Part shown: piece by piece, positions 1 to 64,000 of the stretch
Position numbering within the stretch: position 1 is the stretch's first letter
How the letters are laid out: each line of letters starts with the position of its first letter
Assembly: GCF_029760915.1 (NCBI RefSeq)
Contig: NZ_CP121685.1
Coordinates: forward strand, 124,001 to 188,000
Length of the DNA: 64,000 bases
Reading direction: 5' to 3'
Origin: Olleya sp. YS
GTDB taxonomy: Bacteria > Bacteroidota > Bacteroidia > Flavobacteriales > Flavobacteriaceae
Notes under the pieces: model-generated
The model's database searches: none
The model's input: only the letters and a program-made list of their open reading frames with translations
What the model was told of the DNA's origin: nothing
Made by a program: the position numbers and the translations under genes

Positions 1-372
1 ACAGAATCTGAAATGGTTAAAGCCTCAAAAGGATTTACGTTACTTTGGGGAATTATTGCAATTGGTGTCGCCTGTGTTGCTAATCTAGCTGAAAATTTAA
101 TTCAATTAGTTAATATAATAGGTTCTATTTTTTATGGAAATGTGTTAGGGATTTTCTTATTAGCATTTTTCTTTAAATACATCAAAGCCAATGCAGTCTT
201 TATTGCTGCACTAATCACTCAAGTATTAGTGATTGGATTATTTTTCTTAAATGAATATGGTTTTATAAATCTTCCATTTTTATGGTTAAATTTTGTAGGT
301 TGTGTGATAGTTATAATAATTGCTTTTGTATTACAAACCCTAATGAAAAATGAAGATATAGAAACTTCTTGA
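1..372 (+). CDS. Sodium:solute symporter (SSS family), C-terminal fragment
   Basis: The reading frame is open to the left edge of the window (codons T-E-S-E precede the first ATG at 13), so this is the 3' end of a longer gene and not a 119-residue protein. The visible part has three to four hydrophobic helices with short polar links, and an NIIGSIFYGNVLGIFLLAFF stretch that I recognise from the last helices of flavobacterial sodium/solute symporters. It would sit in the inner membrane and use the sodium gradient to import a small solute; the substrate cannot be told from this end. A lipoprotein gene starts one base after its stop and is probably co-transcribed. Confidence 0.75.
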   Translation, partial: TESEMVKASKGFTLLWGIIAIGVACVANLAENLIQLVNIIGSIFYGNVLGIFLLAFFFKYIKANAVFIAALITQVLVIGLFFLNEYGFINLPFLWLNFVGCVIVIIIAFVLQTLMKNEDIETS

Positions 373-373
373 A

Positions 374-940
374 ATGAAACTATTTAAAATTCTTGTTTTA
401 GTATTATTAATTTTTTCATGTCAAGATGATTATAAAATAATTAGTGAATCGGACTTAAAAAAACTTACTATTCAAGATACCTTAGTAAATAACCCAAGTC
501 ATTTAATAATGACAGTAGGGAAATCGGAGTCTGACGAATTCCCTAAACTACTTTTAAAAAAAAGACATATGTATATGTTTGATAGAGATTTTGAAGTAGC
601 AAATGATTCTACAATTATTTCTTATTATTCAGCTTTTTTAATTGATAGTGATGGTGCGTTTCGTAAAAATGGAATTTGGTTATATGCACAATTTAAGAAC
701 GAAGGTGTTTTTCCTTTTAATTCAAATAGTATAATATATAGTGTAGATTCTATCCCAAAAAACTGGAATACAAAACGACCAACTACAGAAGGAATATACT
801 TTTATGAAAATGATTCGCTACAATTACTTTCTAAAGAACAGTCAGAAGAAAAGTTTAAAGAAAAACGAAAAAATGGATTTTATTTTATACCAAATAAAGG
901 AAGACTATTTGATAAAATAAATGTCAATGATTTAGAGTAA
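374..940 (+). CDS. Hypothetical lipoprotein
   Basis: This 188-residue protein starts with a short hydrophobic signal ending in a lipobox (LLIFSC, Cys16), so it should be lipid-anchored in the periplasm or outer membrane. The rest is polar, with no domain I recognise and no extra membrane segment. It follows the symporter stop by one base, which suggests a shared transcript and perhaps an accessory role to that transporter; this is inference from position only. The next gene converges on it. Confidence 0.65.
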   Translation: MKLFKILVLVLLIFSCQDDYKIISESDLKKLTIQDTLVNNPSHLIMTVGKSESDEFPKLLLKKRHMYMFDRDFEVANDSTIISYYSAFLIDSDGAFRKNGIWLYAQFKNEGVFPFNSNSIIYSVDSIPKNWNTKRPTTEGIYFYENDSLQLLSKEQSEEKFKEKRKNGFYFIPNKGRLFDKINVNDLE

Positions 941-971
941 AACGCATTTACAATTACAATTAATAAGAATA

Positions 972-2216
972 CTAATCATTCTTAGAGTTTTTCTCCTCAA
1001 TCCATTTACTCATATACTTTGTACTTTGCATAGTTTGATGCATCAAGATTTGACCTAAAAAGTGTTGCTGTCTATGGTTATTTAATCCTGTTTGAAGTAG
1101 CTCTAATTTGTATAACACATCTTTAGTATAGATAGCCTTATCGTAAAGTGTGTTAATAATCATAAAACCATTTTTTTGCTTACCATTCCAGTATATTTTA
1201 TTGGAGTATAGCTCTACTGCTTGCTTAGCAAATGCTTTAGCATCGTCTTCAATAAATGCATTAGTATCTTTTAAGGTACCATACATACCTTCTGCTCCAA
1301 TAGTTGTAGTAATACAAGGCGTACCATTTATCATGGCATCAATCAGTTTACCTTTTAATCCTGCTCCAAAACGTAAAGGTGCTAAACATACTTTAGCCTC
1401 TTTCATCACTTGGTTAACATCTTCTGCAAAGCCTTTAATTAAAAAGCCATCTTTATCGCTATGCAATTGTGTTGCTTTATCAGACACATAGGACCCGTAA
1501 ATATGCATTTCTGCTTTAGGTAATTCTTTTTTTATGAGTGGCCAAATCTCTTCTTTTAAAAATAAAACTGCATCAAAATTAGGCTCGTGCATAAAGTTAC
1601 CTATGGTAATAAAATCGTTACGGTCTTTAAACTTTGGACTGTTGCGCTGTGCTTCTGGAGAAATTGGGTCTAATAAAAACGGAAGGTAATACAACAAGTG
1701 TTCATCTACTTTAAATTGATTAACTAATATTTCTATCTCTACTTGAGATATCATTAATGTTAAATCGCATCTCAAAATACTTGCAATTTCACGTTTTGCT
1801 GTGTCGTTTTGCAAATAATTTTTATCAAAAAACGCTTGATCTTTTAAGGCTTGTTGACGTCCTTTGCGTAAACTGTGCAAATCTTCTGTATCCAATACTC
1901 TTAAAGCATTAGGACAATGCTCTGCCACACGCCATCCAAATTGCTCTTCAACCATAAAACGGTCAAACAACACAATGTTTGGATTTAATGTTTTAATAAA
2001 AGAATCAAAACTACTATCGTTTAAAACAATGTGTTCTGTTTTAACACCAATACTTGATAAATCGAATGCGTTTTCTGTTTTAGCGCAGGCAGATGCAAAT
2101 GTAATATCATAATTACCTGTCTGAAACACGTCTATTAATTGCATCATTCTGTAGCCAGCAGCAGAACTTTTAGGTTCTGGCCATACAAAGCCAATAATGA
2201 GGAGTTTTTGACTCAA
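972..2216 (-). CDS. Glycosyltransferase, GT4-like (group 1)
   Basis: A 414-residue protein with a two-lobe GT-B outline. The N-terminal lobe begins with a beta strand and loop (LLIIGFVWPEP) and contains a VLFDRFMVEEQFGW region. The C-terminal lobe has IGNFMHEPNFDAV, an HIYGSY strand, and the donor-site block around GAGLKGKLIDAMINGTPCI, matching the GT4 pattern in which an acidic residue precedes A-M-x-x-G-T-P. It should transfer a sugar from a nucleotide-sugar donor in the cytoplasm; acceptor and sugar are unknown. There is no membrane segment. It stands alone on the minus strand, not in a polysaccharide cluster. Confidence 0.8.
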   Translation of the reverse strand: MSQKLLIIGFVWPEPKSSAAGYRMMQLIDVFQTGNYDITFASACAKTENAFDLSSIGVKTEHIVLNDSSFDSFIKTLNPNIVLFDRFMVEEQFGWRVAEHCPNALRVLDTEDLHSLRKGRQQALKDQAFFDKNYLQNDTAKREIASILRCDLTLMISQVEIEILVNQFKVDEHLLYYLPFLLDPISPEAQRNSPKFKDRNDFITIGNFMHEPNFDAVLFLKEEIWPLIKKELPKAEMHIYGSYVSDKATQLHSDKDGFLIKGFAEDVNQVMKEAKVCLAPLRFGAGLKGKLIDAMINGTPCITTTIGAEGMYGTLKDTNAFIEDDAKAFAKQAVELYSNKIYWNGKQKNGFMIINTLYDKAIYTKDVLYKLELLQTGLNNHRQQHFLGQILMHQTMQSTKYMSKWIEEKNSKND

Positions 2217-2249
2217 AAGAGGGATTATTTTTGGATTAATAATTTAATT

Positions 2250-2723
2250 TTATTCTGCTCTAGGCGCTAATGCGTAATCAGCTCTAACCTGTCCAACCCA
2301 ATCCACAATAGCTTGTATCTGTGCATCTGTTAGATTGGCATCTCCATGGGTCCAAGTATAACTTGGTAGAGGCATTTTTTTGTCAACTACTTCTTCTGCA
2401 ATTTCTTCAAACTTATGGTCTTTTCGCTTTACAGAATAATCAGCCCATTTAGAAAAATTTAAATGCTTTTTACCATCTTCTACATGACCAGCTAACCAAT
2501 AATTAACTGGAGTTATCTTATTATACCAAGGGTATTTTGTTTGACTACTATGACAATCAAAACAGGTTGATTTTAAAATAGTTTTCACCTCATCTGAAGG
2601 CGTTGTTTCAGCTAAAAATGCTGTCAAATCCTCTGTATTCCCTTCATTTTTTTCAGGTGAAAAAAATTGAGCAACAATAAAAACGATTAATAAAGCCAAC
2701 CCTATTTTTTTAATTATTTTCAT
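2250..2723 (-). CDS. Haem-binding domain protein (single c-type CxxCH)
   Basis: The 157-residue protein has an N-terminal hydrophobic anchor or signal (residues 5-20) and one haem-attachment motif, Cys54-Phe-Asp-Cys57-His58. It is followed by YPWYNKITPVNYWLAGHV, the hallmark of the Haem_bd family found in Bacteroidota. The haem would be attached in the periplasm. A later methionine-containing stretch (KKMPLPSYTW) could supply the sixth ligand. The family is often encoded near oxidases or as a stand-alone electron carrier; here it is next to a glycosyltransferase, which says little about its job. The start ATG at 2723 gives a good signal peptide. Confidence 0.82.
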   Translation of the reverse strand: MKIIKKIGLALLIVFIVAQFFSPEKNEGNTEDLTAFLAETTPSDEVKTILKSTCFDCHSSQTKYPWYNKITPVNYWLAGHVEDGKKHLNFSKWADYSVKRKDHKFEEIAEEVVDKKMPLPSYTWTHGDANLTDAQIQAIVDWVGQVRADYALAPRAE

Positions 2724-2759
2724 TTTAACTATTTTTAGATTTTAAAAATACTAAAATCT

Positions 2760-3326
2760 TTGACTTCTAACACGCTATATCAAGAATTAAATTACGTTAA
2801 TCATTCGCGAGAAAAACGTTTGCATTATGCCAATCTTTTATTAGCAGATACTAGTTTAATTCCTAAGGTTTTAGATATTTTATTTATGGTAGATGATAAA
2901 ATCTCTCCTCGTGCAGCATGGATTTTAGAATTTATGTGTGGCGAGAATCTAGAAGCTATCATTCCACATTTAGACCAATTTACAGAACATATGAATAAAG
3001 TTCATTTAGATTCTGCTGAAAGACCTGTCGCAAAAATTTGTGAATATCTTGCAAAAGCTTACTATGGAAAAGAGCCTTCAAAACTTAAACAGGCATTACT
3101 CCCTAAACATCATGAAAAAATTGTAGAACTCTGTTTTGATTATATGATTAATGATGTGAAAGTGGCACCTAAAGCTTATGGTATGAACACCTTATACCTA
3201 TTTGGAAAAGATTATGATTGGATCTATCCAGAGTTGATTTTAATCTTAGAACGCGATTTTCATACACAAAGCGCAGCTTTTAAAGCTAGAGCAAGGCATA
3301 TCTTGAAAAAAATCAAAAAAAAGTAG
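2760..3326 (+). CDS. Hypothetical HEAT-like protein upstream of purB
   Basis: This 188-residue alpha-helical protein starts with TTG at 2760; no ATG lies near the N-terminus, and the next in-frame methionine is residue 43 inside conserved-looking sequence. The pattern of amphipathic helices (ISPRAAWILEFMC, MNTLYLFG) resembles HEAT/armadillo-type repeats. There is no signal peptide, so it is cytoplasmic. In flavobacteria a gene of this kind often sits just upstream of purB and is sometimes given the name adenylosuccinate lyase, but it has none of the lyase motifs. Function unknown; position suggests co-expression with purB. Confidence 0.62.
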   Translation: MTSNTLYQELNYVNHSREKRLHYANLLLADTSLIPKVLDILFMVDDKISPRAAWILEFMCGENLEAIIPHLDQFTEHMNKVHLDSAERPVAKICEYLAKAYYGKEPSKLKQALLPKHHEKIVELCFDYMINDVKVAPKAYGMNTLYLFGKDYDWIYPELILILERDFHTQSAAFKARARHILKKIKKK

Positions 3327-3413
3327 TCCATTTTGTTGAATTCTTAAAGCGGATTGTTTTAGTCTTCCCTTTAAAAAAACTATCTTTATGGCTTGTTAAA
3401 AAACAACCTTTTT

Positions 3414-4757
3414 ATGTCTTTAAACCAACTAAATGCCATCTCACCAATTGATGGTCGTTACCGCAATAAAATTGAAAAACTGCAAGCCTTTTTCTCTGAA
3501 GAAGCACTTATTAAATATCGTGTTTTAGTAGAAATTGAATACTTTATTGCATTATGCGAAATCCCTTTACCTCAGCTAAAAGGTGTAGATAACAGTAAAT
3601 TTGAAGACTTACGAGACATTTACCAATCGTTTACATCTAAAAACGCACAAGCCATCAAAGACATTGAGAAAGTAACCAACCATGATGTTAAAGCAGTTGA
3701 GTATTTTATTAAAGAACAATTTGATGCTTTAGGTTTAAGTGACTATAAAGAATTTATCCACTTTGGATTAACCTCTCAGGATATAAATAACACTGCAATT
3801 CCTTTAAGCATCAAGGATGCCATGAATGATATTTATGTCCCAGAATATTTTAATATTTTAAAAGAATTAAAGCGTCTTGCAGAAGAATGGAAAGATATCC
3901 CAATGTTGGCCAGAACCCATGGTCAACCAGCATCTCCAACCAGATTAGGTAAAGAGATTGAAGTCTTTGTTGTAAGACTTGAAGAGCAATTTAATTTATT
4001 AAATGATATACCAAGTGCTGCAAAATTTGGTGGTGCTACAGGAAATTTTAATGCTCATAAAGTAGCCTATCCAAATATTGATTGGAAAACGTTTGGAAGC
4101 ACTTTTGTACAAGAACAATTGGGATTGCAACACTCCTTTCCTACTACACAAATAGAACATTATGACCATATGGCTGCGTTATTTGATTGCTTAAAACGCA
4201 TTAATACCATTATTATAGATTTAGATAGAGACATATGGACCTATGTGTCCATGGATTATTTTAAACAAAAAATTAAAAAAGGTGAAGTTGGTAGTAGTGC
4301 CATGCCACACAAAGTTAACCCAATAGATTTTGAAAACTCGGAAGGTAATTTAGGTCTAGCTAATGCTATCTTTGAACATTTATCTGCTAAATTACCAATA
4401 TCGAGATTACAACGTGACTTAACTGATAGTACAGTACTGCGTAATGTTGGTGTCCCTTTTGGACATACTTTGATTGGTTTTAAATCTACACAAAAAGGTT
4501 TAGGTAAGTTATTACTAAATGAAACCAAATTTGAACAAGATTTAGACAATAATTGGGCAGTAGTCGCAGAAGCCATACAAACCATTTTAAGACGTGAAGC
4601 TTATCCAAATCCATATGAAGCCTTAAAAGGATTAACAAGAACCAACGAAGCAATTAATAAAACGTCTATTTCAAATTTTATTGATACCTTAGAGGTTAGT
4701 GATGCTATTAAAACCGAATTAAAAGCTATATCACCTAGTAATTATACAGGAATTTAA
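3414..4757 (+). CDS. purB: Adenylosuccinate lyase
   Basis: PurB splits SAICAR to AICAR and adenylosuccinate to AMP, each with release of fumarate, in purine synthesis. The 447-residue protein has the active-site THGQPASPT segment and the family signature GSSAMPHKVNP at about residues 293-303, whose serine lies on the mobile catalytic loop. Length agrees with the roughly 450 residues of the E. coli enzyme. I place the start at the ATG at 3414 (MSLNQLNAISPIDGRY, the usual N-terminus). A longer frame from TTG at 3393 adds seven residues unlike the family. A small membrane protein gene begins two bases after the stop. Confidence 0.96.
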   Translation: MSLNQLNAISPIDGRYRNKIEKLQAFFSEEALIKYRVLVEIEYFIALCEIPLPQLKGVDNSKFEDLRDIYQSFTSKNAQAIKDIEKVTNHDVKAVEYFIKEQFDALGLSDYKEFIHFGLTSQDINNTAIPLSIKDAMNDIYVPEYFNILKELKRLAEEWKDIPMLARTHGQPASPTRLGKEIEVFVVRLEEQFNLLNDIPSAAKFGGATGNFNAHKVAYPNIDWKTFGSTFVQEQLGLQHSFPTTQIEHYDHMAALFDCLKRINTIIIDLDRDIWTYVSMDYFKQKIKKGEVGSSAMPHKVNPIDFENSEGNLGLANAIFEHLSAKLPISRLQRDLTDSTVLRNVGVPFGHTLIGFKSTQKGLGKLLLNETKFEQDLDNNWAVVAEAIQTILRREAYPNPYEALKGLTRTNEAINKTSISNFIDTLEVSDAIKTELKAISPSNYTGI

Positions 4758-4759
4758 AT

Positions 4760-4945
4760 ATGTTTAACGATAATACAGCAATAGCACTTTGTGGTATAAC
4801 CTTGCTTCTCTTTTTTATAGGAGGTGTGACAGGGTTTTTAAGTAATCCATATTACATAGGGTTTGTTGTTATTATTTATGTTATCATTATTGTCAATCTT
4901 TTTATGAATAAAAGTCCAGACGTTAATGACAACGACAATTTGTAA
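4760..4945 (+). CDS. Small two-helix membrane protein
   Basis: The 61-residue product has two hydrophobic segments (about residues 8-27 and 32-49) and an acidic Asp/Asn-rich tail. It starts two bases after purB and ends just before a strong terminator, so it is the last gene of the purB transcript. I do not recognise a family. Its frame is open over the whole length with an ATG start, and its composition resembles its neighbours, so I take it as a real gene of unknown function. Confidence 0.5.
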   Translation: MFNDNTAIALCGITLLLFFIGGVTGFLSNPYYIGFVVIIYVIIIVNLFMNKSPDVNDNDNL

Positions 4946-4965
4946 GAAAAATTCAAAAAATAAAA

Positions 4966-4992
4966 AAAGGCTTATCCATTGGATAAGCCTTT
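4966..4992. terminator. Bidirectional hairpin terminator between purB operon and DUF4252 operon
   Basis: A 12-bp perfect stem (4966-4977 with 4981-4992, sequence aaaggcttatcc and its complement) encloses a 3-base loop. The A-rich left flank and T-rich right flank let it end transcription from both converging operons. Confidence 0.85.
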
Positions 4993-5017
4993 AACATTCA
5001 CATTAAACTATAGATTA

Positions 5018-5560
5018 TTATTTAAAAAAATCCATAAGATTATTAAGTTGTCCTTGATCAACATCTGCATTTTGCAGTTTATTAGTCAATTTAATCAACT
5101 CTTCGGGTTTCATGTCATCACCTAAAACTCTAATAACAGTAAAACCCACTTCTTTTGAGCTTGCAAGTACTAAAAACTCGTCAACAGTATCGTTATCACC
5201 AATAGTGCTTATTTTGACGTTAACACCATTGTCTTTAAACTCCATCAACTCTTCATACTTTTTATTATTTAAAACCGTTTTAGCTTTATTTAATTCAAGC
5301 TGATACTTATCTTTATTCTTGTCGTTAACTCTGTAAGCTAAAATATCTAATTTTCTAATGGACTCGTAAGCATCTTTCTCTTCTTCTGTTAGATTAGCAT
5401 TAGAAAAATCAACTAGCTTTGCGGATACATCAAACGAGGTAAACTCAGGTAATTCTTGATGGTCTACAAAATAAGTTTGTATAGAGTTTTCGTCTTTACA
5501 ACTCACTAAAACAAGTGATAAGCAAAACAGTGTGAAAACAAATTTAATTGACATTTTCAT
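5018..5560 (-). CDS. DUF4252 lipoprotein, second copy in ECF sigma operon
   Basis: A 180-residue lipoprotein: signal peptide followed by the lipobox LVLVSC with Cys21. It shows the DUF4252 layout, including EELMEFKDNGV near the middle and a C-terminal EELIKLTNKLQ helix. The upstream gene carries the matching segments ELMEVKDNGV and ISKLTQKM, so the two are diverged duplicates. It is the last gene of the minus-strand series sigma factor, anti-sigma-like, DUF4252, DUF4252, five bases from its neighbour. The biochemical role of DUF4252 is not known; the context suggests an envelope function controlled by, or feeding back on, this sigma factor. Confidence 0.8.
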   Translation of the reverse strand: MKMSIKFVFTLFCLSLVLVSCKDENSIQTYFVDHQELPEFTSFDVSAKLVDFSNANLTEEEKDAYESIRKLDILAYRVNDKNKDKYQLELNKAKTVLNNKKYEELMEFKDNGVNVKISTIGDNDTVDEFLVLASSKEVGFTVIRVLGDDMKPEELIKLTNKLQNADVDQGQLNNLMDFFK

Positions 5561-5565
5561 AATGC

Positions 5566-6132
5566 TTATTTTTTGCTTTTCTTCTCTAATTCCTCTCCAC
5601 CTGGAAGATTCATTTTTTGAGTCAATTTAGAAATCTGATTTAAGTCGATGTCTCCAGTTAAAGAAATAACAACGGTTTCAATAGAGCGATTTTCACCATT
5701 TATTTTAATTTCAGAATCTTTCATTACAGCATCCAAGCCATTAATAAACATTAGTAACTCGCTAATATGGTCATCGTCTTTACCTTGCTTTACATAAAAC
5801 TTCATGACCACGCCATTATCTTTAACCTCCATTAATTCTTCTAAAGATGCAGTACGTGATGTTACCCATTTTGTAATATCTTTAGCTATGGTTTTATCGT
5901 CTGTAGCCATAGTTTTAAAACTGGTAATACTATTTACCATATCTAAATAGGCTTTAGCTTCAGGATCATCTGTATCAATATCCATTTTAGCTAACATTTG
6001 AAACATTTTAGGTTTTATAGAGACGTAGGTAACATTGTCATCATCACTATATTTTTCAAATATATCTTGAGCCATAGCGGTTAAAGGCAACATTAAAATT
6101 GCCATTACTAATAGTATTGCTTGTTTTTTCAT
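5566..6132 (-). CDS. DUF4252 exported protein, first copy in ECF sigma operon
   Basis: I choose the ATG at 6132 (MKKQAILLVMAILMLP), which puts a normal signal peptide ending at AMAQ at the N-terminus; the ATG at 6156 would add eight residues before it. The mature part is about 165 residues of DUF4252 type, with repeated short beta strands and charged helices, and ends in a lysine/glutamate-rich tail. There is no lipobox, unlike its paralogue just downstream, so this copy is probably soluble in the periplasm. It lies between the anti-sigma-like gene and the lipoprotein copy, in one operon. Confidence 0.8.
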   Translation of the reverse strand: MKKQAILLVMAILMLPLTAMAQDIFEKYSDDDNVTYVSIKPKMFQMLAKMDIDTDDPEAKAYLDMVNSITSFKTMATDDKTIAKDITKWVTSRTASLEELMEVKDNGVVMKFYVKQGKDDDHISELLMFINGLDAVMKDSEIKINGENRSIETVVISLTGDIDLNQISKLTQKMNLPGGEELEKKSKK

Positions 6133-6168
6133 TGTATTAATATTTAAAGTTTTCATTGTCTTATTGTT

Positions 6169-6645
6169 TTATTGGTTATTAATTTTTAAAATTCGGCCAA
6201 TTGGGTTTTCCATTTCTTTTAAATAGTCAACATGCATGCCAGCTTTGTTCATGACTCCTAAATAATTAACTTGAGCAGTCCCTTTATTAAGTGTTTTAGA
6301 CACCAACTCTAGGTAAGATTTTGCCTGATTGTAAGCCAATCGATCTGCTTCTGTAATGTCATTGTCTTTAGAAGGTAAATTAAAATATATACCAACCATT
6401 AAAACTGCTACAGCTGCGACGCTTAACCACCTGAAATTAAATGACTTTTTAGTGTTTAGTGGCACGTCTTTAGTAAAAGTCTCTTGTTGGTTTACCAAAA
6501 AATATCCAAAAATAGCTTTGTAATGCTCTAAATGTGGTGCTACAGTATCTTGCGAAAAATAGTCTTTTAACTGTGCTTCTTCTTTTAGAGTGGTTTCTCC
6601 GTTTTCGTACTTTTCTAGTAAGTCTTCTATATTATTTAACACCAT
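6169..6645 (-). CDS. Putative membrane anti-sigma factor
   Basis: The 158-residue protein has a cytoplasmic N-terminal part of about 80 residues (IEDLLEKYENGETTLKEE onward), one membrane helix at about 85-103 (FRWLSVAAVAVLMVGIYF) and a short outer part. This is the layout of a single-pass anti-sigma factor. The zinc-binding HxxxCxxC motif of classical ZAS anti-sigma factors is absent. The gene overlaps the end of the sigma factor gene by 14 bases, a strong sign of translational coupling. The N-terminal region would hold the sigma factor at the membrane; this is inferred from layout and position. Confidence 0.7.
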   Translation of the reverse strand: MVLNNIEDLLEKYENGETTLKEEAQLKDYFSQDTVAPHLEHYKAIFGYFLVNQQETFTKDVPLNTKKSFNFRWLSVAAVAVLMVGIYFNLPSKDNDITEADRLAYNQAKSYLELVSKTLNKGTAQVNYLGVMNKAGMHVDYLKEMENPIGRILKINNQ

Positions 6646-7141
6646 AATTATGTGTTTTAGTTAATTTTTCTCTTATTACTTTTCTTGCTCTTGATAATGC
6701 GACTCTAACAGCTGTAGGATTCATGTCTAACATTTTTGCTATTTCATCAAAATTATACTGTTCAATATCTCTTAATTGAACAACCAATTTTTGTTGTTCT
6801 GGTAACTCTTCAATGATTTTAGCTACCCATTGCATACTATCATTTAATTCTACTTGCTTTTGTAATGCGACGTTGTGGTCTTTATAATTACTATGTACAA
6901 TTTTTAAATTTTGAGATTGTTTAGATTTTAACTTATCCAAACAAAAGTTTTTAGTCATAGTCATAGAAAACGCTTCAACGTTTTTATAATTTTCTATTTT
7001 ACTCTTATTATTCCATAATTTTAATAATACTTCTTGCGTCGCATCTTCTGCTTCTTCACGCGACACAAGTAATCGCTTCGCTAAACGAAAGACCTTATCT
7101 TTAAAAGGCATTACAATGTTTAAAAACTCCGACTGTGTCAT
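6632..7141 (-). CDS. ECF-type RNA polymerase sigma factor
   Basis: A 169-residue group 4 (extracytoplasmic function) sigma factor. Region 2 is marked by EEAEDATQEVLLKLW, which binds core polymerase and the -10 element. Region 4 is marked by LPEQQKLVVQLRDIEQYNFDEIA followed by a helix-turn-helix (LDMNPTAVRVALSRARKVI) that reads the -35-like element. It is the first gene of a four-gene operon with an anti-sigma-like protein and two DUF4252 proteins. Such modules usually autoregulate, but I could not identify the operator by eye. Confidence 0.93.
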   Translation of the reverse strand: MTQSEFLNIVMPFKDKVFRLAKRLLVSREEAEDATQEVLLKLWNNKSKIENYKNVEAFSMTMTKNFCLDKLKSKQSQNLKIVHSNYKDHNVALQKQVELNDSMQWVAKIIEELPEQQKLVVQLRDIEQYNFDEIAKMLDMNPTAVRVALSRARKVIREKLTKTHNYGVK

Positions 7142-7248
7142 TTTGGTTTGTTGGTTTCTATTACGACGAGCAACTATTAAATTTGTTACAATTTATTTTC
7201 AATATAGAATAAAGTAAGTACTTTTATTAAAAAAAATTCTTTTAGCTT

Positions 7249-8712
7249 ATGAAAAAGACATGGATATACACCATCCTGCTTGTAGTTTCTGTAACTTTTA
7301 CCAGTTGTTTTGAAGATATAGATGATAACGCTATTTCTGAAACCGATATCAAAGATTTTGTTTGGAAAGGTTTAAACCAATGGTACTTTTGGCAACAAAC
7401 GGTAACAGATTTAACGGATGATAGATTTGCTAACAGTACTGAATACACGGACTTTTTAAATAGTTACGAATCACCTGATGCGCTTTTTGAAGCCTTATTA
7501 TCTCCAGAAGACCGTTTTAGTTGGATTGTAGATGATTATTTTGCACTAAATAATACTCTAAATGGTGTCACTAAAAATAACGGAATGTCCTTTGGAGTTG
7601 GTACAATAACTGTTGCATCACAGACTACTTTTGGAGGTATTGTTCAATATATATTACCTAATACCAGTGCATCTGATAGTATATTAGAGCGAGGAGATAT
7701 TTTCTTAACTGTTAATGGTACACAACTTACACAGAATAACTACTTAAGTTTATTGTTTTCTAGTAGTGATACTTATACTATAGGTTTAGCAGAGATTGAC
7801 GCTAACGACAATTTAGTATTGACAGGAGAAACAGTAACACTTACTAAACAAGTGTATGAAGAAAACCCAATATTTATTGCCAATACATTTACTGTAGATG
7901 GTATTAAGGTTGGTTATTTAATGTATAACCGTTTTACTAGTAATTACGACCAACAACTTAATGATGTTTTTGCTAACTTTTTTGCTGAAGGTGTGCAAGA
8001 CTTAGTAGTTGACCTTAGATATAATCCTGGTGGTAGCGTAAATTCCGCAATACACTTAGCAAGTATGATTGCTGGAGAACCAGCAACTGCTTTATTTTTA
8101 AGACAGCGTTGGAATGATAAAATACAAGCAGTATTTACTGAAGAAGAAGTTAGTAGATATTTTGCAAATCAATTACCAGATGGAACAACAATTAATAGTC
8201 TAAATTTAAATAAAGTTTACATCTTAGCGCAACAGTCCTCTGCATCTGCTAGCGAGTTGCTTATTAATGGATTAGAACCCTATGTTAGTGAATTAATCCA
8301 TATTGGTAATACTACAAGAGGTAAAAATGAATTTTCGATTACATTGTATGACAATCCAGATTGTTCTTATTTAAATATTAGTGGTTGTTCTGGCGGTATT
8401 AATCCAAACCACACTTGGGCTATGCAACCTTTAGTTGGTAAAAATGAAAATGCAAATGGTTTTTATCAATATGAAAATGGGCTAACTCCTGACTTTGAAG
8501 TATTGGAAGACATTGAAAACTTTGGTGTTTTAGGTGACCAAAACGAGCCACTTTTAGCTAGAGCCATTCAACACATTACTGGAAATGGTCGATTTGGTTT
8601 GGCTACTGAACCTAATGCATCATTTTATAACATAGACCATTCAAATTTCCATACACTAACAAAAGATAATATGTATTTGGAAACGGAAGATATTCCAACT
8701 CTTATAAAATAA
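7249..8712 (+). CDS. S41 family peptidase (C-terminal processing type), lipoprotein
   Basis: The 487-residue protein starts with a signal and lipobox (VTFTSC), so it should be lipid-anchored outside the cytoplasm. An N-terminal helical part is followed by a PDZ-like region (about 110-200, including GVGTITVASQ and ILERGDIFLTVNG) and the S41 catalytic core (VVDLRYNPGGSV, then SSASASE). By comparison with Tsp/CtpA, Ser333 in SASASE and Lys359 in TTRGKNEF form the Ser/Lys dyad, 26 residues apart against 25 in Tsp. It would cut exported proteins near their C-termini. Flavobacterial paralogues of this form are common; the substrate is unknown. Confidence 0.88.
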   Translation: MKKTWIYTILLVVSVTFTSCFEDIDDNAISETDIKDFVWKGLNQWYFWQQTVTDLTDDRFANSTEYTDFLNSYESPDALFEALLSPEDRFSWIVDDYFALNNTLNGVTKNNGMSFGVGTITVASQTTFGGIVQYILPNTSASDSILERGDIFLTVNGTQLTQNNYLSLLFSSSDTYTIGLAEIDANDNLVLTGETVTLTKQVYEENPIFIANTFTVDGIKVGYLMYNRFTSNYDQQLNDVFANFFAEGVQDLVVDLRYNPGGSVNSAIHLASMIAGEPATALFLRQRWNDKIQAVFTEEEVSRYFANQLPDGTTINSLNLNKVYILAQQSSASASELLINGLEPYVSELIHIGNTTRGKNEFSITLYDNPDCSYLNISGCSGGINPNHTWAMQPLVGKNENANGFYQYENGLTPDFEVLEDIENFGVLGDQNEPLLARAIQHITGNGRFGLATEPNASFYNIDHSNFHTLTKDNMYLETEDIPTLIK

Positions 8713-8720
8713 AATTAAAA

Positions 8721-8745
8721 AAGCCTCTAAATTAATTAGAGGCTT
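8721..8745. terminator. Bidirectional hairpin terminator between S41 peptidase and btuB
   Basis: A 10-bp perfect stem (8721-8730 aagcctctaa with 8736-8745) with a 5-base loop, A-rich before and T-rich after. It lies between two convergent genes and can serve both. Confidence 0.82.
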
Positions 8746-8753
8746 ATTTTAGA

Positions 8754-10679
8754 TTATAAATTTAATTGAAACCCAAACTTAAAGTTTCGACCAAGGGTTG
8801 AAAATCTGTACAACTCTTCATAATCTTCATCAAAAAGGTTGTTAACACTAACAAACAAAGTCATTTTATTATTTAACACGTTATGGTTTAGTGATAAATT
8901 AACTAAACTGTAACTCTCTAACGTACGATTAGTTACAAAATCGTCTTCAAAAAAAGGAGATACTCTATCGCTATTAAATTGGTAGCTTATATTAGCATTA
9001 GTACTTTGGCAAATTTGATACCCTAAACTAGCATTTACTTTTTGTTTTGGAACTCTAAAAATAATATTATCTTGTCTTTCAGTAAACGTATAGTTTGCAT
9101 TAAAATCTAATGAGGCTATAGGCTTGTAGCTTAACTCTACCTCTACGCCTTGTACTTTAAAGTCTTCATTTATATTTTGATATTCTCCAGCAAAGGTTAC
9201 AAAATCTGTAGTCACATAATCAATGTAGTTATCTTGATTTCTATTAAAATATACAGCACTTAATCTCAGGTTATCATGTAATGCAAAACCTAATCCAGCT
9301 TCAATAGTTGTGTCTTCTTGTGCTTCAAGGTTGGCATTTCCAAAACCAGGTACAAACAATTGGTATAAACTTGGTGTGACATAAGCAGTACTATAAGATG
9401 CTAACAATTTTAATGAAGCATTCTCTTTTAATTTAAAAACGTACGATGGATTAATATTATAAACAATATTACTACCATATTCGCTATGATTATTTAATCG
9501 TAAACCTGCATTGAGATTAAAACCAAAATCTGTTAAATACGTCACACTAGCATAAGGATCAACTATTTGGTCATTTGCTTCGTCTGCCATGATTGGGCTA
9601 AATGGGCTTGGGTTATTCATTTCGTTTTTAACGACGTTTACACCTAAAACAGTATACAACTTATCGCTAAACGCATACTTATTAAACGCATCTACACTTA
9701 ACGTTTTAGCATCAAAAGTTGCTGGAAAATCAGATTGAAACTCGCGATCTACTGTTGTTAAAGCTGCATTTACAGTTACGCTACCATTGTTGTAGCTATA
9801 TTTAGGTGAAACAGAGACTCTAAGTTGTTCGTTTTTAGAGACATTGTTTTCGTCTATAAAAAAGAAACCACCATCATATTGTGTGTTATACTTATCGTGA
9901 CTAAACATTGTATTCAGTACAAAATGTTCAGAAAAATCGTAACCAAGTTTGACATTGGTATTAATTTTAGAAAACCTGTCACTATCATTAGCTTCTGCAC
10001 CTTCTATTTCTCTTACAGCAGATAAACCATCAGTAAATCTATTACTAAAATTAACCAAGTAATTAAAGTTATTTGCACGACCATTTATTCCAACAGAATT
10101 TGTAAAATCTTCAATAGCAAAGTTAGAATCGTTTGCAGCTTTGTTAGTACCTAAAAATGAAGAAAATGTAGCGTTTACTGAACCTTTTTTTGCTTTTTTT
10201 AAGGTAATATTTATTACAGCAGTACTGGCTCTATTACCATATAAAGCACTGGATGCACCTTTTAAAATTTCAATCTCTTCAATTTGACTTAATGATAATA
10301 ATTGTAAATCAAAATTATTTTCAATTAGTGAGGCATCATTAACTGCAACACCATCTATCAAAACTAAAACCTGGCGGTTTTGTCCACCTCTAACACTAGT
10401 TGTCAATGGTTGTCCAGCTTGACTGTTGCTTCCTACAATATTAATTCCTGATTTGGTATTAATGATTTGTGCAACGGTTTTGTCTGCATGTTGCTGTAAT
10501 TCTTCATCAGAAATTTTAACAACTGTTTTACCAGAATTTTCACGTTTTAACTCAAAACGCGAGTCTGTAATGGTGACTTCATCTAATAACGTCACACTTT
10601 GATTGTTGTCTTGCTCTTGTGCAAAAACAAAACTACTAGCTACAATACATAGCGTAGTCAGAACCTTTTTTTTGTTCAT
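8754..10679 (-). CDS. btuB: TonB-dependent outer-membrane receptor, vitamin B12 (BtuB-like)
   Basis: A 641-residue TonB-dependent receptor that should carry cobalamin across the outer membrane. After a signal peptide (ending VFAQ) comes a plug domain (about 30-160: ELQQHADKTVAQIINT, TTSVRGGQNRQVLVLIDGV, EEIEILKGASSALYGNRAS), then a 22-strand beta barrel ending with the aromatic-rich strand GRNFKFGFQLNL. Length and plug resemble BtuB (about 600 residues) rather than SusC or large siderophore receptors. The substrate call rests on the cobalamin riboswitch in its leader at 10758-10956 and on the divergent ABC importer genes. Cobinamide or other corrinoids are also possible substrates. Confidence 0.92.
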   Translation of the reverse strand: MNKKKVLTTLCIVASSFVFAQEQDNNQSVTLLDEVTITDSRFELKRENSGKTVVKISDEELQQHADKTVAQIINTKSGINIVGSNSQAGQPLTTSVRGGQNRQVLVLIDGVAVNDASLIENNFDLQLLSLSQIEEIEILKGASSALYGNRASTAVINITLKKAKKGSVNATFSSFLGTNKAANDSNFAIEDFTNSVGINGRANNFNYLVNFSNRFTDGLSAVREIEGAEANDSDRFSKINTNVKLGYDFSEHFVLNTMFSHDKYNTQYDGGFFFIDENNVSKNEQLRVSVSPKYSYNNGSVTVNAALTTVDREFQSDFPATFDAKTLSVDAFNKYAFSDKLYTVLGVNVVKNEMNNPSPFSPIMADEANDQIVDPYASVTYLTDFGFNLNAGLRLNNHSEYGSNIVYNINPSYVFKLKENASLKLLASYSTAYVTPSLYQLFVPGFGNANLEAQEDTTIEAGLGFALHDNLRLSAVYFNRNQDNYIDYVTTDFVTFAGEYQNINEDFKVQGVEVELSYKPIASLDFNANYTFTERQDNIIFRVPKQKVNASLGYQICQSTNANISYQFNSDRVSPFFEDDFVTNRTLESYSLVNLSLNHNVLNNKMTLFVSVNNLFDEDYEELYRFSTLGRNFKFGFQLNL

Positions 10680-10757
10680 TTTTAATTACTAATTACTCGA
10701 GAATCGCATGGATTATCATACGTAAACTTTTATCCCGAAAGTTTGACTTATTTGTTT

Positions 10758-10956
10758 GAATTTGGCAGGTCTCCTGACTTGTTTTCTATTATTCTACCTT
10801 CCCAGCAAAAAGCCAGTGGTTTTAAGAGCAAATAATAGCCTTGTAAAAAGGAGTTCAATATGATTGAACATTAACTTACAGTTGCGGGAACAGTTCTGGA
10901 TTTTAACCAGATTCCCTTTTAATCCATTCAAGTAAGCTTGAATGAAACCTAAATTC
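10758..10956 (-). promoter_or_regulatory. Cobalamin (B12) riboswitch upstream of btuB
   Basis: Read on the minus strand, the leader holds the conserved elements in order: P1 strand gaattt (10956-10951), AAAAGGGAA, GGTTAAAATCC, CCCGCAACTGTAA, then the B12 box AGTCAGGAGACCTGCC at 10779-10764, and the closing P1 strand aaattc (10763-10758). Bound adenosyl- or methylcobalamin should shut off the receptor gene. The 78 bases from the aptamer to the btuB ATG hold only a weak hairpin without a T run, so control is probably at translation and not by a terminator; that last point is inference. Confidence 0.97.
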
Positions 10957-10960
10957 GGTG

Positions 10961-10968
10961 CAAATGTA
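10961..10968 (-). promoter_or_regulatory. Promoter -7 element of the btuB riboswitch transcript
   Basis: TACATTTG on the minus strand matches the Bacteroidota -7 consensus TAnnTTTG. Initiation about 5-8 bases downstream would start the RNA right at the first P1 strand of the riboswitch, which supports it. I see no clear TTG at the expected -33 distance. Confidence 0.6.
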
Positions 10969-11010
10969 ACCTTATTTGTTTAATGTTATTTATAAAAGAT
11001 TAAATAATCT

Positions 11011-11018
11011 TATTTTTG
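11011..11018 (+). promoter_or_regulatory. Candidate promoter -7 element of the btuFCD operon
   Basis: TATTTTTG fits TAnnTTTG and lies 19 bases before the TTG start of btuF, giving a very short leader of roughly a dozen bases. No -33 element is evident, and no second riboswitch is visible on this strand. Confidence 0.4.
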
Positions 11019-11037
11019 AAATTCTAAATCATTCATT

Positions 11038-12183
11038 TTGAAAAAGATTGTATTAATATGTATTACGCTAATACTAATGTCTTGTAAAGAAGATAAAGGT
11101 ATGTCTGTACAACTTCCACCATTAGATAAAGTTCAAAAAACAAATATATATGCTGAAGGATTTACAATTTACAATTCTGGAAATTTTAAAGTTATAACGG
11201 TTAGCAATCCTTGGCCTAAAGCAGATAAAGATTATAAATACGTTTTAATATCCAGAGAAGAATTAGCAAAAACTAGTTTTATGAAAGGTGAATATGATGG
11301 TATAATCGTAACACCAATCCAAAAAATAGTCACGACATCCACTACACATCTTCCAGCTTTAGAACTATTAGGGGTTGAAAATTCTTTAGTCGGTTTTCCA
11401 GGAACAGACTATATTTCTTCAGAATCCATTAGAAAAAACATTGACCAAGGACAGGTTAGAGAATTAGGAAAAAATGAAGGATTAAACACTGAGGTTTTAC
11501 TAGAATTAAAACCAGATGTAGTCGTTGGTTTTGGTATTGACGGAAATAACAAATCGTTAAATACTGTTCAAAAATCTGGGATTCCTGTAATTTTTAATGG
11601 AGATTGGGTAGAAAAATCCCCTTTAGCTAAAGCAGAATGGATTAAGTTTTTTGGAGTACTTTACAATAAAGAAAAAAAAGCTGATTCTATTTTTAAAACC
11701 ATTGAAACCAATTATAACAAAGCAAAAGCACTTGCCAAACAAGTAACTAAACAACCCACAGTACTTAGTGGAGCCATGCATAAAGATGTCTGGTATTTAC
11801 CTAACGGAACAAGTACAGAAGCACAGCTTTTAAAAGATGCTAATGTTAATTATTTGTATGCAGACACTACAGGAGAAGGTAGTTTAGCACTAAGCTTCGA
11901 GTCGGTTTTTGAAAAAGCCAAAACTACAGATATTTGGTTAAGTCCATCTTACTATACTACTATGGATGCGCTAAAAGAGGCTAACCAACATTACGCCCAA
12001 TTTGATGCGTTTAAAAATAATAATATCTACACCTTTTCTAATACAACAGGTCAAACAGGTGGTGTCTTATATTATGAATTAGGTTTAGCAAGACCAGACT
12101 TAGTATTAAAAGACATCATTAAAATTTGTCATCCAGAATTATTAACAGATTACCAACCTTACTTTTTTAAACCCTTACAGTGA
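11038..12183 (+). CDS. btuF: ABC transporter substrate-binding lipoprotein, B12 (BtuF-like)
   Basis: The 381-residue protein has a lipobox (LILMSC, Cys16) and the class III periplasmic binding protein fold (PF01497 type): ALELLGVENSLVGFPG, then VLLELKPDVVVGFG, a long linking helix, and a second lobe with VLSGAMHKDVWYLPNG. It would deliver cobalamin to the BtuC permease. Translation appears to start with TTG at 11038, since the signal peptide begins exactly there and no ATG fits. The next gene overlaps its stop by four bases. The family also includes iron-siderophore binders; the B12 assignment rests on the adjacent riboswitch-controlled receptor. Confidence 0.88.
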   Translation: MKKIVLICITLILMSCKEDKGMSVQLPPLDKVQKTNIYAEGFTIYNSGNFKVITVSNPWPKADKDYKYVLISREELAKTSFMKGEYDGIIVTPIQKIVTTSTTHLPALELLGVENSLVGFPGTDYISSESIRKNIDQGQVRELGKNEGLNTEVLLELKPDVVVGFGIDGNNKSLNTVQKSGIPVIFNGDWVEKSPLAKAEWIKFFGVLYNKEKKADSIFKTIETNYNKAKALAKQVTKQPTVLSGAMHKDVWYLPNGTSTEAQLLKDANVNYLYADTTGEGSLALSFESVFEKAKTTDIWLSPSYYTTMDALKEANQHYAQFDAFKNNNIYTFSNTTGQTGGVLYYELGLARPDLVLKDIIKICHPELLTDYQPYFFKPLQ

Positions 12184-13211
12184 TTAATACTAAATCCTAT
12201 AACACTTCTTTTGTATTATTAGCAGTTTTGCTATTAGTATTATTTGTTGTTAATATTAGTTTAGGTTCTGTGTCAATCTCTTTAGATACTATTTTTAGTA
12301 GTTTTTTCACTAAAACAGATCAGTTATCTAATCACGAATATATTATACAAAATTACCGTTTACCCAAAGCCATAACAGCTATTTTAGTAGGTTCTGGTTT
12401 GGGGATTTCTGGGTTATTAATGCAAACGTTATTTCGTAATCCTTTAGCTGGTCCTTTTGTTTTAGGGATTACTTCTGGAGCTAGTCTTGGTGTTGCTTTA
12501 GTCATTTTAGGCAGTAGTATTTTTGGTGGGTTTTTAGCGACGTTTTTAGTCTCAAAATGGAGCTTAGTAATAGCTGCTAGTTTAGGTAGTTTTTTAGTCT
12601 TACTATTGGTGCTAATAGTGTCTTCTAAAGTTAGAGATACTATGGCTATTCTAATTATAGGATTAATGTTTGGTAGTATTACTGCAGCAATAGTAAGCGT
12701 ACTCTCCTACTTTAGTAGTGCAGAACAATTACAACAATACATTTTTTGGGGATTTGGAAGTTTAGGCGATTTAGATTGGTCTGAAGTTAAAATTTTTGGG
12801 TTAATTTTTAGTATTGGTATCTTGTTTTGTATACTATCCATAAAAGGATTAAACACTTTGTTGTTAGGTGAAAATTATGCTAAAAGTTTAGGATTAAACA
12901 TCAAACAAAGTCGATTGTTAATCATAATAGCAACAAGCCTTTTAGCAGGAACCATTACTGCATTTGCTGGACCTATCGCGTTTATCGGTTTAGCCATTCC
13001 ACATGTGACACGTCAAGTGTTTAATACGTCCAACCATAAAGTATTATTACCAGCAGTATTTTTATTTGGCGCTATAATTATGCTTATTTGCGATAGTATA
13101 GCACAGTTACCAAATACGGATTATATGTTACCTATAAATGCTATTACTTCTTTATTTGGTGCTCCAATAGTGGTTTGGCTATTGGTAAGACAACGTAAAA
13201 TGGTGTTTTAA
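12180..13211 (+). CDS. btuC: FecCD-family ABC transporter permease (BtuC-like)
   Basis: A 343-residue inner-membrane permease with nine to ten hydrophobic helices and the family signature LLMQTLFRNPLAGPFVLGIT followed by SGASLG. The cytoplasmic coupling region near GLNIKQSRLL and the GPIAFIGLAIPHVTR motif are also present. It starts with GTG at 12180, overlapping the btuF stop in the GTGA arrangement, which implies tight coupling. As a homodimer with the ATPase encoded at 13870 it would import cobalamin. The operon is interrupted by an unrelated lipoprotein gene before the ATPase. Confidence 0.92.
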   Translation: MINTKSYNTSFVLLAVLLLVLFVVNISLGSVSISLDTIFSSFFTKTDQLSNHEYIIQNYRLPKAITAILVGSGLGISGLLMQTLFRNPLAGPFVLGITSGASLGVALVILGSSIFGGFLATFLVSKWSLVIAASLGSFLVLLLVLIVSSKVRDTMAILIIGLMFGSITAAIVSVLSYFSSAEQLQQYIFWGFGSLGDLDWSEVKIFGLIFSIGILFCILSIKGLNTLLLGENYAKSLGLNIKQSRLLIIIATSLLAGTITAFAGPIAFIGLAIPHVTRQVFNTSNHKVLLPAVFLFGAIIMLICDSIAQLPNTDYMLPINAITSLFGAPIVVWLLVRQRKMVF

Positions 13212-13223
13212 AGTAGAAAAAAG

Positions 13224-13877
13224 ATGAAAGAGATTAGAAAAGAGATATCTTACTATTTAATATTAAGCTTATTGGTTATTATTACGACATTAATTTCTTC
13301 ATGTAAAGAAAATAACACTAGTGAAACTCTAAAAAATCATTTTACAGAGGATCAAATACAAGACTTCAACAAAATAAATAACTTCTTTATTTCTCAAGCA
13401 TTAAATAATAATAAGTCAAATTATAAAAAAGAACTTCAGTTATTAATAGATGAGTTAATCAACAATGATATTATAGCATTAATTAAAAAAATAGATTTTA
13501 AAAAACAAAAGGAATTATATACGTTAATTTCTAAATCTTCATTTAATGAATTATGGGTTTTCTGTAAATCTTTCAGAAAAAAAAGAATCGAGAGCGAGAG
13601 TTTTATAAGTATTTGTCCAAACCATGAACTTAATAATTTCAAAAATTATCTAAAAGAACTTAGTAAAACTAATTCTTTTGCAGAAGTATGTTTAAAAAGT
13701 ATGGAAGATAGTGGTGATTATCATATTGCTAGGTTTAGTAATTATTTATTTCAAAATATTAATTCTATAGATTTAAATAATTTTGATAATCAATTTATTA
13801 TAGCTGTATATTTTTTATCACTAAATGATAATGAACAACGAAACGAAAAGTGGTCAGAAAAAAATAAAAATGAATAA
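13224..13877 (+). CDS. Unknown lipoprotein embedded in the btu operon
   Basis: The 217-residue product has an N-terminal signal with lipobox (TLISSC, Cys27), so it should be an envelope lipoprotein. The rest is rich in Lys, Asn, Ile, Phe and Leu, predicted mostly helical, with three further cysteines; I recognise no family. The gene starts 12 bases after btuC and its last 8 bases overlap the best start of btuD, so it is transcribed with both. It is visibly richer in A and T than the transporter genes, which hints at later insertion. A role in B12 uptake is possible but untested. Confidence 0.7.
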   Translation: MKEIRKEISYYLILSLLVIITTLISSCKENNTSETLKNHFTEDQIQDFNKINNFFISQALNNNKSNYKKELQLLIDELINNDIIALIKKIDFKKQKELYTLISKSSFNELWVFCKSFRKKRIESESFISICPNHELNNFKNYLKELSKTNSFAEVCLKSMEDSGDYHIARFSNYLFQNINSIDLNNFDNQFIIAVYFLSLNDNEQRNEKWSEKNKNE

Positions 13878-14664
13878 CAATAACCAACATACCATCCTAA
13901 AAACCAATAATCTAAACATAGGTTATTCCTCTAAAAGAGAGGACATTATTGTTGCTTCCAACATCAACATTTCATTACAAAAGGGAGAGTTAATCGGATT
14001 GGTTGGTGGTAATGGTATTGGCAAATCTACTTTATTAAGGACACTCACTAAGGTTCAACATCCTTTGCAAGGAACAATTATTTTAAACAATAAAGACATA
14101 AAAGATTACACAAATCTTGAATTAGCAAAAACACTAAGTCTGGTATTAACTGAACCATTAGCTTCAAAAAATCTAACCGTTTTTGAGGTTGTTGCATTAG
14201 GTAGACAACCCTATACTAATTGGGTTGGTAACTTATCAGATAATGATGTTTCAATTATCAATACTGCAATACTTCAAACTAATATTGAAGTATTGAAGCA
14301 TAAAAAATGCTTCGAGCTTAGCGATGGTCAACTCCAAAAAGTTATGATAGCTCGTGCATTGGCACAAGATACTGACTTAATAATTTTAGACGAGCCTACG
14401 ACGCATTTAGATATGTACCACAAGGCTTATATCCTAAAATTGTTACAAAAACTAACTAAAGAGACCAATAAAACCATCTTATTTTCTTCACATGAAATTG
14501 ACTTAGCCATTCAATTATGTGACAGTATGATTGTGATGTCAAAGGATGGAATTGTAAGCAATGCGCCTTGTCAATTGATTGAAGAAGGTGCTTTCAACAA
14601 TTTGTTCCCAAAAGATATGATTGTTTTTGATGACAAAACTGGGAGTTTTAGAGTTAGAAAATAA
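13870..14664 (+). CDS. btuD: ABC transporter ATPase (BtuD-like)
   Basis: The 264-residue ATPase has Walker A GGNGIGKST (about residues 46-54), a Q-loop near SLVLTEP, the signature LSDGQLQKV (the usual SGG replaced by SDG), Walker B LIILDEP and the switch histidine in FSSHEID. I set the start at the ATG at 13870 (MNNNNQHTILKTNN), which overlaps the preceding lipoprotein gene by 8 bases. An in-frame ATG at 13825 would add 15 residues lying wholly over that gene. It should energise the BtuC permease, despite being separated from btuC by one foreign gene. Confidence 0.9.
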   Translation: MNNNNQHTILKTNNLNIGYSSKREDIIVASNINISLQKGELIGLVGGNGIGKSTLLRTLTKVQHPLQGTIILNNKDIKDYTNLELAKTLSLVLTEPLASKNLTVFEVVALGRQPYTNWVGNLSDNDVSIINTAILQTNIEVLKHKKCFELSDGQLQKVMIARALAQDTDLIILDEPTTHLDMYHKAYILKLLQKLTKETNKTILFSSHEIDLAIQLCDSMIVMSKDGIVSNAPCQLIEEGAFNNLFPKDMIVFDDKTGSFRVRK

Positions 14665-14740
14665 TACTCTAACTTTTTGACTTACTACTTTCATCTTGCA
14701 ACTTTATATTTATATATTTGATAAAATTCAATTGTTTTAA

Positions 14741-16060
14741 ATGAACGACAATATCATACTTATTATTTCTATTGTAATAGCTGCAATTATTGGTGCTTAT
14801 TTAGGTATACTAATTACAAAATTAAAAAGTAAAAGTCAGCAAAGTACTTTGGAGGAACGTCAAAATCAAATGGGATTGTCTATAGAATCACTTAAAAGAA
14901 ACCTTGCAAAAACAGAATCTGAACGTGAAGATATAAGACGAGAAAAAGACTTTTTAAATGCAGAATTAGCCAGAAAAAATACTGAGTTTGAAAATCTACA
15001 ACAACTCAACTTAAAACGTGATGAAGAGTTAGAATTACGTCAAGAACAACTTCGTAAAGATTTTGAATTATTAGCTACTAAAATTTTAGACGAAAAAACA
15101 GAGAAATTTACCCTTCAGAATAAAGAAAATATCAAAAACATCCTGAATCCACTACAAGAGAAAATTCAAATTTTCGAAAAAAAAGTGGATGATACACAAA
15201 AGGAAAGTATTAGCATGCATAGTGCTTTAAAAGAACAATTGTTAGGACTAAAAGATCTTAACCAACAAATGACTAAAGAAGCTACCAACTTAACCAGAGC
15301 CTTGAAAGGTGATAGCAAAATGCAAGGAAATTGGGGCGAATTGGTGCTGGAGCGTGTTCTAGAAAAATCTGGTTTAGAAAAAGACCGTGAATATTTTGTA
15401 CAGCAAAACTTCACGCGCGAAGATGGTACAAGAGTATTACCAGATGTGGTATTACATTTACCAGATAACAAGAAAATGATTATTGATTCTAAAGTATCAT
15501 TAACCGATTATGAGCGTTATGTCAATGCAGAAGACCATGACAGAGAGTTGTTTTTAAAAGCTCACATCAATTCTATCAGAAAACACGTCGAGCAACTTGC
15601 AGACAAAAACTATCAAGACTTATACGATATAGAAAGTCCAGATTTTGTTTTACTTTTTATACCTATAGAACCTGCGTTTGCAGTAGCCATCAATCAAGAT
15701 AATTCTATATACAATAAAGCATTTGAAAAAAACATTGTCATAGTAACACCTGCTACACTTTTAGCCACTCTAAGAACGGTAGATAGCATGTGGAACAACG
15801 AAAAGCAACAACAAAACGCCATAGAAATTGCGCGTCAAGCTGGTGCATTATATGATAAATTCGAAGGCTTAGTAGCAGACTTGACTGGTGTTGGTAAAAA
15901 AATTGATGATGCTAAAAGAGACTATTCTTCAGCAATGAATAAATTAGTAGAGGGAAGAGGTAACTTAATAAGAAGCGTTGAGAAGATTAAAAAACTAGGT
16001 GCTAAAGCTAAAAAATCATTACCAGAGAGTATTATAAAACGTGCTGAATCTGAAGACTAA
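14741..16060 (+). CDS. rmuC: RmuC family protein (DNA recombination)
   Basis: RmuC proteins limit recombination at inverted repeats and have a restriction-nuclease-like core. The 439-residue protein has an N-terminal membrane anchor (4-24), a long heptad-rich coiled coil (about 30-150) and the RmuC domain (about 150-400), marked by KGDSKMQGNWGELVLERVLE, RVLPDVVLHLPDNKKMIIDSK and LLFIPIEPAFAVAI. Length and order are those of the family. A TATATTTG box at 14713-14720 could be its promoter. Two small membrane protein genes follow. Confidence 0.93.
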   Translation: MNDNIILIISIVIAAIIGAYLGILITKLKSKSQQSTLEERQNQMGLSIESLKRNLAKTESEREDIRREKDFLNAELARKNTEFENLQQLNLKRDEELELRQEQLRKDFELLATKILDEKTEKFTLQNKENIKNILNPLQEKIQIFEKKVDDTQKESISMHSALKEQLLGLKDLNQQMTKEATNLTRALKGDSKMQGNWGELVLERVLEKSGLEKDREYFVQQNFTREDGTRVLPDVVLHLPDNKKMIIDSKVSLTDYERYVNAEDHDRELFLKAHINSIRKHVEQLADKNYQDLYDIESPDFVLLFIPIEPAFAVAINQDNSIYNKAFEKNIVIVTPATLLATLRTVDSMWNNEKQQQNAIEIARQAGALYDKFEGLVADLTGVGKKIDDAKRDYSSAMNKLVEGRGNLIRSVEKIKKLGAKAKKSLPESIIKRAESED

Positions 16061-16071
16061 AACATAACAAC

Positions 16072-16440
16072 ATGATAAAATTTCTAGTAAAATCTCTAGT
16101 AGCAATATTATTAATAGTAATTGCATATTTCTGCTTTATTTATTTTGTAACTTATAGCGAAGGTGTAAGAGCTGGTGAGTTGGTAAAATTCAGTAAAAAA
16201 GGAGTCGTTTTTAAAACATGGGAAGGAGAAATTAGTCAAGGTGTGTCTGAAGCACAAATCTTTAAATTCTCTGTTGAAGGTAATGAAACACAAGTGATTG
16301 AAGATTTAAACAGATTACAAGGTCGTTTTGTAAAACTGACCTATTTTGAGCGTTATGCCTCTTTTTTTTGGTTAGGTGACACCAAATACTTTATTACTAA
16401 AGTAGAAGAAAAAGATAGAGAACCAAGAGGTAATTATTAA
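16072..16440 (+). CDS. Small membrane-anchored protein of unknown function
   Basis: The 122-residue protein has one N-terminal membrane helix (about 5-27) and an outer domain containing YSEGVRAGELVKFSKKGVVF, KTWEGEISQG and FVKLTYFERY. This family is widely found in flavobacteria and is sometimes labelled 6-phosphogluconate dehydrogenase, but no nucleotide-binding or dehydrogenase motif is present, and it is far too short. It starts 11 bases after rmuC and its stop shares bases with the start of the next gene, so these genes likely form one operon. Function unknown. Confidence 0.75.
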   Translation: MIKFLVKSLVAILLIVIAYFCFIYFVTYSEGVRAGELVKFSKKGVVFKTWEGEISQGVSEAQIFKFSVEGNETQVIEDLNRLQGRFVKLTYFERYASFFWLGDTKYFITKVEEKDREPRGNY

Positions 16441-16691
16441 TGAAAGAATCCACTCAAAACATAATATACAAATGGATGTTAAGAGCTAGGTATATTTATA
16501 TATTTTTGGCTGGAGCTGGATTAGTATCTTTTGGTTTAGATACCTTAATTGAACCTGGAAAATTTAGTCAACGTGAGGAGTTAAATAATTTTATTACTAT
16601 TGGTTCAATCTTATTTGGAATTATAATAATAATTATAGGTTTTCAAAGAAAAAAAGACATCGAATACTACATTCAACAACAAAAACTATGA
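16440..16691 (+). CDS. Small two-helix membrane protein
   Basis: An 83-residue product with two hydrophobic segments (about 15-32 and 49-66) joined by a polar loop, and a lysine-rich end. Its ATG uses the last A of the previous stop codon, and its own stop overlaps the ATG of the thioesterase gene by four bases. Such packing strongly suggests that it is translated. No recognised family. Confidence 0.65.
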   Translation: MKESTQNIIYKWMLRARYIYIFLAGAGLVSFGLDTLIEPGKFSQREELNNFITIGSILFGIIIIIIGFQRKKDIEYYIQQQKL

Positions 16692-17245
16692 GTAAGTCCT
16701 ATATAAAAGTAGATGCATCCAGAATTAGTATTTCAGAATTAATGCTACCGTCCCACTCTAATTTTAGTGGAAAAATTCATGGTGGTTATATTTTAAACCT
16801 CATGGATCAAATTGCATTTGCTTGTGCTTCAAAACATTCTAAAACCTATTGTGTCACTGCAAGTGTCGATACAGTGGATTTTTTAAAACCTATTGAAGTT
16901 GGCGAGCTGGTGACTATGAAAGCTTCAGTTAATTTTGTTGGTAATACGTCTATGGTTGTGGGAATTCGTGTGGAAGCAGAAAATATACAGACTGGTATTA
17001 TCAAGCATTGTAACTCGTCTTACTTTACTATGGTTGCAAAAGATGATCATGGACAATCTGTAGAAGTACCTGGACTTATTTTAAACGATAAAATTGAAGT
17101 GATACGTTTTTTAAAAGCGTTAAAACGTATTGAAACAAAACAACAACGTCAGTACGAATTTAACCACCAAGACTTTTCGCATATTGACTACCTACCTATC
17201 CTAAAATCTCACAAAGTTAGAATAGATTTACCTGATAATTATTAA
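16688..17245 (+). CDS. Acyl-CoA thioesterase (hotdog fold)
   Basis: The 185-residue protein has the hotdog-thioesterase block SNFSGKIHGGYILNLMDQIA followed by a VTASVDTVDFLKPIEVGELV strand pair, as in YciA/Acot-type acyl-CoA hydrolases. The aspartate in LMDQIA occupies the usual catalytic position. It would release free fatty acid and CoA from acyl-CoA in the cytoplasm. It lies in a tight series with two small membrane proteins and rmuC (four-base overlap with the preceding gene). The exact chain length preference cannot be read from the sequence. Confidence 0.9.
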   Translation: MSKSYIKVDASRISISELMLPSHSNFSGKIHGGYILNLMDQIAFACASKHSKTYCVTASVDTVDFLKPIEVGELVTMKASVNFVGNTSMVVGIRVEAENIQTGIIKHCNSSYFTMVAKDDHGQSVEVPGLILNDKIEVIRFLKALKRIETKQQRQYEFNHQDFSHIDYLPILKSHKVRIDLPDNY

Positions 17246-17316
17246 TTTCACTACTTAACGTGAAGTAATTTTCAAAAAAAAATTGTAAATTAGTTTCCAA
17301 GGAAATTAAAAATATC

Positions 17317-17694
17317 ATGAAAAAGAAACTTCTTATACTCCTTGGTATTCTAGCAATTGGCGCAGTAATAGCCTATAACTACATCTATCAAGACCACAGA
17401 AACATTAGTGAAGAAACTGCTAAATACAATGTAACTGCATCAAACTTAGTTAAAGATTTTATTAAGGATGTCTCTACAACTCAAGATAAGTATTTAAACA
17501 AAACCATTGAAGTTACAGGTACAATAACAGCAAAGGATGCTAATTCTGTAACCTTAGATAACGCCATATTTTGCACGCTTTCTAATCCAACTAAAGTAGC
17601 ATTAAATACAACAGTAACTGTAAAAGGACGCTGTATTGGGTTTGACGATTTATTAGAAGAAGTCAAACTAGACCAATGCACCATTATAAAATAA
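17317..17694 (+). CDS. OB-fold, tRNA_anti-like exported or membrane-anchored protein
   Basis: A 125-residue protein with an N-terminal hydrophobic segment (4-23) and a C-terminal OB-fold of the tRNA_anti-like kind (KTIEVTGTITAKDANSVTLD, then TVTVKGRCIGFDDLLEEVKL). Two cysteines (in IFCTL and GRCIG) are conserved in appearance and a third lies near the end. Small anchored OB-fold proteins like this are frequent in Bacteroidota; despite the name, no RNA binding is implied. It begins the cluster that continues with the DUF5777, cytochrome and YceI genes, only four bases before the next start. Confidence 0.78.
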   Translation: MKKKLLILLGILAIGAVIAYNYIYQDHRNISEETAKYNVTASNLVKDFIKDVSTTQDKYLNKTIEVTGTITAKDANSVTLDNAIFCTLSNPTKVALNTTVTVKGRCIGFDDLLEEVKLDQCTIIK

Positions 17695-17698
17695 CTAC

Positions 17699-18547
17699 AT
17701 GATGAAACAACTTTTATTACTAATCTTTTGCTTCCCTTTTTTTAGTTTAGCTCAGGATGATTTATTAAATGAAATTGATACAGAAGTTACAGACAATTAT
17801 GCTACAGCCACATTCAAAGGTTTAAAAATTGTCAATTTTGAATCGACTAAACTAGTTGCAGATAAAGAATTTACTTTTGTTGTAGCGCATCGATTTGGGA
17901 GTCTAAAAAATGGATTAGATACTTTTTTCGGTTTAGATGATGCAGTCACACGATTAAATTTTATTTACGGTTTAAGTGATGCTATTAATATTAGTGTGTC
18001 TAGAAGTAGCTTTCAAAAAATATATGAAAGCGCTATAAAATATAGATTAGCTCAACAACAAGACAATGGATTTCCGTTTACAATTGTTGGATACAATTCT
18101 ATTTTAATCAATACAGCTTTAGACAAAGCAAATTATCCAAAACTAGAATTTAAAGACAGAATGGGTTATACTGCTCAATTATTAATAGCTAGAAAAGTTA
18201 GCACAAACTTGTCTTTAGAATTGGCACCAACTTTGTTTCATGATAATTTTGTATTAGACAACAATCAAGACAATACACAATTTGCTTTAGGAATGGGAAC
18301 ACGTTATAAACTAGGTAAACGTTGGAGTTTAAATGCTGATTATGGTTGGCATTTAAATAGATCCAGTACTTCTCCTTTTAAAAATCCACTATCTATTGGT
18401 ATAGATTTAGAAACAGGTGGGCACGTCTTCCAAATGCATTTTACCAATGCACAAGCAATGAATACTAATGGTTTTTTAGGTCAAGCAACAGGAGATTGGA
18501 GCGATGGCGATATTTACTTTGGGTTTAACTTAAGCAGACGATTTTAA
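17699..18547 (+). CDS. DUF5777 family outer-membrane beta-barrel protein
   Basis: The 282-residue protein has a signal peptide ending at SLAQ and then alternating amphipathic strands such as KEFTFVVAHRFGSLKNGLDT, with FFGLDD and AVTRLNFIYGLSD, which mark the DUF5777 family. It ends in the strand DIYFGFNLSRRF, with a terminal Phe as in outer-membrane barrels. No function is established for the family. It is followed after 11 bases by a lipoprotein cytochrome and then a YceI protein, a gene order that I have seen repeatedly in flavobacteria, so a joint role in the envelope is likely. Confidence 0.82.
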   Translation: MMKQLLLLIFCFPFFSLAQDDLLNEIDTEVTDNYATATFKGLKIVNFESTKLVADKEFTFVVAHRFGSLKNGLDTFFGLDDAVTRLNFIYGLSDAINISVSRSSFQKIYESAIKYRLAQQQDNGFPFTIVGYNSILINTALDKANYPKLEFKDRMGYTAQLLIARKVSTNLSLELAPTLFHDNFVLDNNQDNTQFALGMGTRYKLGKRWSLNADYGWHLNRSSTSPFKNPLSIGIDLETGGHVFQMHFTNAQAMNTNGFLGQATGDWSDGDIYFGFNLSRRF

Positions 18548-18558
18548 AACATTTTAAC

Positions 18559-18924
18559 ATGAAAAAGATAACCTTAATAATAACTTTTGTAAGTCTAACT
18601 ATTTTTAGTTGCTCTAATAATAGTGAAGACGATTTAATTGACACTACACCTATTCCAGAAGGGCAAAAAGTAACTTACACAGCAGATATTAAATCTATTA
18701 TGGATAACAATTGTACTAGTTGTCATAGTAACCCTCCAGTTAATGGTGCACCAAACAGTTTAATGACTTTTCAAGACGTTTCTAATCAGGCAAATACTGT
18801 ATTAAACCGTATTTCATTACAATCTGGTGAAGGTGGAGCAATGCCTTTAGGTGCTCCAAGACTACCACAAGCTTCTATTGATTTATTTCAACAATGGATT
18901 GATGATGGTTTATTAGAAAATTAA
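18559..18924 (+). CDS. Lipoprotein with one c-type cytochrome motif
   Basis: A 121-residue lipoprotein (lipobox TIFSC, Cys18) with the haem motif Cys52-Thr-Ser-Cys55-His56 preceded by YTADIKSIMDNN, as in small PSD1/planctomycete-type cytochrome domains. Met95 in GGAMPLG is the likely sixth iron ligand, and a final helix (IDLFQQWIDDGL) closes the fold. It should hold haem c at the periplasmic side of the outer membrane. It lies between the DUF5777 barrel and the YceI gene, which suggests that a redox step belongs to this system. Confidence 0.88.
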   Translation: MKKITLIITFVSLTIFSCSNNSEDDLIDTTPIPEGQKVTYTADIKSIMDNNCTSCHSNPPVNGAPNSLMTFQDVSNQANTVLNRISLQSGEGGAMPLGAPRLPQASIDLFQQWIDDGLLEN

Positions 18925-18964
18925 TTGGCAAGCTATTTGCAATAATTAAAAAAACTAGAAAAAA

Positions 18965-19519
18965 ATGAAAATAGTATTAACGTTTATAATGGCTTGTTTT
19001 TTAAGTATATCAAGCATTGCTCAAGATAAGTATTTGACCAAAACAGGTGAAATTACTTTTGAAGCCTCAGTTCCTTCTTTTGAAGAAGTTAAAGCCAAAA
19101 ACCAAGCTACGACCGTTATCTTAAATACTGAAAATGGCGAATTTGCTGCATTGGTTTTTGTAAAAGCATTCAGGTTTAAAAATGCTTTAATGGAAGAGCA
19201 TTTTAATGAAAATTATGCCGAATCTGACACCTATCCAAAAGCTAATTTTAAAGGTAAAATTAGTGGCTTTGATTTTGAAACATTAGATAATACTAATAAA
19301 GAAATGTTATACTCAGGTACTTTAGAGTTTCATGGTAAAACTAAAACTTTAAAAGATTTACCTATAAGTGTATCTAAAAATGAAGAAGGTCAAATAGTCT
19401 TATCAGGAACTTTTAGTGTTAACGTTGACGATTTTAATATTGAAATACCTAAAGTGGTAAGCAATAAATTATCTAAAACAGTAGACGTTGCCTTTAACTT
19501 TATATTAAAAAAGAAATAG
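18965..19519 (+). CDS. YceI family periplasmic protein
   Basis: The 184-residue protein has a signal peptide ending at SIAQ and a lipocalin-like YceI barrel: GEITFEASVPSFEEVKAKNQ, DTYPKANFKGKISGFDFETL, and TLEFHGKTKTLKDLPISV. YceI proteins bind isoprenoid or amphiphilic molecules in the periplasm. It is the last gene of the 17.3-19.5 kb series, followed by a strong terminator. The ligand here is unknown. Confidence 0.93.
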   Translation: MKIVLTFIMACFLSISSIAQDKYLTKTGEITFEASVPSFEEVKAKNQATTVILNTENGEFAALVFVKAFRFKNALMEEHFNENYAESDTYPKANFKGKISGFDFETLDNTNKEMLYSGTLEFHGKTKTLKDLPISVSKNEEGQIVLSGTFSVNVDDFNIEIPKVVSNKLSKTVDVAFNFILKKK

Positions 19520-19531
19520 TTTTATGATATA

Positions 19532-19564
19532 AAAAAGCCTTAACAGATTTGTTAAGGCTTTTTT
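19532..19564. terminator. Bidirectional hairpin terminator between YceI and DOMON genes
   Basis: A 13-bp stem (19532-19544 with 19551-19563, core agccttaac) with a 6-base loop, flanked by A and T runs. It separates the two convergent halves of the exported-protein cluster. Confidence 0.87.
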
Positions 19565-19587
19565 ATTTCTACTAAATTAAAGTAAGT

Positions 19588-20379
19588 CTAAATTTTCACA
19601 AATCGCTTGGTTACAGACTTGCCATCTTTAAGTGATGATATCTTCATTAAATACACACCATCATTCCATGCAGAGATTGATAAACTTGTATTTAATTGAT
19701 TAATTGTTTGTAACAACACTCTCTTTCCTAACACATCGTAAACTTCAATTGTTAAACCGTCTTCAAATTGAGTTGGCACCTCTATATTTAAAGTTGTAGA
19801 TGCTGGATTAGGGTAAATTTGTATAGATGTTAACGTATCTTCAAACGTAGGAACACTTAATGTTGTAGATGCCATTGTTGCATTTCTACCACCAGAATGA
19901 TAAGCTAAAGCATTTTCAGAATTTGCTCCACCTTTAGCCCAAACAATTACAAAATTGTCATCACTAGCTGGAAACACAAAGTCGTTACTGTCGCCAGTAT
20001 CTCTCGCTCGAGTACCTACTATAGTTCTAACAGATCCAGAAACAGTATTAGAGCTTACTGACCAATTTTGAGTTGCATCAGTATTTGGTGTACCATTACC
20101 TGATGGCATAAACCTATCAGATAGTGAATTACTAACGTAAATGACAGTATCATCTCCGCTAAACTGTCCCATTGAACCTCCTCCAGAGTAATTAGTATTT
20201 GTCAAAGCTACACCTAACCATCTGTTACTTGGACCTATCATGGTCATAGTAACAGTACTAGAAGTAATATCAAACTGTACAGTAAAATCTGAGTCTAAGG
20301 TCACTGTTCCAGTACTCCAAGTTTGCGCAAACGCAAATGGAGCTGTTATTAAAAAAAGTAATAAAGTAATTTTTCTCAT
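19588..20379 (-). CDS. DOMON-like domain protein with T9SS type A sorting domain
   Basis: I use the ATG at 20379 (MRKITLLLFLITAPFAFAQ), which begins directly at the signal peptide. Residues about 22-175 resemble a DOMON domain (FDITSSTVTMTMIGPSNRWLG, then VIYVSN), a fold known to bind haem or sugars. The last 75 residues are a type A T9SS sorting domain (IQIYPNPASTTLNIEVP, then GVYLMKISS), so the protein should pass the outer membrane by T9SS and stay on the surface or be released. It follows the ankyrin gene by seven bases. Given the cytochrome genes on the other side of the terminator, haem binding is the more attractive option. Confidence 0.82.
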   Translation of the reverse strand: MRKITLLLFLITAPFAFAQTWSTGTVTLDSDFTVQFDITSSTVTMTMIGPSNRWLGVALTNTNYSGGGSMGQFSGDDTVIYVSNSLSDRFMPSGNGTPNTDATQNWSVSSNTVSGSVRTIVGTRARDTGDSNDFVFPASDDNFVIVWAKGGANSENALAYHSGGRNATMASTTLSVPTFEDTLTSIQIYPNPASTTLNIEVPTQFEDGLTIEVYDVLGKRVLLQTINQLNTSLSISAWNDGVYLMKISSLKDGKSVTKRFVKI

Positions 20380-20386
20380 AGTCAAT

Positions 20387-20944
20387 CTATTTAATGTTTA
20401 ATAATTCATTTAACTTTTCATCTTTGTAGCTAATAGCAAAATCTAAAGCAGATTTATTTGCATTATTTTCAATATTAAAATCAGCATCAGCGTCTACAAG
20501 TAATTTTATAATATCATATTTTTTAAACAATACGGCATAATGCATTGCAGTTCCACCTTGTGTATCTTGAATATTTGGGTTAGCGTTATGCTGTAACAAT
20601 ATAGCTACTATTTTATCATAACCTTTGTATACAGCTGCCATTAAAGGCGTACCATAATTACTATTACCATTAATATCATCAACTTTTCCCGCTAAAAAAT
20701 TGGCAATTACTTCATTCCCATTATAACAGGCTAAAGTTAATGGTGTATAGCCTTGATCATTTTTTTGATTTATAGATTGCTTGTCTTGCTTATATATGGC
20801 CTCAATGTCTTCTAGAGTTCCATTTCTACTTATTTCAAAAATATCTGATTGTGCAAAACTCAAAAATGAACACATTAACAATGTGCTAAGCAATAATGCT
20901 TTAGCGAGATTTGTAATAGAAAAAAAAGCAATTTTCAGTATCAT
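20387..20944 (-). CDS. Exported ankyrin-repeat protein
   Basis: A 185-residue protein with an N-terminal signal peptide (hydrophobic to about SFAQ) and four to five ankyrin repeats, recognised by GYTPLTLACYNGNEVIANFL, GTPLMAAVYKGYDKIVAILL and GTAMHYAVLFKKYDIIKLLV at 33-residue spacing. Ankyrin repeats mediate protein contacts; with a signal peptide this one should act in the periplasm. Periplasmic ankyrin proteins in other bacteria accompany haem enzymes such as catalase. It is the first gene of a two-gene transcript with the DOMON/T9SS protein. Confidence 0.85.
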   Translation of the reverse strand: MILKIAFFSITNLAKALLLSTLLMCSFLSFAQSDIFEISRNGTLEDIEAIYKQDKQSINQKNDQGYTPLTLACYNGNEVIANFLAGKVDDINGNSNYGTPLMAAVYKGYDKIVAILLQHNANPNIQDTQGGTAMHYAVLFKKYDIIKLLVDADADFNIENNANKSALDFAISYKDEKLNELLNIK

Positions 20945-21040
20945 AAGGTACTTTCCTAGGTAATTATCTATAGTAAATTTAGCATTTTTTTTAATAAAAA
21001 CCGCATTTTAAACCAATTAGCTTAAGTTAAAAAAACAAAA

Positions 21041-21061
21041 AAAGCTCCAAATTGGAGCTTT
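21041..21061. terminator. Hairpin terminator downstream of carB
   Basis: An 8-bp stem (21041-21048 aaagctcc with 21054-21061) with a 5-base loop and A/T-rich flanks, 23 bases past the carB stop. Confidence 0.8.
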
Positions 21062-21083
21062 TATTATGTTTGTGAATGTTATG

Positions 21084-23939
21084 TTATTTACTTAAATACA
21101 TTTTACGTCTTGAATATAAATCGTAAAATTCGTCTTCTTTAAGACTTTCTATAAATAAGATACTTTCTCCTGTAGATTTCATTTCTGGGCCTAAAGTTTT
21201 ATCTACATTAGGAAATTTATTAAATGAAAATACAGGCTGTTTTATTGCGTATCCTTTTAACTGAGGATTAAATTTAAAATCAGTTACTTTATTTTGACCT
21301 AGCATCACTTTAGTTGCAAAGTTTACATAAGGTTCTTTATACGCTTTAGCTATAAAAGGTACAGTTCTAGAAGCTCTCGGATTGGCTTCTATTATATAGA
21401 CTGTATCATCCTTAATAGCAAATTGAATGTTTATTAAACCAACCGTTTTTAATTCTCTAGCAATAGTATGCGTATGATCTTTAATTTGCTGCATAATCAA
21501 ATCACCTAAATTAAATGCTGGTAAGGTAGCGTTAGAGTCTCCTGAATGCACACCACATGGTTCAATATGTTCCATTATACCAATGATGTAGACATTTCCG
21601 TCTGCATCACAAATTGCATCAGCTTCAGCTTCAATTGCGCCATCTAAGTAATGGTCTAATAGTAATTTATTACCAGGCATACCTCGTAATAAATCTACAA
21701 CATGTGCTATCAATTCTTCTTTATTGATAACAATTTTCATGCCTTGACCTCCTAATACATATGATGGTCTTACTAAAATTGGAAAATTTAATTCGTCAGC
21801 TAAAGCTAAAGCTTCATCAGCCGATTCAGCAATACCAAATTCTGGATATGGTATGTTATTGTCTTTTAACATTGAAGAAAAACGTCCTCTATCTTCTGCA
21901 ATGTCTAGTGCTTCGTATGATGTTCCTATAATTTTAATTCCGTATCTGTCTAATTTTTCGGCAAGTTTTAATGCAGTTTGCCCTCCTAATTGCACAATGA
22001 CTCCTTCTGGTTTTTCATGACGAATTATATCATAGATATGTTCCCAAAAAACAGGTTCAAAATAGAGTTTATCTGCGGTATCAAAATCGGTTGATACTGT
22101 TTCTGGATTACAATTAATCATGATGGTTTCGTAACCACACTCTTGTGCTGCATAAACACCATGAACACAACAATAATCAAACTCGATACCTTGACCAATT
22201 CTATTTGGACCAGAGCCTAAAACTATAATTTTTTTCTTATCGGATACTTTACTTTCATTATCAGTAATGATCTCTCCAGTTTTAGTTTCTATAACATTTT
22301 CAAATGTAGAGTAGTAATATGGTGTTTGCGCTTTAAACTCTGCTGCACAAGTATCTACTAATTTATATACACGTTGTATGTTTAATTCTTCACGTTTATT
22401 ATATACTTGGCTTTCTAAACAGCTTAGCATATGCGCTATTTGTCGGTCTCCATATCCTTTTTGTTTGGCCTCTAGCAACAATTCTCTATCAAGTGTATCT
22501 ATTGTATATTTTGAAATTTCTTTTTCTAATTGATATAACTCTTCGTACTGTTTTAAATACCACATATCAATTTTTGTAATGTCATAAATCTGACTTAACG
22601 GAATACCCATTGCAATTGCATCATAAATAACAAAAACACGATCCCAGGACGCATTAGTCAATTTATCTATAATTTGGTTGTAGTCTTTATACCCTTTTCC
22701 GTCTGCACCTAAACCATTACGTTTGATCTCTAAAGACTGCGTTGCTTTGTGTAAGGCTTCTTGAAAAGAACGTCCAATTCCCATTACCTCTCCTACCGCT
22801 TTCATTTGCAGTCCTAAAGTTCTATCTGAACCTTCAAACTTATCAAAATTCCAACGTGGAATTTTAACAATTACATAATCTAAAGTAGGTTCAAATAACG
22901 CAGATGTCGATTTTGTAATTTGGTTATCTAATTCATCTAAAGTATAACCTATAGCCAATTTAGTTGCAATTTTTGCAATTGGATAACCTGTTGCTTTACT
23001 TGCTAATGCTGAAGAACGTGATACACGTGGATTAATCTCAATAGCAATAATGTCTTCTTTTTCATCTGGTGACACTGCAAATTGTACATTACATCCACCT
23101 TCAAAATCTCCGATAGAACGCATCATATGTATAGCCATATCACGCATTTTTTGGTATGTTTTATCAGACAATGTCATTGCTGGCGCAACTGTTATTGAAT
23201 CTCCTGTATGAATACCCATTGGATCCATATTTTCTATCGAACAAATGATGACAACGTTATCGTTTTTATCTCTAAGTAATTCTAACTCATACTCTTTCCA
23301 ACCCATCATAGCCTTATCTATCATGACTTCGTGGATAGGAGAAATTTCTAAACCTCTACGTAAATTAGCATCAAAATCTTCTTCATTATATACAATTGCT
23401 GCACCTGCTCCTCCTAAAGTATAAGACGCCCTAATACATAATGGAAAACCAAATTCTTGCGCAATTTCTTTTCCTTTTAAAAATGAAGTTGCAGTAGCTT
23501 GAGGCGCCATAGGCACACCAATTTGTCCCATTAATTCTCTAAACTTCTCTCTATCTTCAGTAATATTAATAGCATCAATATCTACACCTATTTGCTGAAC
23601 ATTAAAATCGTCCCAAATTCCTTTTTCGCCAGCTTCAATACATAAATTCAATGCTGTTTGTCCACCCATAGTCGGTAAAACAGCATCAATCTGAGGGTGT
23701 TCTTTTAAAATTTTTATAATCGATTTTGTGTTAAGAGGTAATAAATAAACATGATCTGCCATACTTGGGTCGGTCATGATGGTTGCTGGATTAGAATTAA
23801 TTAAAATAGTTTCTATTCCATCTTCTCTTAAAGATCTTAATGCTTGTGAGCCAGAATAATCAAATTCACATGCTTGTCCAATAACGATAGGACCTGAACC
23901 AATAATTAAGATAGATTTTAACTTCGGATTTTTTGGCAT
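21084..23939 (-). CDS. carB: Carbamoyl-phosphate synthase large subunit, short form
   Basis: CarB makes carbamoyl phosphate from bicarbonate, ammonia (from the CarA glutaminase) and two ATP, for pyrimidine and arginine synthesis. The protein shows both synthetase halves, each with an ATP-grasp module: the first begins SILIIGSGPIVIGQACEFDYSG and the second KIIVLGSGPNRIGQGIEFDYC. The oligomerisation region lies between. At 951 residues it stops where the MGS-like allosteric domain of the 1073-residue E. coli enzyme would begin, so the UMP/ornithine control site is missing. carA is not adjacent. A TATTTTTG box at 23970-23963 may be its -7 element. Confidence 0.96.
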   Translation of the reverse strand: MPKNPKLKSILIIGSGPIVIGQACEFDYSGSQALRSLREDGIETILINSNPATIMTDPSMADHVYLLPLNTKSIIKILKEHPQIDAVLPTMGGQTALNLCIEAGEKGIWDDFNVQQIGVDIDAINITEDREKFRELMGQIGVPMAPQATATSFLKGKEIAQEFGFPLCIRASYTLGGAGAAIVYNEEDFDANLRRGLEISPIHEVMIDKAMMGWKEYELELLRDKNDNVVIICSIENMDPMGIHTGDSITVAPAMTLSDKTYQKMRDMAIHMMRSIGDFEGGCNVQFAVSPDEKEDIIAIEINPRVSRSSALASKATGYPIAKIATKLAIGYTLDELDNQITKSTSALFEPTLDYVIVKIPRWNFDKFEGSDRTLGLQMKAVGEVMGIGRSFQEALHKATQSLEIKRNGLGADGKGYKDYNQIIDKLTNASWDRVFVIYDAIAMGIPLSQIYDITKIDMWYLKQYEELYQLEKEISKYTIDTLDRELLLEAKQKGYGDRQIAHMLSCLESQVYNKREELNIQRVYKLVDTCAAEFKAQTPYYYSTFENVIETKTGEIITDNESKVSDKKKIIVLGSGPNRIGQGIEFDYCCVHGVYAAQECGYETIMINCNPETVSTDFDTADKLYFEPVFWEHIYDIIRHEKPEGVIVQLGGQTALKLAEKLDRYGIKIIGTSYEALDIAEDRGRFSSMLKDNNIPYPEFGIAESADEALALADELNFPILVRPSYVLGGQGMKIVINKEELIAHVVDLLRGMPGNKLLLDHYLDGAIEAEADAICDADGNVYIIGIMEHIEPCGVHSGDSNATLPAFNLGDLIMQQIKDHTHTIARELKTVGLINIQFAIKDDTVYIIEANPRASRTVPFIAKAYKEPYVNFATKVMLGQNKVTDFKFNPQLKGYAIKQPVFSFNKFPNVDKTLGPEMKSTGESILFIESLKEDEFYDLYSRRKMYLSK

Positions 23940-23990
23940 TTTTTATCTGGTTTTTATGTTATCAAAAATAGGGTAATCTTAAATACAAAA

Positions 23991-24018
23991 AAAGGCGTTA
24001 CACCTAAGTAACGCCTTT
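23991..24018. terminator. Hairpin terminator downstream of rpmH
   Basis: An 11-bp stem (23991-24001 with 24008-24018, core aaaggcgttac) with a 6-base loop and flanking A and T runs. It lies between rpmH and the carB start, so carB needs its own promoter. Confidence 0.85.
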
Positions 24019-24041
24019 AAAATATTAACAATTGTTAATCA

Positions 24042-24203
24042 TTATTTTTTATGTCTAGTTTCAGATGAAACAGATATTTTCTTTCTTCCTTTAGCACGAC
24101 GACGCGCTAATACTTTTCTACCATTAGCAGAAGCCATTCTTTCTCTAAAACCATGTTTATTTCTTCTCTTTCTTTTTGATGGCTGAAACGTTCTTTTTGG
24201 CAT
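24042..24203 (-). CDS. rpmH: 50S ribosomal protein L34
   Basis: A 53-codon gene read on the minus strand from ATG at 24203 to TAA at 24042. It encodes [19 protein letters not shown], then [20 protein letters not shown] and a basic tail. This is the near-invariant L34 sequence, and it is a part of the large ribosomal subunit. The usual neighbours rnpA and dnaA are absent here, as is often the case in flavobacteria. It has a textbook promoter at 24271-24300 and its own terminator, so it is probably a single-gene transcript. Confidence 0.98.
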
Positions 24204-24270
24204 TGTCTTATATTTTAAAAATCTTTATAGTAAATATTTTAGTGCTTTAGTCTTTCTCTAAAACTGAGCG

Positions 24271-24300
24271 CAAATATACAAAGGGTTTTTTATTTGACAA
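24271..24300 (-). promoter_or_regulatory. Promoter of rpmH
   Basis: On the minus strand, TTG (24300-24298) is followed after exactly 19 bases by TATATTTG (24278-24271), which matches the Bacteroidota sigma-A consensus TTG-N19-TAnnTTTG. The leader to the rpmH ATG is about 60 bases. Confidence 0.85.
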
Positions 24301-24412
24301 ACCTAATTTTAAAAATATTTTTAAAGAAATTTTTAGTTTCTTTGTACTCCAATTAAAAAAACGTTTAAAAACGTGAAAAATCAAGTAATACAAGACTTTT
24401 AAACTTTAAAAA

Positions 24413-24991
24413 ATGTACAATAAAGTAATAAAATTAATTTTAGCAATCGGAATATTTGGAGTAGCCATTTGGCAATTTACTGAAGGAGAGATAGGAAATG
24501 GGATTATGTTTATCTTTTTGTCACTGATATTTTTGTTCTTATACTTTAAAAACGAATTTATTTTACTTGCCTTTTTACGCTTAAGAAAGCAAGATTTTCC
24601 TGGTGCTAAAAAATGGTTAGATAAAATTAAAAACCCAGAAACTGCTCTAGTTAGAAAACAGCAAGGGTATTATAATTTTTTAAACGGGATTATGGTCTCT
24701 CAAGACAACATGAATGAAGCTGAGCGTTATTTTAGAAAAGCAGAACAGTTGGGATTATCTATGGACCATGATATGGCTATGGTAAAACTTAATTTAGCTG
24801 GCGTTGCTATGTCTAAAAGACGAAAGCAAGAAGCTACAAAATTGTTAGCTGAAGCCCAAAAATTAGACAAACAAGGCATGTTAACGGAACAAATTAAAAT
24901 GATGAAAGATAACATGAAACGTGCCCAAGCACCAAAACAACATTATGGTCAAGGTGGATCTTTACGCGCACAAAAAAGACGTGGTAGATAA
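24413..24991 (+). CDS. Membrane-anchored TPR-like protein (DUF2892-type N-terminus)
   Basis: The 192-residue protein has two N-terminal membrane helices (about 5-20 and 27-46; KLILAIGIFGVAIWQF, then NGIMFIFLSLIFLFLYF) and a cytoplasmic helical part with TPR-like units (GYYNFLNGIMVSQDNMNEAE, then AERYFRKAEQLGL). It ends in a strongly basic tail (SLRAQKRRGR). It is conserved in flavobacteria next to housekeeping genes, but no function is assigned. It is a single gene facing the large T9SS protein gene, eight bases apart. Confidence 0.72.
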   Translation: MYNKVIKLILAIGIFGVAIWQFTEGEIGNGIMFIFLSLIFLFLYFKNEFILLAFLRLRKQDFPGAKKWLDKIKNPETALVRKQQGYYNFLNGIMVSQDNMNEAERYFRKAEQLGLSMDHDMAMVKLNLAGVAMSKRRKQEATKLLAEAQKLDKQGMLTEQIKMMKDNMKRAQAPKQHYGQGGSLRAQKRRGR

Positions 24992-24999
24992 TAAGATAT

Positions 25000-27900
25000 T
25001 TACCTTTTTAAGGTAAAATGCCCTTTATAAACAGCTCCATTAGCTCTTGTTACTTCAAACCAATAGTCATTAGTTGGCATATCTAGACCATTATAGGTTC
25101 CATCCCAACCTGTGTCTTGGCTTCCAAATTTTGTGATTAATTTTCCATACCTATCAAAAATAACCACTTGTAATTCTGGTTCGGAATTAGAAAATTTTAT
25201 TTGCCATACTTCATTTTCATTATCACCATTAGGTGTAAAAAAACGTGGATAATTTAATAAATATACCTCTCGTGCTACTGTGTCACAACCGTTTAAATCC
25301 TTAATATAAACTGTGTAATCCCCTGGTGATAAATTAGAGAACGTATTATCTGTTTGGTAAGTAATATTGTCTATAGAGAATTGATATTCTCCTAATCCAG
25401 TAACTAGTATAGTAATCGTGTTTTCAGTAGTAGTCCAATCTAATGTGACTACTTCCTGAATAATTGCTGGCTCAGAACTAATAACCACAAACTCTTTTGA
25501 GGTTTCACAATCAAAAACTCCGTAATTATTGATAACTGTGACTTGATAGGTTCCTGCTTGATTAACTACAATGGATGGAGTAGTTTCTCCTGTTGACCAT
25601 AAATAATTATCAAAACCTGAATCTGCTGTTAAGGTTACAGTATCTTCAGGACATATAAAGCTTGATGTTTCTGGACTTAAAACTGGAGTTTGTCCAACAA
25701 AAATCTGAAAAGAAGTAGTTGCATAACATACTATTAGGTTATCATGAAACACCCTAGCATAAATGGTTTGTGGATTAGTGATATTAGAATAAGAATCTGG
25801 CAACGGATTGTCACCTGTGTTGGCATCTTCTTGACTAAGATGATAGGTTACATTATAGTTATTTGGGTTTTGGTTACCTAATATTTGAGCGTTTTGACTT
25901 GTTAATGTAAATACATCTGCCTCAATTAAATCATCCCTACAGACTGACATATTTTCTGGTGTATTTGCTCTTGCTAACGGTAATAAATTTTCAAGATTAA
26001 TAATAATATTTTCAATACTTCCACAAGAATCTTCCACTCTAATTTCATAGGTACCTGGAGCTAAATCTGAAAACGTATTATTATTTCCATTATCAATGTT
26101 ACTTGGAGCAAGTATACTAAAATTGAAAGGTTCTACACCTATTACATCAACTATGACATCGTTATTATCAGATCCTCCTGTACAATCTAAATTATATACT
26201 CCAGAGATTACTAAGTCGGAAAAGATGGTGAAATTTGCAAAAACATCAAGACAAAAAACATCTGGATTAGCTGTATTTAAAGGCTGAAATACTTTAATTA
26301 ATCTAAATTCTCCAGTTAGAAATACATTAAAAAGTGTTTCTGAATTTTCAATTTGTATAGCAGTTGTCGTATCTGGTATTTGATCTTCGATATACTCAAT
26401 ACCTGTATTTGGATGTGTCCAAATATTAGTGTCTTGATTTAATCTTTGAAGCCAATAGGTTTGATTCATTGTACTTTCGTCATTATCATTTATTGTCACA
26501 TCAAACGAGCCACAATTTCTAGACAGTGCATAAATACCTGGATTACTTGAATAACTATTAATAGTAATATTAGTAGAATACTGAAACCCACATTCATCTG
26601 TCGATTCAATACTATAATTACCAATAGGCAATTCGCTTATAAACAAACTACCAGAATCGTTTATATTGGAGCTGACATCAAGCGGAAGGTTTTGATTTAT
26701 TGTTGCTGGTGCAGAAGTAATAACCGCAGAGGTCAAACTTCCATGATTGCTAGATAGATTTAAAGAGCCAGTTGGAGTCTCACAATTAGGTAATGTTAAT
26801 GTGTTTAATTCTTGGAATTCAAAATCTGGTACTGGTGCTTCAATAGTATACTCTACTCCACAATCATCTGTTACTAACAAAGTATAATTTCCTGTTATAA
26901 TATTGTCTTGAATTGAAAATATACCATTATCAATATAAGCACTAACATTATAAGGTAAAGGTTGGCTATAATTTGCTGGAGCAGCAATAATAATTGCAGA
27001 AACTAATTCTCTATTTGACACATTTACACTAATAAAACCAGATGATGTAGAACAGCCACTATTACTAGTATTTACTATTGGCTCCACCAGAATTTCTTCA
27101 ACAGTAATAGTACTACTTCCTACTCTACCACATTCGTCAGTTATATCTAAGCTATAGGTTCCTAAAGGCAATAAATTACTTTCATCACCAAAAGTTGTCG
27201 TAGCTTCTGTGTATGGACCAGGGTAATCTACATTGTAATTTGATGGATTAAATCCCGAAGGAAAAGAAGTGAAATTTATAGTGTATGGCGGAACATAATT
27301 TTCGATATTTATATTCAAGAACTCTCCGCAAGAGGCTTCCTCTTTGAATAAATTAACTTTTGGGTTTGGATTAATGGGATGATTGACTTCAAATAAGTTA
27401 TTACAAGAGTCCGTAATTTGCATATTGACAATAAATTCATCTGTCCCAAAAAGTGGTATTATTTGGTTAATAGTGATCCCTTCTGGAGGTCCAGAAGGGA
27501 TGTTTTGAGTTATTATAATATTGGGTGAACCATCTGGTGGTATAACTGTATATGTCACTAACAAAGGATATATAATTGGGTAACCTTCAAAAGCTATAAT
27601 ATTATTAGACATATCGACTTCATCACAACTGTTATAAGTTATTGGTAGAGTTACATTTGATATACTAAAATTATTAGTATTTAAAACCATGGTGTAGGTC
27701 TTTGAAACTGCATTATCACAATCATCAAACACTCTAATAATATAGGTTCCAGCTTGAAGGTTTGAAAATACATTTGAAGATTGAAGACTTACTGTCACAG
27801 GACCCGAAATAATTTCAAATGAAACAGCATTTCCTGACAAGATATTCACTGTTATTGTTCCTTCAGGATCACAATCTGTTGTCGTAGTATGTGACACTTG

Positions 27901-28278
27901 GTAGTCTAATTCTGTAGTTAAATCATCAATAGAAATATCTTGCTGTTGCGTGTTTTCTTCATTATTTAAAATTTGAGTGGCTACAACACTGTAATTTCCA
28001 GCTTGAAGACTGTTAAAAATATTTTCTGAAGTCTCTGCAATTGGATTTATTGTATCTGGTAATAAAAACAGTGTATAAATTATAGTTGAGCCAGGAGATG
28101 TGTTGGATACAGACATTTGTAAAGCACCATTACCTGTACACGTTTGGTTAGTAGCAGTAACGGTTAAATTAAAGTCTGAAAGCTGAGAATAACAAAGTCC
28201 ATTTACTAATAGAATAATGAAAGTAAAAAAAGCTCTCAGTCTTTTTTTTTCAAATAATATTTTTGAGGTATTTAGCAC
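25000..28278 (-). CDS. Large surface protein with SprB-like repeats and T9SS type B sorting domain
   Basis: A 1092-residue exported protein. After a hydrophobic signal (about 15-31) comes a long array of beta modules that end in a recurring pattern G-x-Y-x-x-x-x-x-D-x-C-G: AGTYIIRVFDDCD, LGTYSLDITDECG, TGNYTLLVTDDCG, IGNYSIESTDECG and PGTYEIRVEDSCG. The C-terminal 90 residues (RFFTPNGDNENEVWQI, then VVIFDRYGKLITKF) are the CHU_C/type B T9SS sorting domain. Such proteins include SprB, the gliding adhesin. It would be exported and kept on the cell surface, probably as an adhesin. It is monocistronic, with no sprCDF genes in view. Confidence 0.9.
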   Translation of the reverse strand: MLNTSKILFEKKRLRAFFTFIILLVNGLCYSQLSDFNLTVTATNQTCTGNGALQMSVSNTSPGSTIIYTLFLLPDTINPIAETSENIFNSLQAGNYSVVATQILNNEENTQQQDISIDDLTTELDYQVSHTTTTDCDPEGTITVNILSGNAVSFEIISGPVTVSLQSSNVFSNLQAGTYIIRVFDDCDNAVSKTYTMVLNTNNFSISNVTLPITYNSCDEVDMSNNIIAFEGYPIIYPLLVTYTVIPPDGSPNIIITQNIPSGPPEGITINQIIPLFGTDEFIVNMQITDSCNNLFEVNHPINPNPKVNLFKEEASCGEFLNINIENYVPPYTINFTSFPSGFNPSNYNVDYPGPYTEATTTFGDESNLLPLGTYSLDITDECGRVGSSTITVEEILVEPIVNTSNSGCSTSSGFISVNVSNRELVSAIIIAAPANYSQPLPYNVSAYIDNGIFSIQDNIITGNYTLLVTDDCGVEYTIEAPVPDFEFQELNTLTLPNCETPTGSLNLSSNHGSLTSAVITSAPATINQNLPLDVSSNINDSGSLFISELPIGNYSIESTDECGFQYSTNITINSYSSNPGIYALSRNCGSFDVTINDNDESTMNQTYWLQRLNQDTNIWTHPNTGIEYIEDQIPDTTTAIQIENSETLFNVFLTGEFRLIKVFQPLNTANPDVFCLDVFANFTIFSDLVISGVYNLDCTGGSDNNDVIVDVIGVEPFNFSILAPSNIDNGNNNTFSDLAPGTYEIRVEDSCGSIENIIINLENLLPLARANTPENMSVCRDDLIEADVFTLTSQNAQILGNQNPNNYNVTYHLSQEDANTGDNPLPDSYSNITNPQTIYARVFHDNLIVCYATTSFQIFVGQTPVLSPETSSFICPEDTVTLTADSGFDNYLWSTGETTPSIVVNQAGTYQVTVINNYGVFDCETSKEFVVISSEPAIIQEVVTLDWTTTENTITILVTGLGEYQFSIDNITYQTDNTFSNLSPGDYTVYIKDLNGCDTVAREVYLLNYPRFFTPNGDNENEVWQIKFSNSEPELQVVIFDRYGKLITKFGSQDTGWDGTYNGLDMPTNDYWFEVTRANGAVYKGHFTLKR

Positions 28279-28378
28279 TTTACTTTAACTCTATTAGTGA
28301 CTTATAAATATACGATTAAATAGCTAATACAGTTGTAAATGTACTTACCTCAAATGTTATTTTTTACTAAATTTAATA

Positions 28379-28753
28379 TTATTTACTAAAAAACATTTTA
28401 ACAGCCACTAGAACAAGCAAGACGCTAAATATCTTTTTTAAGAAACTTTCATTAATGTTTAGAGCCACTTTTGTCCCTAAAAAACCACCAACTATAAATG
28501 TTATTGCTATAATTAAAGCATATTTCCAATTTAATGGGTCTTCTCCAATTTTATGATATGTATAAGCAGCTAAAAGTGTTACTGGAACTGCTAAAACAGC
28601 AAGACTTGTACCTTGTGCTTGATATTGAGTATAACTTAACAAAAACACCATTAGCGGTACCATAACTACTCCACCTCCAATCCCAAACATTCCGCTAAAA
28701 AAACCTGCTAATAATCCTATGATTATTAATAATAGTAATGTTGTAAAACTCAT
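28379..28753 (-). CDS. Half-size TauE/SafE family membrane protein
   Basis: The product (124 residues from the ATG at 28753, MSFTTLLLLIIIGLL) has four hydrophobic helices and the TauE/SafE motif GLLAGFFSGMFGIGGGVVMV. Full-length members have about 250 residues with two such halves; this one has only the first, a form known in Bacteroidota that may act as a dimer. It could export sulfite or organosulfonates, or another anion. Alternative starts at 28765 and 28789 lie before or over the end of the cls gene. It is the last gene of a four-gene series. Confidence 0.82.
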   Translation of the reverse strand: MSFTTLLLLIIIGLLAGFFSGMFGIGGGVVMVPLMVFLLSYTQYQAQGTSLAVLAVPVTLLAAYTYHKIGEDPLNWKYALIIAITFIVGGFLGTKVALNINESFLKKIFSVLLVLVAVKMFFSK

Positions 28754-28770
28754 TGTTACTTTCATTTTAA

Positions 28771-30228
28771 TTATAATAATGGAGCCCAAAGCCTACAATA
28801 GGCTTCTTTTATTATGGTAATATTAGACCTATTTTGCCATCTTTTAAAATCTATTAGCTCTGCATTTTCTAGATCCTCATTAAATATAGCTTTGGCTTGT
28901 TTTGCTTTATCTTTATTGTAGATTAAAGCATTAATTTCAAAATTAATATTGAAACTTCTATAATCCATATTACAAGTGCCAATGGTGGTGAAAATATCGT
29001 CAACCACCATGGTTTTTGCATGTATAAATCCTTTTTTATATCTATACACTTTAATATTTGCTTTTAGTAATTGTTCTAAATAAGAGTTTGTAGCATGTTT
29101 AGCAGTCCAAGAATCTGATTTTTCTGGAATCAACAACCGTACATCAACACCGCTCTTAGAAGCCACTTGCATAGCGGTAATAATCTGGTCATTAGGAATA
29201 AAATAAGGCGTGGTTATATACACGTAATCTTCTGCTGTAACAATAGCAAAAAATATAGCTTCCATAATGTTTGCCCAATCTGTATCTGGTCCACTTGCTG
29301 CTATTTGAACAGGTTGAACCTTTTTTATTTTATTTTGAGGAAATAGTGAGTGATCTAAATCTAAAGTTTTATCAGACACAAAATTCCAATTGGTTAAAAA
29401 CTGTGTTTGTAGAGAAAAAACTGCTTCGCCTTCAATTCTCAAATGCGTATCTCTCCAGTATTTTTCATTTTCAGGGTAATTTACATAAGTATCAGAGACA
29501 TTAATCCCTCCAACATATCCTACCTCTCCGTCAATAATTACTATTTTTCTATGGTTACGATAATTCATTTTACCAGTAAATCTTGGAAATAATACTGGCA
29601 TGAAAGCGTGAAATTGAATTTTAGAATCCTTCATTTTACTTTTCATTTTTGAAGAAATCTTACTACCCACATCATCAAAACTTAATCTAACTTTTACACC
29701 TTCTTCTGCTTTTTGACAGAGTAAGTCTAAAAATTTAGTCCCTATTTTATCGTCTTTTAAAATGTAATATTCAATATGAATGTGCTGCTTAGCAGCTTCT
29801 ATATCTTTAAATAGCTTATCAAATTTATTTTCACCATCAATTATAATCTCTACATCGTTATACTTTGTTAGTGGAGATTTATCGTTTTTTTGAAGTAATT
29901 GTATCAGTCTAATTTGGTCATCGTCAGCATTAGCTTCATATTTAGCTATTGATTCTGGATCTATTTTTAGCTTTTCATTAATGGACTTTATAAGCTTATC
30001 ATTAAGTACATCCTTACGATTAAATATTTTGTTTTTTCTGTATTCCTGACCGAAAAAGTAATATACAATTAATCCAAAAAAAGGAAACACTAACAATACA
30101 ATGATGTATGTTAGTGTTTTTGTTGGGTTTATAGATTTAAATAATATTGTGGTTACTGCTATGATGGCTAATATATAATTTAGCACGATTGCTATAGTCC
30201 ACCAATTATCCTTTAAAAACTGTATCAT
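28771..30228 (-). CDS. cls: Cardiolipin synthase (phospholipase D family)
   Basis: A 485-residue membrane enzyme that joins two phosphatidylglycerol molecules to cardiolipin and glycerol. It has two N-terminal membrane helices (about 8-28 and 38-58, with PFFGLIVYYFFG, the PLDc_N domain) and two HKD motifs: HRKIVIIDGE (first PLD module) and HAKTMVVDD (second), followed by GTCNMDYRSF. Length agrees with bacterial Cls (about 480). The start codon directly abuts the stop of the transglycosylase gene, so both are translated from one message. Confidence 0.94.
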   Translation of the reverse strand: MIQFLKDNWWTIAIVLNYILAIIAVTTILFKSINPTKTLTYIIVLLVFPFFGLIVYYFFGQEYRKNKIFNRKDVLNDKLIKSINEKLKIDPESIAKYEANADDDQIRLIQLLQKNDKSPLTKYNDVEIIIDGENKFDKLFKDIEAAKQHIHIEYYILKDDKIGTKFLDLLCQKAEEGVKVRLSFDDVGSKISSKMKSKMKDSKIQFHAFMPVLFPRFTGKMNYRNHRKIVIIDGEVGYVGGINVSDTYVNYPENEKYWRDTHLRIEGEAVFSLQTQFLTNWNFVSDKTLDLDHSLFPQNKIKKVQPVQIAASGPDTDWANIMEAIFFAIVTAEDYVYITTPYFIPNDQIITAMQVASKSGVDVRLLIPEKSDSWTAKHATNSYLEQLLKANIKVYRYKKGFIHAKTMVVDDIFTTIGTCNMDYRSFNINFEINALIYNKDKAKQAKAIFNEDLENAELIDFKRWQNRSNITIIKEAYCRLWAPLL

Positions 30229-31158
30229 TTAAGGGTTAGTTTGGTAAAAGCCTTCTCTTGGAATATCAATAAAATATTGTTTTCTAGATTTATTATTTAA
30301 ATGTGGCTCTCTTAACCAAGGGTTATGCAATTTTAAAATTTTATAATTAATTCCGAATTGTTTAGCAAAGCTTGCAAAATCTGCTACAGCAGTATCAACC
30401 GCTACTTGATAGGTAGGAACTGTATTATATAAATCTTTATCTCTAAAGTTAAAACCGTATTTATCTGGGTTTGATAAAATTTCTTTTAAAGCAATAATTC
30501 TAAAAACGTATCGTCCTGTTTCTTCTCCTAATAACAAATCGTAATAGCTACTTACCTTTTGTGCTTCTAATCGCTTAGAAATACCATAATTACCTGCATT
30601 ATAAGCAGCAGCTGCAGAAGTCCATGACCCTAAACTAGCTTTGGCTTTTTTTAGATAGTTACATGCTACTTCTGTTGCTTTTTCAAGGTGATAACGTTCA
30701 TCTACATTATCATTTACTTCTAACCCATACTCACGTCCTGTAGCTTTCATAATTTGCCAAAACCCACTTGCACCAGCTGGAGAACGTGCTCCTGTTAATC
30801 CACTCTCTATGACTGCTAGGTATTTAAAATCGTCAGGCACACCATGCTTTGCCAATATAGGCTCTATTATTGGAAAATATTTTTTGGCACGTTTAAACAT
30901 CAATAAGCCATTAGATTGCCAGTAGGTGTTTACTAAAAGCTCTCTATCCATACGCTCATAAATATCAGGATTAGAAAGTGGAACAGCCTCGCCTGCAAAC
31001 TCTAAATAAGGTGGCATTTGTATGGCATATACATTATAATCGTTTATGATTTTCTTTTCGAAATTTTCATCAGTTGGAGCGTTTTGAAAGGCATTAATAA
31101 ATAACATTCCCAGGACTGCTAAACCAACTATAGCTAAACTTTTTTGTACTATCTTCAT
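30229..31158 (-). CDS. Membrane-bound lytic transglycosylase (MltD-like SLT domain)
   Basis: The 309-residue protein has an N-terminal signal or anchor (about 7-24) and an SLT domain: KYLAVIESGLTGARSPAGAS with the catalytic Glu in IESG, GFWQIMKATGREYGL, and AAAAYNAGNYGI. These are the three signature blocks of family 1 lytic transglycosylases, which cleave peptidoglycan glycan strands and form 1,6-anhydro ends. No LysM domain follows, unlike E. coli MltD. It lies in an envelope-related operon directly before cls. Confidence 0.93.
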   Translation of the reverse strand: MKIVQKSLAIVGLAVLGMLFINAFQNAPTDENFEKKIINDYNVYAIQMPPYLEFAGEAVPLSNPDIYERMDRELLVNTYWQSNGLLMFKRAKKYFPIIEPILAKHGVPDDFKYLAVIESGLTGARSPAGASGFWQIMKATGREYGLEVNDNVDERYHLEKATEVACNYLKKAKASLGSWTSAAAAYNAGNYGISKRLEAQKVSSYYDLLLGEETGRYVFRIIALKEILSNPDKYGFNFRDKDLYNTVPTYQVAVDTAVADFASFAKQFGINYKILKLHNPWLREPHLNNKSRKQYFIDIPREGFYQTNP

Positions 31159-31208
31159 CTTCTTATCTTTTGTCTAAAATTAAAAAAAATTATCTAAATC
31201 GCTTCTTT

Positions 31209-31868
31209 TTAAGCAATTAGTTTTGGTAAATTTTCATTAAACCATTTATACTTATTTATAATCATAATATGTGTTCCGCCTTTAATGGTTACACAATTTT
31301 TAACTTTAGAAAACGGAAAAACCATATCGTTATCGCCATGAATGTGTATTACATTTTCTAAAGGCTGATCTTGCTCCCAGCACACGACCTGTTCTATTGC
31401 CCAATCTAGATACGTCCTATCACTTACAGATAGGTACTTTTTATATAATTCTATGCGCTTAGTAATTGTTTTTCCGTACGCGTATTTTGCTAATAAATCT
31501 ATATTACTTAGTAATCGCGTTGGTAAAAACTTATACGCTTTAGTCATTTTTAATAATTGCATTCTTTTAGGCAACTCATGCTTAGTTTTTACACTAGATA
31601 CTATTATTAATTTTCTTAAAGGTATATGCTTACTCATTTCTTGAACTAAAATACCTCCAAAAGACACACCTAATAATACAGGATTATCATGTTTTATATC
31701 TTGACACATACGTCTAGCATAACTAGATAAAGTTTCGTTCTTTTTAGGTAATTTCCACTCTAACCAGTAAACTTTATATTTATCTTCTGGTAATTTTATA
31801 TGCTCAAAAATTGTTGGATTAGCAGCCATTCCTGGCATTAAATATATTGGTATTACTTCCTGATTCAT
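31209..31868 (-). CDS. Alpha/beta hydrolase
   Basis: A 219-residue cytoplasmic protein with the alpha/beta-hydrolase triad in order: nucleophile Ser in LLGVSFGGILV (GxSxG), Asp in HIHGDNDMVFPF, and His in KGGTHIMII. The oxyanion region is near YLMPGMAANP. The substrate is unknown. It is the first gene of the series with the transglycosylase, cls and the TauE-like gene, about 50 bases upstream of the transglycosylase gene. Confidence 0.88.
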   Translation of the reverse strand: MNQEVIPIYLMPGMAANPTIFEHIKLPEDKYKVYWLEWKLPKKNETLSSYARRMCQDIKHDNPVLLGVSFGGILVQEMSKHIPLRKLIIVSSVKTKHELPKRMQLLKMTKAYKFLPTRLLSNIDLLAKYAYGKTITKRIELYKKYLSVSDRTYLDWAIEQVVCWEQDQPLENVIHIHGDNDMVFPFSKVKNCVTIKGGTHIMIINKYKWFNENLPKLIA

Positions 31869-31912
31869 AAGGTTTTAACAAAAATTGAGTGTATTACTAT
31901 TAGAATTTTTCG

Positions 31913-31920
31913 TACATTTG
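31913..31920 (+). promoter_or_regulatory. Candidate promoter -7 element of the small GNAT-like gene
   Basis: TACATTTG matches TAnnTTTG, 70 bases before the ATG at 31991. A TTG at 31885-31887 is 25 bases upstream, longer than usual. Confidence 0.45.
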
Positions 31921-31990
31921 CATGGTAAAGCTATAAAATAGTTTGGTACTATTTTTGAAACTCCCTTAATAATTATTAAAACTTTATACT

Positions 31991-32287
31991 ATGATTGATG
32001 CAGCTGAGTTAGTTGACAATGATTTTTTACGTCAATTTGAACTGAAAATTGATAATCATTTTGCTAAAATTGAATACTCTTTACAAGAACGAAAGATTTT
32101 TTTAACCAAATTAATTGTTCCAGAAGCGTTGAACAATGATGATTTTGTTGCAGAATTTTTAAAAACTGTTTTTGAAAATATTGAAGAACGAAATTTAAGT
32201 GTTGTACCTACAAGTCCAGAAATTGCAAAATTTATTAGACGAAATAGACAATACAAAAAATTATTACCAGTTGGCGTAAGAATCTAA
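31991..32287 (+). CDS. Small GNAT-like protein (COG2388 type) lacking the acetyl-CoA loop
   Basis: The 98-residue protein follows the layout of the small N-acetyltransferase-like family COG2388/PF14542: a beta hairpin (NHFAKIEYSLQERKIFLTKL), a VPEAL segment, a helix, then the C-terminal signature LSVVPTSPEIAKFIRRNRQY. In catalytically competent relatives the VP segment is followed by a glycine-rich RGxGIA-type pyrophosphate loop; here it reads NNDDFVAEF, so acetyl-CoA binding by the normal mode is doubtful. It is a single gene with its own terminator. Confidence 0.78.
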   Translation: MIDAAELVDNDFLRQFELKIDNHFAKIEYSLQERKIFLTKLIVPEALNNDDFVAEFLKTVFENIEERNLSVVPTSPEIAKFIRRNRQYKKLLPVGVRI

Positions 32288-32304
32288 CAGTAAAAAATTA
32301 AATG

Positions 32305-32330
32305 ACCGAAACGAGAGTTTCGGTTTTTTT
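32305..32330. terminator. Hairpin terminator after the GNAT-like gene, overlapping the mtaB stop
   Basis: An 8-bp stem (32305-32312 accgaaac with 32317-32324), a GAGA tetraloop and a 7-T run at 32324-32330. The T run runs into the mtaB stop codon on the other strand. Confidence 0.85.
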
Positions 32331-33660
32331 ATGCCGAATATTCCTTTAAAAATTCAAATCTAACTAAACCATCATCATCAATTTTAGTTAACAGTACTTC
32401 ATACAAAGTATTGACTAGTTCGGGATTCCAAGGTGCTTTAACCTTAACGTAATTATCTGTAAATCCGTGTATGTAACCTTCTTTGTTTTCGGATTCAAAT
32501 AATACTTTTCTAGTTGATCCTATTTGACTTTCATAAAACGCACGACGTTTTTTTGCACTTAAACCACGTAGCATTTTACTACGCTTAGAACGTATGTTTT
32601 TTGGTACTACACCTTCTAATGATGCTGCAGCAGTATTAGCTCTTTCAGAATAGGTAAATACATGTAGATAACTTATATCTAAGTTGCTTAAAAAATTATA
32701 GGTTTCTAAAAAATGTTCGTCTGTTTCTCCAGGAAAACCAACTATAACATCTACACCAATACAAGCGTGAGGCATTACTTGTTTAATTTTATTAACTCGA
32801 TCTACATACAACTCGCGCATGTAACGACGACGCATGGCTTTTAAAATAGAATTACTTCCGCTTTGAAGTGGAATATGAAAATGAGGTACAAACGTATTAC
32901 TATTAGCAACAAACTCAATAGTTTCATTTTTAAGCAAATTAGGTTCTATTGAAGATATTCTAAGGCGTTCTATACCATCAACATCATCTAAAGCCTGTAC
33001 CAATTCATAAAAGGTATGTTCATGTTTTTTATTACCGAATTCACCTTTACCATAGTCGCCTATATTAACACCAGTAAGAACAATCTCTTTAATGTTTTGT
33101 TCAGAAATTTCTTTAGCATTTTTTAAGACATTAGTTAAAGTATCACTTCTAGAAATCCCTCTAGCTAAAGGTATTGTGCAATACGTACACTTATAATCAC
33201 ATCCATCTTGTACTTTTAAAAACGCTCTGGTACGATCACCTATAGAATAACTACCAACGTAAAAATCTGCTTCTTCAATTTCGCAAGAGTGTATTTCGCC
33301 TAAATCATTTTTTGACAAATCATTTAAGTAATCCGTTATTTTAAATTTTTCAGTAGCACCTAATACCAAATCCACACCATTTACATTTGCTAATTCTTGT
33401 GGCTTAAGCTGTGCATAACACCCAACCGCAACTATAAAAGCTTCAGGATTGGATTTTTGTGCTTGTTTAACTATAGTTTTAAAACGCTTATCCGCATTTT
33501 CTGTAACAGAACATGTATTGATAACGTAAATATCTGCAGCATCATTAAAATCTACACGATCAAACCCTTCTTCTTTAAAGGAACGTGCAATTGTTGATGT
33601 TTCAGAAAAATTAAGTTTACAACCTAAAGTATAAAAGCCAACTTTCTTTTTGGTATTCAA
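32329..33660 (-). CDS. mtaB: tRNA (t6A37) methylthiotransferase MtaB
   Basis: MtaB converts t6A37 to ms2t6A37 in tRNAs reading ANN codons, using two [4Fe-4S] clusters and radical SAM chemistry. The 443-residue protein has the N-terminal cluster cysteines Cys14, Cys50 and Cys81, the radical SAM motif Cys154-x3-Cys158-x2-Cys161 (GCDYKCTYCTIP) and a C-terminal TRAM-like part. TLGCKLNFSE near the N-terminus separates MtaB from MiaB and RimO. Translation seems to start with TTG at 33660, as no ATG is positioned to give this well-conserved N-terminus. Confidence 0.94.
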   Translation of the reverse strand: MNTKKKVGFYTLGCKLNFSETSTIARSFKEEGFDRVDFNDAADIYVINTCSVTENADKRFKTIVKQAQKSNPEAFIVAVGCYAQLKPQELANVNGVDLVLGATEKFKITDYLNDLSKNDLGEIHSCEIEEADFYVGSYSIGDRTRAFLKVQDGCDYKCTYCTIPLARGISRSDTLTNVLKNAKEISEQNIKEIVLTGVNIGDYGKGEFGNKKHEHTFYELVQALDDVDGIERLRISSIEPNLLKNETIEFVANSNTFVPHFHIPLQSGSNSILKAMRRRYMRELYVDRVNKIKQVMPHACIGVDVIVGFPGETDEHFLETYNFLSNLDISYLHVFTYSERANTAAASLEGVVPKNIRSKRSKMLRGLSAKKRRAFYESQIGSTRKVLFESENKEGYIHGFTDNYVKVKAPWNPELVNTLYEVLLTKIDDDGLVRFEFLKEYSA

Positions 33661-33792
33661 TTTAAATAACTTTAATGCTAAGTAAGATTGTTTATATTTA
33701 CCTAGTCTAATTACAAATTTGCGAATGCAAAATTACACATTTTTTTTAAGCCCTAAAAGCTGTATACACTGCTAATATTATAATCTCTTCTA

Positions 33793-35421
33793 ATGAATCC
33801 TATTAAAAGAAGTATACCAATTGTTTTACATTTACTAGTTTTTGTATTACTGTTTTATTCTTGTAATAAAGCAACTAAAAACAATAGAGACCATCTTGTT
33901 TTTAGGTATAACGAACATAAAAATATTGGCTCTTTAGATCCAGCATTCGCTAAAGACAATGCAGATATTTGGGCTGTAAACCAATTATTTAATGGCTTGG
34001 TACAAATGAATGATAGTTTATTGGTAAAACCAAGCATTGCAAAGGATTGGTCAATTTCTGAAGACGGATTAACTTATACTTTTGTATTAAGAAACGATGT
34101 GTTTTTCCATAAACATGAATTATTTAAAAAAGACTCGACTAGACAGGTAACAGCTTATGATTTTGAATATAGTTTTAATCGAGTTTTAGACCCAAAGATA
34201 GCTTCGTCTGGACGTTGGGTATTCAATAAAGTAGCAGGTTTTGAGGCAGAGAATGATAGTATATTTAGAATAGAATTAAAGCAACCATTTCCAGCGTTTT
34301 TAGGATTATTAACTATGAAATATTGCAGTGTGGTCCCAAAAGAAATAACAGAATATTATGGAAGTGATTTTAGATCTAATCCTATAGGTACAGGTCCATT
34401 TACATTTAAACGTTGGGAGGAAAATGTCAAATTAGTTTTTAGAAAAAACAAAAATTACTTTGAAACAGACAAAACTGGTGTAAAACTACCCTATTTAGAA
34501 GCTGTTTCTATTACTTTTTTACCTGATAAGCAAAGTGAGTTTATGCAATTTATACAAGGGAATTTAGATTTTTTGAATAGCTTGGATGCGTCATATCAAG
34601 ATGAGATTATCACGACCAAAGGTGAGTTGAGAGATAAATACACCTCTACTGTTGATTTAATTAGGAGCCCTTATTTAAATACGGAATATTTGGCATTTTT
34701 CATGGAGTCTAATTTAAATGAAATACAATCAAAGCAACTCCGAGAGGCAGTTAATTATGGTTTTGACAGACAAAAAATGATGACCTATCTGCGTAATGGA
34801 ATTGGGATACCTGCAACTGGTGGATTTATTCCAAAAGGGCTACCTGGTTACCAATCTACTATTGGATACAATTATCAACCAGAAAAGGCTAAACAGCTTA
34901 TTGCAGATTATAAAGCCGAAACTGGTAATTCTAATCCAGAAATTACCATAACCACAACAAGTAATTATCTTAATTTTTGTGAGTATATCCAAAGAGAACT
35001 AACAAAAACTGGTTTAAAAGTTAATGTAGATGTTATACCTGCTTCTACATTAAAAGAAGGAAAAGCAAATGGTAAATTAAACGTATTTAGAGCAAGTTGG
35101 GTAGCAGATTATCCTGATGCACAAAATTATTTGTCACTATTTTATTCTGAGAATTTTGCACCAAATGGACCTAATTACACACATTTTTCAAACAAGCAAT
35201 TTGATGAATGGTACAGGCAAACTTTTTTTGAAACTGATGTTAACAATAGGATTGAGCTTTACAAAAAAATGGATAGTATCGTATTAAAAAACGCACCAGT
35301 TGTTCCTTTATATTATGATGAAGTGATACGGTTTACTCAAAAAAACATTTCTGGATTAGGTAGCAATCCTATAAATATGCTAGAGTTAAAACAGGTCAAA
35401 AAAAACATTAAAGCCTTATAA
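33793..35421 (+). CDS. Peptide/solute-binding lipoprotein (SBP family 5)
   Basis: A 542-residue lipoprotein (lipobox LLFYSC, Cys24) of the DppA/OppA class: LVFRYNEHKNIGSLDPAF, the family block WSISEDGLTYTFVLRNDVFF, and RSNPIGTGPFTF. It would bind oligopeptides or related solutes outside the cytoplasm. No permease or ATPase genes lie nearby, so the transporter partner is elsewhere or the protein works alone. Its 3' end overlaps the convergent YhhN gene by 14 bases. Confidence 0.9.
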   Translation: MNPIKRSIPIVLHLLVFVLLFYSCNKATKNNRDHLVFRYNEHKNIGSLDPAFAKDNADIWAVNQLFNGLVQMNDSLLVKPSIAKDWSISEDGLTYTFVLRNDVFFHKHELFKKDSTRQVTAYDFEYSFNRVLDPKIASSGRWVFNKVAGFEAENDSIFRIELKQPFPAFLGLLTMKYCSVVPKEITEYYGSDFRSNPIGTGPFTFKRWEENVKLVFRKNKNYFETDKTGVKLPYLEAVSITFLPDKQSEFMQFIQGNLDFLNSLDASYQDEIITTKGELRDKYTSTVDLIRSPYLNTEYLAFFMESNLNEIQSKQLREAVNYGFDRQKMMTYLRNGIGIPATGGFIPKGLPGYQSTIGYNYQPEKAKQLIADYKAETGNSNPEITITTTSNYLNFCEYIQRELTKTGLKVNVDVIPASTLKEGKANGKLNVFRASWVADYPDAQNYLSLFYSENFAPNGPNYTHFSNKQFDEWYRQTFFETDVNNRIELYKKMDSIVLKNAPVVPLYYDEVIRFTQKNISGLGSNPINMLELKQVKKNIKAL

Positions 35422-36124
35422 AGTTATCTTCAAGTGTTTTATCATCCAACGTTTTTTCTTTAATCAAACCTATAACAACTAAATACTGAAATAAAGCGTA
35501 AAACAGCATAATAGTTATTTTATGATAAGCAATATCAGGATTATAAAAAGATTGTAAAACACCTATAGTATCTGATATAATACTAAAAAATATTCCTAAA
35601 ATAACTAAATAAAAACTCGACTTATTAACCGAGTCTTTTCTTAAATAAGCAAATAAAGCCATAAGCATCGCTGCAAATAAATATGCTAAAGTTGGTAAAA
35701 AGAAGTCGTCTAAATTATCATATACATATAATATAACAATTACCATGTAGCTAAAAATAACTACGAAAAAAGGTATTAAACTGGCTATGTTAAAATCGTT
35801 TTGATGCGAAAATCGTTTAGAATAAAATAATTTACCAATAATAAAACATGTCAATCCAGACATATATAATATTGGTGTTTCATACAATAACAAAAGGATA
35901 TCACCTATCCAAAACGATAATAATCCAAAAATGAAATATTTATTTTTCGGATTGTTCTCGTCTCGATTATAAAAATAAAATAAGAAAAGAATAATGATTA
36001 GTACAGATTTTGTAAAGTATCTAATTGGTAAAGGATTTTCACCAAGCTTGACATAAATATCAATCCCTAAAACAATAAAAAATAATATTGAAGCGTACAG
36101 TTGGTTTTTAAAAAAGGAAAGCAT
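35408..36124 (-). CDS. YhhN family membrane protein (lysoplasmalogenase-like), copy 1
   Basis: The 238-residue integral membrane protein has eight predicted helices and YhhN/TMEM86 features: FGLLSFWIGDILLLL, FIIGKLFYSKRF, and LGIFFSIISDTIGVLQSF with the aspartates expected in the helices. Family members in animals hydrolyse the vinyl ether bond of lysoplasmalogens; bacterial members are mostly untested. A paralogue with the same layout lies just upstream (36229-36945). Its 3' end overlaps the convergent substrate-binding protein gene. Confidence 0.82.
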   Translation of the reverse strand: MLSFFKNQLYASILFFIVLGIDIYVKLGENPLPIRYFTKSVLIIILFLFYFYNRDENNPKNKYFIFGLLSFWIGDILLLLYETPILYMSGLTCFIIGKLFYSKRFSHQNDFNIASLIPFFVVIFSYMVIVILYVYDNLDDFFLPTLAYLFAAMLMALFAYLRKDSVNKSSFYLVILGIFFSIISDTIGVLQSFYNPDIAYHKITIMLFYALFQYLVVIGLIKEKTLDDKTLEDNFIRL

Positions 36125-36228
36125 TTAAAGTAGGCGCTAAATTAATTTGTTTATAAATTTAAGGGATTACAATATAGCACTATTTTTGATTTTACTAGTG
36201 ATTTATAATTGGTTAGATTAAAAAATAA

Positions 36229-36945
36229 TTATGAATCTATAATTTGCATACTTTCTTTCTCACTAGTTTCATTTAATATTCCTAAAACAATCAAAAACTG
36301 AGAAAGTCCATAAAAAAGCATTACCGTTATCTTATTGTAAGCAATGGATGAATCATAAAACATTTTAAGTATGTTAATACTATCCGCTACCATAGATAGT
36401 ACAACACCTATAATAACCAACCAAAAGCTTTTTGTGTTGACTTCGCTTTTTCTTAAATAGGCAAATTGCATCAACATCATAACGACAAACAAATATAACA
36501 ACAGAGGAATAAAAAAATCACCTAAATTGTTATAAACTATATACATAATAATGCTCATATACAAAAAACAAAACAGTAAGAATGGAGCTAATTTAGAAAT
36601 ATCAAAATCTTCATTATTTAAAAACCTAATAGAATAGCAAACCTTTGCTATTATAAACAACAATGCAGCAATAACAAAATGTAAGCTATTACCACTATTT
36701 CCAGTTATAAAGAAAATATCACCAACAATAAAACAGCATAATGCACCAATAACTAACTGTTTTTTTAAATTATGATTTTGATTAGTGTTAATCACATAAA
36801 AAACTAGTAAACTTATACTAAGTAATGTTTTGGAAATATATCTGTAAGTAATTAAATGCTCGTTATTTTTAAAATAAGAATCTATTAAATAAAGCAAAAA
36901 GTATAATACAGAAAAATAAAAGGTTTTTTTAAAAAGTATTTTCAT
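36229..36945 (-). CDS. YhhN family membrane protein (lysoplasmalogenase-like), copy 2
   Basis: This is also exactly 238 residues, with the same eight-helix order as its neighbour. Matching blocks are GALCCFIVGDIFFIT, FIIAKVCYSIRFLNNEDFDI, NNLGDFFIPLLLYLFVVMML, FAYLRKSEVNTKSFWLVIIG and ITVMLFYGLSQFLIVLGIL, each with a close equivalent in copy 1. The aspartates in VGDIFF and MVADSIN are kept. The two genes are tandem, in the same direction, with a 104-base spacer, and so come from a duplication. Whether both are enzymes is not known. Confidence 0.82.
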   Translation of the reverse strand: MKILFKKTFYFSVLYFLLYLIDSYFKNNEHLITYRYISKTLLSISLLVFYVINTNQNHNLKKQLVIGALCCFIVGDIFFITGNSGNSLHFVIAALLFIIAKVCYSIRFLNNEDFDISKLAPFLLFCFLYMSIIMYIVYNNLGDFFIPLLLYLFVVMMLMQFAYLRKSEVNTKSFWLVIIGVVLSMVADSINILKMFYDSSIAYNKITVMLFYGLSQFLIVLGILNETSEKESMQIIDS

Positions 36946-37041
36946 GTTAGTGTTAGGGATAACTAATATAAAAATTTTTACCTAAAATCTAATACACTTT
37001 TAACAAAAAAAAGTTATATCTTATTGATTACCAGAAGCAAC

Positions 37042-38217
37042 TTATTCTTTTCTATATTGTTTTGTATCTTCAAATACATGAGATAAAATGGCTTCATCTT
37101 GTACCGTAAATTCAACGTTGCGTCTAGCCATAACTACTTTAGCAACTTCAAATGCTTTAGAAGTTAAGTAAGTAGTAAAACCCGAAGCACCTCCCCAACT
37201 ATAGCTAGGCACAAAGTTTCTTGGAAAACCGCTTCCAAAAATATTGGCATTAACACCTATAACAGTACCTGTATTAAACATAGTATTTATACCACATTTA
37301 CTGTGGTCTCCCATCATTAAACCGCAAAATTGTAATCCTGTTTTAGCAAAACGACCAGATTGATAATCCCAAAGTTTGACTTCTACGTAGTTATTTTTAA
37401 GGTTAGAGTTATTGCTATCTGCACCTATATTACACCATTCTCCTAATACAGAATTCCCTAAAAATCCATCATGTCCTTTATTGGAATAACCAAATAATAC
37501 AGAATTATTCACCTCTCCTCCTACTTTACTGTGCGGACCAACAGTTGTTGGTCCGTAAATTTTTGCACCTAATTTTAAAGTCGCATGGTCACACAATGCT
37601 AATGGTCCTCTAACCAGACTCCCTTCCATGATTTCGGCATCTTTACCTATATAAATGGGTCCTGAACTAGCATTAAGAGTAGTAAATTCTAGTTTTGCGC
37701 CTTCTTCTATAAAAATATTTTCTGGTGCAATTACATTGTTACTTGATGGTATTGGTTGTGATTTTCTATCATTAGTTAGTAACTCAAAATCTTGCTGGAT
37801 AGCCTCACCATTTTTAGAAAAAATGTCCCAAGTGTGTTCTATCTTAATAATATCGTTATTAAACTCTATGGCTTCAAAAGTAGAAAAATCTATATCCTCT
37901 TGTGCTTCGGTAGTATAAAAAGCAATCACATCTTCTTCACAAAATATAGCTTGGTTTTTTTTAAGTCCTTTTACCAATTCTATCAACTCACTATTTGGTA
38001 AATAGGATGCGTTGAGCATAATATTCTCCTCCATTTCCACCATAGGGAATTTATCAGATAGATAATCTTCAGTAACCGTAGTGGTTGTGGTTTGCAAGTG
38101 ATGCTCCCATTTTTCTCTTATAGTTAAAATACCAACTCTAATATCTGCTACTGGCCTTGTGTAAGTAAAAGGTAGTAGTTGGTTACGTACTGGACCATCA
38201 AATAAAATATAATTCAT
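37042..38217 (-). CDS. GlmU-like protein with left-handed beta-helix
   Basis: The 391-residue protein starts MNYILFDGPVRNQLLPFTYT, the hallmark of a Bacteroidota family named GlmU-like or putative sugar nucleotidyltransferase. The N-terminal half keeps the outline of a nucleotidyltransferase domain but not the LAAGxGTRM motif of true GlmU. The C-terminal half (about 165-340) is a hexapeptide-repeat beta-helix (IYIGKDAEIMEGSLVRGPLA, KIYGPTTVGPHSKVGGEVNN). It may act on a sugar nucleotide or have lost that activity. Single gene, no partner in view. Confidence 0.82.
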   Translation of the reverse strand: MNYILFDGPVRNQLLPFTYTRPVADIRVGILTIREKWEHHLQTTTTTVTEDYLSDKFPMVEMEENIMLNASYLPNSELIELVKGLKKNQAIFCEEDVIAFYTTEAQEDIDFSTFEAIEFNNDIIKIEHTWDIFSKNGEAIQQDFELLTNDRKSQPIPSSNNVIAPENIFIEEGAKLEFTTLNASSGPIYIGKDAEIMEGSLVRGPLALCDHATLKLGAKIYGPTTVGPHSKVGGEVNNSVLFGYSNKGHDGFLGNSVLGEWCNIGADSNNSNLKNNYVEVKLWDYQSGRFAKTGLQFCGLMMGDHSKCGINTMFNTGTVIGVNANIFGSGFPRNFVPSYSWGGASGFTTYLTSKAFEVAKVVMARRNVEFTVQDEAILSHVFEDTKQYRKE

Positions 38218-38284
38218 TTTAAAACTATTAAAATAATAAGGTTAAATGCTCTGTAATCAAAAGTAACTTAATTAAAAGAAACAA

Positions 38285-38314
38285 AAAAGCCTTTCATAAA
38301 AATGAAAGGCTTTT
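38285..38314. terminator. Hairpin terminator downstream of rpmE2
   Basis: A 13-bp perfect stem (38285-38297 with 38302-38314, core gcctttcat) with a 4-base loop and flanking A/T runs, between the L31 stop and the start region of the GlmU-like gene. Confidence 0.87.
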
Positions 38315-38335
38315 AAAATATGATTAACGCTAAAA

Positions 38336-38587
38336 TTATTTTTTGAATTTTGCGTATTTATTTTTGAATTTATCAATACGTCCTGCTGTATCAATTAATT
38401 TAGACTTACCTGTATAAAACGGGTGAGATGTTCTAGAAATCTCCATCTTAATTAATGGGTACTCAACACCATCAACTTCTAAAGTTTCATTAGTATTTGC
38501 AGTAGATTTTGTTAAAAACACATCGTCATTTGACATGTCTTTAAATGCTACAATTCTATAATTTTCTGGATGTATATCTTTTTTCAT
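38336..38587 (-). CDS. rpmE2: 50S ribosomal protein L31, type B
   Basis: The 83-residue protein begins [20 protein letters not shown] and contains [20 protein letters not shown], both diagnostic of L31. It has no cysteines at all, so it is the zinc-independent type B form. In organisms with both forms, type B replaces the zinc form under zinc limitation; Bacteroidota often have only type B. It has a consensus promoter (38625-38654) and its own terminator. Confidence 0.97.
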
Positions 38588-38624
38588 CGCTAAATGCTTT
38601 ATGGTCTTTACTAAATTCGAGGTG

Positions 38625-38654
38625 CAAATTTAAGTATTTTTTACAAACCAACAA
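38625..38654 (-). promoter_or_regulatory. Promoter of rpmE2
   Basis: TTG (38654-38652), 19 bases, then TAAATTTG (38632-38625) on the minus strand: same architecture as the rpmH promoter. The leader to the ATG is about 33 bases. I see no Zur-like inverted repeat, which fits constitutive expression. Confidence 0.83.
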
Positions 38655-38746
38655 CTTATTTATTAAAAAATTTTAATACACTAAATTGTAACGTTTTATT
38701 GTATTTTTATACTAATGTAATATTAACTAACCTAAAACATTAAATT

Positions 38747-39277
38747 ATGGACAAAACAGTCAAATCCATTGCAACTAATTACGGACTTTATCTAGGGATA
38801 CTCTTAGCCAGTGTTACAGTATTAGCCTACGCGTTGAATTTAGAAATACTAACCAAATGGTGGGTCGGAATTTCACTTTTTTTAGCTATAGTAATATTTG
38901 GAATTATTTCTATTTCTAAATCTAAATCTGCTCTTGATGGTTTTATAAGTTTTAAAGATGCTTTTACTTCATATTTTATAACGGTTTTAATTGGTATTTT
39001 AATTAGTACAATAGTAAGCGTTATTATATTTAATTTTATTGATCCCGAAGCTGCTTTAACTTTAAAAGAAAAAATCATTGAAGCCTCTGTAGAAATGATG
39101 AGAAGCTTTAATGCACCAGAAGACGATATTGCTGAAGCTGTAACAAAAATGGAAGAAGCGCCTAGTCAATTTGCTATTGGAAGCTTAGTACAATCTTTAT
39201 TTATTCAATTAGTAATATATAGTGTGATTGGTCTTATAGCATCATTAATAATGAAAAAAACCAACGAAGACATTTAA
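38747..39277 (+). CDS. DUF4199 membrane protein
   Basis: A 176-residue protein with four membrane helices (about 12-30, 36-53, 70-95 and 145-168) and the FKDAFTSYFITVLIGILIS stretch typical of DUF4199. Between the third and fourth helix is a charged outer or inner loop. The family is confined to Bacteroidota and unexplored. It is located 36 bases before a GT2 glycosyltransferase gene, an order that is common in flavobacteria. Confidence 0.85.
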   Translation: MDKTVKSIATNYGLYLGILLASVTVLAYALNLEILTKWWVGISLFLAIVIFGIISISKSKSALDGFISFKDAFTSYFITVLIGILISTIVSVIIFNFIDPEAALTLKEKIIEASVEMMRSFNAPEDDIAEAVTKMEEAPSQFAIGSLVQSLFIQLVIYSVIGLIASLIMKKTNEDI

Positions 39278-39313
39278 TAGTTTTATATTTGAAATATATT
39301 TTCAAGTTAAATT

Positions 39314-40267
39314 ATGAATATATCAGTAGTCATACCACTACTTAACGAAGAAGAATCACTAACAGAATTACACCATTGGATTGCAAATGTCTTGCAATCC
39401 AATGGTTTTTCTTATGAAATACTTTTTATTGACGATGGTAGCACAGATAACTCTTGGCAAATTATACAATCGATTCAAGACAAAGATACCAACGTTAAAG
39501 GCATCCGATTTTTAAAAAACTTTGGTAAATCTCAAGCACTTCATGCTGGTTTTGCACAAGCAAAAGGAGATGTTATTATCACAATGGATGCCGATTTACA
39601 AGACAATCCAGAAGAAATCCCTGAACTGTATAACATGATTACCAAGCAACATTTTGATTTGGTATCGGGTTGGAAAAAGAAACGTTTTGATAATAAATTG
39701 ACTAAAAATTTACCTTCAAAATTATTTAATTGGGCTGCACGTAAAACCTCTGGTGTAAAACTAAACGACTTTAATTGCGGATTAAAAGCCTACCACAAAA
39801 ACGTGGTTAAAAACATTGATGTTAACGGAGAAATGCACAGATACATTCCTGTGCTAGCAAAAAATGCTGGATTTTCTAACATTGGCGAAAAAGTGGTCCA
39901 ACATCAAGCTAGAAAATATGGTGTTACTAAATTTGGGATGGATCGTTTTATTAATGGATTTTTAGACTTAATAACCATTTGGTTTTTGTCTAGATTTGGT
40001 AAACGACCTATGCATTTGTTTGGCGCACTAGGTGTTATAATGTTTGGAATGGGATTTATTTTTGCATTATACTTAGGTATTGACAAATTATTTTTTAATC
40101 CAGATAGTCGGTTAATCACACAAAGACCACAATTTTACTTAGCATTAGCCACCATGATTTTAGGATCTCAATTTTTTGTTGCAGGTTTTTTAGGCGAAAT
40201 CATTTTACGTCAAAGAACAGATAAAAAGCGATACTTAATTAAAGAATCGCTAAATTTAGAAGACTAA
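39314..40267 (+). CDS. Glycosyltransferase family 2 (DPM1/GtrB-like)
   Basis: The 317-residue protein has the GT2 start SVVIPLLNEEESL, the nucleotide-binding FIDDGSTDNSW, and the metal-binding MDADLQDNPEE. Two C-terminal membrane helices (about 232-255 and 270-295) resemble the GtrB/polyprenyl-phosphate glycosyltransferase class. It probably moves a sugar from a nucleotide donor to a polyprenyl phosphate at the inner membrane. A TATATTTG box at 39285-39292 may drive it. Upstream is DUF4199, downstream a phospho-sugar mutase. Confidence 0.9.
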   Translation: MNISVVIPLLNEEESLTELHHWIANVLQSNGFSYEILFIDDGSTDNSWQIIQSIQDKDTNVKGIRFLKNFGKSQALHAGFAQAKGDVIITMDADLQDNPEEIPELYNMITKQHFDLVSGWKKKRFDNKLTKNLPSKLFNWAARKTSGVKLNDFNCGLKAYHKNVVKNIDVNGEMHRYIPVLAKNAGFSNIGEKVVQHQARKYGVTKFGMDRFINGFLDLITIWFLSRFGKRPMHLFGALGVIMFGMGFIFALYLGIDKLFFNPDSRLITQRPQFYLALATMILGSQFFVAGFLGEIILRQRTDKKRYLIKESLNLED

Positions 40268-40338
40268 AACAAATTTACTATTTGTATATAACTAACATTT
40301 CTGCAATTGCTTACTTTTGCTATTAAATATCATTACAT

Positions 40339-42069
40339 ATGAGATATATAGAACCTGAGCTTTTAAAACGAGTAAACACCTGGTTAACTCCTGCTTTTGA
40401 TAAAGACACACAAGACCAAATAAAGCATTTAATTGCTTTAGAACCAACAGAGCTAAAAGAAAGTTTTTATAAAGACTTAGAGTTTGGCACTGGCGGAATG
40501 CGAGGTGTAATGGGTATTGGCACCAATAGAATTAATAAATATACGTTGGGTAAAAATACACAAGGTATAAGTAATTATATGCATCAAACCTTTCCTGGAG
40601 AAGACCTAAAAGTTGTTATTGCATATGACTGTAGACACAATAGTAAAAGTCTTGCAAAAGTAGTTGCAGATGTGTTTTCTGCCAATAACATAAAAGTGTA
40701 TTTGTTTGAAGACTTACGTCCTACTCCAGAATTGTCTTTTGCTTTAAAACACCTTAATTGTCATTGTGGAATTGTTTTAACCGCATCACACAACCCACCA
40801 GAATATAATGGCTACAAAGTCTATTGGCAAGATGGTGGACAATTAGTACCACCACAAGATTCAGAAATTATTGATGTAATAAATGCATTAGATTATGCCG
40901 AAATTAAATTTGAAGCTAATCCTAAATTAATTCAATATATAGGACAAGAAGTAGATGATGTTTTTATTGATGCATCCGTGAAAAACGGAAGCTTTGACAC
41001 CTCAAAAGACGCCAAAAACAATCTAAACATTGTGTTTACTTCCTTACATGGTACCTCAATAACAACCATACCAGAAACCTTTAAACGCGCAGGCTATAAC
41101 AATGTCCACATTGTTGAAGAACAGCGTGAACCTAATGGTGATTTCCCTACTGTACAATCGCCTAACCCTGAAGAACCTGAAGCACTAAAGATGGCTTTAG
41201 AATTAGCTGAAAAAGTTAATGGTGATATCGTAATTGGTACAGATCCAGATAGTGATCGTGTTGGTATTGCTGTAAGAGGATTAAATAACGACATGTTGCT
41301 GTTAAACGGTAATCAAACTATGGTAATGATGACCGCTTTTTTATTAAAACAATGGAAAAACAACAATAAACTCAATGGTAACCAATTTATAGCTAGTACC
41401 ATTGTATCTACTCCAATGATGCAAGCGGTTGCAGATGCGTATCAAGTAGACTATAAAATTGGACTAACAGGCTTTAAATGGATTGCTAAAATGATTAAAG
41501 ACTACCCAAACCAAGAATTTATTGGTGGTGGTGAAGAAAGTTTTGGGTATATGGTTGGCGATTTTGTTCGCGATAAAGATGCAGTGACTTCTGCCTTATT
41601 AGCATGTGAGATTGCAGCGCAAGCCAAAGCAAATGGTAGTTCGTTTTATAAAGAATTGATTCAACTTTATGTAGATAATGGGTTTTATAAAGAACGTTTA
41701 ATATCCATGACTAAAAAAGGTATTGAAGGTGCTCAAGAAATTAAACAAATGATGATTGATGCTAGAGAAAACCCTCTAACAGCAGTTAATGGGTCAAAAG
41801 TTATCAAGATAGAAGACTATCAATTATCTGAAGCTAAAAACGTTATTGAAGGTACTACAACTTCAATAGATATTCCTAAATCAAACGTATTAATTTACTA
41901 CACAGAAGACGGAAGCAAAATAGCATTAAGACCTAGTGGTACAGAACCTAAAATTAAATTTTACATTAGTGTCAATACCACATTAGACAATGTGACAGCA
42001 TTTAAAGCTACGGAACAAAAATTGGAAAACAAGATTGATGCTATCATTAAAGATATGCAACTAGATTAA
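40339..42069 (+). CDS. Phospho-sugar mutase (phosphoglucomutase/phosphomannomutase)
   Basis: A 576-residue alpha-D-phosphohexomutase with the four expected active-site elements: phosphoserine loop [17 protein letters not shown], metal loop [10 protein letters not shown], sugar loop GGGEESFGY, and phosphate-binding loop [13 protein letters not shown]. It interconverts hexose 1- and 6-phosphates; length and the N-terminal [11 protein letters not shown] segment resemble the PGM2-like group. The MsbA-like transporter gene starts at the base after its stop codon, so the two are co-translated. Confidence 0.94.
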
Positions 42070-43899
42070 ATGAAAAAAATAATAAATCAGCTTTTACCAT
42101 TTATAAAAAAGTTTAAAAAGCACGTTTTTTTTAATGTGCTTTTTAATTTATTATATGCGCTATTTAGCGCATTAGCATTTGTATCGTTAATACCAATGCT
42201 AAATGTTTTATTTGATAAAACAACGGTTGTCACAGAAGCTCCTGTGTGGAAAGGTATTGCTGATATTAAAAACTACGGAGAACAGTTACTAAATTATAAA
42301 GTAAGTAGTTATCTACAAGAAGGTAATGCGCAAATGGCATTAGTTATAGTAATTGCACTGGTAATAATTACTTTTTTACTTAAAAACCTATTTGGTTATT
42401 TATCTATGCAACATTTAATGTACCTTAAAAATGGTATTTTAAATGACCTTAGAAAAGACATGTACCAAAAAATTATAAATCTACCTTTAAGTTTCTATTC
42501 TAAAAGACAAAAAGGAGATGTTATGGCTAGAATTTTAGGTGATATTAACGAAATGCAGAACTCTTTTTTCATTGCTTTAGAGTTGGTTATTAGAGAACCT
42601 GCAACCATCATATTTTCTTTAATTTTCATGTTCACCTTTAGCTGGAAACTCACTTTATTTGTGCTATTTTTTATACCTGTAGCTGGATTTTTAATTTCTA
42701 GAATTGGAAAAAGTTTAAAAAGCAACTCGTTAAAAGCGCAACAAGAATCTGGCAAATTAATTTCAATAGTAGAAGAATCTTTAACAGGTCTAAAAATTGT
42801 TAAAGGTTATAATGCAGAACAAACGTTTACTTCAAATTTTAAAAATTCAGCAGACAAAATTCTTAAATTAAGTAATAAAATTGGTCTAAAAAACAACCTT
42901 GCAGGACCAGTAAGTGAGGTACTTGGTATCGCAACTATAGCTGTTTTATTATGGTATGGAGGACAATTAGTTTTAATAGAAAATATTATAAAAGGCACAG
43001 ACTTTTTAGCGTTTATGGGATTAGCTTACGCCATTTTAACACCAGCAAAAGCCATTAGCAAAGCCTCTTACAGAGTTAAAAATGGTATAGCAGCAGCAGA
43101 TCGTGTTTTCGAAATTTTACATGAAGAAGACCACTTAGCAGATGTACCTAATGCTACTGTGTTAGATGGATTTAACAAAGAAGTTTCTGTTGAAAATATT
43201 TCATTTAAATATGATGACGACTATGTGCTTAAAAACTTTAGTTTAAAAGTACCAAAAGGTAAAACTGTTGCGCTTGTAGGCCAATCTGGTAGCGGAAAAA
43301 GTACCATTGCTAATTTGGTAACTAGATTTTATGATATTAATCAAGGTAGCATTAAAGTAGACGGAATTGACATTAAACAAGTCACTAAAAAATCGTTGAG
43401 GCATTTAATGGGATTAGTTACCCAAGATTCCATTTTATTTAATGACACCATCAAAAATAATATATTAATTGGTGATCAAACTGCAACCGATGATCAAATT
43501 ATTGACGCTCTAAAAATTGCAAATGCTTGGGAATTTGTTAGTCAATTACCTAATGGAATTGAAACTAATGTTGGTGATGCAGGTAACAATTTTTCAGGTG
43601 GACAAAAACAACGTTTAAGTATTGCAAGAGCTGTACTTAAAAATCCTCCAATCATGATTTTGGATGAGGCTACCTCTGCATTAGATACTGAAAGCGAGCG
43701 TTTAGTGCAAGTTGCATTAGAGAACATGATGAAAAACCGTACTTCTATTGTTATAGCACATAGATTATCTACTATCCAAAACGCAGATGAAATTATAGTC
43801 ATGCAAAAGGGAGAAATTGTAGAACAAGGTACACATACAGAGCTTCTCAATAAAAATGGGATGTATAAAAAACTGGTAGAGATGCAAAGTTTTGAATAA
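42070..43899 (+). CDS. MsbA-like ABC exporter (fused permease and ATPase)
   Basis: The 609-residue half-transporter has six membrane helices in residues 1-330 and an ATPase domain after that: Walker A GQSGSGKST (404-412), Q-loop VTQDSILFND, signature FSGGQKQRLS, Walker B IMILDEATSALD, and AHRLST. This is the lipid/multidrug exporter layout, and it should act as a homodimer. MsbA flips lipid A; here another lipid or drug is equally possible. It starts directly after the mutase stop. Confidence 0.93.
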   Translation: MKKIINQLLPFIKKFKKHVFFNVLFNLLYALFSALAFVSLIPMLNVLFDKTTVVTEAPVWKGIADIKNYGEQLLNYKVSSYLQEGNAQMALVIVIALVIITFLLKNLFGYLSMQHLMYLKNGILNDLRKDMYQKIINLPLSFYSKRQKGDVMARILGDINEMQNSFFIALELVIREPATIIFSLIFMFTFSWKLTLFVLFFIPVAGFLISRIGKSLKSNSLKAQQESGKLISIVEESLTGLKIVKGYNAEQTFTSNFKNSADKILKLSNKIGLKNNLAGPVSEVLGIATIAVLLWYGGQLVLIENIIKGTDFLAFMGLAYAILTPAKAISKASYRVKNGIAAADRVFEILHEEDHLADVPNATVLDGFNKEVSVENISFKYDDDYVLKNFSLKVPKGKTVALVGQSGSGKSTIANLVTRFYDINQGSIKVDGIDIKQVTKKSLRHLMGLVTQDSILFNDTIKNNILIGDQTATDDQIIDALKIANAWEFVSQLPNGIETNVGDAGNNFSGGQKQRLSIARAVLKNPPIMILDEATSALDTESERLVQVALENMMKNRTSIVIAHRLSTIQNADEIIVMQKGEIVEQGTHTELLNKNGMYKKLVEMQSFE

Positions 43900-43919
43900 T
43901 TAAAACCTCAACAAATCAA

Positions 43920-43947
43920 AAAAGGATAAGCAGTTGCTTATCCTTTT
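43920..43947 (+). terminator. Hairpin terminator after the ABC exporter
   Basis: A 12-bp stem (43920-43931 with 43936-43947, core ggataagc), loop AGTT, then T run to 43950. The 215 bases that follow up to the sigma factor start at 44163 hold no ORF or structure that I can support; presumably the sigma factor promoter lies there. Confidence 0.88.
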
Positions 43948-44162
43948 TTTAGTTAATAGTTAGATTTGGGGCTAACTACATAAGTATGTTTTACGATGTA
44001 AACTTATAATAAAAAAGCATACAAAACAAGAAAAAAATGCATTTTATCGTATTTATCTACCTTTAAACGGTATTTTTTAATATAATCATCTGTTTTTCAG
44101 GAACATATAATAACATAAATTAATATTAAACTTTTCTGTTAAATTAGAGTCTTATATAAAAT

Positions 44163-44708
44163 ATGTCAGACAACGAGACCAAACTAGTTAAGCAGCTACA
44201 ATCAGTTTCTAACAAGGAAGCTGCCTTTAAAATTTTAATATCGCTATATAAAGAGCGGTTATATTGGCATATAAGACATATTGTAAAATCTCATGATGAT
44301 GCAGATGACGTTTTACAAAACACGTTTATTAAAGTATTCAAAAATATTGATAAATTTAAAGGTGATAGTAAATTATACTCGTGGCTCTATAGAATAGCGA
44401 CTAACGAGTCACTAACTCATCTTAAAAGAAATGCAAAACTTAAAAATAGTAATAGTATAGACACACAAGACATAGTGATTAACAACTTACAGTCTGATGT
44501 ATATTTTGAAGGTGAAGCGATTCAATTAAAATTACAACAAGCAATTGCTACATTACCAGAAAAACAACAATTAGTATTTAATATGAAGTATTTTCAAGAA
44601 TTAAAATACAGCGAATTATCAGAGATTTTAGAAACTAGTGAAGGTGCCTTAAAAGCATCATACCACTTAGCAGCTAAAAAAATAGAAGCCTACTTAAAAG
44701 ACCATTAA
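44163..44708 (+). CDS. ECF-type RNA polymerase sigma factor, second module
   Basis: The 181-residue sigma factor has region 2 (HDDADDVLQNTFIKVFKNID, then FKGDSKLYSWLYRIATNES) and region 4 (LPEKQQLVFNMKYFQELKYS, then ETSEGALKASYHLAAKKIE with the helix-turn-helix). It is followed after 33 bases by a membrane protein and then a CpxP-like periplasmic protein, a set that should sense envelope state. It differs from the sigma factor at 6632-7141 in both sequence and partners. Confidence 0.92.
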   Translation: MSDNETKLVKQLQSVSNKEAAFKILISLYKERLYWHIRHIVKSHDDADDVLQNTFIKVFKNIDKFKGDSKLYSWLYRIATNESLTHLKRNAKLKNSNSIDTQDIVINNLQSDVYFEGEAIQLKLQQAIATLPEKQQLVFNMKYFQELKYSELSEILETSEGALKASYHLAAKKIEAYLKDH

Positions 44709-44741
44709 ACTTTTTAATATTATTTTAGTCTAAGTATTAGA

Positions 44742-45224
44742 ATGAAAAAAGAAAACTTAAATACAATTAAAACGTCAGGTTTTAAAGTTCCTAAAGATTA
44801 CTTTAAAGGAATAGAAGGCCATATTTTAGAACAAATACAACCAAATGCTTTACCAAAAACAAGTGGTTTTAATATTCCTGAAAGCTATTTTGATACAGTT
44901 GAGCATTCTGTTTTACAGAAATTAAATAAATCAGAACCAAAAACTATTTCAATATTTAGAAAAAAAATATGGGTATCTGTGTCAAGTATTGCAGCAACCA
45001 TTGTGTTGTTATTTAGCCTAAATGTGTTTGATACCACTCCCACTTTAGCAAAATTAAATAACGATACAGTAGAAAATTACATTATAGACGAAATAGAAAT
45101 ACACGACCTTAATCTGTTAATTGAAGACTCAGAACTCTCTCAAACAGATTTTATAGATTACAATTCATTAGATGTAGAAGATTATATTGATGATATTGAT
45201 TTAAACGAGCTATATCAAGAATAA
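44742..45224 (+). CDS. Putative membrane anti-sigma protein with duplicated N-terminal motif
   Basis: The 160-residue protein has one membrane helix (about 69-90, KKIWVSVSSIAATIVLLF) and a very acidic C-terminal tail outside. The cytoplasmic N-terminus holds two copies of a 22-residue unit: TSGFKVPKDYFKGIEGHILE at 11-30 and TSGFNIPESYFDTVEHSVLQ at 40-59, 29 residues apart. The unit pattern is T-S-G-F-x-x-P-x-x-Y-F. Position right after the sigma gene suggests that this part holds the sigma factor. No zinc-binding anti-sigma motif is present. Confidence 0.72.
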   Translation: MKKENLNTIKTSGFKVPKDYFKGIEGHILEQIQPNALPKTSGFNIPESYFDTVEHSVLQKLNKSEPKTISIFRKKIWVSVSSIAATIVLLFSLNVFDTTPTLAKLNNDTVENYIIDEIEIHDLNLLIEDSELSQTDFIDYNSLDVEDYIDDIDLNELYQE

Positions 45225-45228
45225 ACAC

Positions 45229-45681
45229 ATGATCATGAAAAAACACATAATAACATTACTATTTTTATGGATTGCTTTTGGTGCATTTGCTCAAAACGAT
45301 AATCAAAGAGAAAAACTAAAAGCTTTAAAAATAGCACATATTACAGAGCAATTAGACCTTACTAAAAAAGAAGCGCAAGTGTTTTGGCCCATTTACAATG
45401 CACACGAAGAGAAATTAAATACGCTTAGAAAAGAGTCTTTTGACAAAAGAAAAGAAATAAATGTTGATGAATTGTCTGAAGATGAGGCCAAAAAAATGTT
45501 ACTTAACATGCTAAACACTGAAAAACAAAAACAAGAACTTGAAAGTAAATATGTAAACGATTTATTAGCTGTTTTACCAGCAACTAAAGTTATAAGTTTG
45601 TTTAAAGCAGAGCGTTCTTTCAAACGCAAAATGATTGAAGAGTTTAGAGGTCGAAGAGGTGATCGACCAAGAAGAGAATAA
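45229..45681 (+). CDS. Periplasmic CpxP/Spy-like protein (sensor of ECF sigma factor)
   Basis: A 150-residue exported protein (signal ending at AFAQ; the ATG at 45235 is an equally good start) with long charged helices: KALKIAHITEQLDLTKKEAQ, FWPIYNAHEEKL and a basic arginine-rich tail. The LDLTKKEAQVFWPIYN segment is the LTxxQ-like element of this class. In flavobacterial annotations this gene is called a sensor of the ECF sigma factor. It begins four bases after the anti-sigma-like gene and ends the operon, followed by a terminator. Confidence 0.8.
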   Translation: MIMKKHIITLLFLWIAFGAFAQNDNQREKLKALKIAHITEQLDLTKKEAQVFWPIYNAHEEKLNTLRKESFDKRKEINVDELSEDEAKKMLLNMLNTEKQKQELESKYVNDLLAVLPATKVISLFKAERSFKRKMIEEFRGRRGDRPRRE

Positions 45682-45690
45682 CTAAATAAT

Positions 45691-45712
45691 AAGGAAGCTA
45701 AATAGCTTCCTT
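45691..45712. terminator. Bidirectional hairpin terminator between second ECF operon and YCF48-like gene
   Basis: A 9-bp stem (45691-45699 aaggaagct with 45704-45712) with a 4-base loop and T run to 45716, reaching the stop codon of the convergent gene. Confidence 0.83.
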
Positions 45713-45714
45713 TT

Positions 45715-46818
45715 TTATTTGAAAGTTAATTTACTAATCCTACCATTTCCTGCAGCATAAGCCACACTATCGTTTAAAAAACGTAATGTATAAAAGCCTT
45801 CATCACTTAAATGTGTCCAACTATTTCCAGCATCACTACTATAATCAATCCCTTTAAAGCCAATTGCTACTAATTGTTTTGCTTGGCTATTAGGCACATA
45901 TTGCACACAACTTCTGTAACCAGGTCCTGCTCCATCAGACACTACAGTCCATGTTTTACCACCATCTGTGGTTCTAATTTTATTTTTAATATTAGCGTCT
46001 GCTTTTGTGTAGTCGCCACCAATAGCAAAACCATTTAACTCGTCATAAAAATCAATACTATACATACCAGTAGTCTCTAAACCTTGTATGATTGGCGTCT
46101 CAAAAACTTGCCAAGTATATCCTTTATCTGGAGAATATAAAATACGACTAGCCTTCCCTCCAGTTGCTACCCAAGTGTTTTCACCAACAATAGAAATATT
46201 AGTATCACTTGCTGCAAAAGCAGCTTCACCTTCTTTAGCTTGTGGTAAGTCATCACAGGACAGCTTGTTCCATGTGTTTCCACCATCTCTGGTTATGATA
46301 ACACTCATACAATTGTCTGTTGGATCACCTATTGCAATACCTTCTTGGTCGTTCCAAAAGTCCATGGAGTCATAGAAAGCTTTTGGGTGGTTTTCTTGGT
46401 AGACAACTTTATTCTTATCGACATCCACATCTAAGCTAAATAATAAAGCAGGTGAACCAATACTAATTCCATAACCTTTTTCTGCTGTTACTGCAAGTGC
46501 TCTAAAATTTGGAGTTATTGTATCGTACGTTATGGCTACAGGAAAAGCTTCTAATAATTCTTTTGGAAAATTTAATTCTTTATTATAATAAGCACCTAAT
46601 TCACCATTAGAAGTTAAATAAGCAAAACCAATAGAATCAACAACTTCAAGAGCTCTAACATTTAATGTTGAATCCTGAATAAGCGCTTCAATATCGACTG
46701 TCGAAAAACGTTTTTGCACAGGATTTTCAACAGGTTTATACTTATTGATTCCAATACCGCAACTTCCAAAACCTATAATTAATAAAAGACTAAGAAAGAA
46801 AAAAACTGTTTTTTTCAT
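45715..46818 (-). CDS. YCF48/BNR-repeat beta-propeller lipoprotein
   Basis: The 367-residue lipoprotein (lipobox IGFGSC, Cys20) has repeated BNR/Asp-box-like units: TRDGGNTWNKL, SPDKGYTWQVF, TTDGGKTWTVV and SSDAGNSWTHL, spaced as blades of a beta-propeller related to YCF48/HCF136. Bacteroidota members are often named oxidoreductase, without support in the sequence. It should be a lipid-anchored propeller in the envelope; binding partner unknown. It stands alone on the minus strand. Confidence 0.83.
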   Translation of the reverse strand: MKKTVFFFLSLLLIIGFGSCGIGINKYKPVENPVQKRFSTVDIEALIQDSTLNVRALEVVDSIGFAYLTSNGELGAYYNKELNFPKELLEAFPVAITYDTITPNFRALAVTAEKGYGISIGSPALLFSLDVDVDKNKVVYQENHPKAFYDSMDFWNDQEGIAIGDPTDNCMSVIITRDGGNTWNKLSCDDLPQAKEGEAAFAASDTNISIVGENTWVATGGKASRILYSPDKGYTWQVFETPIIQGLETTGMYSIDFYDELNGFAIGGDYTKADANIKNKIRTTDGGKTWTVVSDGAGPGYRSCVQYVPNSQAKQLVAIGFKGIDYSSDAGNSWTHLSDEGFYTLRFLNDSVAYAAGNGRISKLTFK

Positions 46819-46872
46819 AAATCTAAATTTTTATAAAAGTAAAAAAGCGCAACGAATAAACGACTAAACGAA

Positions 46873-46902
46873 TTGACAAATAAACATTTTAACGTACCTT
46901 TG
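46873..46902 (+). promoter_or_regulatory. Promoter of the RsmB-like methyltransferase gene
   Basis: TTG (46873-46875), 19 bases, TACCTTTG (46895-46902), giving a leader of about 15 bases before the ATG at 46924. Same spacing as the rpmH and rpmE2 promoters. Confidence 0.82.
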
Positions 46903-46923
46903 CACGCTTTTAAAACTTAAAAA

Positions 46924-48135
46924 ATGCGCTTACACAGAAACTTATGCTTTGCAACCGTAGATGGCTTGTTACTTATTTTTAACGAAGGTCATTATGCAGA
47001 TAAAGTCGTACAACAATTGCTTAAACGTGATAAACGTTGGGGAAGTCGTGATAGAGGATTTGTCGCCGAAACGACTTATGATATTGTACGTTGGAAACGT
47101 TTGTATGCAGAAATTGCTGAAGTTAAGGAACCGTTTAGCAGAGATGACATCTGGCGTATGTTTGCAGTTTGGGCAACTTTAAAAGGGATTACATTACCAG
47201 ATTGGAAATATTTTGAAAATACACCAACTAGAAAAATTAAAGGTCGTTTTGACGAGCTCTCTAAGGTTAGAAAAATAAAAGAATCGTTTCCAGATTGGAT
47301 GGATGCATTGGCTGCTAAAGAACTTGGCGAAACCATTTGGGATAAAGAGGCTAATGCACTAAACCAACAGGCTGACGTAATTTTAAGAGTTAATACACTT
47401 AAAACGACTAAAGAAAAACTAAAAGCAGATTTATTTGATTCAGACATTGAAACTGAAGATATTAAAGGATATCCTGATGCCCTAAAATTAAAAGAACGTG
47501 CAAATGTCTTCACAACAGAAGCTTTCCAAAATGGACATTTTGAAGTACAAGATGCTTCTTCACAACTAGTTGCAGAATATCTAGATGTAGAGCCAGGAAT
47601 GCGTGTTGTAGATACTTGTGCAGGTGCTGGAGGTAAAACTTTACATCTATCATCCATAATGCAAAATAAAGGTCAAATTATTGCTTTAGACATTTACGAT
47701 AATAAGCTAAAAGAATTAAAGCGTCGTGCAAAACGTAATGGTGCACATAATATAGAACCACGTCATATCGAATCGACCAAAGTCATTAAAAAATTATACG
47801 ACAAAGCAGACCGTGTATTGATTGATGCACCTTGTTCTGGATTAGGAGTCTTACGCAGAAACCCAGATGCAAAATGGAAAATGCAACCAGAATTTATTGA
47901 AAGAATTAAAAACACACAAGCTGAAATTTTGAGCACCTATTCTAGAATGGTGAAATCTGGTGGTAAATTAGTCTATGCAACTTGCTCTATTTTACCCTCT
48001 GAAAACCAAGAACAAGTCGAAAAATTCTTAGCGTCAGAATTCGGAAAAGACTTCTCTTTAGTCAAAGATAATAAGATATTATCTCATGAAACTGGATACG
48101 ATGGTTTCTATATGGCTTTACTGGAAAAGAAATAA
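46924..48135 (+). CDS. RsmB/NOP-type RNA (cytosine-5) methyltransferase
   Basis: A 403-residue SAM-dependent RNA m5C methyltransferase. The N-terminal part (1-150) is a NusB-like helical region. The catalytic part has the SAM site VVDTCAGAGGKTLHLSS, motif IV DAPCSGLGVLRRNPD with one cysteine, and motif VI YATCSILPSENQ with the catalytic cysteine. Both cysteines of the RsmB/Nop2 class are therefore in place. 16S rRNA is the likely target, but the exact position is not clear, since several paralogues exist. Confidence 0.92.
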   Translation: MRLHRNLCFATVDGLLLIFNEGHYADKVVQQLLKRDKRWGSRDRGFVAETTYDIVRWKRLYAEIAEVKEPFSRDDIWRMFAVWATLKGITLPDWKYFENTPTRKIKGRFDELSKVRKIKESFPDWMDALAAKELGETIWDKEANALNQQADVILRVNTLKTTKEKLKADLFDSDIETEDIKGYPDALKLKERANVFTTEAFQNGHFEVQDASSQLVAEYLDVEPGMRVVDTCAGAGGKTLHLSSIMQNKGQIIALDIYDNKLKELKRRAKRNGAHNIEPRHIESTKVIKKLYDKADRVLIDAPCSGLGVLRRNPDAKWKMQPEFIERIKNTQAEILSTYSRMVKSGGKLVYATCSILPSENQEQVEKFLASEFGKDFSLVKDNKILSHETGYDGFYMALLEKK

Positions 48136-48259
48136 TTTACGTATTTCATCTATAAAATTCGTATTTTATCGTTAAAAAGATTAAATTTGCCTCAATAATA
48201 AAGACTAAAATAGTTGCATTGTACTTTTGCAAACAACTTATAACAACCCAAATTACATT

Positions 48260-50131
48260 ATGAAACACATTTACTTACTATTAACTGTATTAATTTCAAC
48301 GTTCACTTTCGCGCAAGTGCCAGCAAACTATTATAGTAGTGCTACTGGAACAGAATATACGCTAAAAACACAGTTAAAAGACATTATTAATAACGTCAAT
48401 GATGGACTATCTCCAGAATACATCTCTACAGATCCAGGTTATGGTGCACTTTATAATACCTATTTAACATCTGATGTTGATTTATATTACGAAAACAATG
48501 GATCTATGTTAGATATGTATACAGAGAACCCAACTGGTGCAGATATACACGAATTTTTCTATAATTCAAATCCAAGCCAACAAGATATGGGAACTGGAGG
48601 AACAGCTGAAGGACAATTTTACAACAGAGAGCATATCATTCCGCAATCTACTTTTGGAAGTGCTTCACCAATGCGTTCTGATGCACACTTTGTGGTGCCA
48701 ACAGATAAATACATCAATGGACAACGTGGTAGTTTTCCTTTTGGAGTTGTAGCTACTCCAAGTCCTATGCCATATTCTAATGGATCTAAAAGAGGGTCAA
48801 GTGCTGTTGTTGGTTATTCAGGAACTGTTTTTGAACCTATTGATGAATTTAAAGGAGATATTGCCAGAATGCATTTTTATTTTGCAACACGTTATGAAAG
48901 CACTGTAGCAGGTTATAATTACGACATGTTTAATAATACAAGTGATCAAGTATTTACTGATGCCTTTTTAGATTTGTTACTAACATGGCACAATAATGAT
49001 CCTGTGTCGCAAAGAGAAATTGATAGAAATAATGCCATCTTTGCAATACAAAATAATAGAAACCCTTTTATTGATCATCCAGAGTATGTAAATGCTATTT
49101 GGAATCCTACAGCAGATACACAAGCACCAACTACTCCAACTAATTTAGTAGCCTCTAATCCAACTGCTACAACTGTGGACTTGGCATGGACAGCGTCTAC
49201 AGATAACGTAGGTGTTGTTAGTTATGACATATATATTGGAGGAGCTTTATACACCAATACTGGATCAAATAATACTACTTACACCGTAACTGGATTAAAT
49301 CCAGAAACTACTTATAGTTTTACGATTTTAGCAAAAGACGCAGCAGGTAATATGTCTGCATTAAGTACTTCTGCTTCAGAAACAACATTAGCAGGAAGCT
49401 CTGGTGGTGGTGATTTATTCTTTTCGGAATATATTGAGGGATCTAGTAACAACAAAGCTTTAGAGATTGCAAACTTTACAGGTACTGATATTACAGATTT
49501 ATCTATCTATGAATTAAGAATTAGTTCTAATGGTAACGCATCATGGACTGGAACATATAATTTTCCTGGTGGTGCATCCATTACTAACAATGATGTTTAT
49601 GTTATCGGAAATGGTAGTTTAGCAGTGTGTACAGGAGCTGTAGATGATTCTAATAACACCATTACTGGATTTAACGGTAATGACGCTATTGGACTATTTA
49701 AAAATGGAACACTTATAGACATTTTAGGAACTTTAGGAGATAATTCTACTTATGCTCAAAATACAACTTTGGTCAGAAAATCTACTGTAGCTGGAGGAAA
49801 TACAGTATTTGATTTAAACGAGTGGGATTCTTTTGCATCAAACACTTGTGATGACTTAGGTCAACACACACAATCAACTTTAAGCACAGTAGATGTTAGC
49901 ATAAATAAATTTAAAATCTATCCTAATCCAATTAAAGGAAACCTTTTGACTATTGAAAATATTGAAAACACACGTTTCGAAATTTACAATATTTTAGGAA
50001 AGAAAATTTTAACAGGTACTATTACACCTAATAATAATAAAATAAGTGTGTCATCGCTTAACCAAGGTGTGTATATTTTAAAGTTAAATAACAGCAACGG
50101 TACTATCACTAAAAAACTAATTAAAGAATAA
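48260..50131 (+). CDS. Secreted endonuclease I with FN3 and lamin-tail domains, T9SS type A
   Basis: I start at the ATG at 48260 (MKHIYLLLTVLISTFTFAQ), which begins the signal peptide; an upstream TTG at 48227 only adds 11 residues. The 623-residue protein has an endonuclease I domain (about 20-275) with the active-site FYNREHIIPQSTF, a fibronectin III domain (about 290-380, TPTNLVASNPTATTVDLAW), a lamin-tail-like domain (about 395-535, LFFSEYIEGSSNNKALEIAN) and a T9SS type A tail (KFKIYPNPIKG). It should be a secreted, non-specific nuclease that recovers phosphate or nucleotides from outside DNA, as in other flavobacteria. Confidence 0.92.
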   Translation: MKHIYLLLTVLISTFTFAQVPANYYSSATGTEYTLKTQLKDIINNVNDGLSPEYISTDPGYGALYNTYLTSDVDLYYENNGSMLDMYTENPTGADIHEFFYNSNPSQQDMGTGGTAEGQFYNREHIIPQSTFGSASPMRSDAHFVVPTDKYINGQRGSFPFGVVATPSPMPYSNGSKRGSSAVVGYSGTVFEPIDEFKGDIARMHFYFATRYESTVAGYNYDMFNNTSDQVFTDAFLDLLLTWHNNDPVSQREIDRNNAIFAIQNNRNPFIDHPEYVNAIWNPTADTQAPTTPTNLVASNPTATTVDLAWTASTDNVGVVSYDIYIGGALYTNTGSNNTTYTVTGLNPETTYSFTILAKDAAGNMSALSTSASETTLAGSSGGGDLFFSEYIEGSSNNKALEIANFTGTDITDLSIYELRISSNGNASWTGTYNFPGGASITNNDVYVIGNGSLAVCTGAVDDSNNTITGFNGNDAIGLFKNGTLIDILGTLGDNSTYAQNTTLVRKSTVAGGNTVFDLNEWDSFASNTCDDLGQHTQSTLSTVDVSINKFKIYPNPIKGNLLTIENIENTRFEIYNILGKKILTGTITPNNNKISVSSLNQGVYILKLNNSNGTITKKLIKE

Positions 50132-50154
50132 TTCATTATACAAATTGCATATAG

Positions 50155-50181
50155 AAAAAAGCGACTTTTAGTCGCTTTTTT
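50155..50181 (+). terminator. Hairpin terminator after the endonuclease gene
   Basis: A 12-bp stem (50155-50166 with 50170-50181, core gcgact) with a 3-base loop and T run to 50182. Confidence 0.87.
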
Positions 50182-50294
50182 TATGTTTAAAACCTAGTGA
50201 ATAACTCTTAAATTAAGCTGAAATTTTTATAAGCTATTCTAACTAAAAAACTTAAATTTGTGACTTGTAAAAACAACACTCAAACTAAAATATA

Positions 50295-53200
50295 ATGATT
50301 CATTTCTTCGGAAACCAAAACAGCAAAGTCTTTGCTGTTCAAGCAACAAAAGAATTATCAACGCAAACCATCTCTAAATTGATATGGTTATTTGGCAACC
50401 AGCCAAAAATAGAACAAGCATCATTAGATGCTTTTTTTGTTGGTCCTAGAGCTGCTATGATTACTCCATGGAGTACCAATGCAGTGGAAATTACCCAAAA
50501 TATGGGTATTGCAGGCATTATTAGAATTGAAGAGTTTGAAACTTGCGCATCAGATTTTAAAGGCTTTGACCCTATGATTTCTGAAAAATACAATGGTTTA
50601 AATCAACAATCTTTTACCATTGATATTCAACCAGAAACCATCTTAAATATTGAAGATATTGCTGCCTATAACCAACAAGAAGGTTTAGCCTTAAACGAAG
50701 AGGAAATTGAATATTTGGAAGGTGTTTCAAAAAAAATAGGTCGACCACTAACCGACTCGGAAGTATTTGGTTTCTCACAAGTTAATTCAGAGCATTGTCG
50801 TCATAAAATATTTAACGGAACGTTCATAATCGATGGTGTTGAAAAACCGACTTCATTATTCAAATTAATTAAAGAAACGTCCAAGCAACATCCCAACGAT
50901 ATTGTTTCAGCCTATAAAGACAATGTGGCTTTTATCAAAGGTCCAACAGTCGAACAATTTGCACCTAAACGAGCAGACATACCTGATTTTTATGTCAAAA
51001 AAGGTTTTGATTCTGTTATTTCGCTTAAAGCGGAAACACATAACTTTCCAACTACAGTTGAGCCTTTTAATGGAGCAGCAACAGGTTCTGGTGGAGAAAT
51101 TAGAGACCGTTTAGCTGGTGGAAAAGGGTCTTTACCACTAGCTGGAACAGCGGTTTACATGACATCTTATTCAAGATTGGAAGACAATAGACCTTGGGAA
51201 CAGAGTATGGAAGCACGTCCTTGGTTATACCAAACACCAATGGATATTTTAATTAAAGCTAGTAATGGCGCATCAGATTTTGGCAACAAATTTGGACAGC
51301 CTTTAATCTGCGGTTCGGTTTTAACTTTCGAACACGACGAAAGCAAAAGCACTATTATTAACGGTGAAAAACGAACCAATCGTAAAATTGGTTACGATAA
51401 AGTCATCATGCAAGCTGGAGGTATTGGTTATGGGAAAGCAGATCAGGCTATTAAAGACATCCCTAAAGAAGGTGACAAAATTGTAATTCTTGGTGGTGAG
51501 AACTACAGAATTGGTATGGGTGGAGCTGCTGTATCTTCAGCAGATACTGGAGAATTTTCTACAGGAATTGAGCTTAATGCAGTCCAACGATCTAATCCAG
51601 AAATGCAAAAACGTGCTGCCAATACTGTTAGAGGTATGGTAGAAAGTGAACAAAACCATATTGTCTCTATTCACGATCATGGAGCAGGTGGACATTTAAA
51701 TTGCTTATCAGAATTAGTTGAAGATACAGGTGGAAAAATAAATTTGGACACTTTACCAGTTGGTGATCCAACCTTATCTGCCAAAGAAATTATTGGTAAC
51801 GAATCCCAAGAACGTATGGGATTGGTCATTGCTAATAAACATTTAGATACTTTACAACGTATTGCAAATCGAGAACGTTCTCCAATATATACTGTTGGCG
51901 ATGTTACAGGAGATAACAGATTTACTTTCGAATCTGAAACCCCTGGTAATAAACCAATGGATTTAGCTTTAGAAGATATGTTTGGAAGTTCTCCTAAAAC
52001 CATAATGCAAGATGTAACTGTAGACCGTAATTATGGTGGGATTTCATACAATCCAGATAATTTCTACGACTATCTAGATCAAGTATTACAGCTAGAAGCT
52101 GTAGCTTGTAAAGATTGGTTAACAAATAAAGTAGACCGTTGTGTTGGCGGTAAAGTTGCTAAACAACAATGTGTTGGTCCATTACAACTACCACTTAACA
52201 ATGTTGGTGTTATGGCTTTAGATTATAATGGAAAAGAAGGTATTGCCACTTCTATAGGGCACTCACCTATTTCAGGACTAATAGATCCTATCGCTGGAAG
52301 TAGAAATAGTATTACTGAAGCATTAACCAATATTATGTGGGCACCTTTAAAAGAGGGATTAAAAAGTGTGTCACTATCTGCAAACTGGATGTGGCCTTGT
52401 AAAAATGAAGGTGAGGATGCAAGATTATATGAAGCTGTACAAGCTATTTCAGAATATGCGATAGACTTGGGTATCAATGTACCTACTGGAAAAGATTCGC
52501 TGTCTATGAAGCAAAAATACCCTAATGAAGAAGTTATTTCTCCTGGAACGGTTATTATTTCTGCTGCAGCAAATTGTAATAATATAAAAAATGTAGTCGA
52601 GCCTGTTTTTAAACTTGATGGAGGTAATATTTATTACATCAATCTATCACAAGACGACTTTAAATTAGGCGGAAGCTCTTTTGCTCAAATACTAAATAAA
52701 GTTGGTAGTAACACACCAAATGTTAAAGAGGCAACTTATGTTAAAACTGTATTTAATACCATACAGCAATTAATAAATAATAACCAAATTGTAGCAGGTC
52801 ATGATGTTGCTTCTGGTGGATTAATTACAACTTTACTAGAACTATGTTTTGCAGACATCAATTTAGGTGCAGAATTAGACATAACCTCTTTAAACCAAAA
52901 AGATTCTTGTAAAGTACTGTTTTCTGAAAATTCTGGAATAGTGTTTCAATCAAAAGATACATCAATTGAAAAAGTACTTTCTGATGCAAATATTCAGTTT
53001 CATAATATTGGAAAAGTTACTAATTCAGATGTGTTAAGTATTATTAATAATACAGAAGTTTTTACAATGACAGTGTCGCGATTAAGAGACATGTGGTATA
53101 AAACGTCTTATTTATTAGACCAAAAACAAACAGCAAATAATTTAGCAGAAATACGTTACTTGAATTATGCTAAACAACCTTTAAAATACTACTTTCCTAA

Positions 53201-53999
53201 ACATTTTACTGGGCTTTTACCAAATATAGAAGCAAGCAAATCAAGACCTAAAGCTGCTATATTACGTGAAAAAGGTAGTAATTCTGAACGTGAGATGGCA
53301 AATGCCATGTATTTAGCTGGTTTTGATGTTAAAGACGTCCATATGACCGATTTAATTTCTGGACGAGAAACTTTAGAAGATATTCAATTTTTAGGAGCTG
53401 TTGGTGGTTTTTCTAATAGCGATGTTTTAGGTTCTGCAAAAGGTTGGGCTGGAGCTATTAAATATAACGAGAATGCCAATAAAGCTATTAACAATTTCTT
53501 TAAGAGAGACAACACACTTTCTGTAGGAATCTGTAATGGTTGCCAATTGTTTATGGAATTAAATTTAATAAATCCAGAGCATGATGTGCACGGAAAAATG
53601 CATCATAATGATTCTAAAAAACACGAAAGTGCTTTTACCTCAGTTACAGTACAAGAAAATAATTCAGTGATGTTATCAACGCTTAAAGATGCAACATTAG
53701 GTGTTTGGATTAGTCATGGCGAGGGAAAATTTCATTTACCTAAATCTGAAAAAGATTATAATATTGTTGCTAAATATGGTTACGATAATTATCCTGCCAA
53801 TCCAAACGGATCAGATTTTAACACAGCAATGTTATGTGATAAAACAGGTCGTCACTTAGTGATGATGCCACACATAGAGCGTTCTATTTTTCAATGGAAT
53901 TGGGCAAACTATCCAGACAAAAGGACAGACCAAGTTTCTCCATGGTTAGAGGCTTTTGTGAATGCTAGACTTTGGATTGAAAATAAAAACACAAATTAG
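50295..53999 (+). CDS. purL: Phosphoribosylformylglycinamidine synthase, single-chain form
   Basis: PurL converts FGAR, glutamine and ATP to FGAM in purine synthesis. The 1234-residue protein is the long form that includes the glutaminase: N-terminal PurS-like part, linker, FGAMS core with the FSQVNSEHCRHKIFN and ETHNFPTTVEPFNGAATGSG blocks, and a C-terminal class I amidotransferase with Cys1080 in VGICNGCQLF and the catalytic His in MPHIERSIFQ. The E. coli enzyme has 1295 residues. A TAAATTTG box at 50254-50261 is the likely -7 element. It is monocistronic here, far from purB. Confidence 0.96.
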   Translation: MIHFFGNQNSKVFAVQATKELSTQTISKLIWLFGNQPKIEQASLDAFFVGPRAAMITPWSTNAVEITQNMGIAGIIRIEEFETCASDFKGFDPMISEKYNGLNQQSFTIDIQPETILNIEDIAAYNQQEGLALNEEEIEYLEGVSKKIGRPLTDSEVFGFSQVNSEHCRHKIFNGTFIIDGVEKPTSLFKLIKETSKQHPNDIVSAYKDNVAFIKGPTVEQFAPKRADIPDFYVKKGFDSVISLKAETHNFPTTVEPFNGAATGSGGEIRDRLAGGKGSLPLAGTAVYMTSYSRLEDNRPWEQSMEARPWLYQTPMDILIKASNGASDFGNKFGQPLICGSVLTFEHDESKSTIINGEKRTNRKIGYDKVIMQAGGIGYGKADQAIKDIPKEGDKIVILGGENYRIGMGGAAVSSADTGEFSTGIELNAVQRSNPEMQKRAANTVRGMVESEQNHIVSIHDHGAGGHLNCLSELVEDTGGKINLDTLPVGDPTLSAKEIIGNESQERMGLVIANKHLDTLQRIANRERSPIYTVGDVTGDNRFTFESETPGNKPMDLALEDMFGSSPKTIMQDVTVDRNYGGISYNPDNFYDYLDQVLQLEAVACKDWLTNKVDRCVGGKVAKQQCVGPLQLPLNNVGVMALDYNGKEGIATSIGHSPISGLIDPIAGSRNSITEALTNIMWAPLKEGLKSVSLSANWMWPCKNEGEDARLYEAVQAISEYAIDLGINVPTGKDSLSMKQKYPNEEVISPGTVIISAAANCNNIKNVVEPVFKLDGGNIYYINLSQDDFKLGGSSFAQILNKVGSNTPNVKEATYVKTVFNTIQQLINNNQIVAGHDVASGGLITTLLELCFADINLGAELDITSLNQKDSCKVLFSENSGIVFQSKDTSIEKVLSDANIQFHNIGKVTNSDVLSIINNTEVFTMTVSRLRDMWYKTSYLLDQKQTANNLAEIRYLNYAKQPLKYYFPKHFTGLLPNIEASKSRPKAAILREKGSNSEREMANAMYLAGFDVKDVHMTDLISGRETLEDIQFLGAVGGFSNSDVLGSAKGWAGAIKYNENANKAINNFFKRDNTLSVGICNGCQLFMELNLINPEHDVHGKMHHNDSKKHESAFTSVTVQENNSVMLSTLKDATLGVWISHGEGKFHLPKSEKDYNIVAKYGYDNYPANPNGSDFNTAMLCDKTGRHLVMMPHIERSIFQWNWANYPDKRTDQVSPWLEAFVNARLWIENKNTN

Positions 54000-54061
54000 T
54001 TTAATGATTATAATATTTTTCTTACGTTTATAGGGTAATAATTCAGAAGATCCCTCTATAA

Positions 54062-54868
54062 ATGAATTTTAAATACATAGAATGTGTTAACGATAATCCG
54101 TTAATAAACAATTTTTATGAACTCAATGTTGGCAACTCTAGTATACCTTTACATTCTAAAGTAATACCAACTGCCCAGTGCCATATTATTTTTTTAAAGT
54201 CATCTACTCCTATTGAAATAGTCCTAAAAAACAATACTTATAAAAATATTGGGTTGGTTGTTTTAGGGCAGTCTTACAAATCCTATCAACTAAATGCCAA
54301 AGCTGCATATTATAATTTTGGAATTAACTTTCATCCAACTGGATTATATAAACTTCTAAAAAGAGATATTTCTAAATTAACGGATAAACATGAAAAATTA
54401 TCAGAAGTGAGTTTGGATTTATTCAATCTATTAAACCCATTATTTGAAGAACAACTAGATTGTAATATACTAGCAAAAAAAATTGAAAAACAACTTTTAA
54501 ATATAGAAATATTCGAAAACAAGAATACAGAACTTGTAGATGAAGCCATTAAACTTATTTATAATAAGGAAGGTAAAATAAACGTAGACGAATTATTAAA
54601 ATCTATACCAATTTCTCAAAAACACTTAGAGGTACAATTCAAAAAAATAGTAGGTTTAACTCCTTTAAAATTTATAAAACTTTATAAATTTTTAAACTTA
54701 ATGAAGAAATACGAATCTAAAAAAGCCTCAATATCTCAACTCATTGAATATTATGGTTATTATGATTTATCTCATTTCACTAAAGACTTTATGCTCTTTA
54801 TGAATCAGAAACCAACAGAGTACTTCAAATCAGATAACGAATTTTTAAATAATTACTTAAAAAGGTAA
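54062..54868 (+). CDS. AraC family transcriptional regulator
   Basis: The 268-residue protein has an N-terminal domain of about 150 residues without a recognised ligand pocket (DUF6597-like: SIPLHSKVIPTAQCHIIFLK, then INFHPTGLYKLL) and a C-terminal double helix-turn-helix (KINVDELLKSIPISQKHLEV, then LTPLKFIKLYKFLNLM and YYDLSHFTKDFMLFM). The last block is the AraC signature. Its targets are unknown; the next gene downstream is the acyl-CoA ligase, about 280 bases away, separated by a terminator. Confidence 0.88.
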   Translation: MNFKYIECVNDNPLINNFYELNVGNSSIPLHSKVIPTAQCHIIFLKSSTPIEIVLKNNTYKNIGLVVLGQSYKSYQLNAKAAYYNFGINFHPTGLYKLLKRDISKLTDKHEKLSEVSLDLFNLLNPLFEEQLDCNILAKKIEKQLLNIEIFENKNTELVDEAIKLIYNKEGKINVDELLKSIPISQKHLEVQFKKIVGLTPLKFIKLYKFLNLMKKYESKKASISQLIEYYGYYDLSHFTKDFMLFMNQKPTEYFKSDNEFLNNYLKR

Positions 54869-54962
54869 TATTTACACTTTTAAGTAATTTTTACGATTTT
54901 TTACATCTTAAGTATCAAAGTTTTTACATAATTTAGCTAACGGATTTATGCATTTTATTTAA

Positions 54963-55080
54963 TTTAAATGAAAGTTAAGGGATTCATTTAAAAATAGTTA
55001 GTTATTAAATAAAAATCAACAAAGCATTTATTCACGCTATCAATCAGTTAGCTGGGAGCTGTTTAAATACAGCTCCTTTT
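54963..55080 (+). other. Gene-free stretch (54869-55150) with two hairpins
   Basis: The 282-base gap between the AraC gene and the acyl-CoA ligase has no ORF. It holds a 10-bp hairpin at 54963-54992 (tttaaatgaa and its complement, no T run) and then a clear terminator: stem 55055-55062 (ggagctgt) with 55069-55076, 6-base loop, T run from 55077. The region may be the 3' UTR of the AraC gene or a small RNA ending at about 55082. The ligase promoter lies after it. Confidence 0.45.
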
Positions 55081-55082
55081 TC
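55055..55082 (+). terminator. Hairpin terminator before the acyl-CoA ligase gene
   Basis: An 8-bp GC-containing stem (55055-55062 with 55069-55076), loop TTAAAT, and a T-rich tail. It isolates the AraC transcript from the fatty acid genes. Confidence 0.8.
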
Positions 55083-55092
55083 TTGTTTATAT

Positions 55093-55121
55093 TTGAAATA
55101 GATTTAAAATTTCATACTTTG
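55093..55121 (+). promoter_or_regulatory. Candidate promoter of the acyl-CoA ligase gene
   Basis: TTG (55093-55095), 19 bases, TACTTTG (55115-55121), one base short of TAnnTTTG, about 30 bases before the ATG at 55151. Confidence 0.5.
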
Positions 55122-55150
55122 CAAGACTTAATAACTTCGCACATTAACTA

Positions 55151-56923
55151 ATGATAGAAATTACACGTCTTTTTGATTTTCCTTATTACCAACTAGAAAA
55201 ATACAACCTTGATGCTGCTTTAGTAACAAAAAAAGATGGCGTTTGGGAGAAAACATCTACTAGAGAGTATCTTGATAAAGCCAATGCAGTAAGTAGAGCA
55301 TTATTAAAATTAGGTGTAAACGTAAATGATAAAATCGCTATAATATCTTCCAATAACAGAACAGAATGGAATATTATGGATATCGGTATTTTACAATTAG
55401 GTGCTCAAAACATACCTATTTATCCAACAATTTCTGCAGAAGATTATGAATATGTTTTAAACCATAGCGAATCAATCTACTGCTTTGTATCAGATAAAGA
55501 AGTTTTAGACAAAGTCAATAAAGTTAAAGCTAATACCAAGGTAAAAGAGGTGTATAGCTTTGACCAAATTGAAGGTTGTAAACATTATTCAGAATTATTC
55601 GAATTAGGAAAAGACACTAATAACCAAGAAGAAGTAGAAGCTAGAAAAAATGCAGTTAAACCAAAAGACTTAGCAACAATTATATATACTTCAGGTACAA
55701 CAGGAAAACCTAAAGGTGTTATGCTATCTCATGATAATATAACCAGTAATGTATTAAGTAGCGTGACAAGATTGCCATTATCAGAAGGAAATCCAAAAGT
55801 ATTAAGCTTTTTACCTATATGCCATATTTTTGAACGTGTCCTTATATATATATATCAGCACGCAGGAGTATCTATTTATTATGCAGAAGGTATAGACAAA
55901 ATAGGTGACAACGCTAAAGAAATTAAACCAAATTTAATGAGTGTTGTACCAAGACTTTTAGAAAAAGTTTATGATAAAATATATGCTAAAGGTGCCGACT
56001 TAACTGGTATAAAAAGCAAATTATTCCATTGGGCAATCGCTTTAGGAGAACAATGGGAACCTTATGGCAAAAATGGCGCATGGTATGAATTTAAACTTAA
56101 AATTGCTAGCAAATTAATTTTCAGCAAATGGCGTGAAGCACTAGGTGGAGAATTAACCACTATGGTATCTGGTAGTGCTCCATTACAACCAAGACTAACC
56201 CGCGTGTTTTGCGCAGCAGGAATGCAAGTTATGGAAGGCTACGGATTAACAGAGACCTCACCAGTCGTATCTGTTGGTCAATATGACGGTAATATGTTTA
56301 AAGTAGGTACTGTTGGTAAACCCATAGATGGTGTAGAGGTTAAAATTGCTGAGGATGGAGAACTTTTAATTAAAGGTAGAAATGTCATGATGGGTTATTT
56401 TAAAGACCCAGAAAAAACTGCAAGTGTCATGACTGGCAATTATTTTCATACAGGTGATAAAGGAGAAATAGATCCAGATGGTTTCTTAAAAATTACTGGT
56501 CGTAAAAAAGAAATGTTTAAAACCTCAGGAGGAAAATACGTTATACCAACATTATTAGAGAATCAACTAAAACAATCTCGATTTATAGAACAAGTTATGG
56601 TGGTTGGTGAAGGCGAAAAAATGCCTGCTGCAATTATTCAACCTAATTTTGAATTTATTCAAGAATGGATAGATAGAAAAGGAAAAAACATTGAAAAAAC
56701 TAATGCTGTTATTGCTGCTTCTGAAGAAATCATTAGTAGAATACAACAAGAAGTTGACCAATGTAATACACACTTTGGTAAATGGGAGCAAATTAAACGA
56801 TTTGAGCTAACTCCGGAAATCTGGACAATTGATGGTGGACATTTAACACCTACAATGAAAATGAAACGAGACATAATAAAGGGTATTTATCAAAATTTGT
56901 ACGATAAAATATACCGTTGCTAA
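55151..56923 (+). CDS. Long-chain fatty acid-CoA ligase (AMP-forming)
   Basis: The 590-residue enzyme activates fatty acids to acyl-CoA through an acyl-AMP. It has the P-loop-like motif YTSGTTGKPKGVML (from Tyr179), the adenylate-binding GYGLTETSPVVSV, the ATP-binding YFHTGDKGEIDPDG, and the hinge/lysine region ITGRKKEMFKTSGGKYV. It belongs to the FAA1/long-chain type (PWP-like spacer, about 600 residues). It ends in a terminator, but beta-oxidation genes follow, so its product feeds directly into the operon downstream. Confidence 0.94.
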   Translation: MIEITRLFDFPYYQLEKYNLDAALVTKKDGVWEKTSTREYLDKANAVSRALLKLGVNVNDKIAIISSNNRTEWNIMDIGILQLGAQNIPIYPTISAEDYEYVLNHSESIYCFVSDKEVLDKVNKVKANTKVKEVYSFDQIEGCKHYSELFELGKDTNNQEEVEARKNAVKPKDLATIIYTSGTTGKPKGVMLSHDNITSNVLSSVTRLPLSEGNPKVLSFLPICHIFERVLIYIYQHAGVSIYYAEGIDKIGDNAKEIKPNLMSVVPRLLEKVYDKIYAKGADLTGIKSKLFHWAIALGEQWEPYGKNGAWYEFKLKIASKLIFSKWREALGGELTTMVSGSAPLQPRLTRVFCAAGMQVMEGYGLTETSPVVSVGQYDGNMFKVGTVGKPIDGVEVKIAEDGELLIKGRNVMMGYFKDPEKTASVMTGNYFHTGDKGEIDPDGFLKITGRKKEMFKTSGGKYVIPTLLENQLKQSRFIEQVMVVGEGEKMPAAIIQPNFEFIQEWIDRKGKNIEKTNAVIAASEEIISRIQQEVDQCNTHFGKWEQIKRFELTPEIWTIDGGHLTPTMKMKRDIIKGIYQNLYDKIYRC

Positions 56924-56930
56924 ATTGACT

Positions 56931-56960
56931 AAAGCTATCTTATTTACAGATAGCTTTTTT
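56931..56960 (+). terminator. Hairpin terminator after the acyl-CoA ligase gene
   Basis: A 10-bp stem (56931-56940 aaagctatct with 56948-56957) with a 7-base loop and T run to 56961. Confidence 0.85.
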
Positions 56961-56973
56961 TATGCACAATTTT

Positions 56974-57001
56974 AAATTTATTATGCATGCATAATAAATT
57001 T
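56974..57001. promoter_or_regulatory. 28-bp perfect palindrome, probable operator of the MarR regulator
   Basis: Positions 56974-57001 form a perfect inverted repeat with no mismatches, centred between 56987 and 56988 on the core ttatgcatgcataa. It has no loop and no T run, so it is not a terminator. It ends five bases before the -7 box of the marR-fad operon and so covers the -33 region. MarR dimers bind palindromes of this sort; binding here would block polymerase. The assignment to this regulator is inferred from position. Confidence 0.8.
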
Positions 57002-57005
57002 TTAC

Positions 57006-57013
57006 TATCTTTG
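57006..57013 (+). promoter_or_regulatory. Promoter -7 element of the marR-fadNAE operon
   Basis: TATCTTTG matches TAnnTTTG, 30 bases before the ATG of the MarR gene. The -33 position falls inside the palindrome, where no good TTG is seen. Confidence 0.65.
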
Positions 57014-57043
57014 GAAATGTAACTATTAATTACGTTATAACAA

Positions 57044-57493
57044 ATGAAAGATAGAACCATTGATTACATACTCAGAACCACATGGTTAGCAGTCAATAAA
57101 ATGTATAACGAGGAAGCTGCCAAATTTGGAACCACTATGGCAACTGGTTTTACATTATTAAGTATTGACCCAGAAAATGGTACGCCTTCTACTTCACTTG
57201 GTCCTATTATGGGTATGGAAGCCACAAGTCTTTCTAGAATTTTAAAACGAATGGATGAGTTAGACTTAATAGAACGTAAACCAAATCCTAATGATGGACG
57301 CGGAGTTTTAATTCACTTAACACCATATGGCAAAGAAAAACGCAAAGATGCAAAAGAGCGTGTATTAGTGTTCAATGAAGCTATTAGAGAACACGTTTCC
57401 GAAGAAAAACTAAAACACTTTTATGAAGTTTCAGATACTATAAACGAGTTAATTTCCAATAAAAAAATATATACTAAAGAATCTATAATATAA
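57044..57493 (+). CDS. MarR family transcriptional regulator of the beta-oxidation operon
   Basis: The 149-residue protein is a winged-helix MarR regulator: dimer helices at both ends, recognition helix region MEATSLSRILKRMDELDLIE, and the wing RKPNPNDGRGVLIHLTPYGK with the conserved D-x-R. Its gene precedes fadN by one base and so is the first gene of the operon. A 28-bp perfect palindrome lies in its promoter. A likely model is repression released by an acyl-CoA or fatty acid; the ligand is inferred from the genes it precedes. Confidence 0.92.
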   Translation: MKDRTIDYILRTTWLAVNKMYNEEAAKFGTTMATGFTLLSIDPENGTPSTSLGPIMGMEATSLSRILKRMDELDLIERKPNPNDGRGVLIHLTPYGKEKRKDAKERVLVFNEAIREHVSEEKLKHFYEVSDTINELISNKKIYTKESII

Positions 57494-57494
57494 T

Positions 57495-59903
57495 ATGAGC
57501 AAACGTAGAATTAAAAAAATAGCCATTATTGGTTCAGGAATTATGGGAAGCGGTATCGCTTGTCATTTTGCTAACATTGGTGTAGATGTTTTATTGTTAG
57601 ACATCGTTCCTAGAGAATTAAATGATAAAGAAAAAGCTAAAGGTCTAACTTTAGAAGATAAAGTAGTTAGAAACAGATTAGTAAATGATGCTTTAACAGC
57701 TTCATTAAAATCTAAACCCTCTCCTATTTACCATCCATCTTTTGCAAGTCGAATTACTACTGGAAACTTAGAAGACGATATTGCTAAAGTTGCAGACGTA
57801 GATTGGATTATGGAAGTTGTTGTTGAAAGATTAGACATCAAACAACAGGTATTTGAAAAATTAGAAAAATACCGTACTCCTGGTACATTAATTACATCTA
57901 ACACGTCAGGAATTCCTATTAAATTCATGAGCGAAGGACGTAGCGAAGATTTCCAAAAACACTTCTGCGGAACGCATTTCTTTAATCCTGCACGTTACTT
58001 AAAGTTATTCGAAATTATTCCTGGTCCCAAAACAAATCAAGACGTTTTAGATTTCTTAAATGAATATGGAGAAAAATTCTTAGGTAAAACATCCGTTATT
58101 GCTAAAGACACTCCTGCTTTCATTGGAAACCGTATAGGAATTTTCAGTATACAAAGTCTTTTTCACGCAGTTAAAGAATTAGATTTAACTATCGAGGAAG
58201 TTGACAAATTATCAGGACCAGTTATTGGTCGTCCTAAATCAGCAACATTTAGAACTGTTGATGTTGTAGGTTTAGATACTTTAGTTCACGTAGCAAACGG
58301 AATTAGAGAAAATTGTCCTGATGACGAACGTTCAGAATTATTCAAATTACCTAGTTTCATCAATACCATGATGGAAAACAAATGGTTAGGTAGCAAAACT
58401 GGACAAGGTTTCTACAAAAAAAGTGTGTCTGCAGACGGTAAAAAAGAAATATTATCTCTTGACTTAAACACTCTAGAATATCGTTCTGCTAAAAAAGCAA
58501 AATTTGCAACATTAGAGTTAACCAAAACAGTCGATAAGGTTGTTGACCGATTTAAAATATTAGTAAAAGGAAAAGATAAAGCAGGTGAGTTTTATAGAAA
58601 AAGCTTCACTGCTTTATTTGCATATGTATCTAATCGTATTCCAGAAATATCAGACGAGCTGTATAAGATTGATGATGCCATGAAAGCTGGTTTTGGTTGG
58701 GAACATGGTCCTTTCCAAATTTGGGATGCAATTGGTGTAGAAAAAGGTATCGAATTAATGAAAGCCGAAGGTTTAGAGCCTGCTGCTTGGGTAAATGAAA
58801 TGCTTACTTCTGGTAGTACATCTTTCTACACAGTAAAAGAAGGTGCAACATATTTCTATGATATCCCTTCTAAAACACAAACAAAAATACCTGGTCAAGA
58901 CAGTTTCATCATCTTAGATAATATTAGAAAAACAAACGAAGTATTTAAAAATTCTGGCGTTGTTATTGAAGATTTAGGTGATGGAATCCTTAACGTAGAA
59001 TTCCAATCTAAAATGAATACCATTGGTGGAGACGTACTAGCAGGTTTAAATAAAGGTATTGATTTAGCAGAAAAAGATTTTGCTGGATTAGTGGTTGGTA
59101 ATCAAGGAGCTAACTTTTCTGTTGGTGCAAACATCGGAATGATTTTTATGATGGCTGCAGAGCAAGAGTATGATGAGCTAAATATGGCTATCAAATACTT
59201 CCAAGACACTATGATGCGTATGCGTTACTCGTCTATCCCAACTATTTCTGCTCCTCACGGTATGGCTTTAGGTGGTGGTTGTGAATTATCATTACACGCA
59301 GACAAAGTTGTCGCAGCAGCAGAAACCTATATGGGACTTGTAGAATTTGGTGTTGGTGTTATTCCTGGTGGTGGAGGCTCTAAAGAAATGGCTTTGAGAG
59401 CACAAGACCTTTTCCAAAAAGGAGACGTACAACTTAATGTCTTGCAAGAACATTTCTTGACCATAGGTATGGCAAAAGTATCGACTTCGGCTTATGAAGC
59501 GTATGATTTAAACCTATTACAAAAAGGAAAAGATGTTGTGGTTGTAAATAAAGACCGTCAAATAGCTGTAGCAAAACAACACGCTATGTTAATGGCAGAT
59601 TCTGGTTACACACAACCTGTAAAACGTAAAGATGTAAAAGTATTAGGTAAACAAGCATTAGGTATGTTTTTAGTAGGGACAGACTCTATGCAAGACTCTA
59701 ACTACATCTCAGAACACGATATGAAAATTGCTAACAAATTAGCTTACGTCATGGCTGGAGGTGATTTATCAGAACCAACTTTAGTTAGCGAGCAATATTT
59801 ATTGGATTTAGAGCGTGAAGCTTTCTTAAGTTTATGTACAGAACGTAAAACTTTAGAGCGTATTCAACACATGTTAACCAAAGGAAAACCACTTCGCAAC
59901 TAG
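57495..59903 (+). CDS. fadN: 3-hydroxyacyl-CoA dehydrogenase / enoyl-CoA hydratase fusion (FadN-like)
   Basis: An 802-residue fusion that carries the hydration and second oxidation steps of beta-oxidation. The dehydrogenase comes first (Rossmann motif IGSGIMGSGIACHFANIG at about 11-28, then HFFNPARYLKLFEIIPG and the C-terminal domain repeated twice), and the crotonase domain last (NFSVGANIG, GMALGGGCEL at about 589-598, VIPGGGGSKEMAL). This order is that of Bacillus FadN and the reverse of E. coli FadB/FadJ. It starts one base after the MarR gene stop. Confidence 0.94.
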   Translation: MSKRRIKKIAIIGSGIMGSGIACHFANIGVDVLLLDIVPRELNDKEKAKGLTLEDKVVRNRLVNDALTASLKSKPSPIYHPSFASRITTGNLEDDIAKVADVDWIMEVVVERLDIKQQVFEKLEKYRTPGTLITSNTSGIPIKFMSEGRSEDFQKHFCGTHFFNPARYLKLFEIIPGPKTNQDVLDFLNEYGEKFLGKTSVIAKDTPAFIGNRIGIFSIQSLFHAVKELDLTIEEVDKLSGPVIGRPKSATFRTVDVVGLDTLVHVANGIRENCPDDERSELFKLPSFINTMMENKWLGSKTGQGFYKKSVSADGKKEILSLDLNTLEYRSAKKAKFATLELTKTVDKVVDRFKILVKGKDKAGEFYRKSFTALFAYVSNRIPEISDELYKIDDAMKAGFGWEHGPFQIWDAIGVEKGIELMKAEGLEPAAWVNEMLTSGSTSFYTVKEGATYFYDIPSKTQTKIPGQDSFIILDNIRKTNEVFKNSGVVIEDLGDGILNVEFQSKMNTIGGDVLAGLNKGIDLAEKDFAGLVVGNQGANFSVGANIGMIFMMAAEQEYDELNMAIKYFQDTMMRMRYSSIPTISAPHGMALGGGCELSLHADKVVAAAETYMGLVEFGVGVIPGGGGSKEMALRAQDLFQKGDVQLNVLQEHFLTIGMAKVSTSAYEAYDLNLLQKGKDVVVVNKDRQIAVAKQHAMLMADSGYTQPVKRKDVKVLGKQALGMFLVGTDSMQDSNYISEHDMKIANKLAYVMAGGDLSEPTLVSEQYLLDLEREAFLSLCTERKTLERIQHMLTKGKPLRN

Positions 59904-59987
59904 TTGCGAAAAGTAAAAAGGGAAAAGTAATTAGGGATTAGAAAATCACTAACTACTAATTACTAAAAACTAAATACTAAAATAAAA
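59904..59987 (+). other. Low-complexity spacer in the fad operon
   Basis: The 84 bases between fadN and fadA hold repeated short units of the type ACTAA/TTACTA (actaactactaattacta near 59947-59964) and nothing with coding potential or a stem. A similar ttaattactaattact run precedes btuB at 10681-10697. There is no terminator, so the operon probably reads through. Confidence 0.5.
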
Positions 59988-61178
59988 ATGAAAACAGCAT
60001 ATATAGTAAAAGCATACAGAACAGCAGTTGGTAAAGCACCAAAAGGCGTGTTCCGTTTTAAAAGAACTGATGAATTAGCTGCAGAAACTATCAAATACAT
60101 GATGAAGGAACTGCCTAATTTAGATCCAAAACGTATTGACGATGTGATTGTTGGTAACGCAATGCCAGAAGGCTCTCAAGGTTTAAACATGGCACGTTTA
60201 ATCTCTTTAATGGGATTAGATATTGTAGATGTTCCTGGAGTAACTGTTAACCGTTTTTGTTCGTCTGGAGTAGAAACAATTGGTATGGCAACTGCAAAAA
60301 TACAAGCCGGAATGGCAGATTGTATTATTGCTGGTGGTGCAGAAAGCATGAGTAGTGTACCAATGACAGGTTTTAAACCAGAATTAAATTACGACGTTGT
60401 AAAATCTGGTCATGAAGATTATTATTGGGGAATGGGAAATACTGCAGAAGCTGTTGCAAAACAGTTTAAAGTATCTCGTGAAGATCAAGATGAGTTTGCA
60501 TACAATTCACATATGAAAGCATTAAGAGCGCAAGCTGAAAATCGTTTTCAAGATCAAATTGTACCAATTGAAGTAGAACAAACTTATATTGATTCAAACG
60601 GAAAAAAAGCAACCAAATCTTACACAGTAACTAAGGATGAAGGTCCACGTAAAGGAACTAATCTTGAAGCTTTAGCAAAACTTAGAGCAGTATTTGCTGC
60701 TGGAGGAAGTGTTACAGCTGGTAATTCATCGCAAATGAGTGATGGCGCAGCTTTTGTAATGGTTATGAGTGAAGATATGGTTAAAGAACTAGGTTTAGAA
60801 CCAATTGCAAGAATGGTAAACTATGCTGCTGCAGGAGTTGAGCCTCGAATTATGGGTATTGGACCAGTAAAAGCCATTCCAAAAGCATTAAAACAAGCAG
60901 GTTTAAAACAAGACGATTTAGCGTTAATTGAATTAAATGAAGCGTTTGCTTCTCAATCATTAGCTGTAATTAGAGAATTAAACCTTAATCCTGATATTAT
61001 TAACGTCAATGGTGGTGCAATTGCACTTGGTCATCCATTAGGATGCACAGGAGCTAAACTATCTGTACAACTTTTTGATGAAATGCGTAAGCAAGACATG
61101 AAAGGTAAATATGGTGCAGTTACTATGTGTGTTGGTACTGGGCAAGGTGCTTGTGGAATATTCGAATTTTTAAACTAA
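59988..61178 (+). CDS. fadA: Acetyl-CoA C-acyltransferase (3-ketoacyl-CoA thiolase)
   Basis: The 396-residue thiolase cleaves 3-ketoacyl-CoA with CoA to give acetyl-CoA and a shortened acyl-CoA. It has the nucleophile Cys91 in VNRFCSSGVETI, the second signature NVNGGAIALGHPLGCTGAK with the catalytic His, and the C-terminal Cys in MCVGTGQGACGIFE. Length is that of the family (about 390). It lies between the FadN and FadE genes, as in the Bacillus fadNAE operon. Confidence 0.95.
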   Translation: MKTAYIVKAYRTAVGKAPKGVFRFKRTDELAAETIKYMMKELPNLDPKRIDDVIVGNAMPEGSQGLNMARLISLMGLDIVDVPGVTVNRFCSSGVETIGMATAKIQAGMADCIIAGGAESMSSVPMTGFKPELNYDVVKSGHEDYYWGMGNTAEAVAKQFKVSREDQDEFAYNSHMKALRAQAENRFQDQIVPIEVEQTYIDSNGKKATKSYTVTKDEGPRKGTNLEALAKLRAVFAAGGSVTAGNSSQMSDGAAFVMVMSEDMVKELGLEPIARMVNYAAAGVEPRIMGIGPVKAIPKALKQAGLKQDDLALIELNEAFASQSLAVIRELNLNPDIINVNGGAIALGHPLGCTGAKLSVQLFDEMRKQDMKGKYGAVTMCVGTGQGACGIFEFLN

Positions 61179-61204
61179 TAAAAAACTTAATACAAAATAA
61201 TAAA

Positions 61205-63013
61205 ATGGAAGCAACTGAAAAAGACATCTTAAGAGGAGGGCAATTCCTTGTAAAAGAAACAAATTGTGAAGACATTTTTACTCCTGAAGATTTTTCAGAA
61301 GAGCAAAACATGATGAAAGAAGCGGTAATGGAATTTAATGACCGCGAAATTATTCCTTATAAAAATAGATTTGAAGCTAAAGATTATGCATTAACAGAAG
61401 ACGTGATGCGTAAAGCTGGAGAACTTGGCTTTTTAGGAGTTGCAGTTCCTGAAGCCTATGGTGGATTGGGAATGGGATTTGTTTCCACGTGTTTAACTTG
61501 TGATTATATTTCTTCTGGAACTGGATCTTTTAGTACTGCTTTTGGTGCGCATACAGGAATTGGTACGATGCCAATTACTTTATATGGTACCGAAGAACAA
61601 AAACAAAAATATGTGCCAAAACTAGCTACTGGAGAGTGGTTTGGTGCATACTGTCTAACAGAGCCTGGTGCAGGTTCTGATGCAAATTCTGGTAAAACAA
61701 CCGCAGAATTAAGTGCAGATGGAAAATCATACAAAATTAACGGTCAAAAAATGTGGATTTCAAATGCAGGTTTCTGTAGTTTGATGATTGTTTTTGCACG
61801 TATCGAAGATGATAAAAATATTACTGGTTTTATCGTAGAATATGACCCAGAAAACCCTAATGGAATTACTTTAGGTGAAGAAGAGCATAAATTAGGTATT
61901 CGTGCATCTTCAACTAGACAAGTATTTTTTAACGACTGTGTAGTACCTGTAGAAAATATGTTAGCAGGTCGTGGTGAAGGATTTAAAATTGCCATGAATG
62001 CACTAAACGTTGGTCGTATAAAATTAGCTGCTGCATGTTTAGATTCTCAAAGACGAATTTTAACAACTGCTGTTAATTATGCTAACGAGCGTAAACAATT
62101 TAAAACGCCTATTGCAGACTTCGGTGCTATTAAAACCAAATTAGCAGAAATGGCTGCTAGTGCTTATGCTGGAGAGTCTGCAACGTACAGAGCTGCAAAA
62201 AATATAGAAGACAGAATAGCTTTAAGAGTTGCTGGTGGAAACACACATCAAGAAGCAGAATTAAAAGGTGTTGAAGAATATGCAATAGAATGTTCTATCT
62301 TAAAAGTTGCAGTGTCTGAAGATGTACAGAATTGTGCAGATGAAGGAATCCAAATATTTGGAGGAATGGGATTCTCTGAAGAAACACCAATGGAAGCAGC
62401 TTGGAGAGACGCACGTATCGCTCGTATTTACGAAGGTACTAATGAGATAAACCGAATGTTAGCGGTTGGAATGCTTGTTAAAAAAGCAATGAAAGGGCAT
62501 GTTGACCTATTAGGCCCAGCTCAAGCAGTTCAGGAAGAATTAATGGGTATACCATCTTTTGACACACCTGATTACTCTGAATTATTTTCAGAAGAAAAAG
62601 AAATGATTAAAAAGCTAAAAAAGACCTTTTTAATGGTTGCTGGTGGAGCAGTTCAAAAATACGGACCACAATTAGAAGATCACCAACAGTTATTAATAGC
62701 AGCTGCAGATATTTTAATTGAAATCTATATGGCAGAATCTGCAATTTTAAGAACAGAGAAAAACGCAAAACGTTTTGGTGAAGAAGCACAATCTGCACAA
62801 ATCGCTATGGCTAAATTATACTTATACCACGCAGTAGATACTGTTGAAGAAAAAGGAAAAGAAAGTATTATTTCTTTTGCAGAAGGTGATGAGCAACGTA
62901 TGATGCTAATGGGTCTTAAGCGTTTTACAAAATATGCTAACTATCCAGATATCGTAGATTTACGTATTGAAATAGCAGAAAAAGTTAAAGCAGAAAACAA
63001 ATACTGCTTTTAA
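61205..63013 (+). CDS. fadE: Acyl-CoA dehydrogenase (FadE-like, long form)
   Basis: I place the start at the ATG at 61205 (MEATEKDILRGGQFLVKE); a frame from 61127 would run over the end of fadA. The 602-residue flavoprotein catalyses the first oxidation of beta-oxidation. It has the FAD-binding blocks CLTEPGAGSDANSG and KMWISNAGFC, and the C-terminal QIFGGMGFSEETPME followed by IYEGTNEINRM with the likely catalytic Glu. The extra 200 residues after the usual 390-residue core match the Bacillus FadE type (about 594). It ends the operon with two terminators after it. Confidence 0.94.
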   Translation: MEATEKDILRGGQFLVKETNCEDIFTPEDFSEEQNMMKEAVMEFNDREIIPYKNRFEAKDYALTEDVMRKAGELGFLGVAVPEAYGGLGMGFVSTCLTCDYISSGTGSFSTAFGAHTGIGTMPITLYGTEEQKQKYVPKLATGEWFGAYCLTEPGAGSDANSGKTTAELSADGKSYKINGQKMWISNAGFCSLMIVFARIEDDKNITGFIVEYDPENPNGITLGEEEHKLGIRASSTRQVFFNDCVVPVENMLAGRGEGFKIAMNALNVGRIKLAAACLDSQRRILTTAVNYANERKQFKTPIADFGAIKTKLAEMAASAYAGESATYRAAKNIEDRIALRVAGGNTHQEAELKGVEEYAIECSILKVAVSEDVQNCADEGIQIFGGMGFSEETPMEAAWRDARIARIYEGTNEINRMLAVGMLVKKAMKGHVDLLGPAQAVQEELMGIPSFDTPDYSELFSEEKEMIKKLKKTFLMVAGGAVQKYGPQLEDHQQLLIAAADILIEIYMAESAILRTEKNAKRFGEEAQSAQIAMAKLYLYHAVDTVEEKGKESIISFAEGDEQRMMLMGLKRFTKYANYPDIVDLRIEIAEKVKAENKYCF

Positions 63014-63041
63014 TAGTTAAGTTTTAGTTTTAATTACCCCT

Positions 63042-63074
63042 AAAAAAGCTGTTTTATAATGAAACAGCTTTTTT
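63042..63074 (+). terminator. Hairpin terminator after fadE
   Basis: A 13-bp perfect stem (63042-63054 with 63062-63074, core gctgttt), 7-base loop and T run inside the stem end. Confidence 0.88.
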
Positions 63075-63085
63075 ATTTCGTTAAA

Positions 63086-63111
63086 AAAACCACCCTTGTT
63101 GGAGTGGTTTT
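63086..63111 (+). terminator. Second terminator-like hairpin after fadE
   Basis: An 8-bp stem (63086-63093 aaaaccac with 63104-63111) that can be extended by two C-G pairs past a one-base bulge. It lies 12 bases after the first terminator and just before the next gene, giving tandem stops. Confidence 0.6.
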
Positions 63112-63146
63112 CTAATTTTCATTAATTTAGAAGAAAATTAGTCAAA

Positions 63147-64000
63147 ATGAAAAAATTAATACTCCCTATACTCCTACTTTCAATTTCAGTTTCCTTAGCT
63201 CAAACTAATCAAAAAATATATGATATAATCGAATCTGTTTCAGCAGAACGAATCGAGAAAAACATACAAACATTAGTCGATTTTGGTACTAGGAATACGT
63301 TTAGTGATACTATCTCAGAAACCAGAGGGATTGGTGCAGCACGACGTTGGATAAAATCGGAATTTGAAACCATTTCCAAAAACTGTAATAACTGCTTAAA
63401 CACGTTTTATCAAAAAGATTTTGTGACTAAAGAGGGGAATCGTCGTGTGCCTCATGATGCTTGGATAGTTAATGTTGTTGCTATTCAAAAAGGAACAAAA
63501 TATCCAAATCGCTACATTATTATAAGTGGTGATATCGACTCCAGAGGTAGTGATACTATGGAGTTTACTAAAGATGCTCCAGGCGCAAACGATAATGCTT
63601 CTGGCATGGCAGGAACTATTGAAGCTGCTAGAGTACTGTCAAAATATAAATTTGAAAACAGCATTGTTTATGTTGGTTTATCTGGTGAAGAACAAGGATT
63701 ATTTGGTGGTGCAGGATTAGCAAAATATGCTCAAGAACAAGGATGGGACATTATTGGAATTTTAAATAACGACATGATAGGAAACATCAAAGGTGTAGAT
63801 GGCGTAATAGATAATCGCACATTTAGAATTTTCTCAGAACCTGTTCCTCCTACCGAAACTGAACGCGAACGTACTTTAAGACGTTTTTATGGTGGTGAAA
63901 TTGATGGAATATCGCGTCAACTAGCACGCTATGTGCATAAAAACGTAAAAACCTACATGCCTGAAATGAATCCGATGATGGTTTACCGATTAGATCGCTT
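63147..64000 (+). CDS. M28 family metallopeptidase, N-terminal part (runs off the window)
   Basis: The frame opens at ATG 63147 and is still open at the window edge, giving 284 codons. A signal peptide (ending SLAQ) leads into an M28-type catalytic fold: IIISGDIDSRGSD, GANDNASGMAGTIEAARVL and GLSGEEQGLFGGAGLAKYA, followed by GILNNDMIGN. Asp149 and Glu181/Glu182 stand at the metal and base positions. In most M28 enzymes the first block reads G-H-x-D; here it is G-D-I-D (Asp129), so one metal ligand is changed. It should be an exported aminopeptidase. Its promoter must lie between the fadE terminators and 63147. Confidence 0.85.
   Translation, partial: MKKLILPILLLSISVSLAQTNQKIYDIIESVSAERIEKNIQTLVDFGTRNTFSDTISETRGIGAARRWIKSEFETISKNCNNCLNTFYQKDFVTKEGNRRVPHDAWIVNVVAIQKGTKYPNRYIIISGDIDSRGSDTMEFTKDAPGANDNASGMAGTIEAARVLSKYKFENSIVYVGLSGEEQGLFGGAGLAKYAQEQGWDIIGILNNDMIGNIKGVDGVIDNRTFRIFSEPVPPTETERERTLRRFYGGEIDGISRQLARYVHKNVKTYMPEMNPMMVYRLDR

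Follow-up and report, generated by a model that had tools for sequence, protein, structure and literature searches.

The marR-fad locus

The window, the whole 64,000-nucleotide stretch of the Olleya sp. YS genome that was analysed, encodes a MarR-family regulator of 149 aa on the forward strand (57044..57493; recognised from its reading frame, Pfam and a structure model). It is followed on the same strand by genes for a fadN-like 3-hydroxyacyl-CoA dehydrogenase/enoyl-CoA hydratase (57495..59903), a fadA-like acyl-CoA thiolase (59988..61178) and the acyl-CoA dehydrogenase FadE (61208..63013). Pfam confirmed the MarR, FadN-like, thiolase and acyl-CoA dehydrogenase annotations, in agreement with an earlier sequence-only reading in which a MarR gene leads the beta-oxidation genes. 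The curated Bacillus model for FadE (NCBIfam NF058590) recognises this protein above its cut-off (729 bits vs 600), and the best NCBIfam match of the FadN-like protein scores 600, below its cut-off of 999. Terminator-like hairpins were identified on the forward strand after fadE (63041..63075), closing the unit, and at 56931..56957, where the hairpin ends an acyl-CoA ligase gene and separates it from marR. From the gene spacing and these hairpins, we predict that marR-fadN-fadA-fadE are transcribed as one operon. No operator of the type described below was found before the acyl-CoA ligase gene just upstream of the unit, which counts against the regulatory role proposed here.

The fadN stop codon lies within an 18-bp loop-free palindrome (59893-59910) that could form an intercistronic hairpin; this palindrome was rejected as a conserved part of the unit (stem of at least 7 in 10 of 75 relatives vs 2 when shuffled). 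A sigma-70 promoter scan of the window, using a model unsuited to this phylum, gave results at shuffle level, and a search of a defence-gene library returned no match.

Upstream of marR lies a 28-bp perfect palindrome, AAATTTATTATGCATGCATAATAAATTT (56974..57001, no strand assigned), a predicted MarR operator with its flanks. Its two 14-nt arms are 100% complementary and loop-free, exactly as first described. The -7 box of the marR promoter, which had been placed just after the palindrome as a TAnnTTTG motif, is TATCTTTG at 57006..57013 on the forward strand, with the palindrome ending at 57001 and the spacing as in relatives. The marR transcription start is expected near 57018. The palindrome is upstream of this position and so would not be part of the marR transcript; an RNA hairpin was therefore discarded as an explanation.

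This is the longest loop-free palindrome of the window (the runners-up have 18 bp), and no second copy of the 28-mer with up to three mismatches was found within the window. When the window was simulated 100 times with a first-order Markov model, one version had an arm of at least 14. By itself, without conservation, the palindrome is thus weak and modestly significant evidence for an operator and would not carry the case, which is decided by its conservation in other genomes.

Conservation of the operator at marR

A MarR protein match was obtained in 114 of 120 family genomes, the window's own genome included. We compared 80 named marR loci, the best 80 of 205 relatives, among which the closest is that of Olleya aquimaris (MarR identity 99%). 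In all 80, the 200 bp upstream of marR contain TATGC[AG]TGCATA, the complement of this pattern, or TATGCGCGCATA. The -7 box follows the centre of this core at a fixed distance of 17-18 bp in 77/80; it reads TAnnTTTG in 73 of these and TAnnTTTA in the other four. In the remaining 3/80 the centre is 9 bp before TAnnTTTG. The window shows the same arrangement, with 18 bp between operator centre and box.

In a broader set of 168 marR loci, which was not de-duplicated and includes the window's own locus, the core without its GCGC form was identified upstream of marR in 157. Five of the 11 misses carry TATGCGCGCATA (L227, L234, L238, L239, L243), five have altered cores or half-sites (L225, L242, L246, L248, L277), and the remaining one is L024. 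The gene immediately after marR is fadN in 163 of the 168 loci.

The distribution of bases in 75 distinct marR operators defines the conserved element. Half positions 2-6 are set by the search pattern; outside it, half position 9 never varies on either side, and half position 8 is the same in 72 (one side) and 71 (the other) of the 75. Pairing at position 10 (41/75 vs 31.4 shuffled) and position 11 (45/75 vs 39.7) is little above the shuffles, and at positions 12-16 it is at about shuffle level. Because the outer symmetry is near shuffle level and positions 8-9 are conserved, we conclude that the functional element is about 18 bp long, with the family consensus TAYTATGCRTGCATARTA; the idea of a full 28-bp functional element was abandoned, its outer symmetry being incidental. 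In the window the operator is TATTATGCATGCATAATA (56979..56996, no strand assigned; defined by conservation in relatives), centred between 56987 and 56988. The central base pair is non-palindromic in 40 of the 75 operators, so the perfect centre seen in the window is not required. Across the class, the two central bases of the core TATGCNNGCATA are AT, GT, AC, AA, TT, GC or TC; as they vary, they are probably not read.

The sequence-only reading pointed to another half-site, tatgca, which is indeed present at 56961-56966, 21 bp upstream of the first site. Conservation of this half-site did not hold up: it occurs in two of the five closest Olleya-type promoters among the matches listed (L046 and L051, not L047, L049 or L050). 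A true second site, 27-29 bp upstream of the first, was identified in 24 of the 80 promoters (best 80 of 205 relatives), and tatgca is out of register with it. We therefore rejected the half-site as a conserved second operator. In one relative (L105) the same core is embedded in a perfect palindrome of 40 bp, at -65 to -25 from marR.

Distribution across the class and phylum

Orthologues in the wider class, which we take to be Bacteroidia in GTDB, were sought in 198 genomes with a 28-row alignment. This yielded 40 class-wide orthologues (E of 1e-30 or better) from 26 families outside the earlier sampling. Perfect TATGCNNGCATA is present within about 220 bp upstream of 32 of the 40, compared with 3 of 8000 shuffles, and at least 9 of its 10 bases are found for 34 of the 40 (72 of 8000 shuffles). 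The perfect core is missing in 8/40, which counts against strict conservation. A gene for FadN lies downstream on the same strand in 37/40. The expectation that the palindrome would recur upstream of orthologous marR genes is thus borne out both in the 168 loci and class-wide, as is the proposed link to fad genes.

Within the family, the strict pattern WYTATGCRTGCATARW matches in 50 of 60 genomes, and the reversed pattern gives one match. In five of the 60 genomes no orthologue was detected; four of these are siteless, and G015, a genome that is 84% complete, has one site with no orthologue detected, which counts against the pairing. A phylum sample of 247 genomes, with sites counted by hand, has the strict site in 32 of 46 genomes with an orthologue (E below 1e-20) and in 2 of 201 without (Fisher p 7e-27, a value that ignores kinship). 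Both sites in the orthologue-less genomes are inside reading frames (L295, L296). Most of the 14 genomes that have an orthologue and no strict site carry a looser core at marR; for one of the genomes with an orthologue, G306, neither the strict site nor a looser core was found at marR. The reversed strict pattern matches in 8/247 genomes, which counts against perfect specificity. The looser pattern was rejected as a class-wide genome marker: it occurs in 95 of 198 genomes vs about 40 for the reversed control (counted by hand), and is therefore unspecific outside the family.

In two genomes, G330 and G218, marR is apart from fadN and has no site (L297, L298). Their eight strict sites lie elsewhere, five of them before genes for acyl-CoA dehydrogenase (L289, L291), thiolase (L286) or membrane Fe-S oxidoreductase (L287, L292). 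The sites L288, L290 and L293 are by genes without an evident fatty-acid role. These gene families were assigned by Pfam for L286, L287 and L289 and by reading the sequence for the others. Another family of the same order has the site near etfB-like genes (L283-L285).

The MarR protein and its link to the site

The regulator has the MarR domain PF01047 (33.3 bits vs a cut-off of 24.6). Its four Pfam matches are MarR, MarR_2, HTH_27 and a SarA/Rot-type domain, and no GntR or TetR domain was identified. The structure model is a winged helix (mean pLDDT 85.8, pTM 0.70) in which residues 60-72 form a predicted recognition helix that would include Thr61, Ser62, Ser64 and Arg65, with residue 61 at the helix start. 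All 50 Foldseek matches listed are MarR-type by title or by knowledge, DNA complexes included.

MarR-family proteins bind palindromes of about 16-20 bp at their own promoters. Here a conserved 18-bp palindrome at the marR promoter is accompanied by covariation between protein residues and operator bases. In 196 distinct proteins with a perfect core (core-less proteins were dropped first), residue 61 vs operator half position 7 ranks first of 129 columns by normalised mutual information, gappy columns having been removed. When raw mutual information is used instead, residue 61 takes second place, behind a C-terminal column, which counts against the association. Half-sites paired with Thr61 have A 197, G 139, T 9 and C 1 at position 7; those paired with Arg61 have A 16, C 24 and G 0. 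In a thinned set, at least one half-site has C for 19 of 20 Arg61 proteins vs 1 of 64 Thr61 proteins. Opposite this C stands a G, the base usually read by arginine. The MarR tree holds one independent pair on supported branches. The fadN tree (79 rows, quick search, simple model) holds four supported independent pairs, which change in the same direction 3.5 times on average and never in the opposite one; with only four such pairs the sign test gives p 0.125-0.5, which counts against the covariation. We take the covariation as linking the MarR protein to the palindrome DNA.

The predicted regulon

The pattern TATGCRTGCATA occurs at six places in the window's genome. Three copies precede marR, a TonB-dependent receptor gene and a nitronate-monooxygenase-like gene; a fourth separates etfB from pdhB, a fifth is 161 bp upstream of a FabH-like gene, and the sixth is beside an uncharacterised and a hydratase-like gene. 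We examined 64 non-marR sites, 59 from other genomes among the matches listed and five from the window's genome, including L157, where the 12-bp core is present and the strict flanks are absent. Gene families were assigned by Pfam from one representative each, FabH by reading. The largest group, 26 of the 64, adjoins etfB, with pdhB on the other side in 24. Others precede genes for TonB-dependent receptors (13), nitronate-monooxygenase-like enzymes (12), GDSL-lipase-like lipoproteins (3) and biotin carboxylase (2). Two are near FabH-like synthase genes (L157, L202; by sequence reading) and six lie before single other genes, one encoding an Fe-S protein like that of L287. The electron-transferring flavoprotein (ETF) accepts electrons from acyl-CoA dehydrogenase, so the etfB group fits beta-oxidation directly. 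Since there are sites at other loci too, this is a regulon rather than one operon. Thus the sequence-only proposal of a MarR-controlled fadNAE operon is supported by the conserved site and the fadN link, and falls short in confining control to a single operon.

The TonB-dependent receptor gene at G000:C1:1340881 (L158) and its counterparts in 12 relatives all have the operator upstream, 74-80 bp from the start codon (13/13 loci). The receptor has a CarboxypepD_reg-like domain, and its substrate is possibly fatty acids or lipids. The nitronate-monooxygenase-like gene at G000:C1:2839793 (L161) has the same operator, as do its counterparts in 11 relatives. At G000:C1:1639256 (L221) one operator lies between divergent genes for EtfB and a pyruvate dehydrogenase E1-beta-like protein, and this single site could therefore serve both. 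The operator also precedes genes for membrane proteins with a 4Fe-4S dicluster domain (L287, L292, L294, L206), which we presume could be ETF:quinone oxidoreductases.

Promoter geometry and proposed mechanism

We consider it very probable, from the sequence comparisons above, that the palindrome is the operator of the adjacent MarR protein, acting on the fad unit and on a wider fatty-acid regulon. The corresponding promoter box is at -12 to -5 in Flavobacterium psychrophilum, according to PMC9723704, which would place the operator centre at marR about 30 bp before the start site. An operator over the -33 region fits repression. We infer that MarR binds the operator and represses: a MarR dimer would bind the 18-bp core TATTATGCATGCATAATA, cover the -33 region and block transcription of marR-fadN-fadA-fadE. 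Release of MarR by a ligand derived from fatty acids, most likely long-chain acyl-CoA, would then let the beta-oxidation genes and the regulator rise together. That the effector is probably an acyl-CoA follows from pathway logic. This protein may also recognise the core upstream of etfB, which is divergent from pdhB, and upstream of the TonB-dependent receptor and nitronate-monooxygenase-like genes of the window's genome.

Chance, or a structural element such as a cruciform or terminator that involves no regulator, hardly deserves consideration as the origin of the palindrome. The palindrome is AT-rich and one in a hundred Markov windows holds an equally long one, but its position and sequence are conserved while its outer symmetry varies, and on this conservation we rejected a chance palindrome even though the palindrome alone is weak evidence. 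It is also very improbable, if less so, that another regulator binds the palindrome and marR is merely one of its targets. Sites at many promoters, and the siteless marR of G330 and G218, would fit such a regulator; against it are the co-occurrence of the site with the marR orthologue and its presence at marR across the class, the way residue 61 covaries with operator position 7, and the MarR fold, whose nearest matches include DNA-bound structures.

With the adjacent MarR protein as the preferred regulator, the distance from operator centre to box suggests how it might act at each target. Using a relaxed box pattern that, like the distances, was chosen after inspection of the promoters, this distance is 17-18 at marR (76/80), 14-19 at the nitronate-monooxygenase-like gene (9/12), 27-29 at etfB (24/26), 44-47 at the TonB receptor (12/13), 44-46 at the GDSL-lipase-like gene (3/3) and 50-52 at pdhB (11/26). 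Shuffled flanks gave means of 0.0-0.4 and largest counts of 1-4. The operators of etfB and the TonB receptor are further upstream, in positions that are not obviously repressive and could mean activation. It is possible, though we lean against it, that MarR is a dual regulator: with the operator at about -30, as at marR-fad and the nitronate-monooxygenase-like gene, it would repress, whereas it would act as an activator at etfB (operator near -41) and at the genes for the TonB receptor and GDSL lipase (near -58). The distances differ among targets and are tight within each, and those of etfB and the TonB receptor are reminiscent of class II and class I activator sites. However, the box pattern is relaxed and was picked with the promoters already in view, an upstream operator could also serve repression, and MarR proteins are mostly repressors. 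More tentative still, and in our judgement unlikely, is the proposal that MarR and its TATGCNNGCATA operator are the ancestral fatty-acid-degradation circuit of the class, with a dual action set by operator position: repression of marR-fad, and activation of etf, a putative TonB-dependent fatty-acid receptor and a lipase.

Implications

MarR regulators that act on a palindrome at their own gene are of an ordinary type, and control of fatty-acid degradation is known mainly for GntR-type and TetR-type regulators. A literature search of partial coverage, with subscription journals mostly outside it, found no description of this regulator, its motif or its regulon. Within that coverage, a class-conserved fatty-acid regulator of the MarR type whose regulon takes in a receptor and ETF appears to be undescribed. 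If true, a class-wide MarR solution would provide a predicted, testable fatty-acid regulon for these bacteria, point to a role for many genes whose sole annotation is MarR, and single out the TonB-dependent receptor and the membrane Fe-S oxidoreductase as candidate fatty-acid genes. If the dual circuit is true, the receptor would bring TonB-driven lipid uptake into the control of beta-oxidation. The main text of PMC9723704, in which the word MarR has 0 occurrences, describes a rise of beta-oxidation genes in F. psychrophilum exposed to fish mucus and plasma. The MarR circuit, if true, would be a candidate mechanism behind this rise.

Comparison with known systems

The gene order fadN-fadA-fadE on one strand is that of the Bacillus fadNAE operon, and FadE passes the Bacillus FadE model. 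The Bacillus operon is controlled by a TetR-type FadR, whose regulon includes etf genes, as do the sites described here. Unlike in Bacillus, the regulator linked to the fad unit is the first gene of that unit and belongs to the MarR family by Pfam; at this locus, TetR-type FadR control was not identified. The FadN-like protein also differs, in that its best NCBIfam match is below the cut-off. The GntR-type FadR of E. coli is from another protein family, and shares with the protein studied here the proposed job, control of fatty-acid degradation, and possibly the combination of repression and activation.

Among MarR-family proteins, FabT regulates fatty-acid synthesis in streptococci and lactococci. 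It resembles the present regulator in family and in its connection to fatty-acid metabolism, and a fatty acid biosynthesis transcriptional regulator chain (6jbx) is one of 70 general profile matches. However, the targets here are mainly degradation genes, with two sites (L157, L202) near FabH-like genes. CouR and HcaR are MarR-family regulators of hydroxycinnamate catabolism, and CouR answers to a CoA thioester. They are similar to our regulator in their catabolic targets, in fold (matches 6c2s and 4rgr) and, for CouR (6c28), by profile match, whereas their substrates and target genes are different and identity in the fold alignments is 16-21%.
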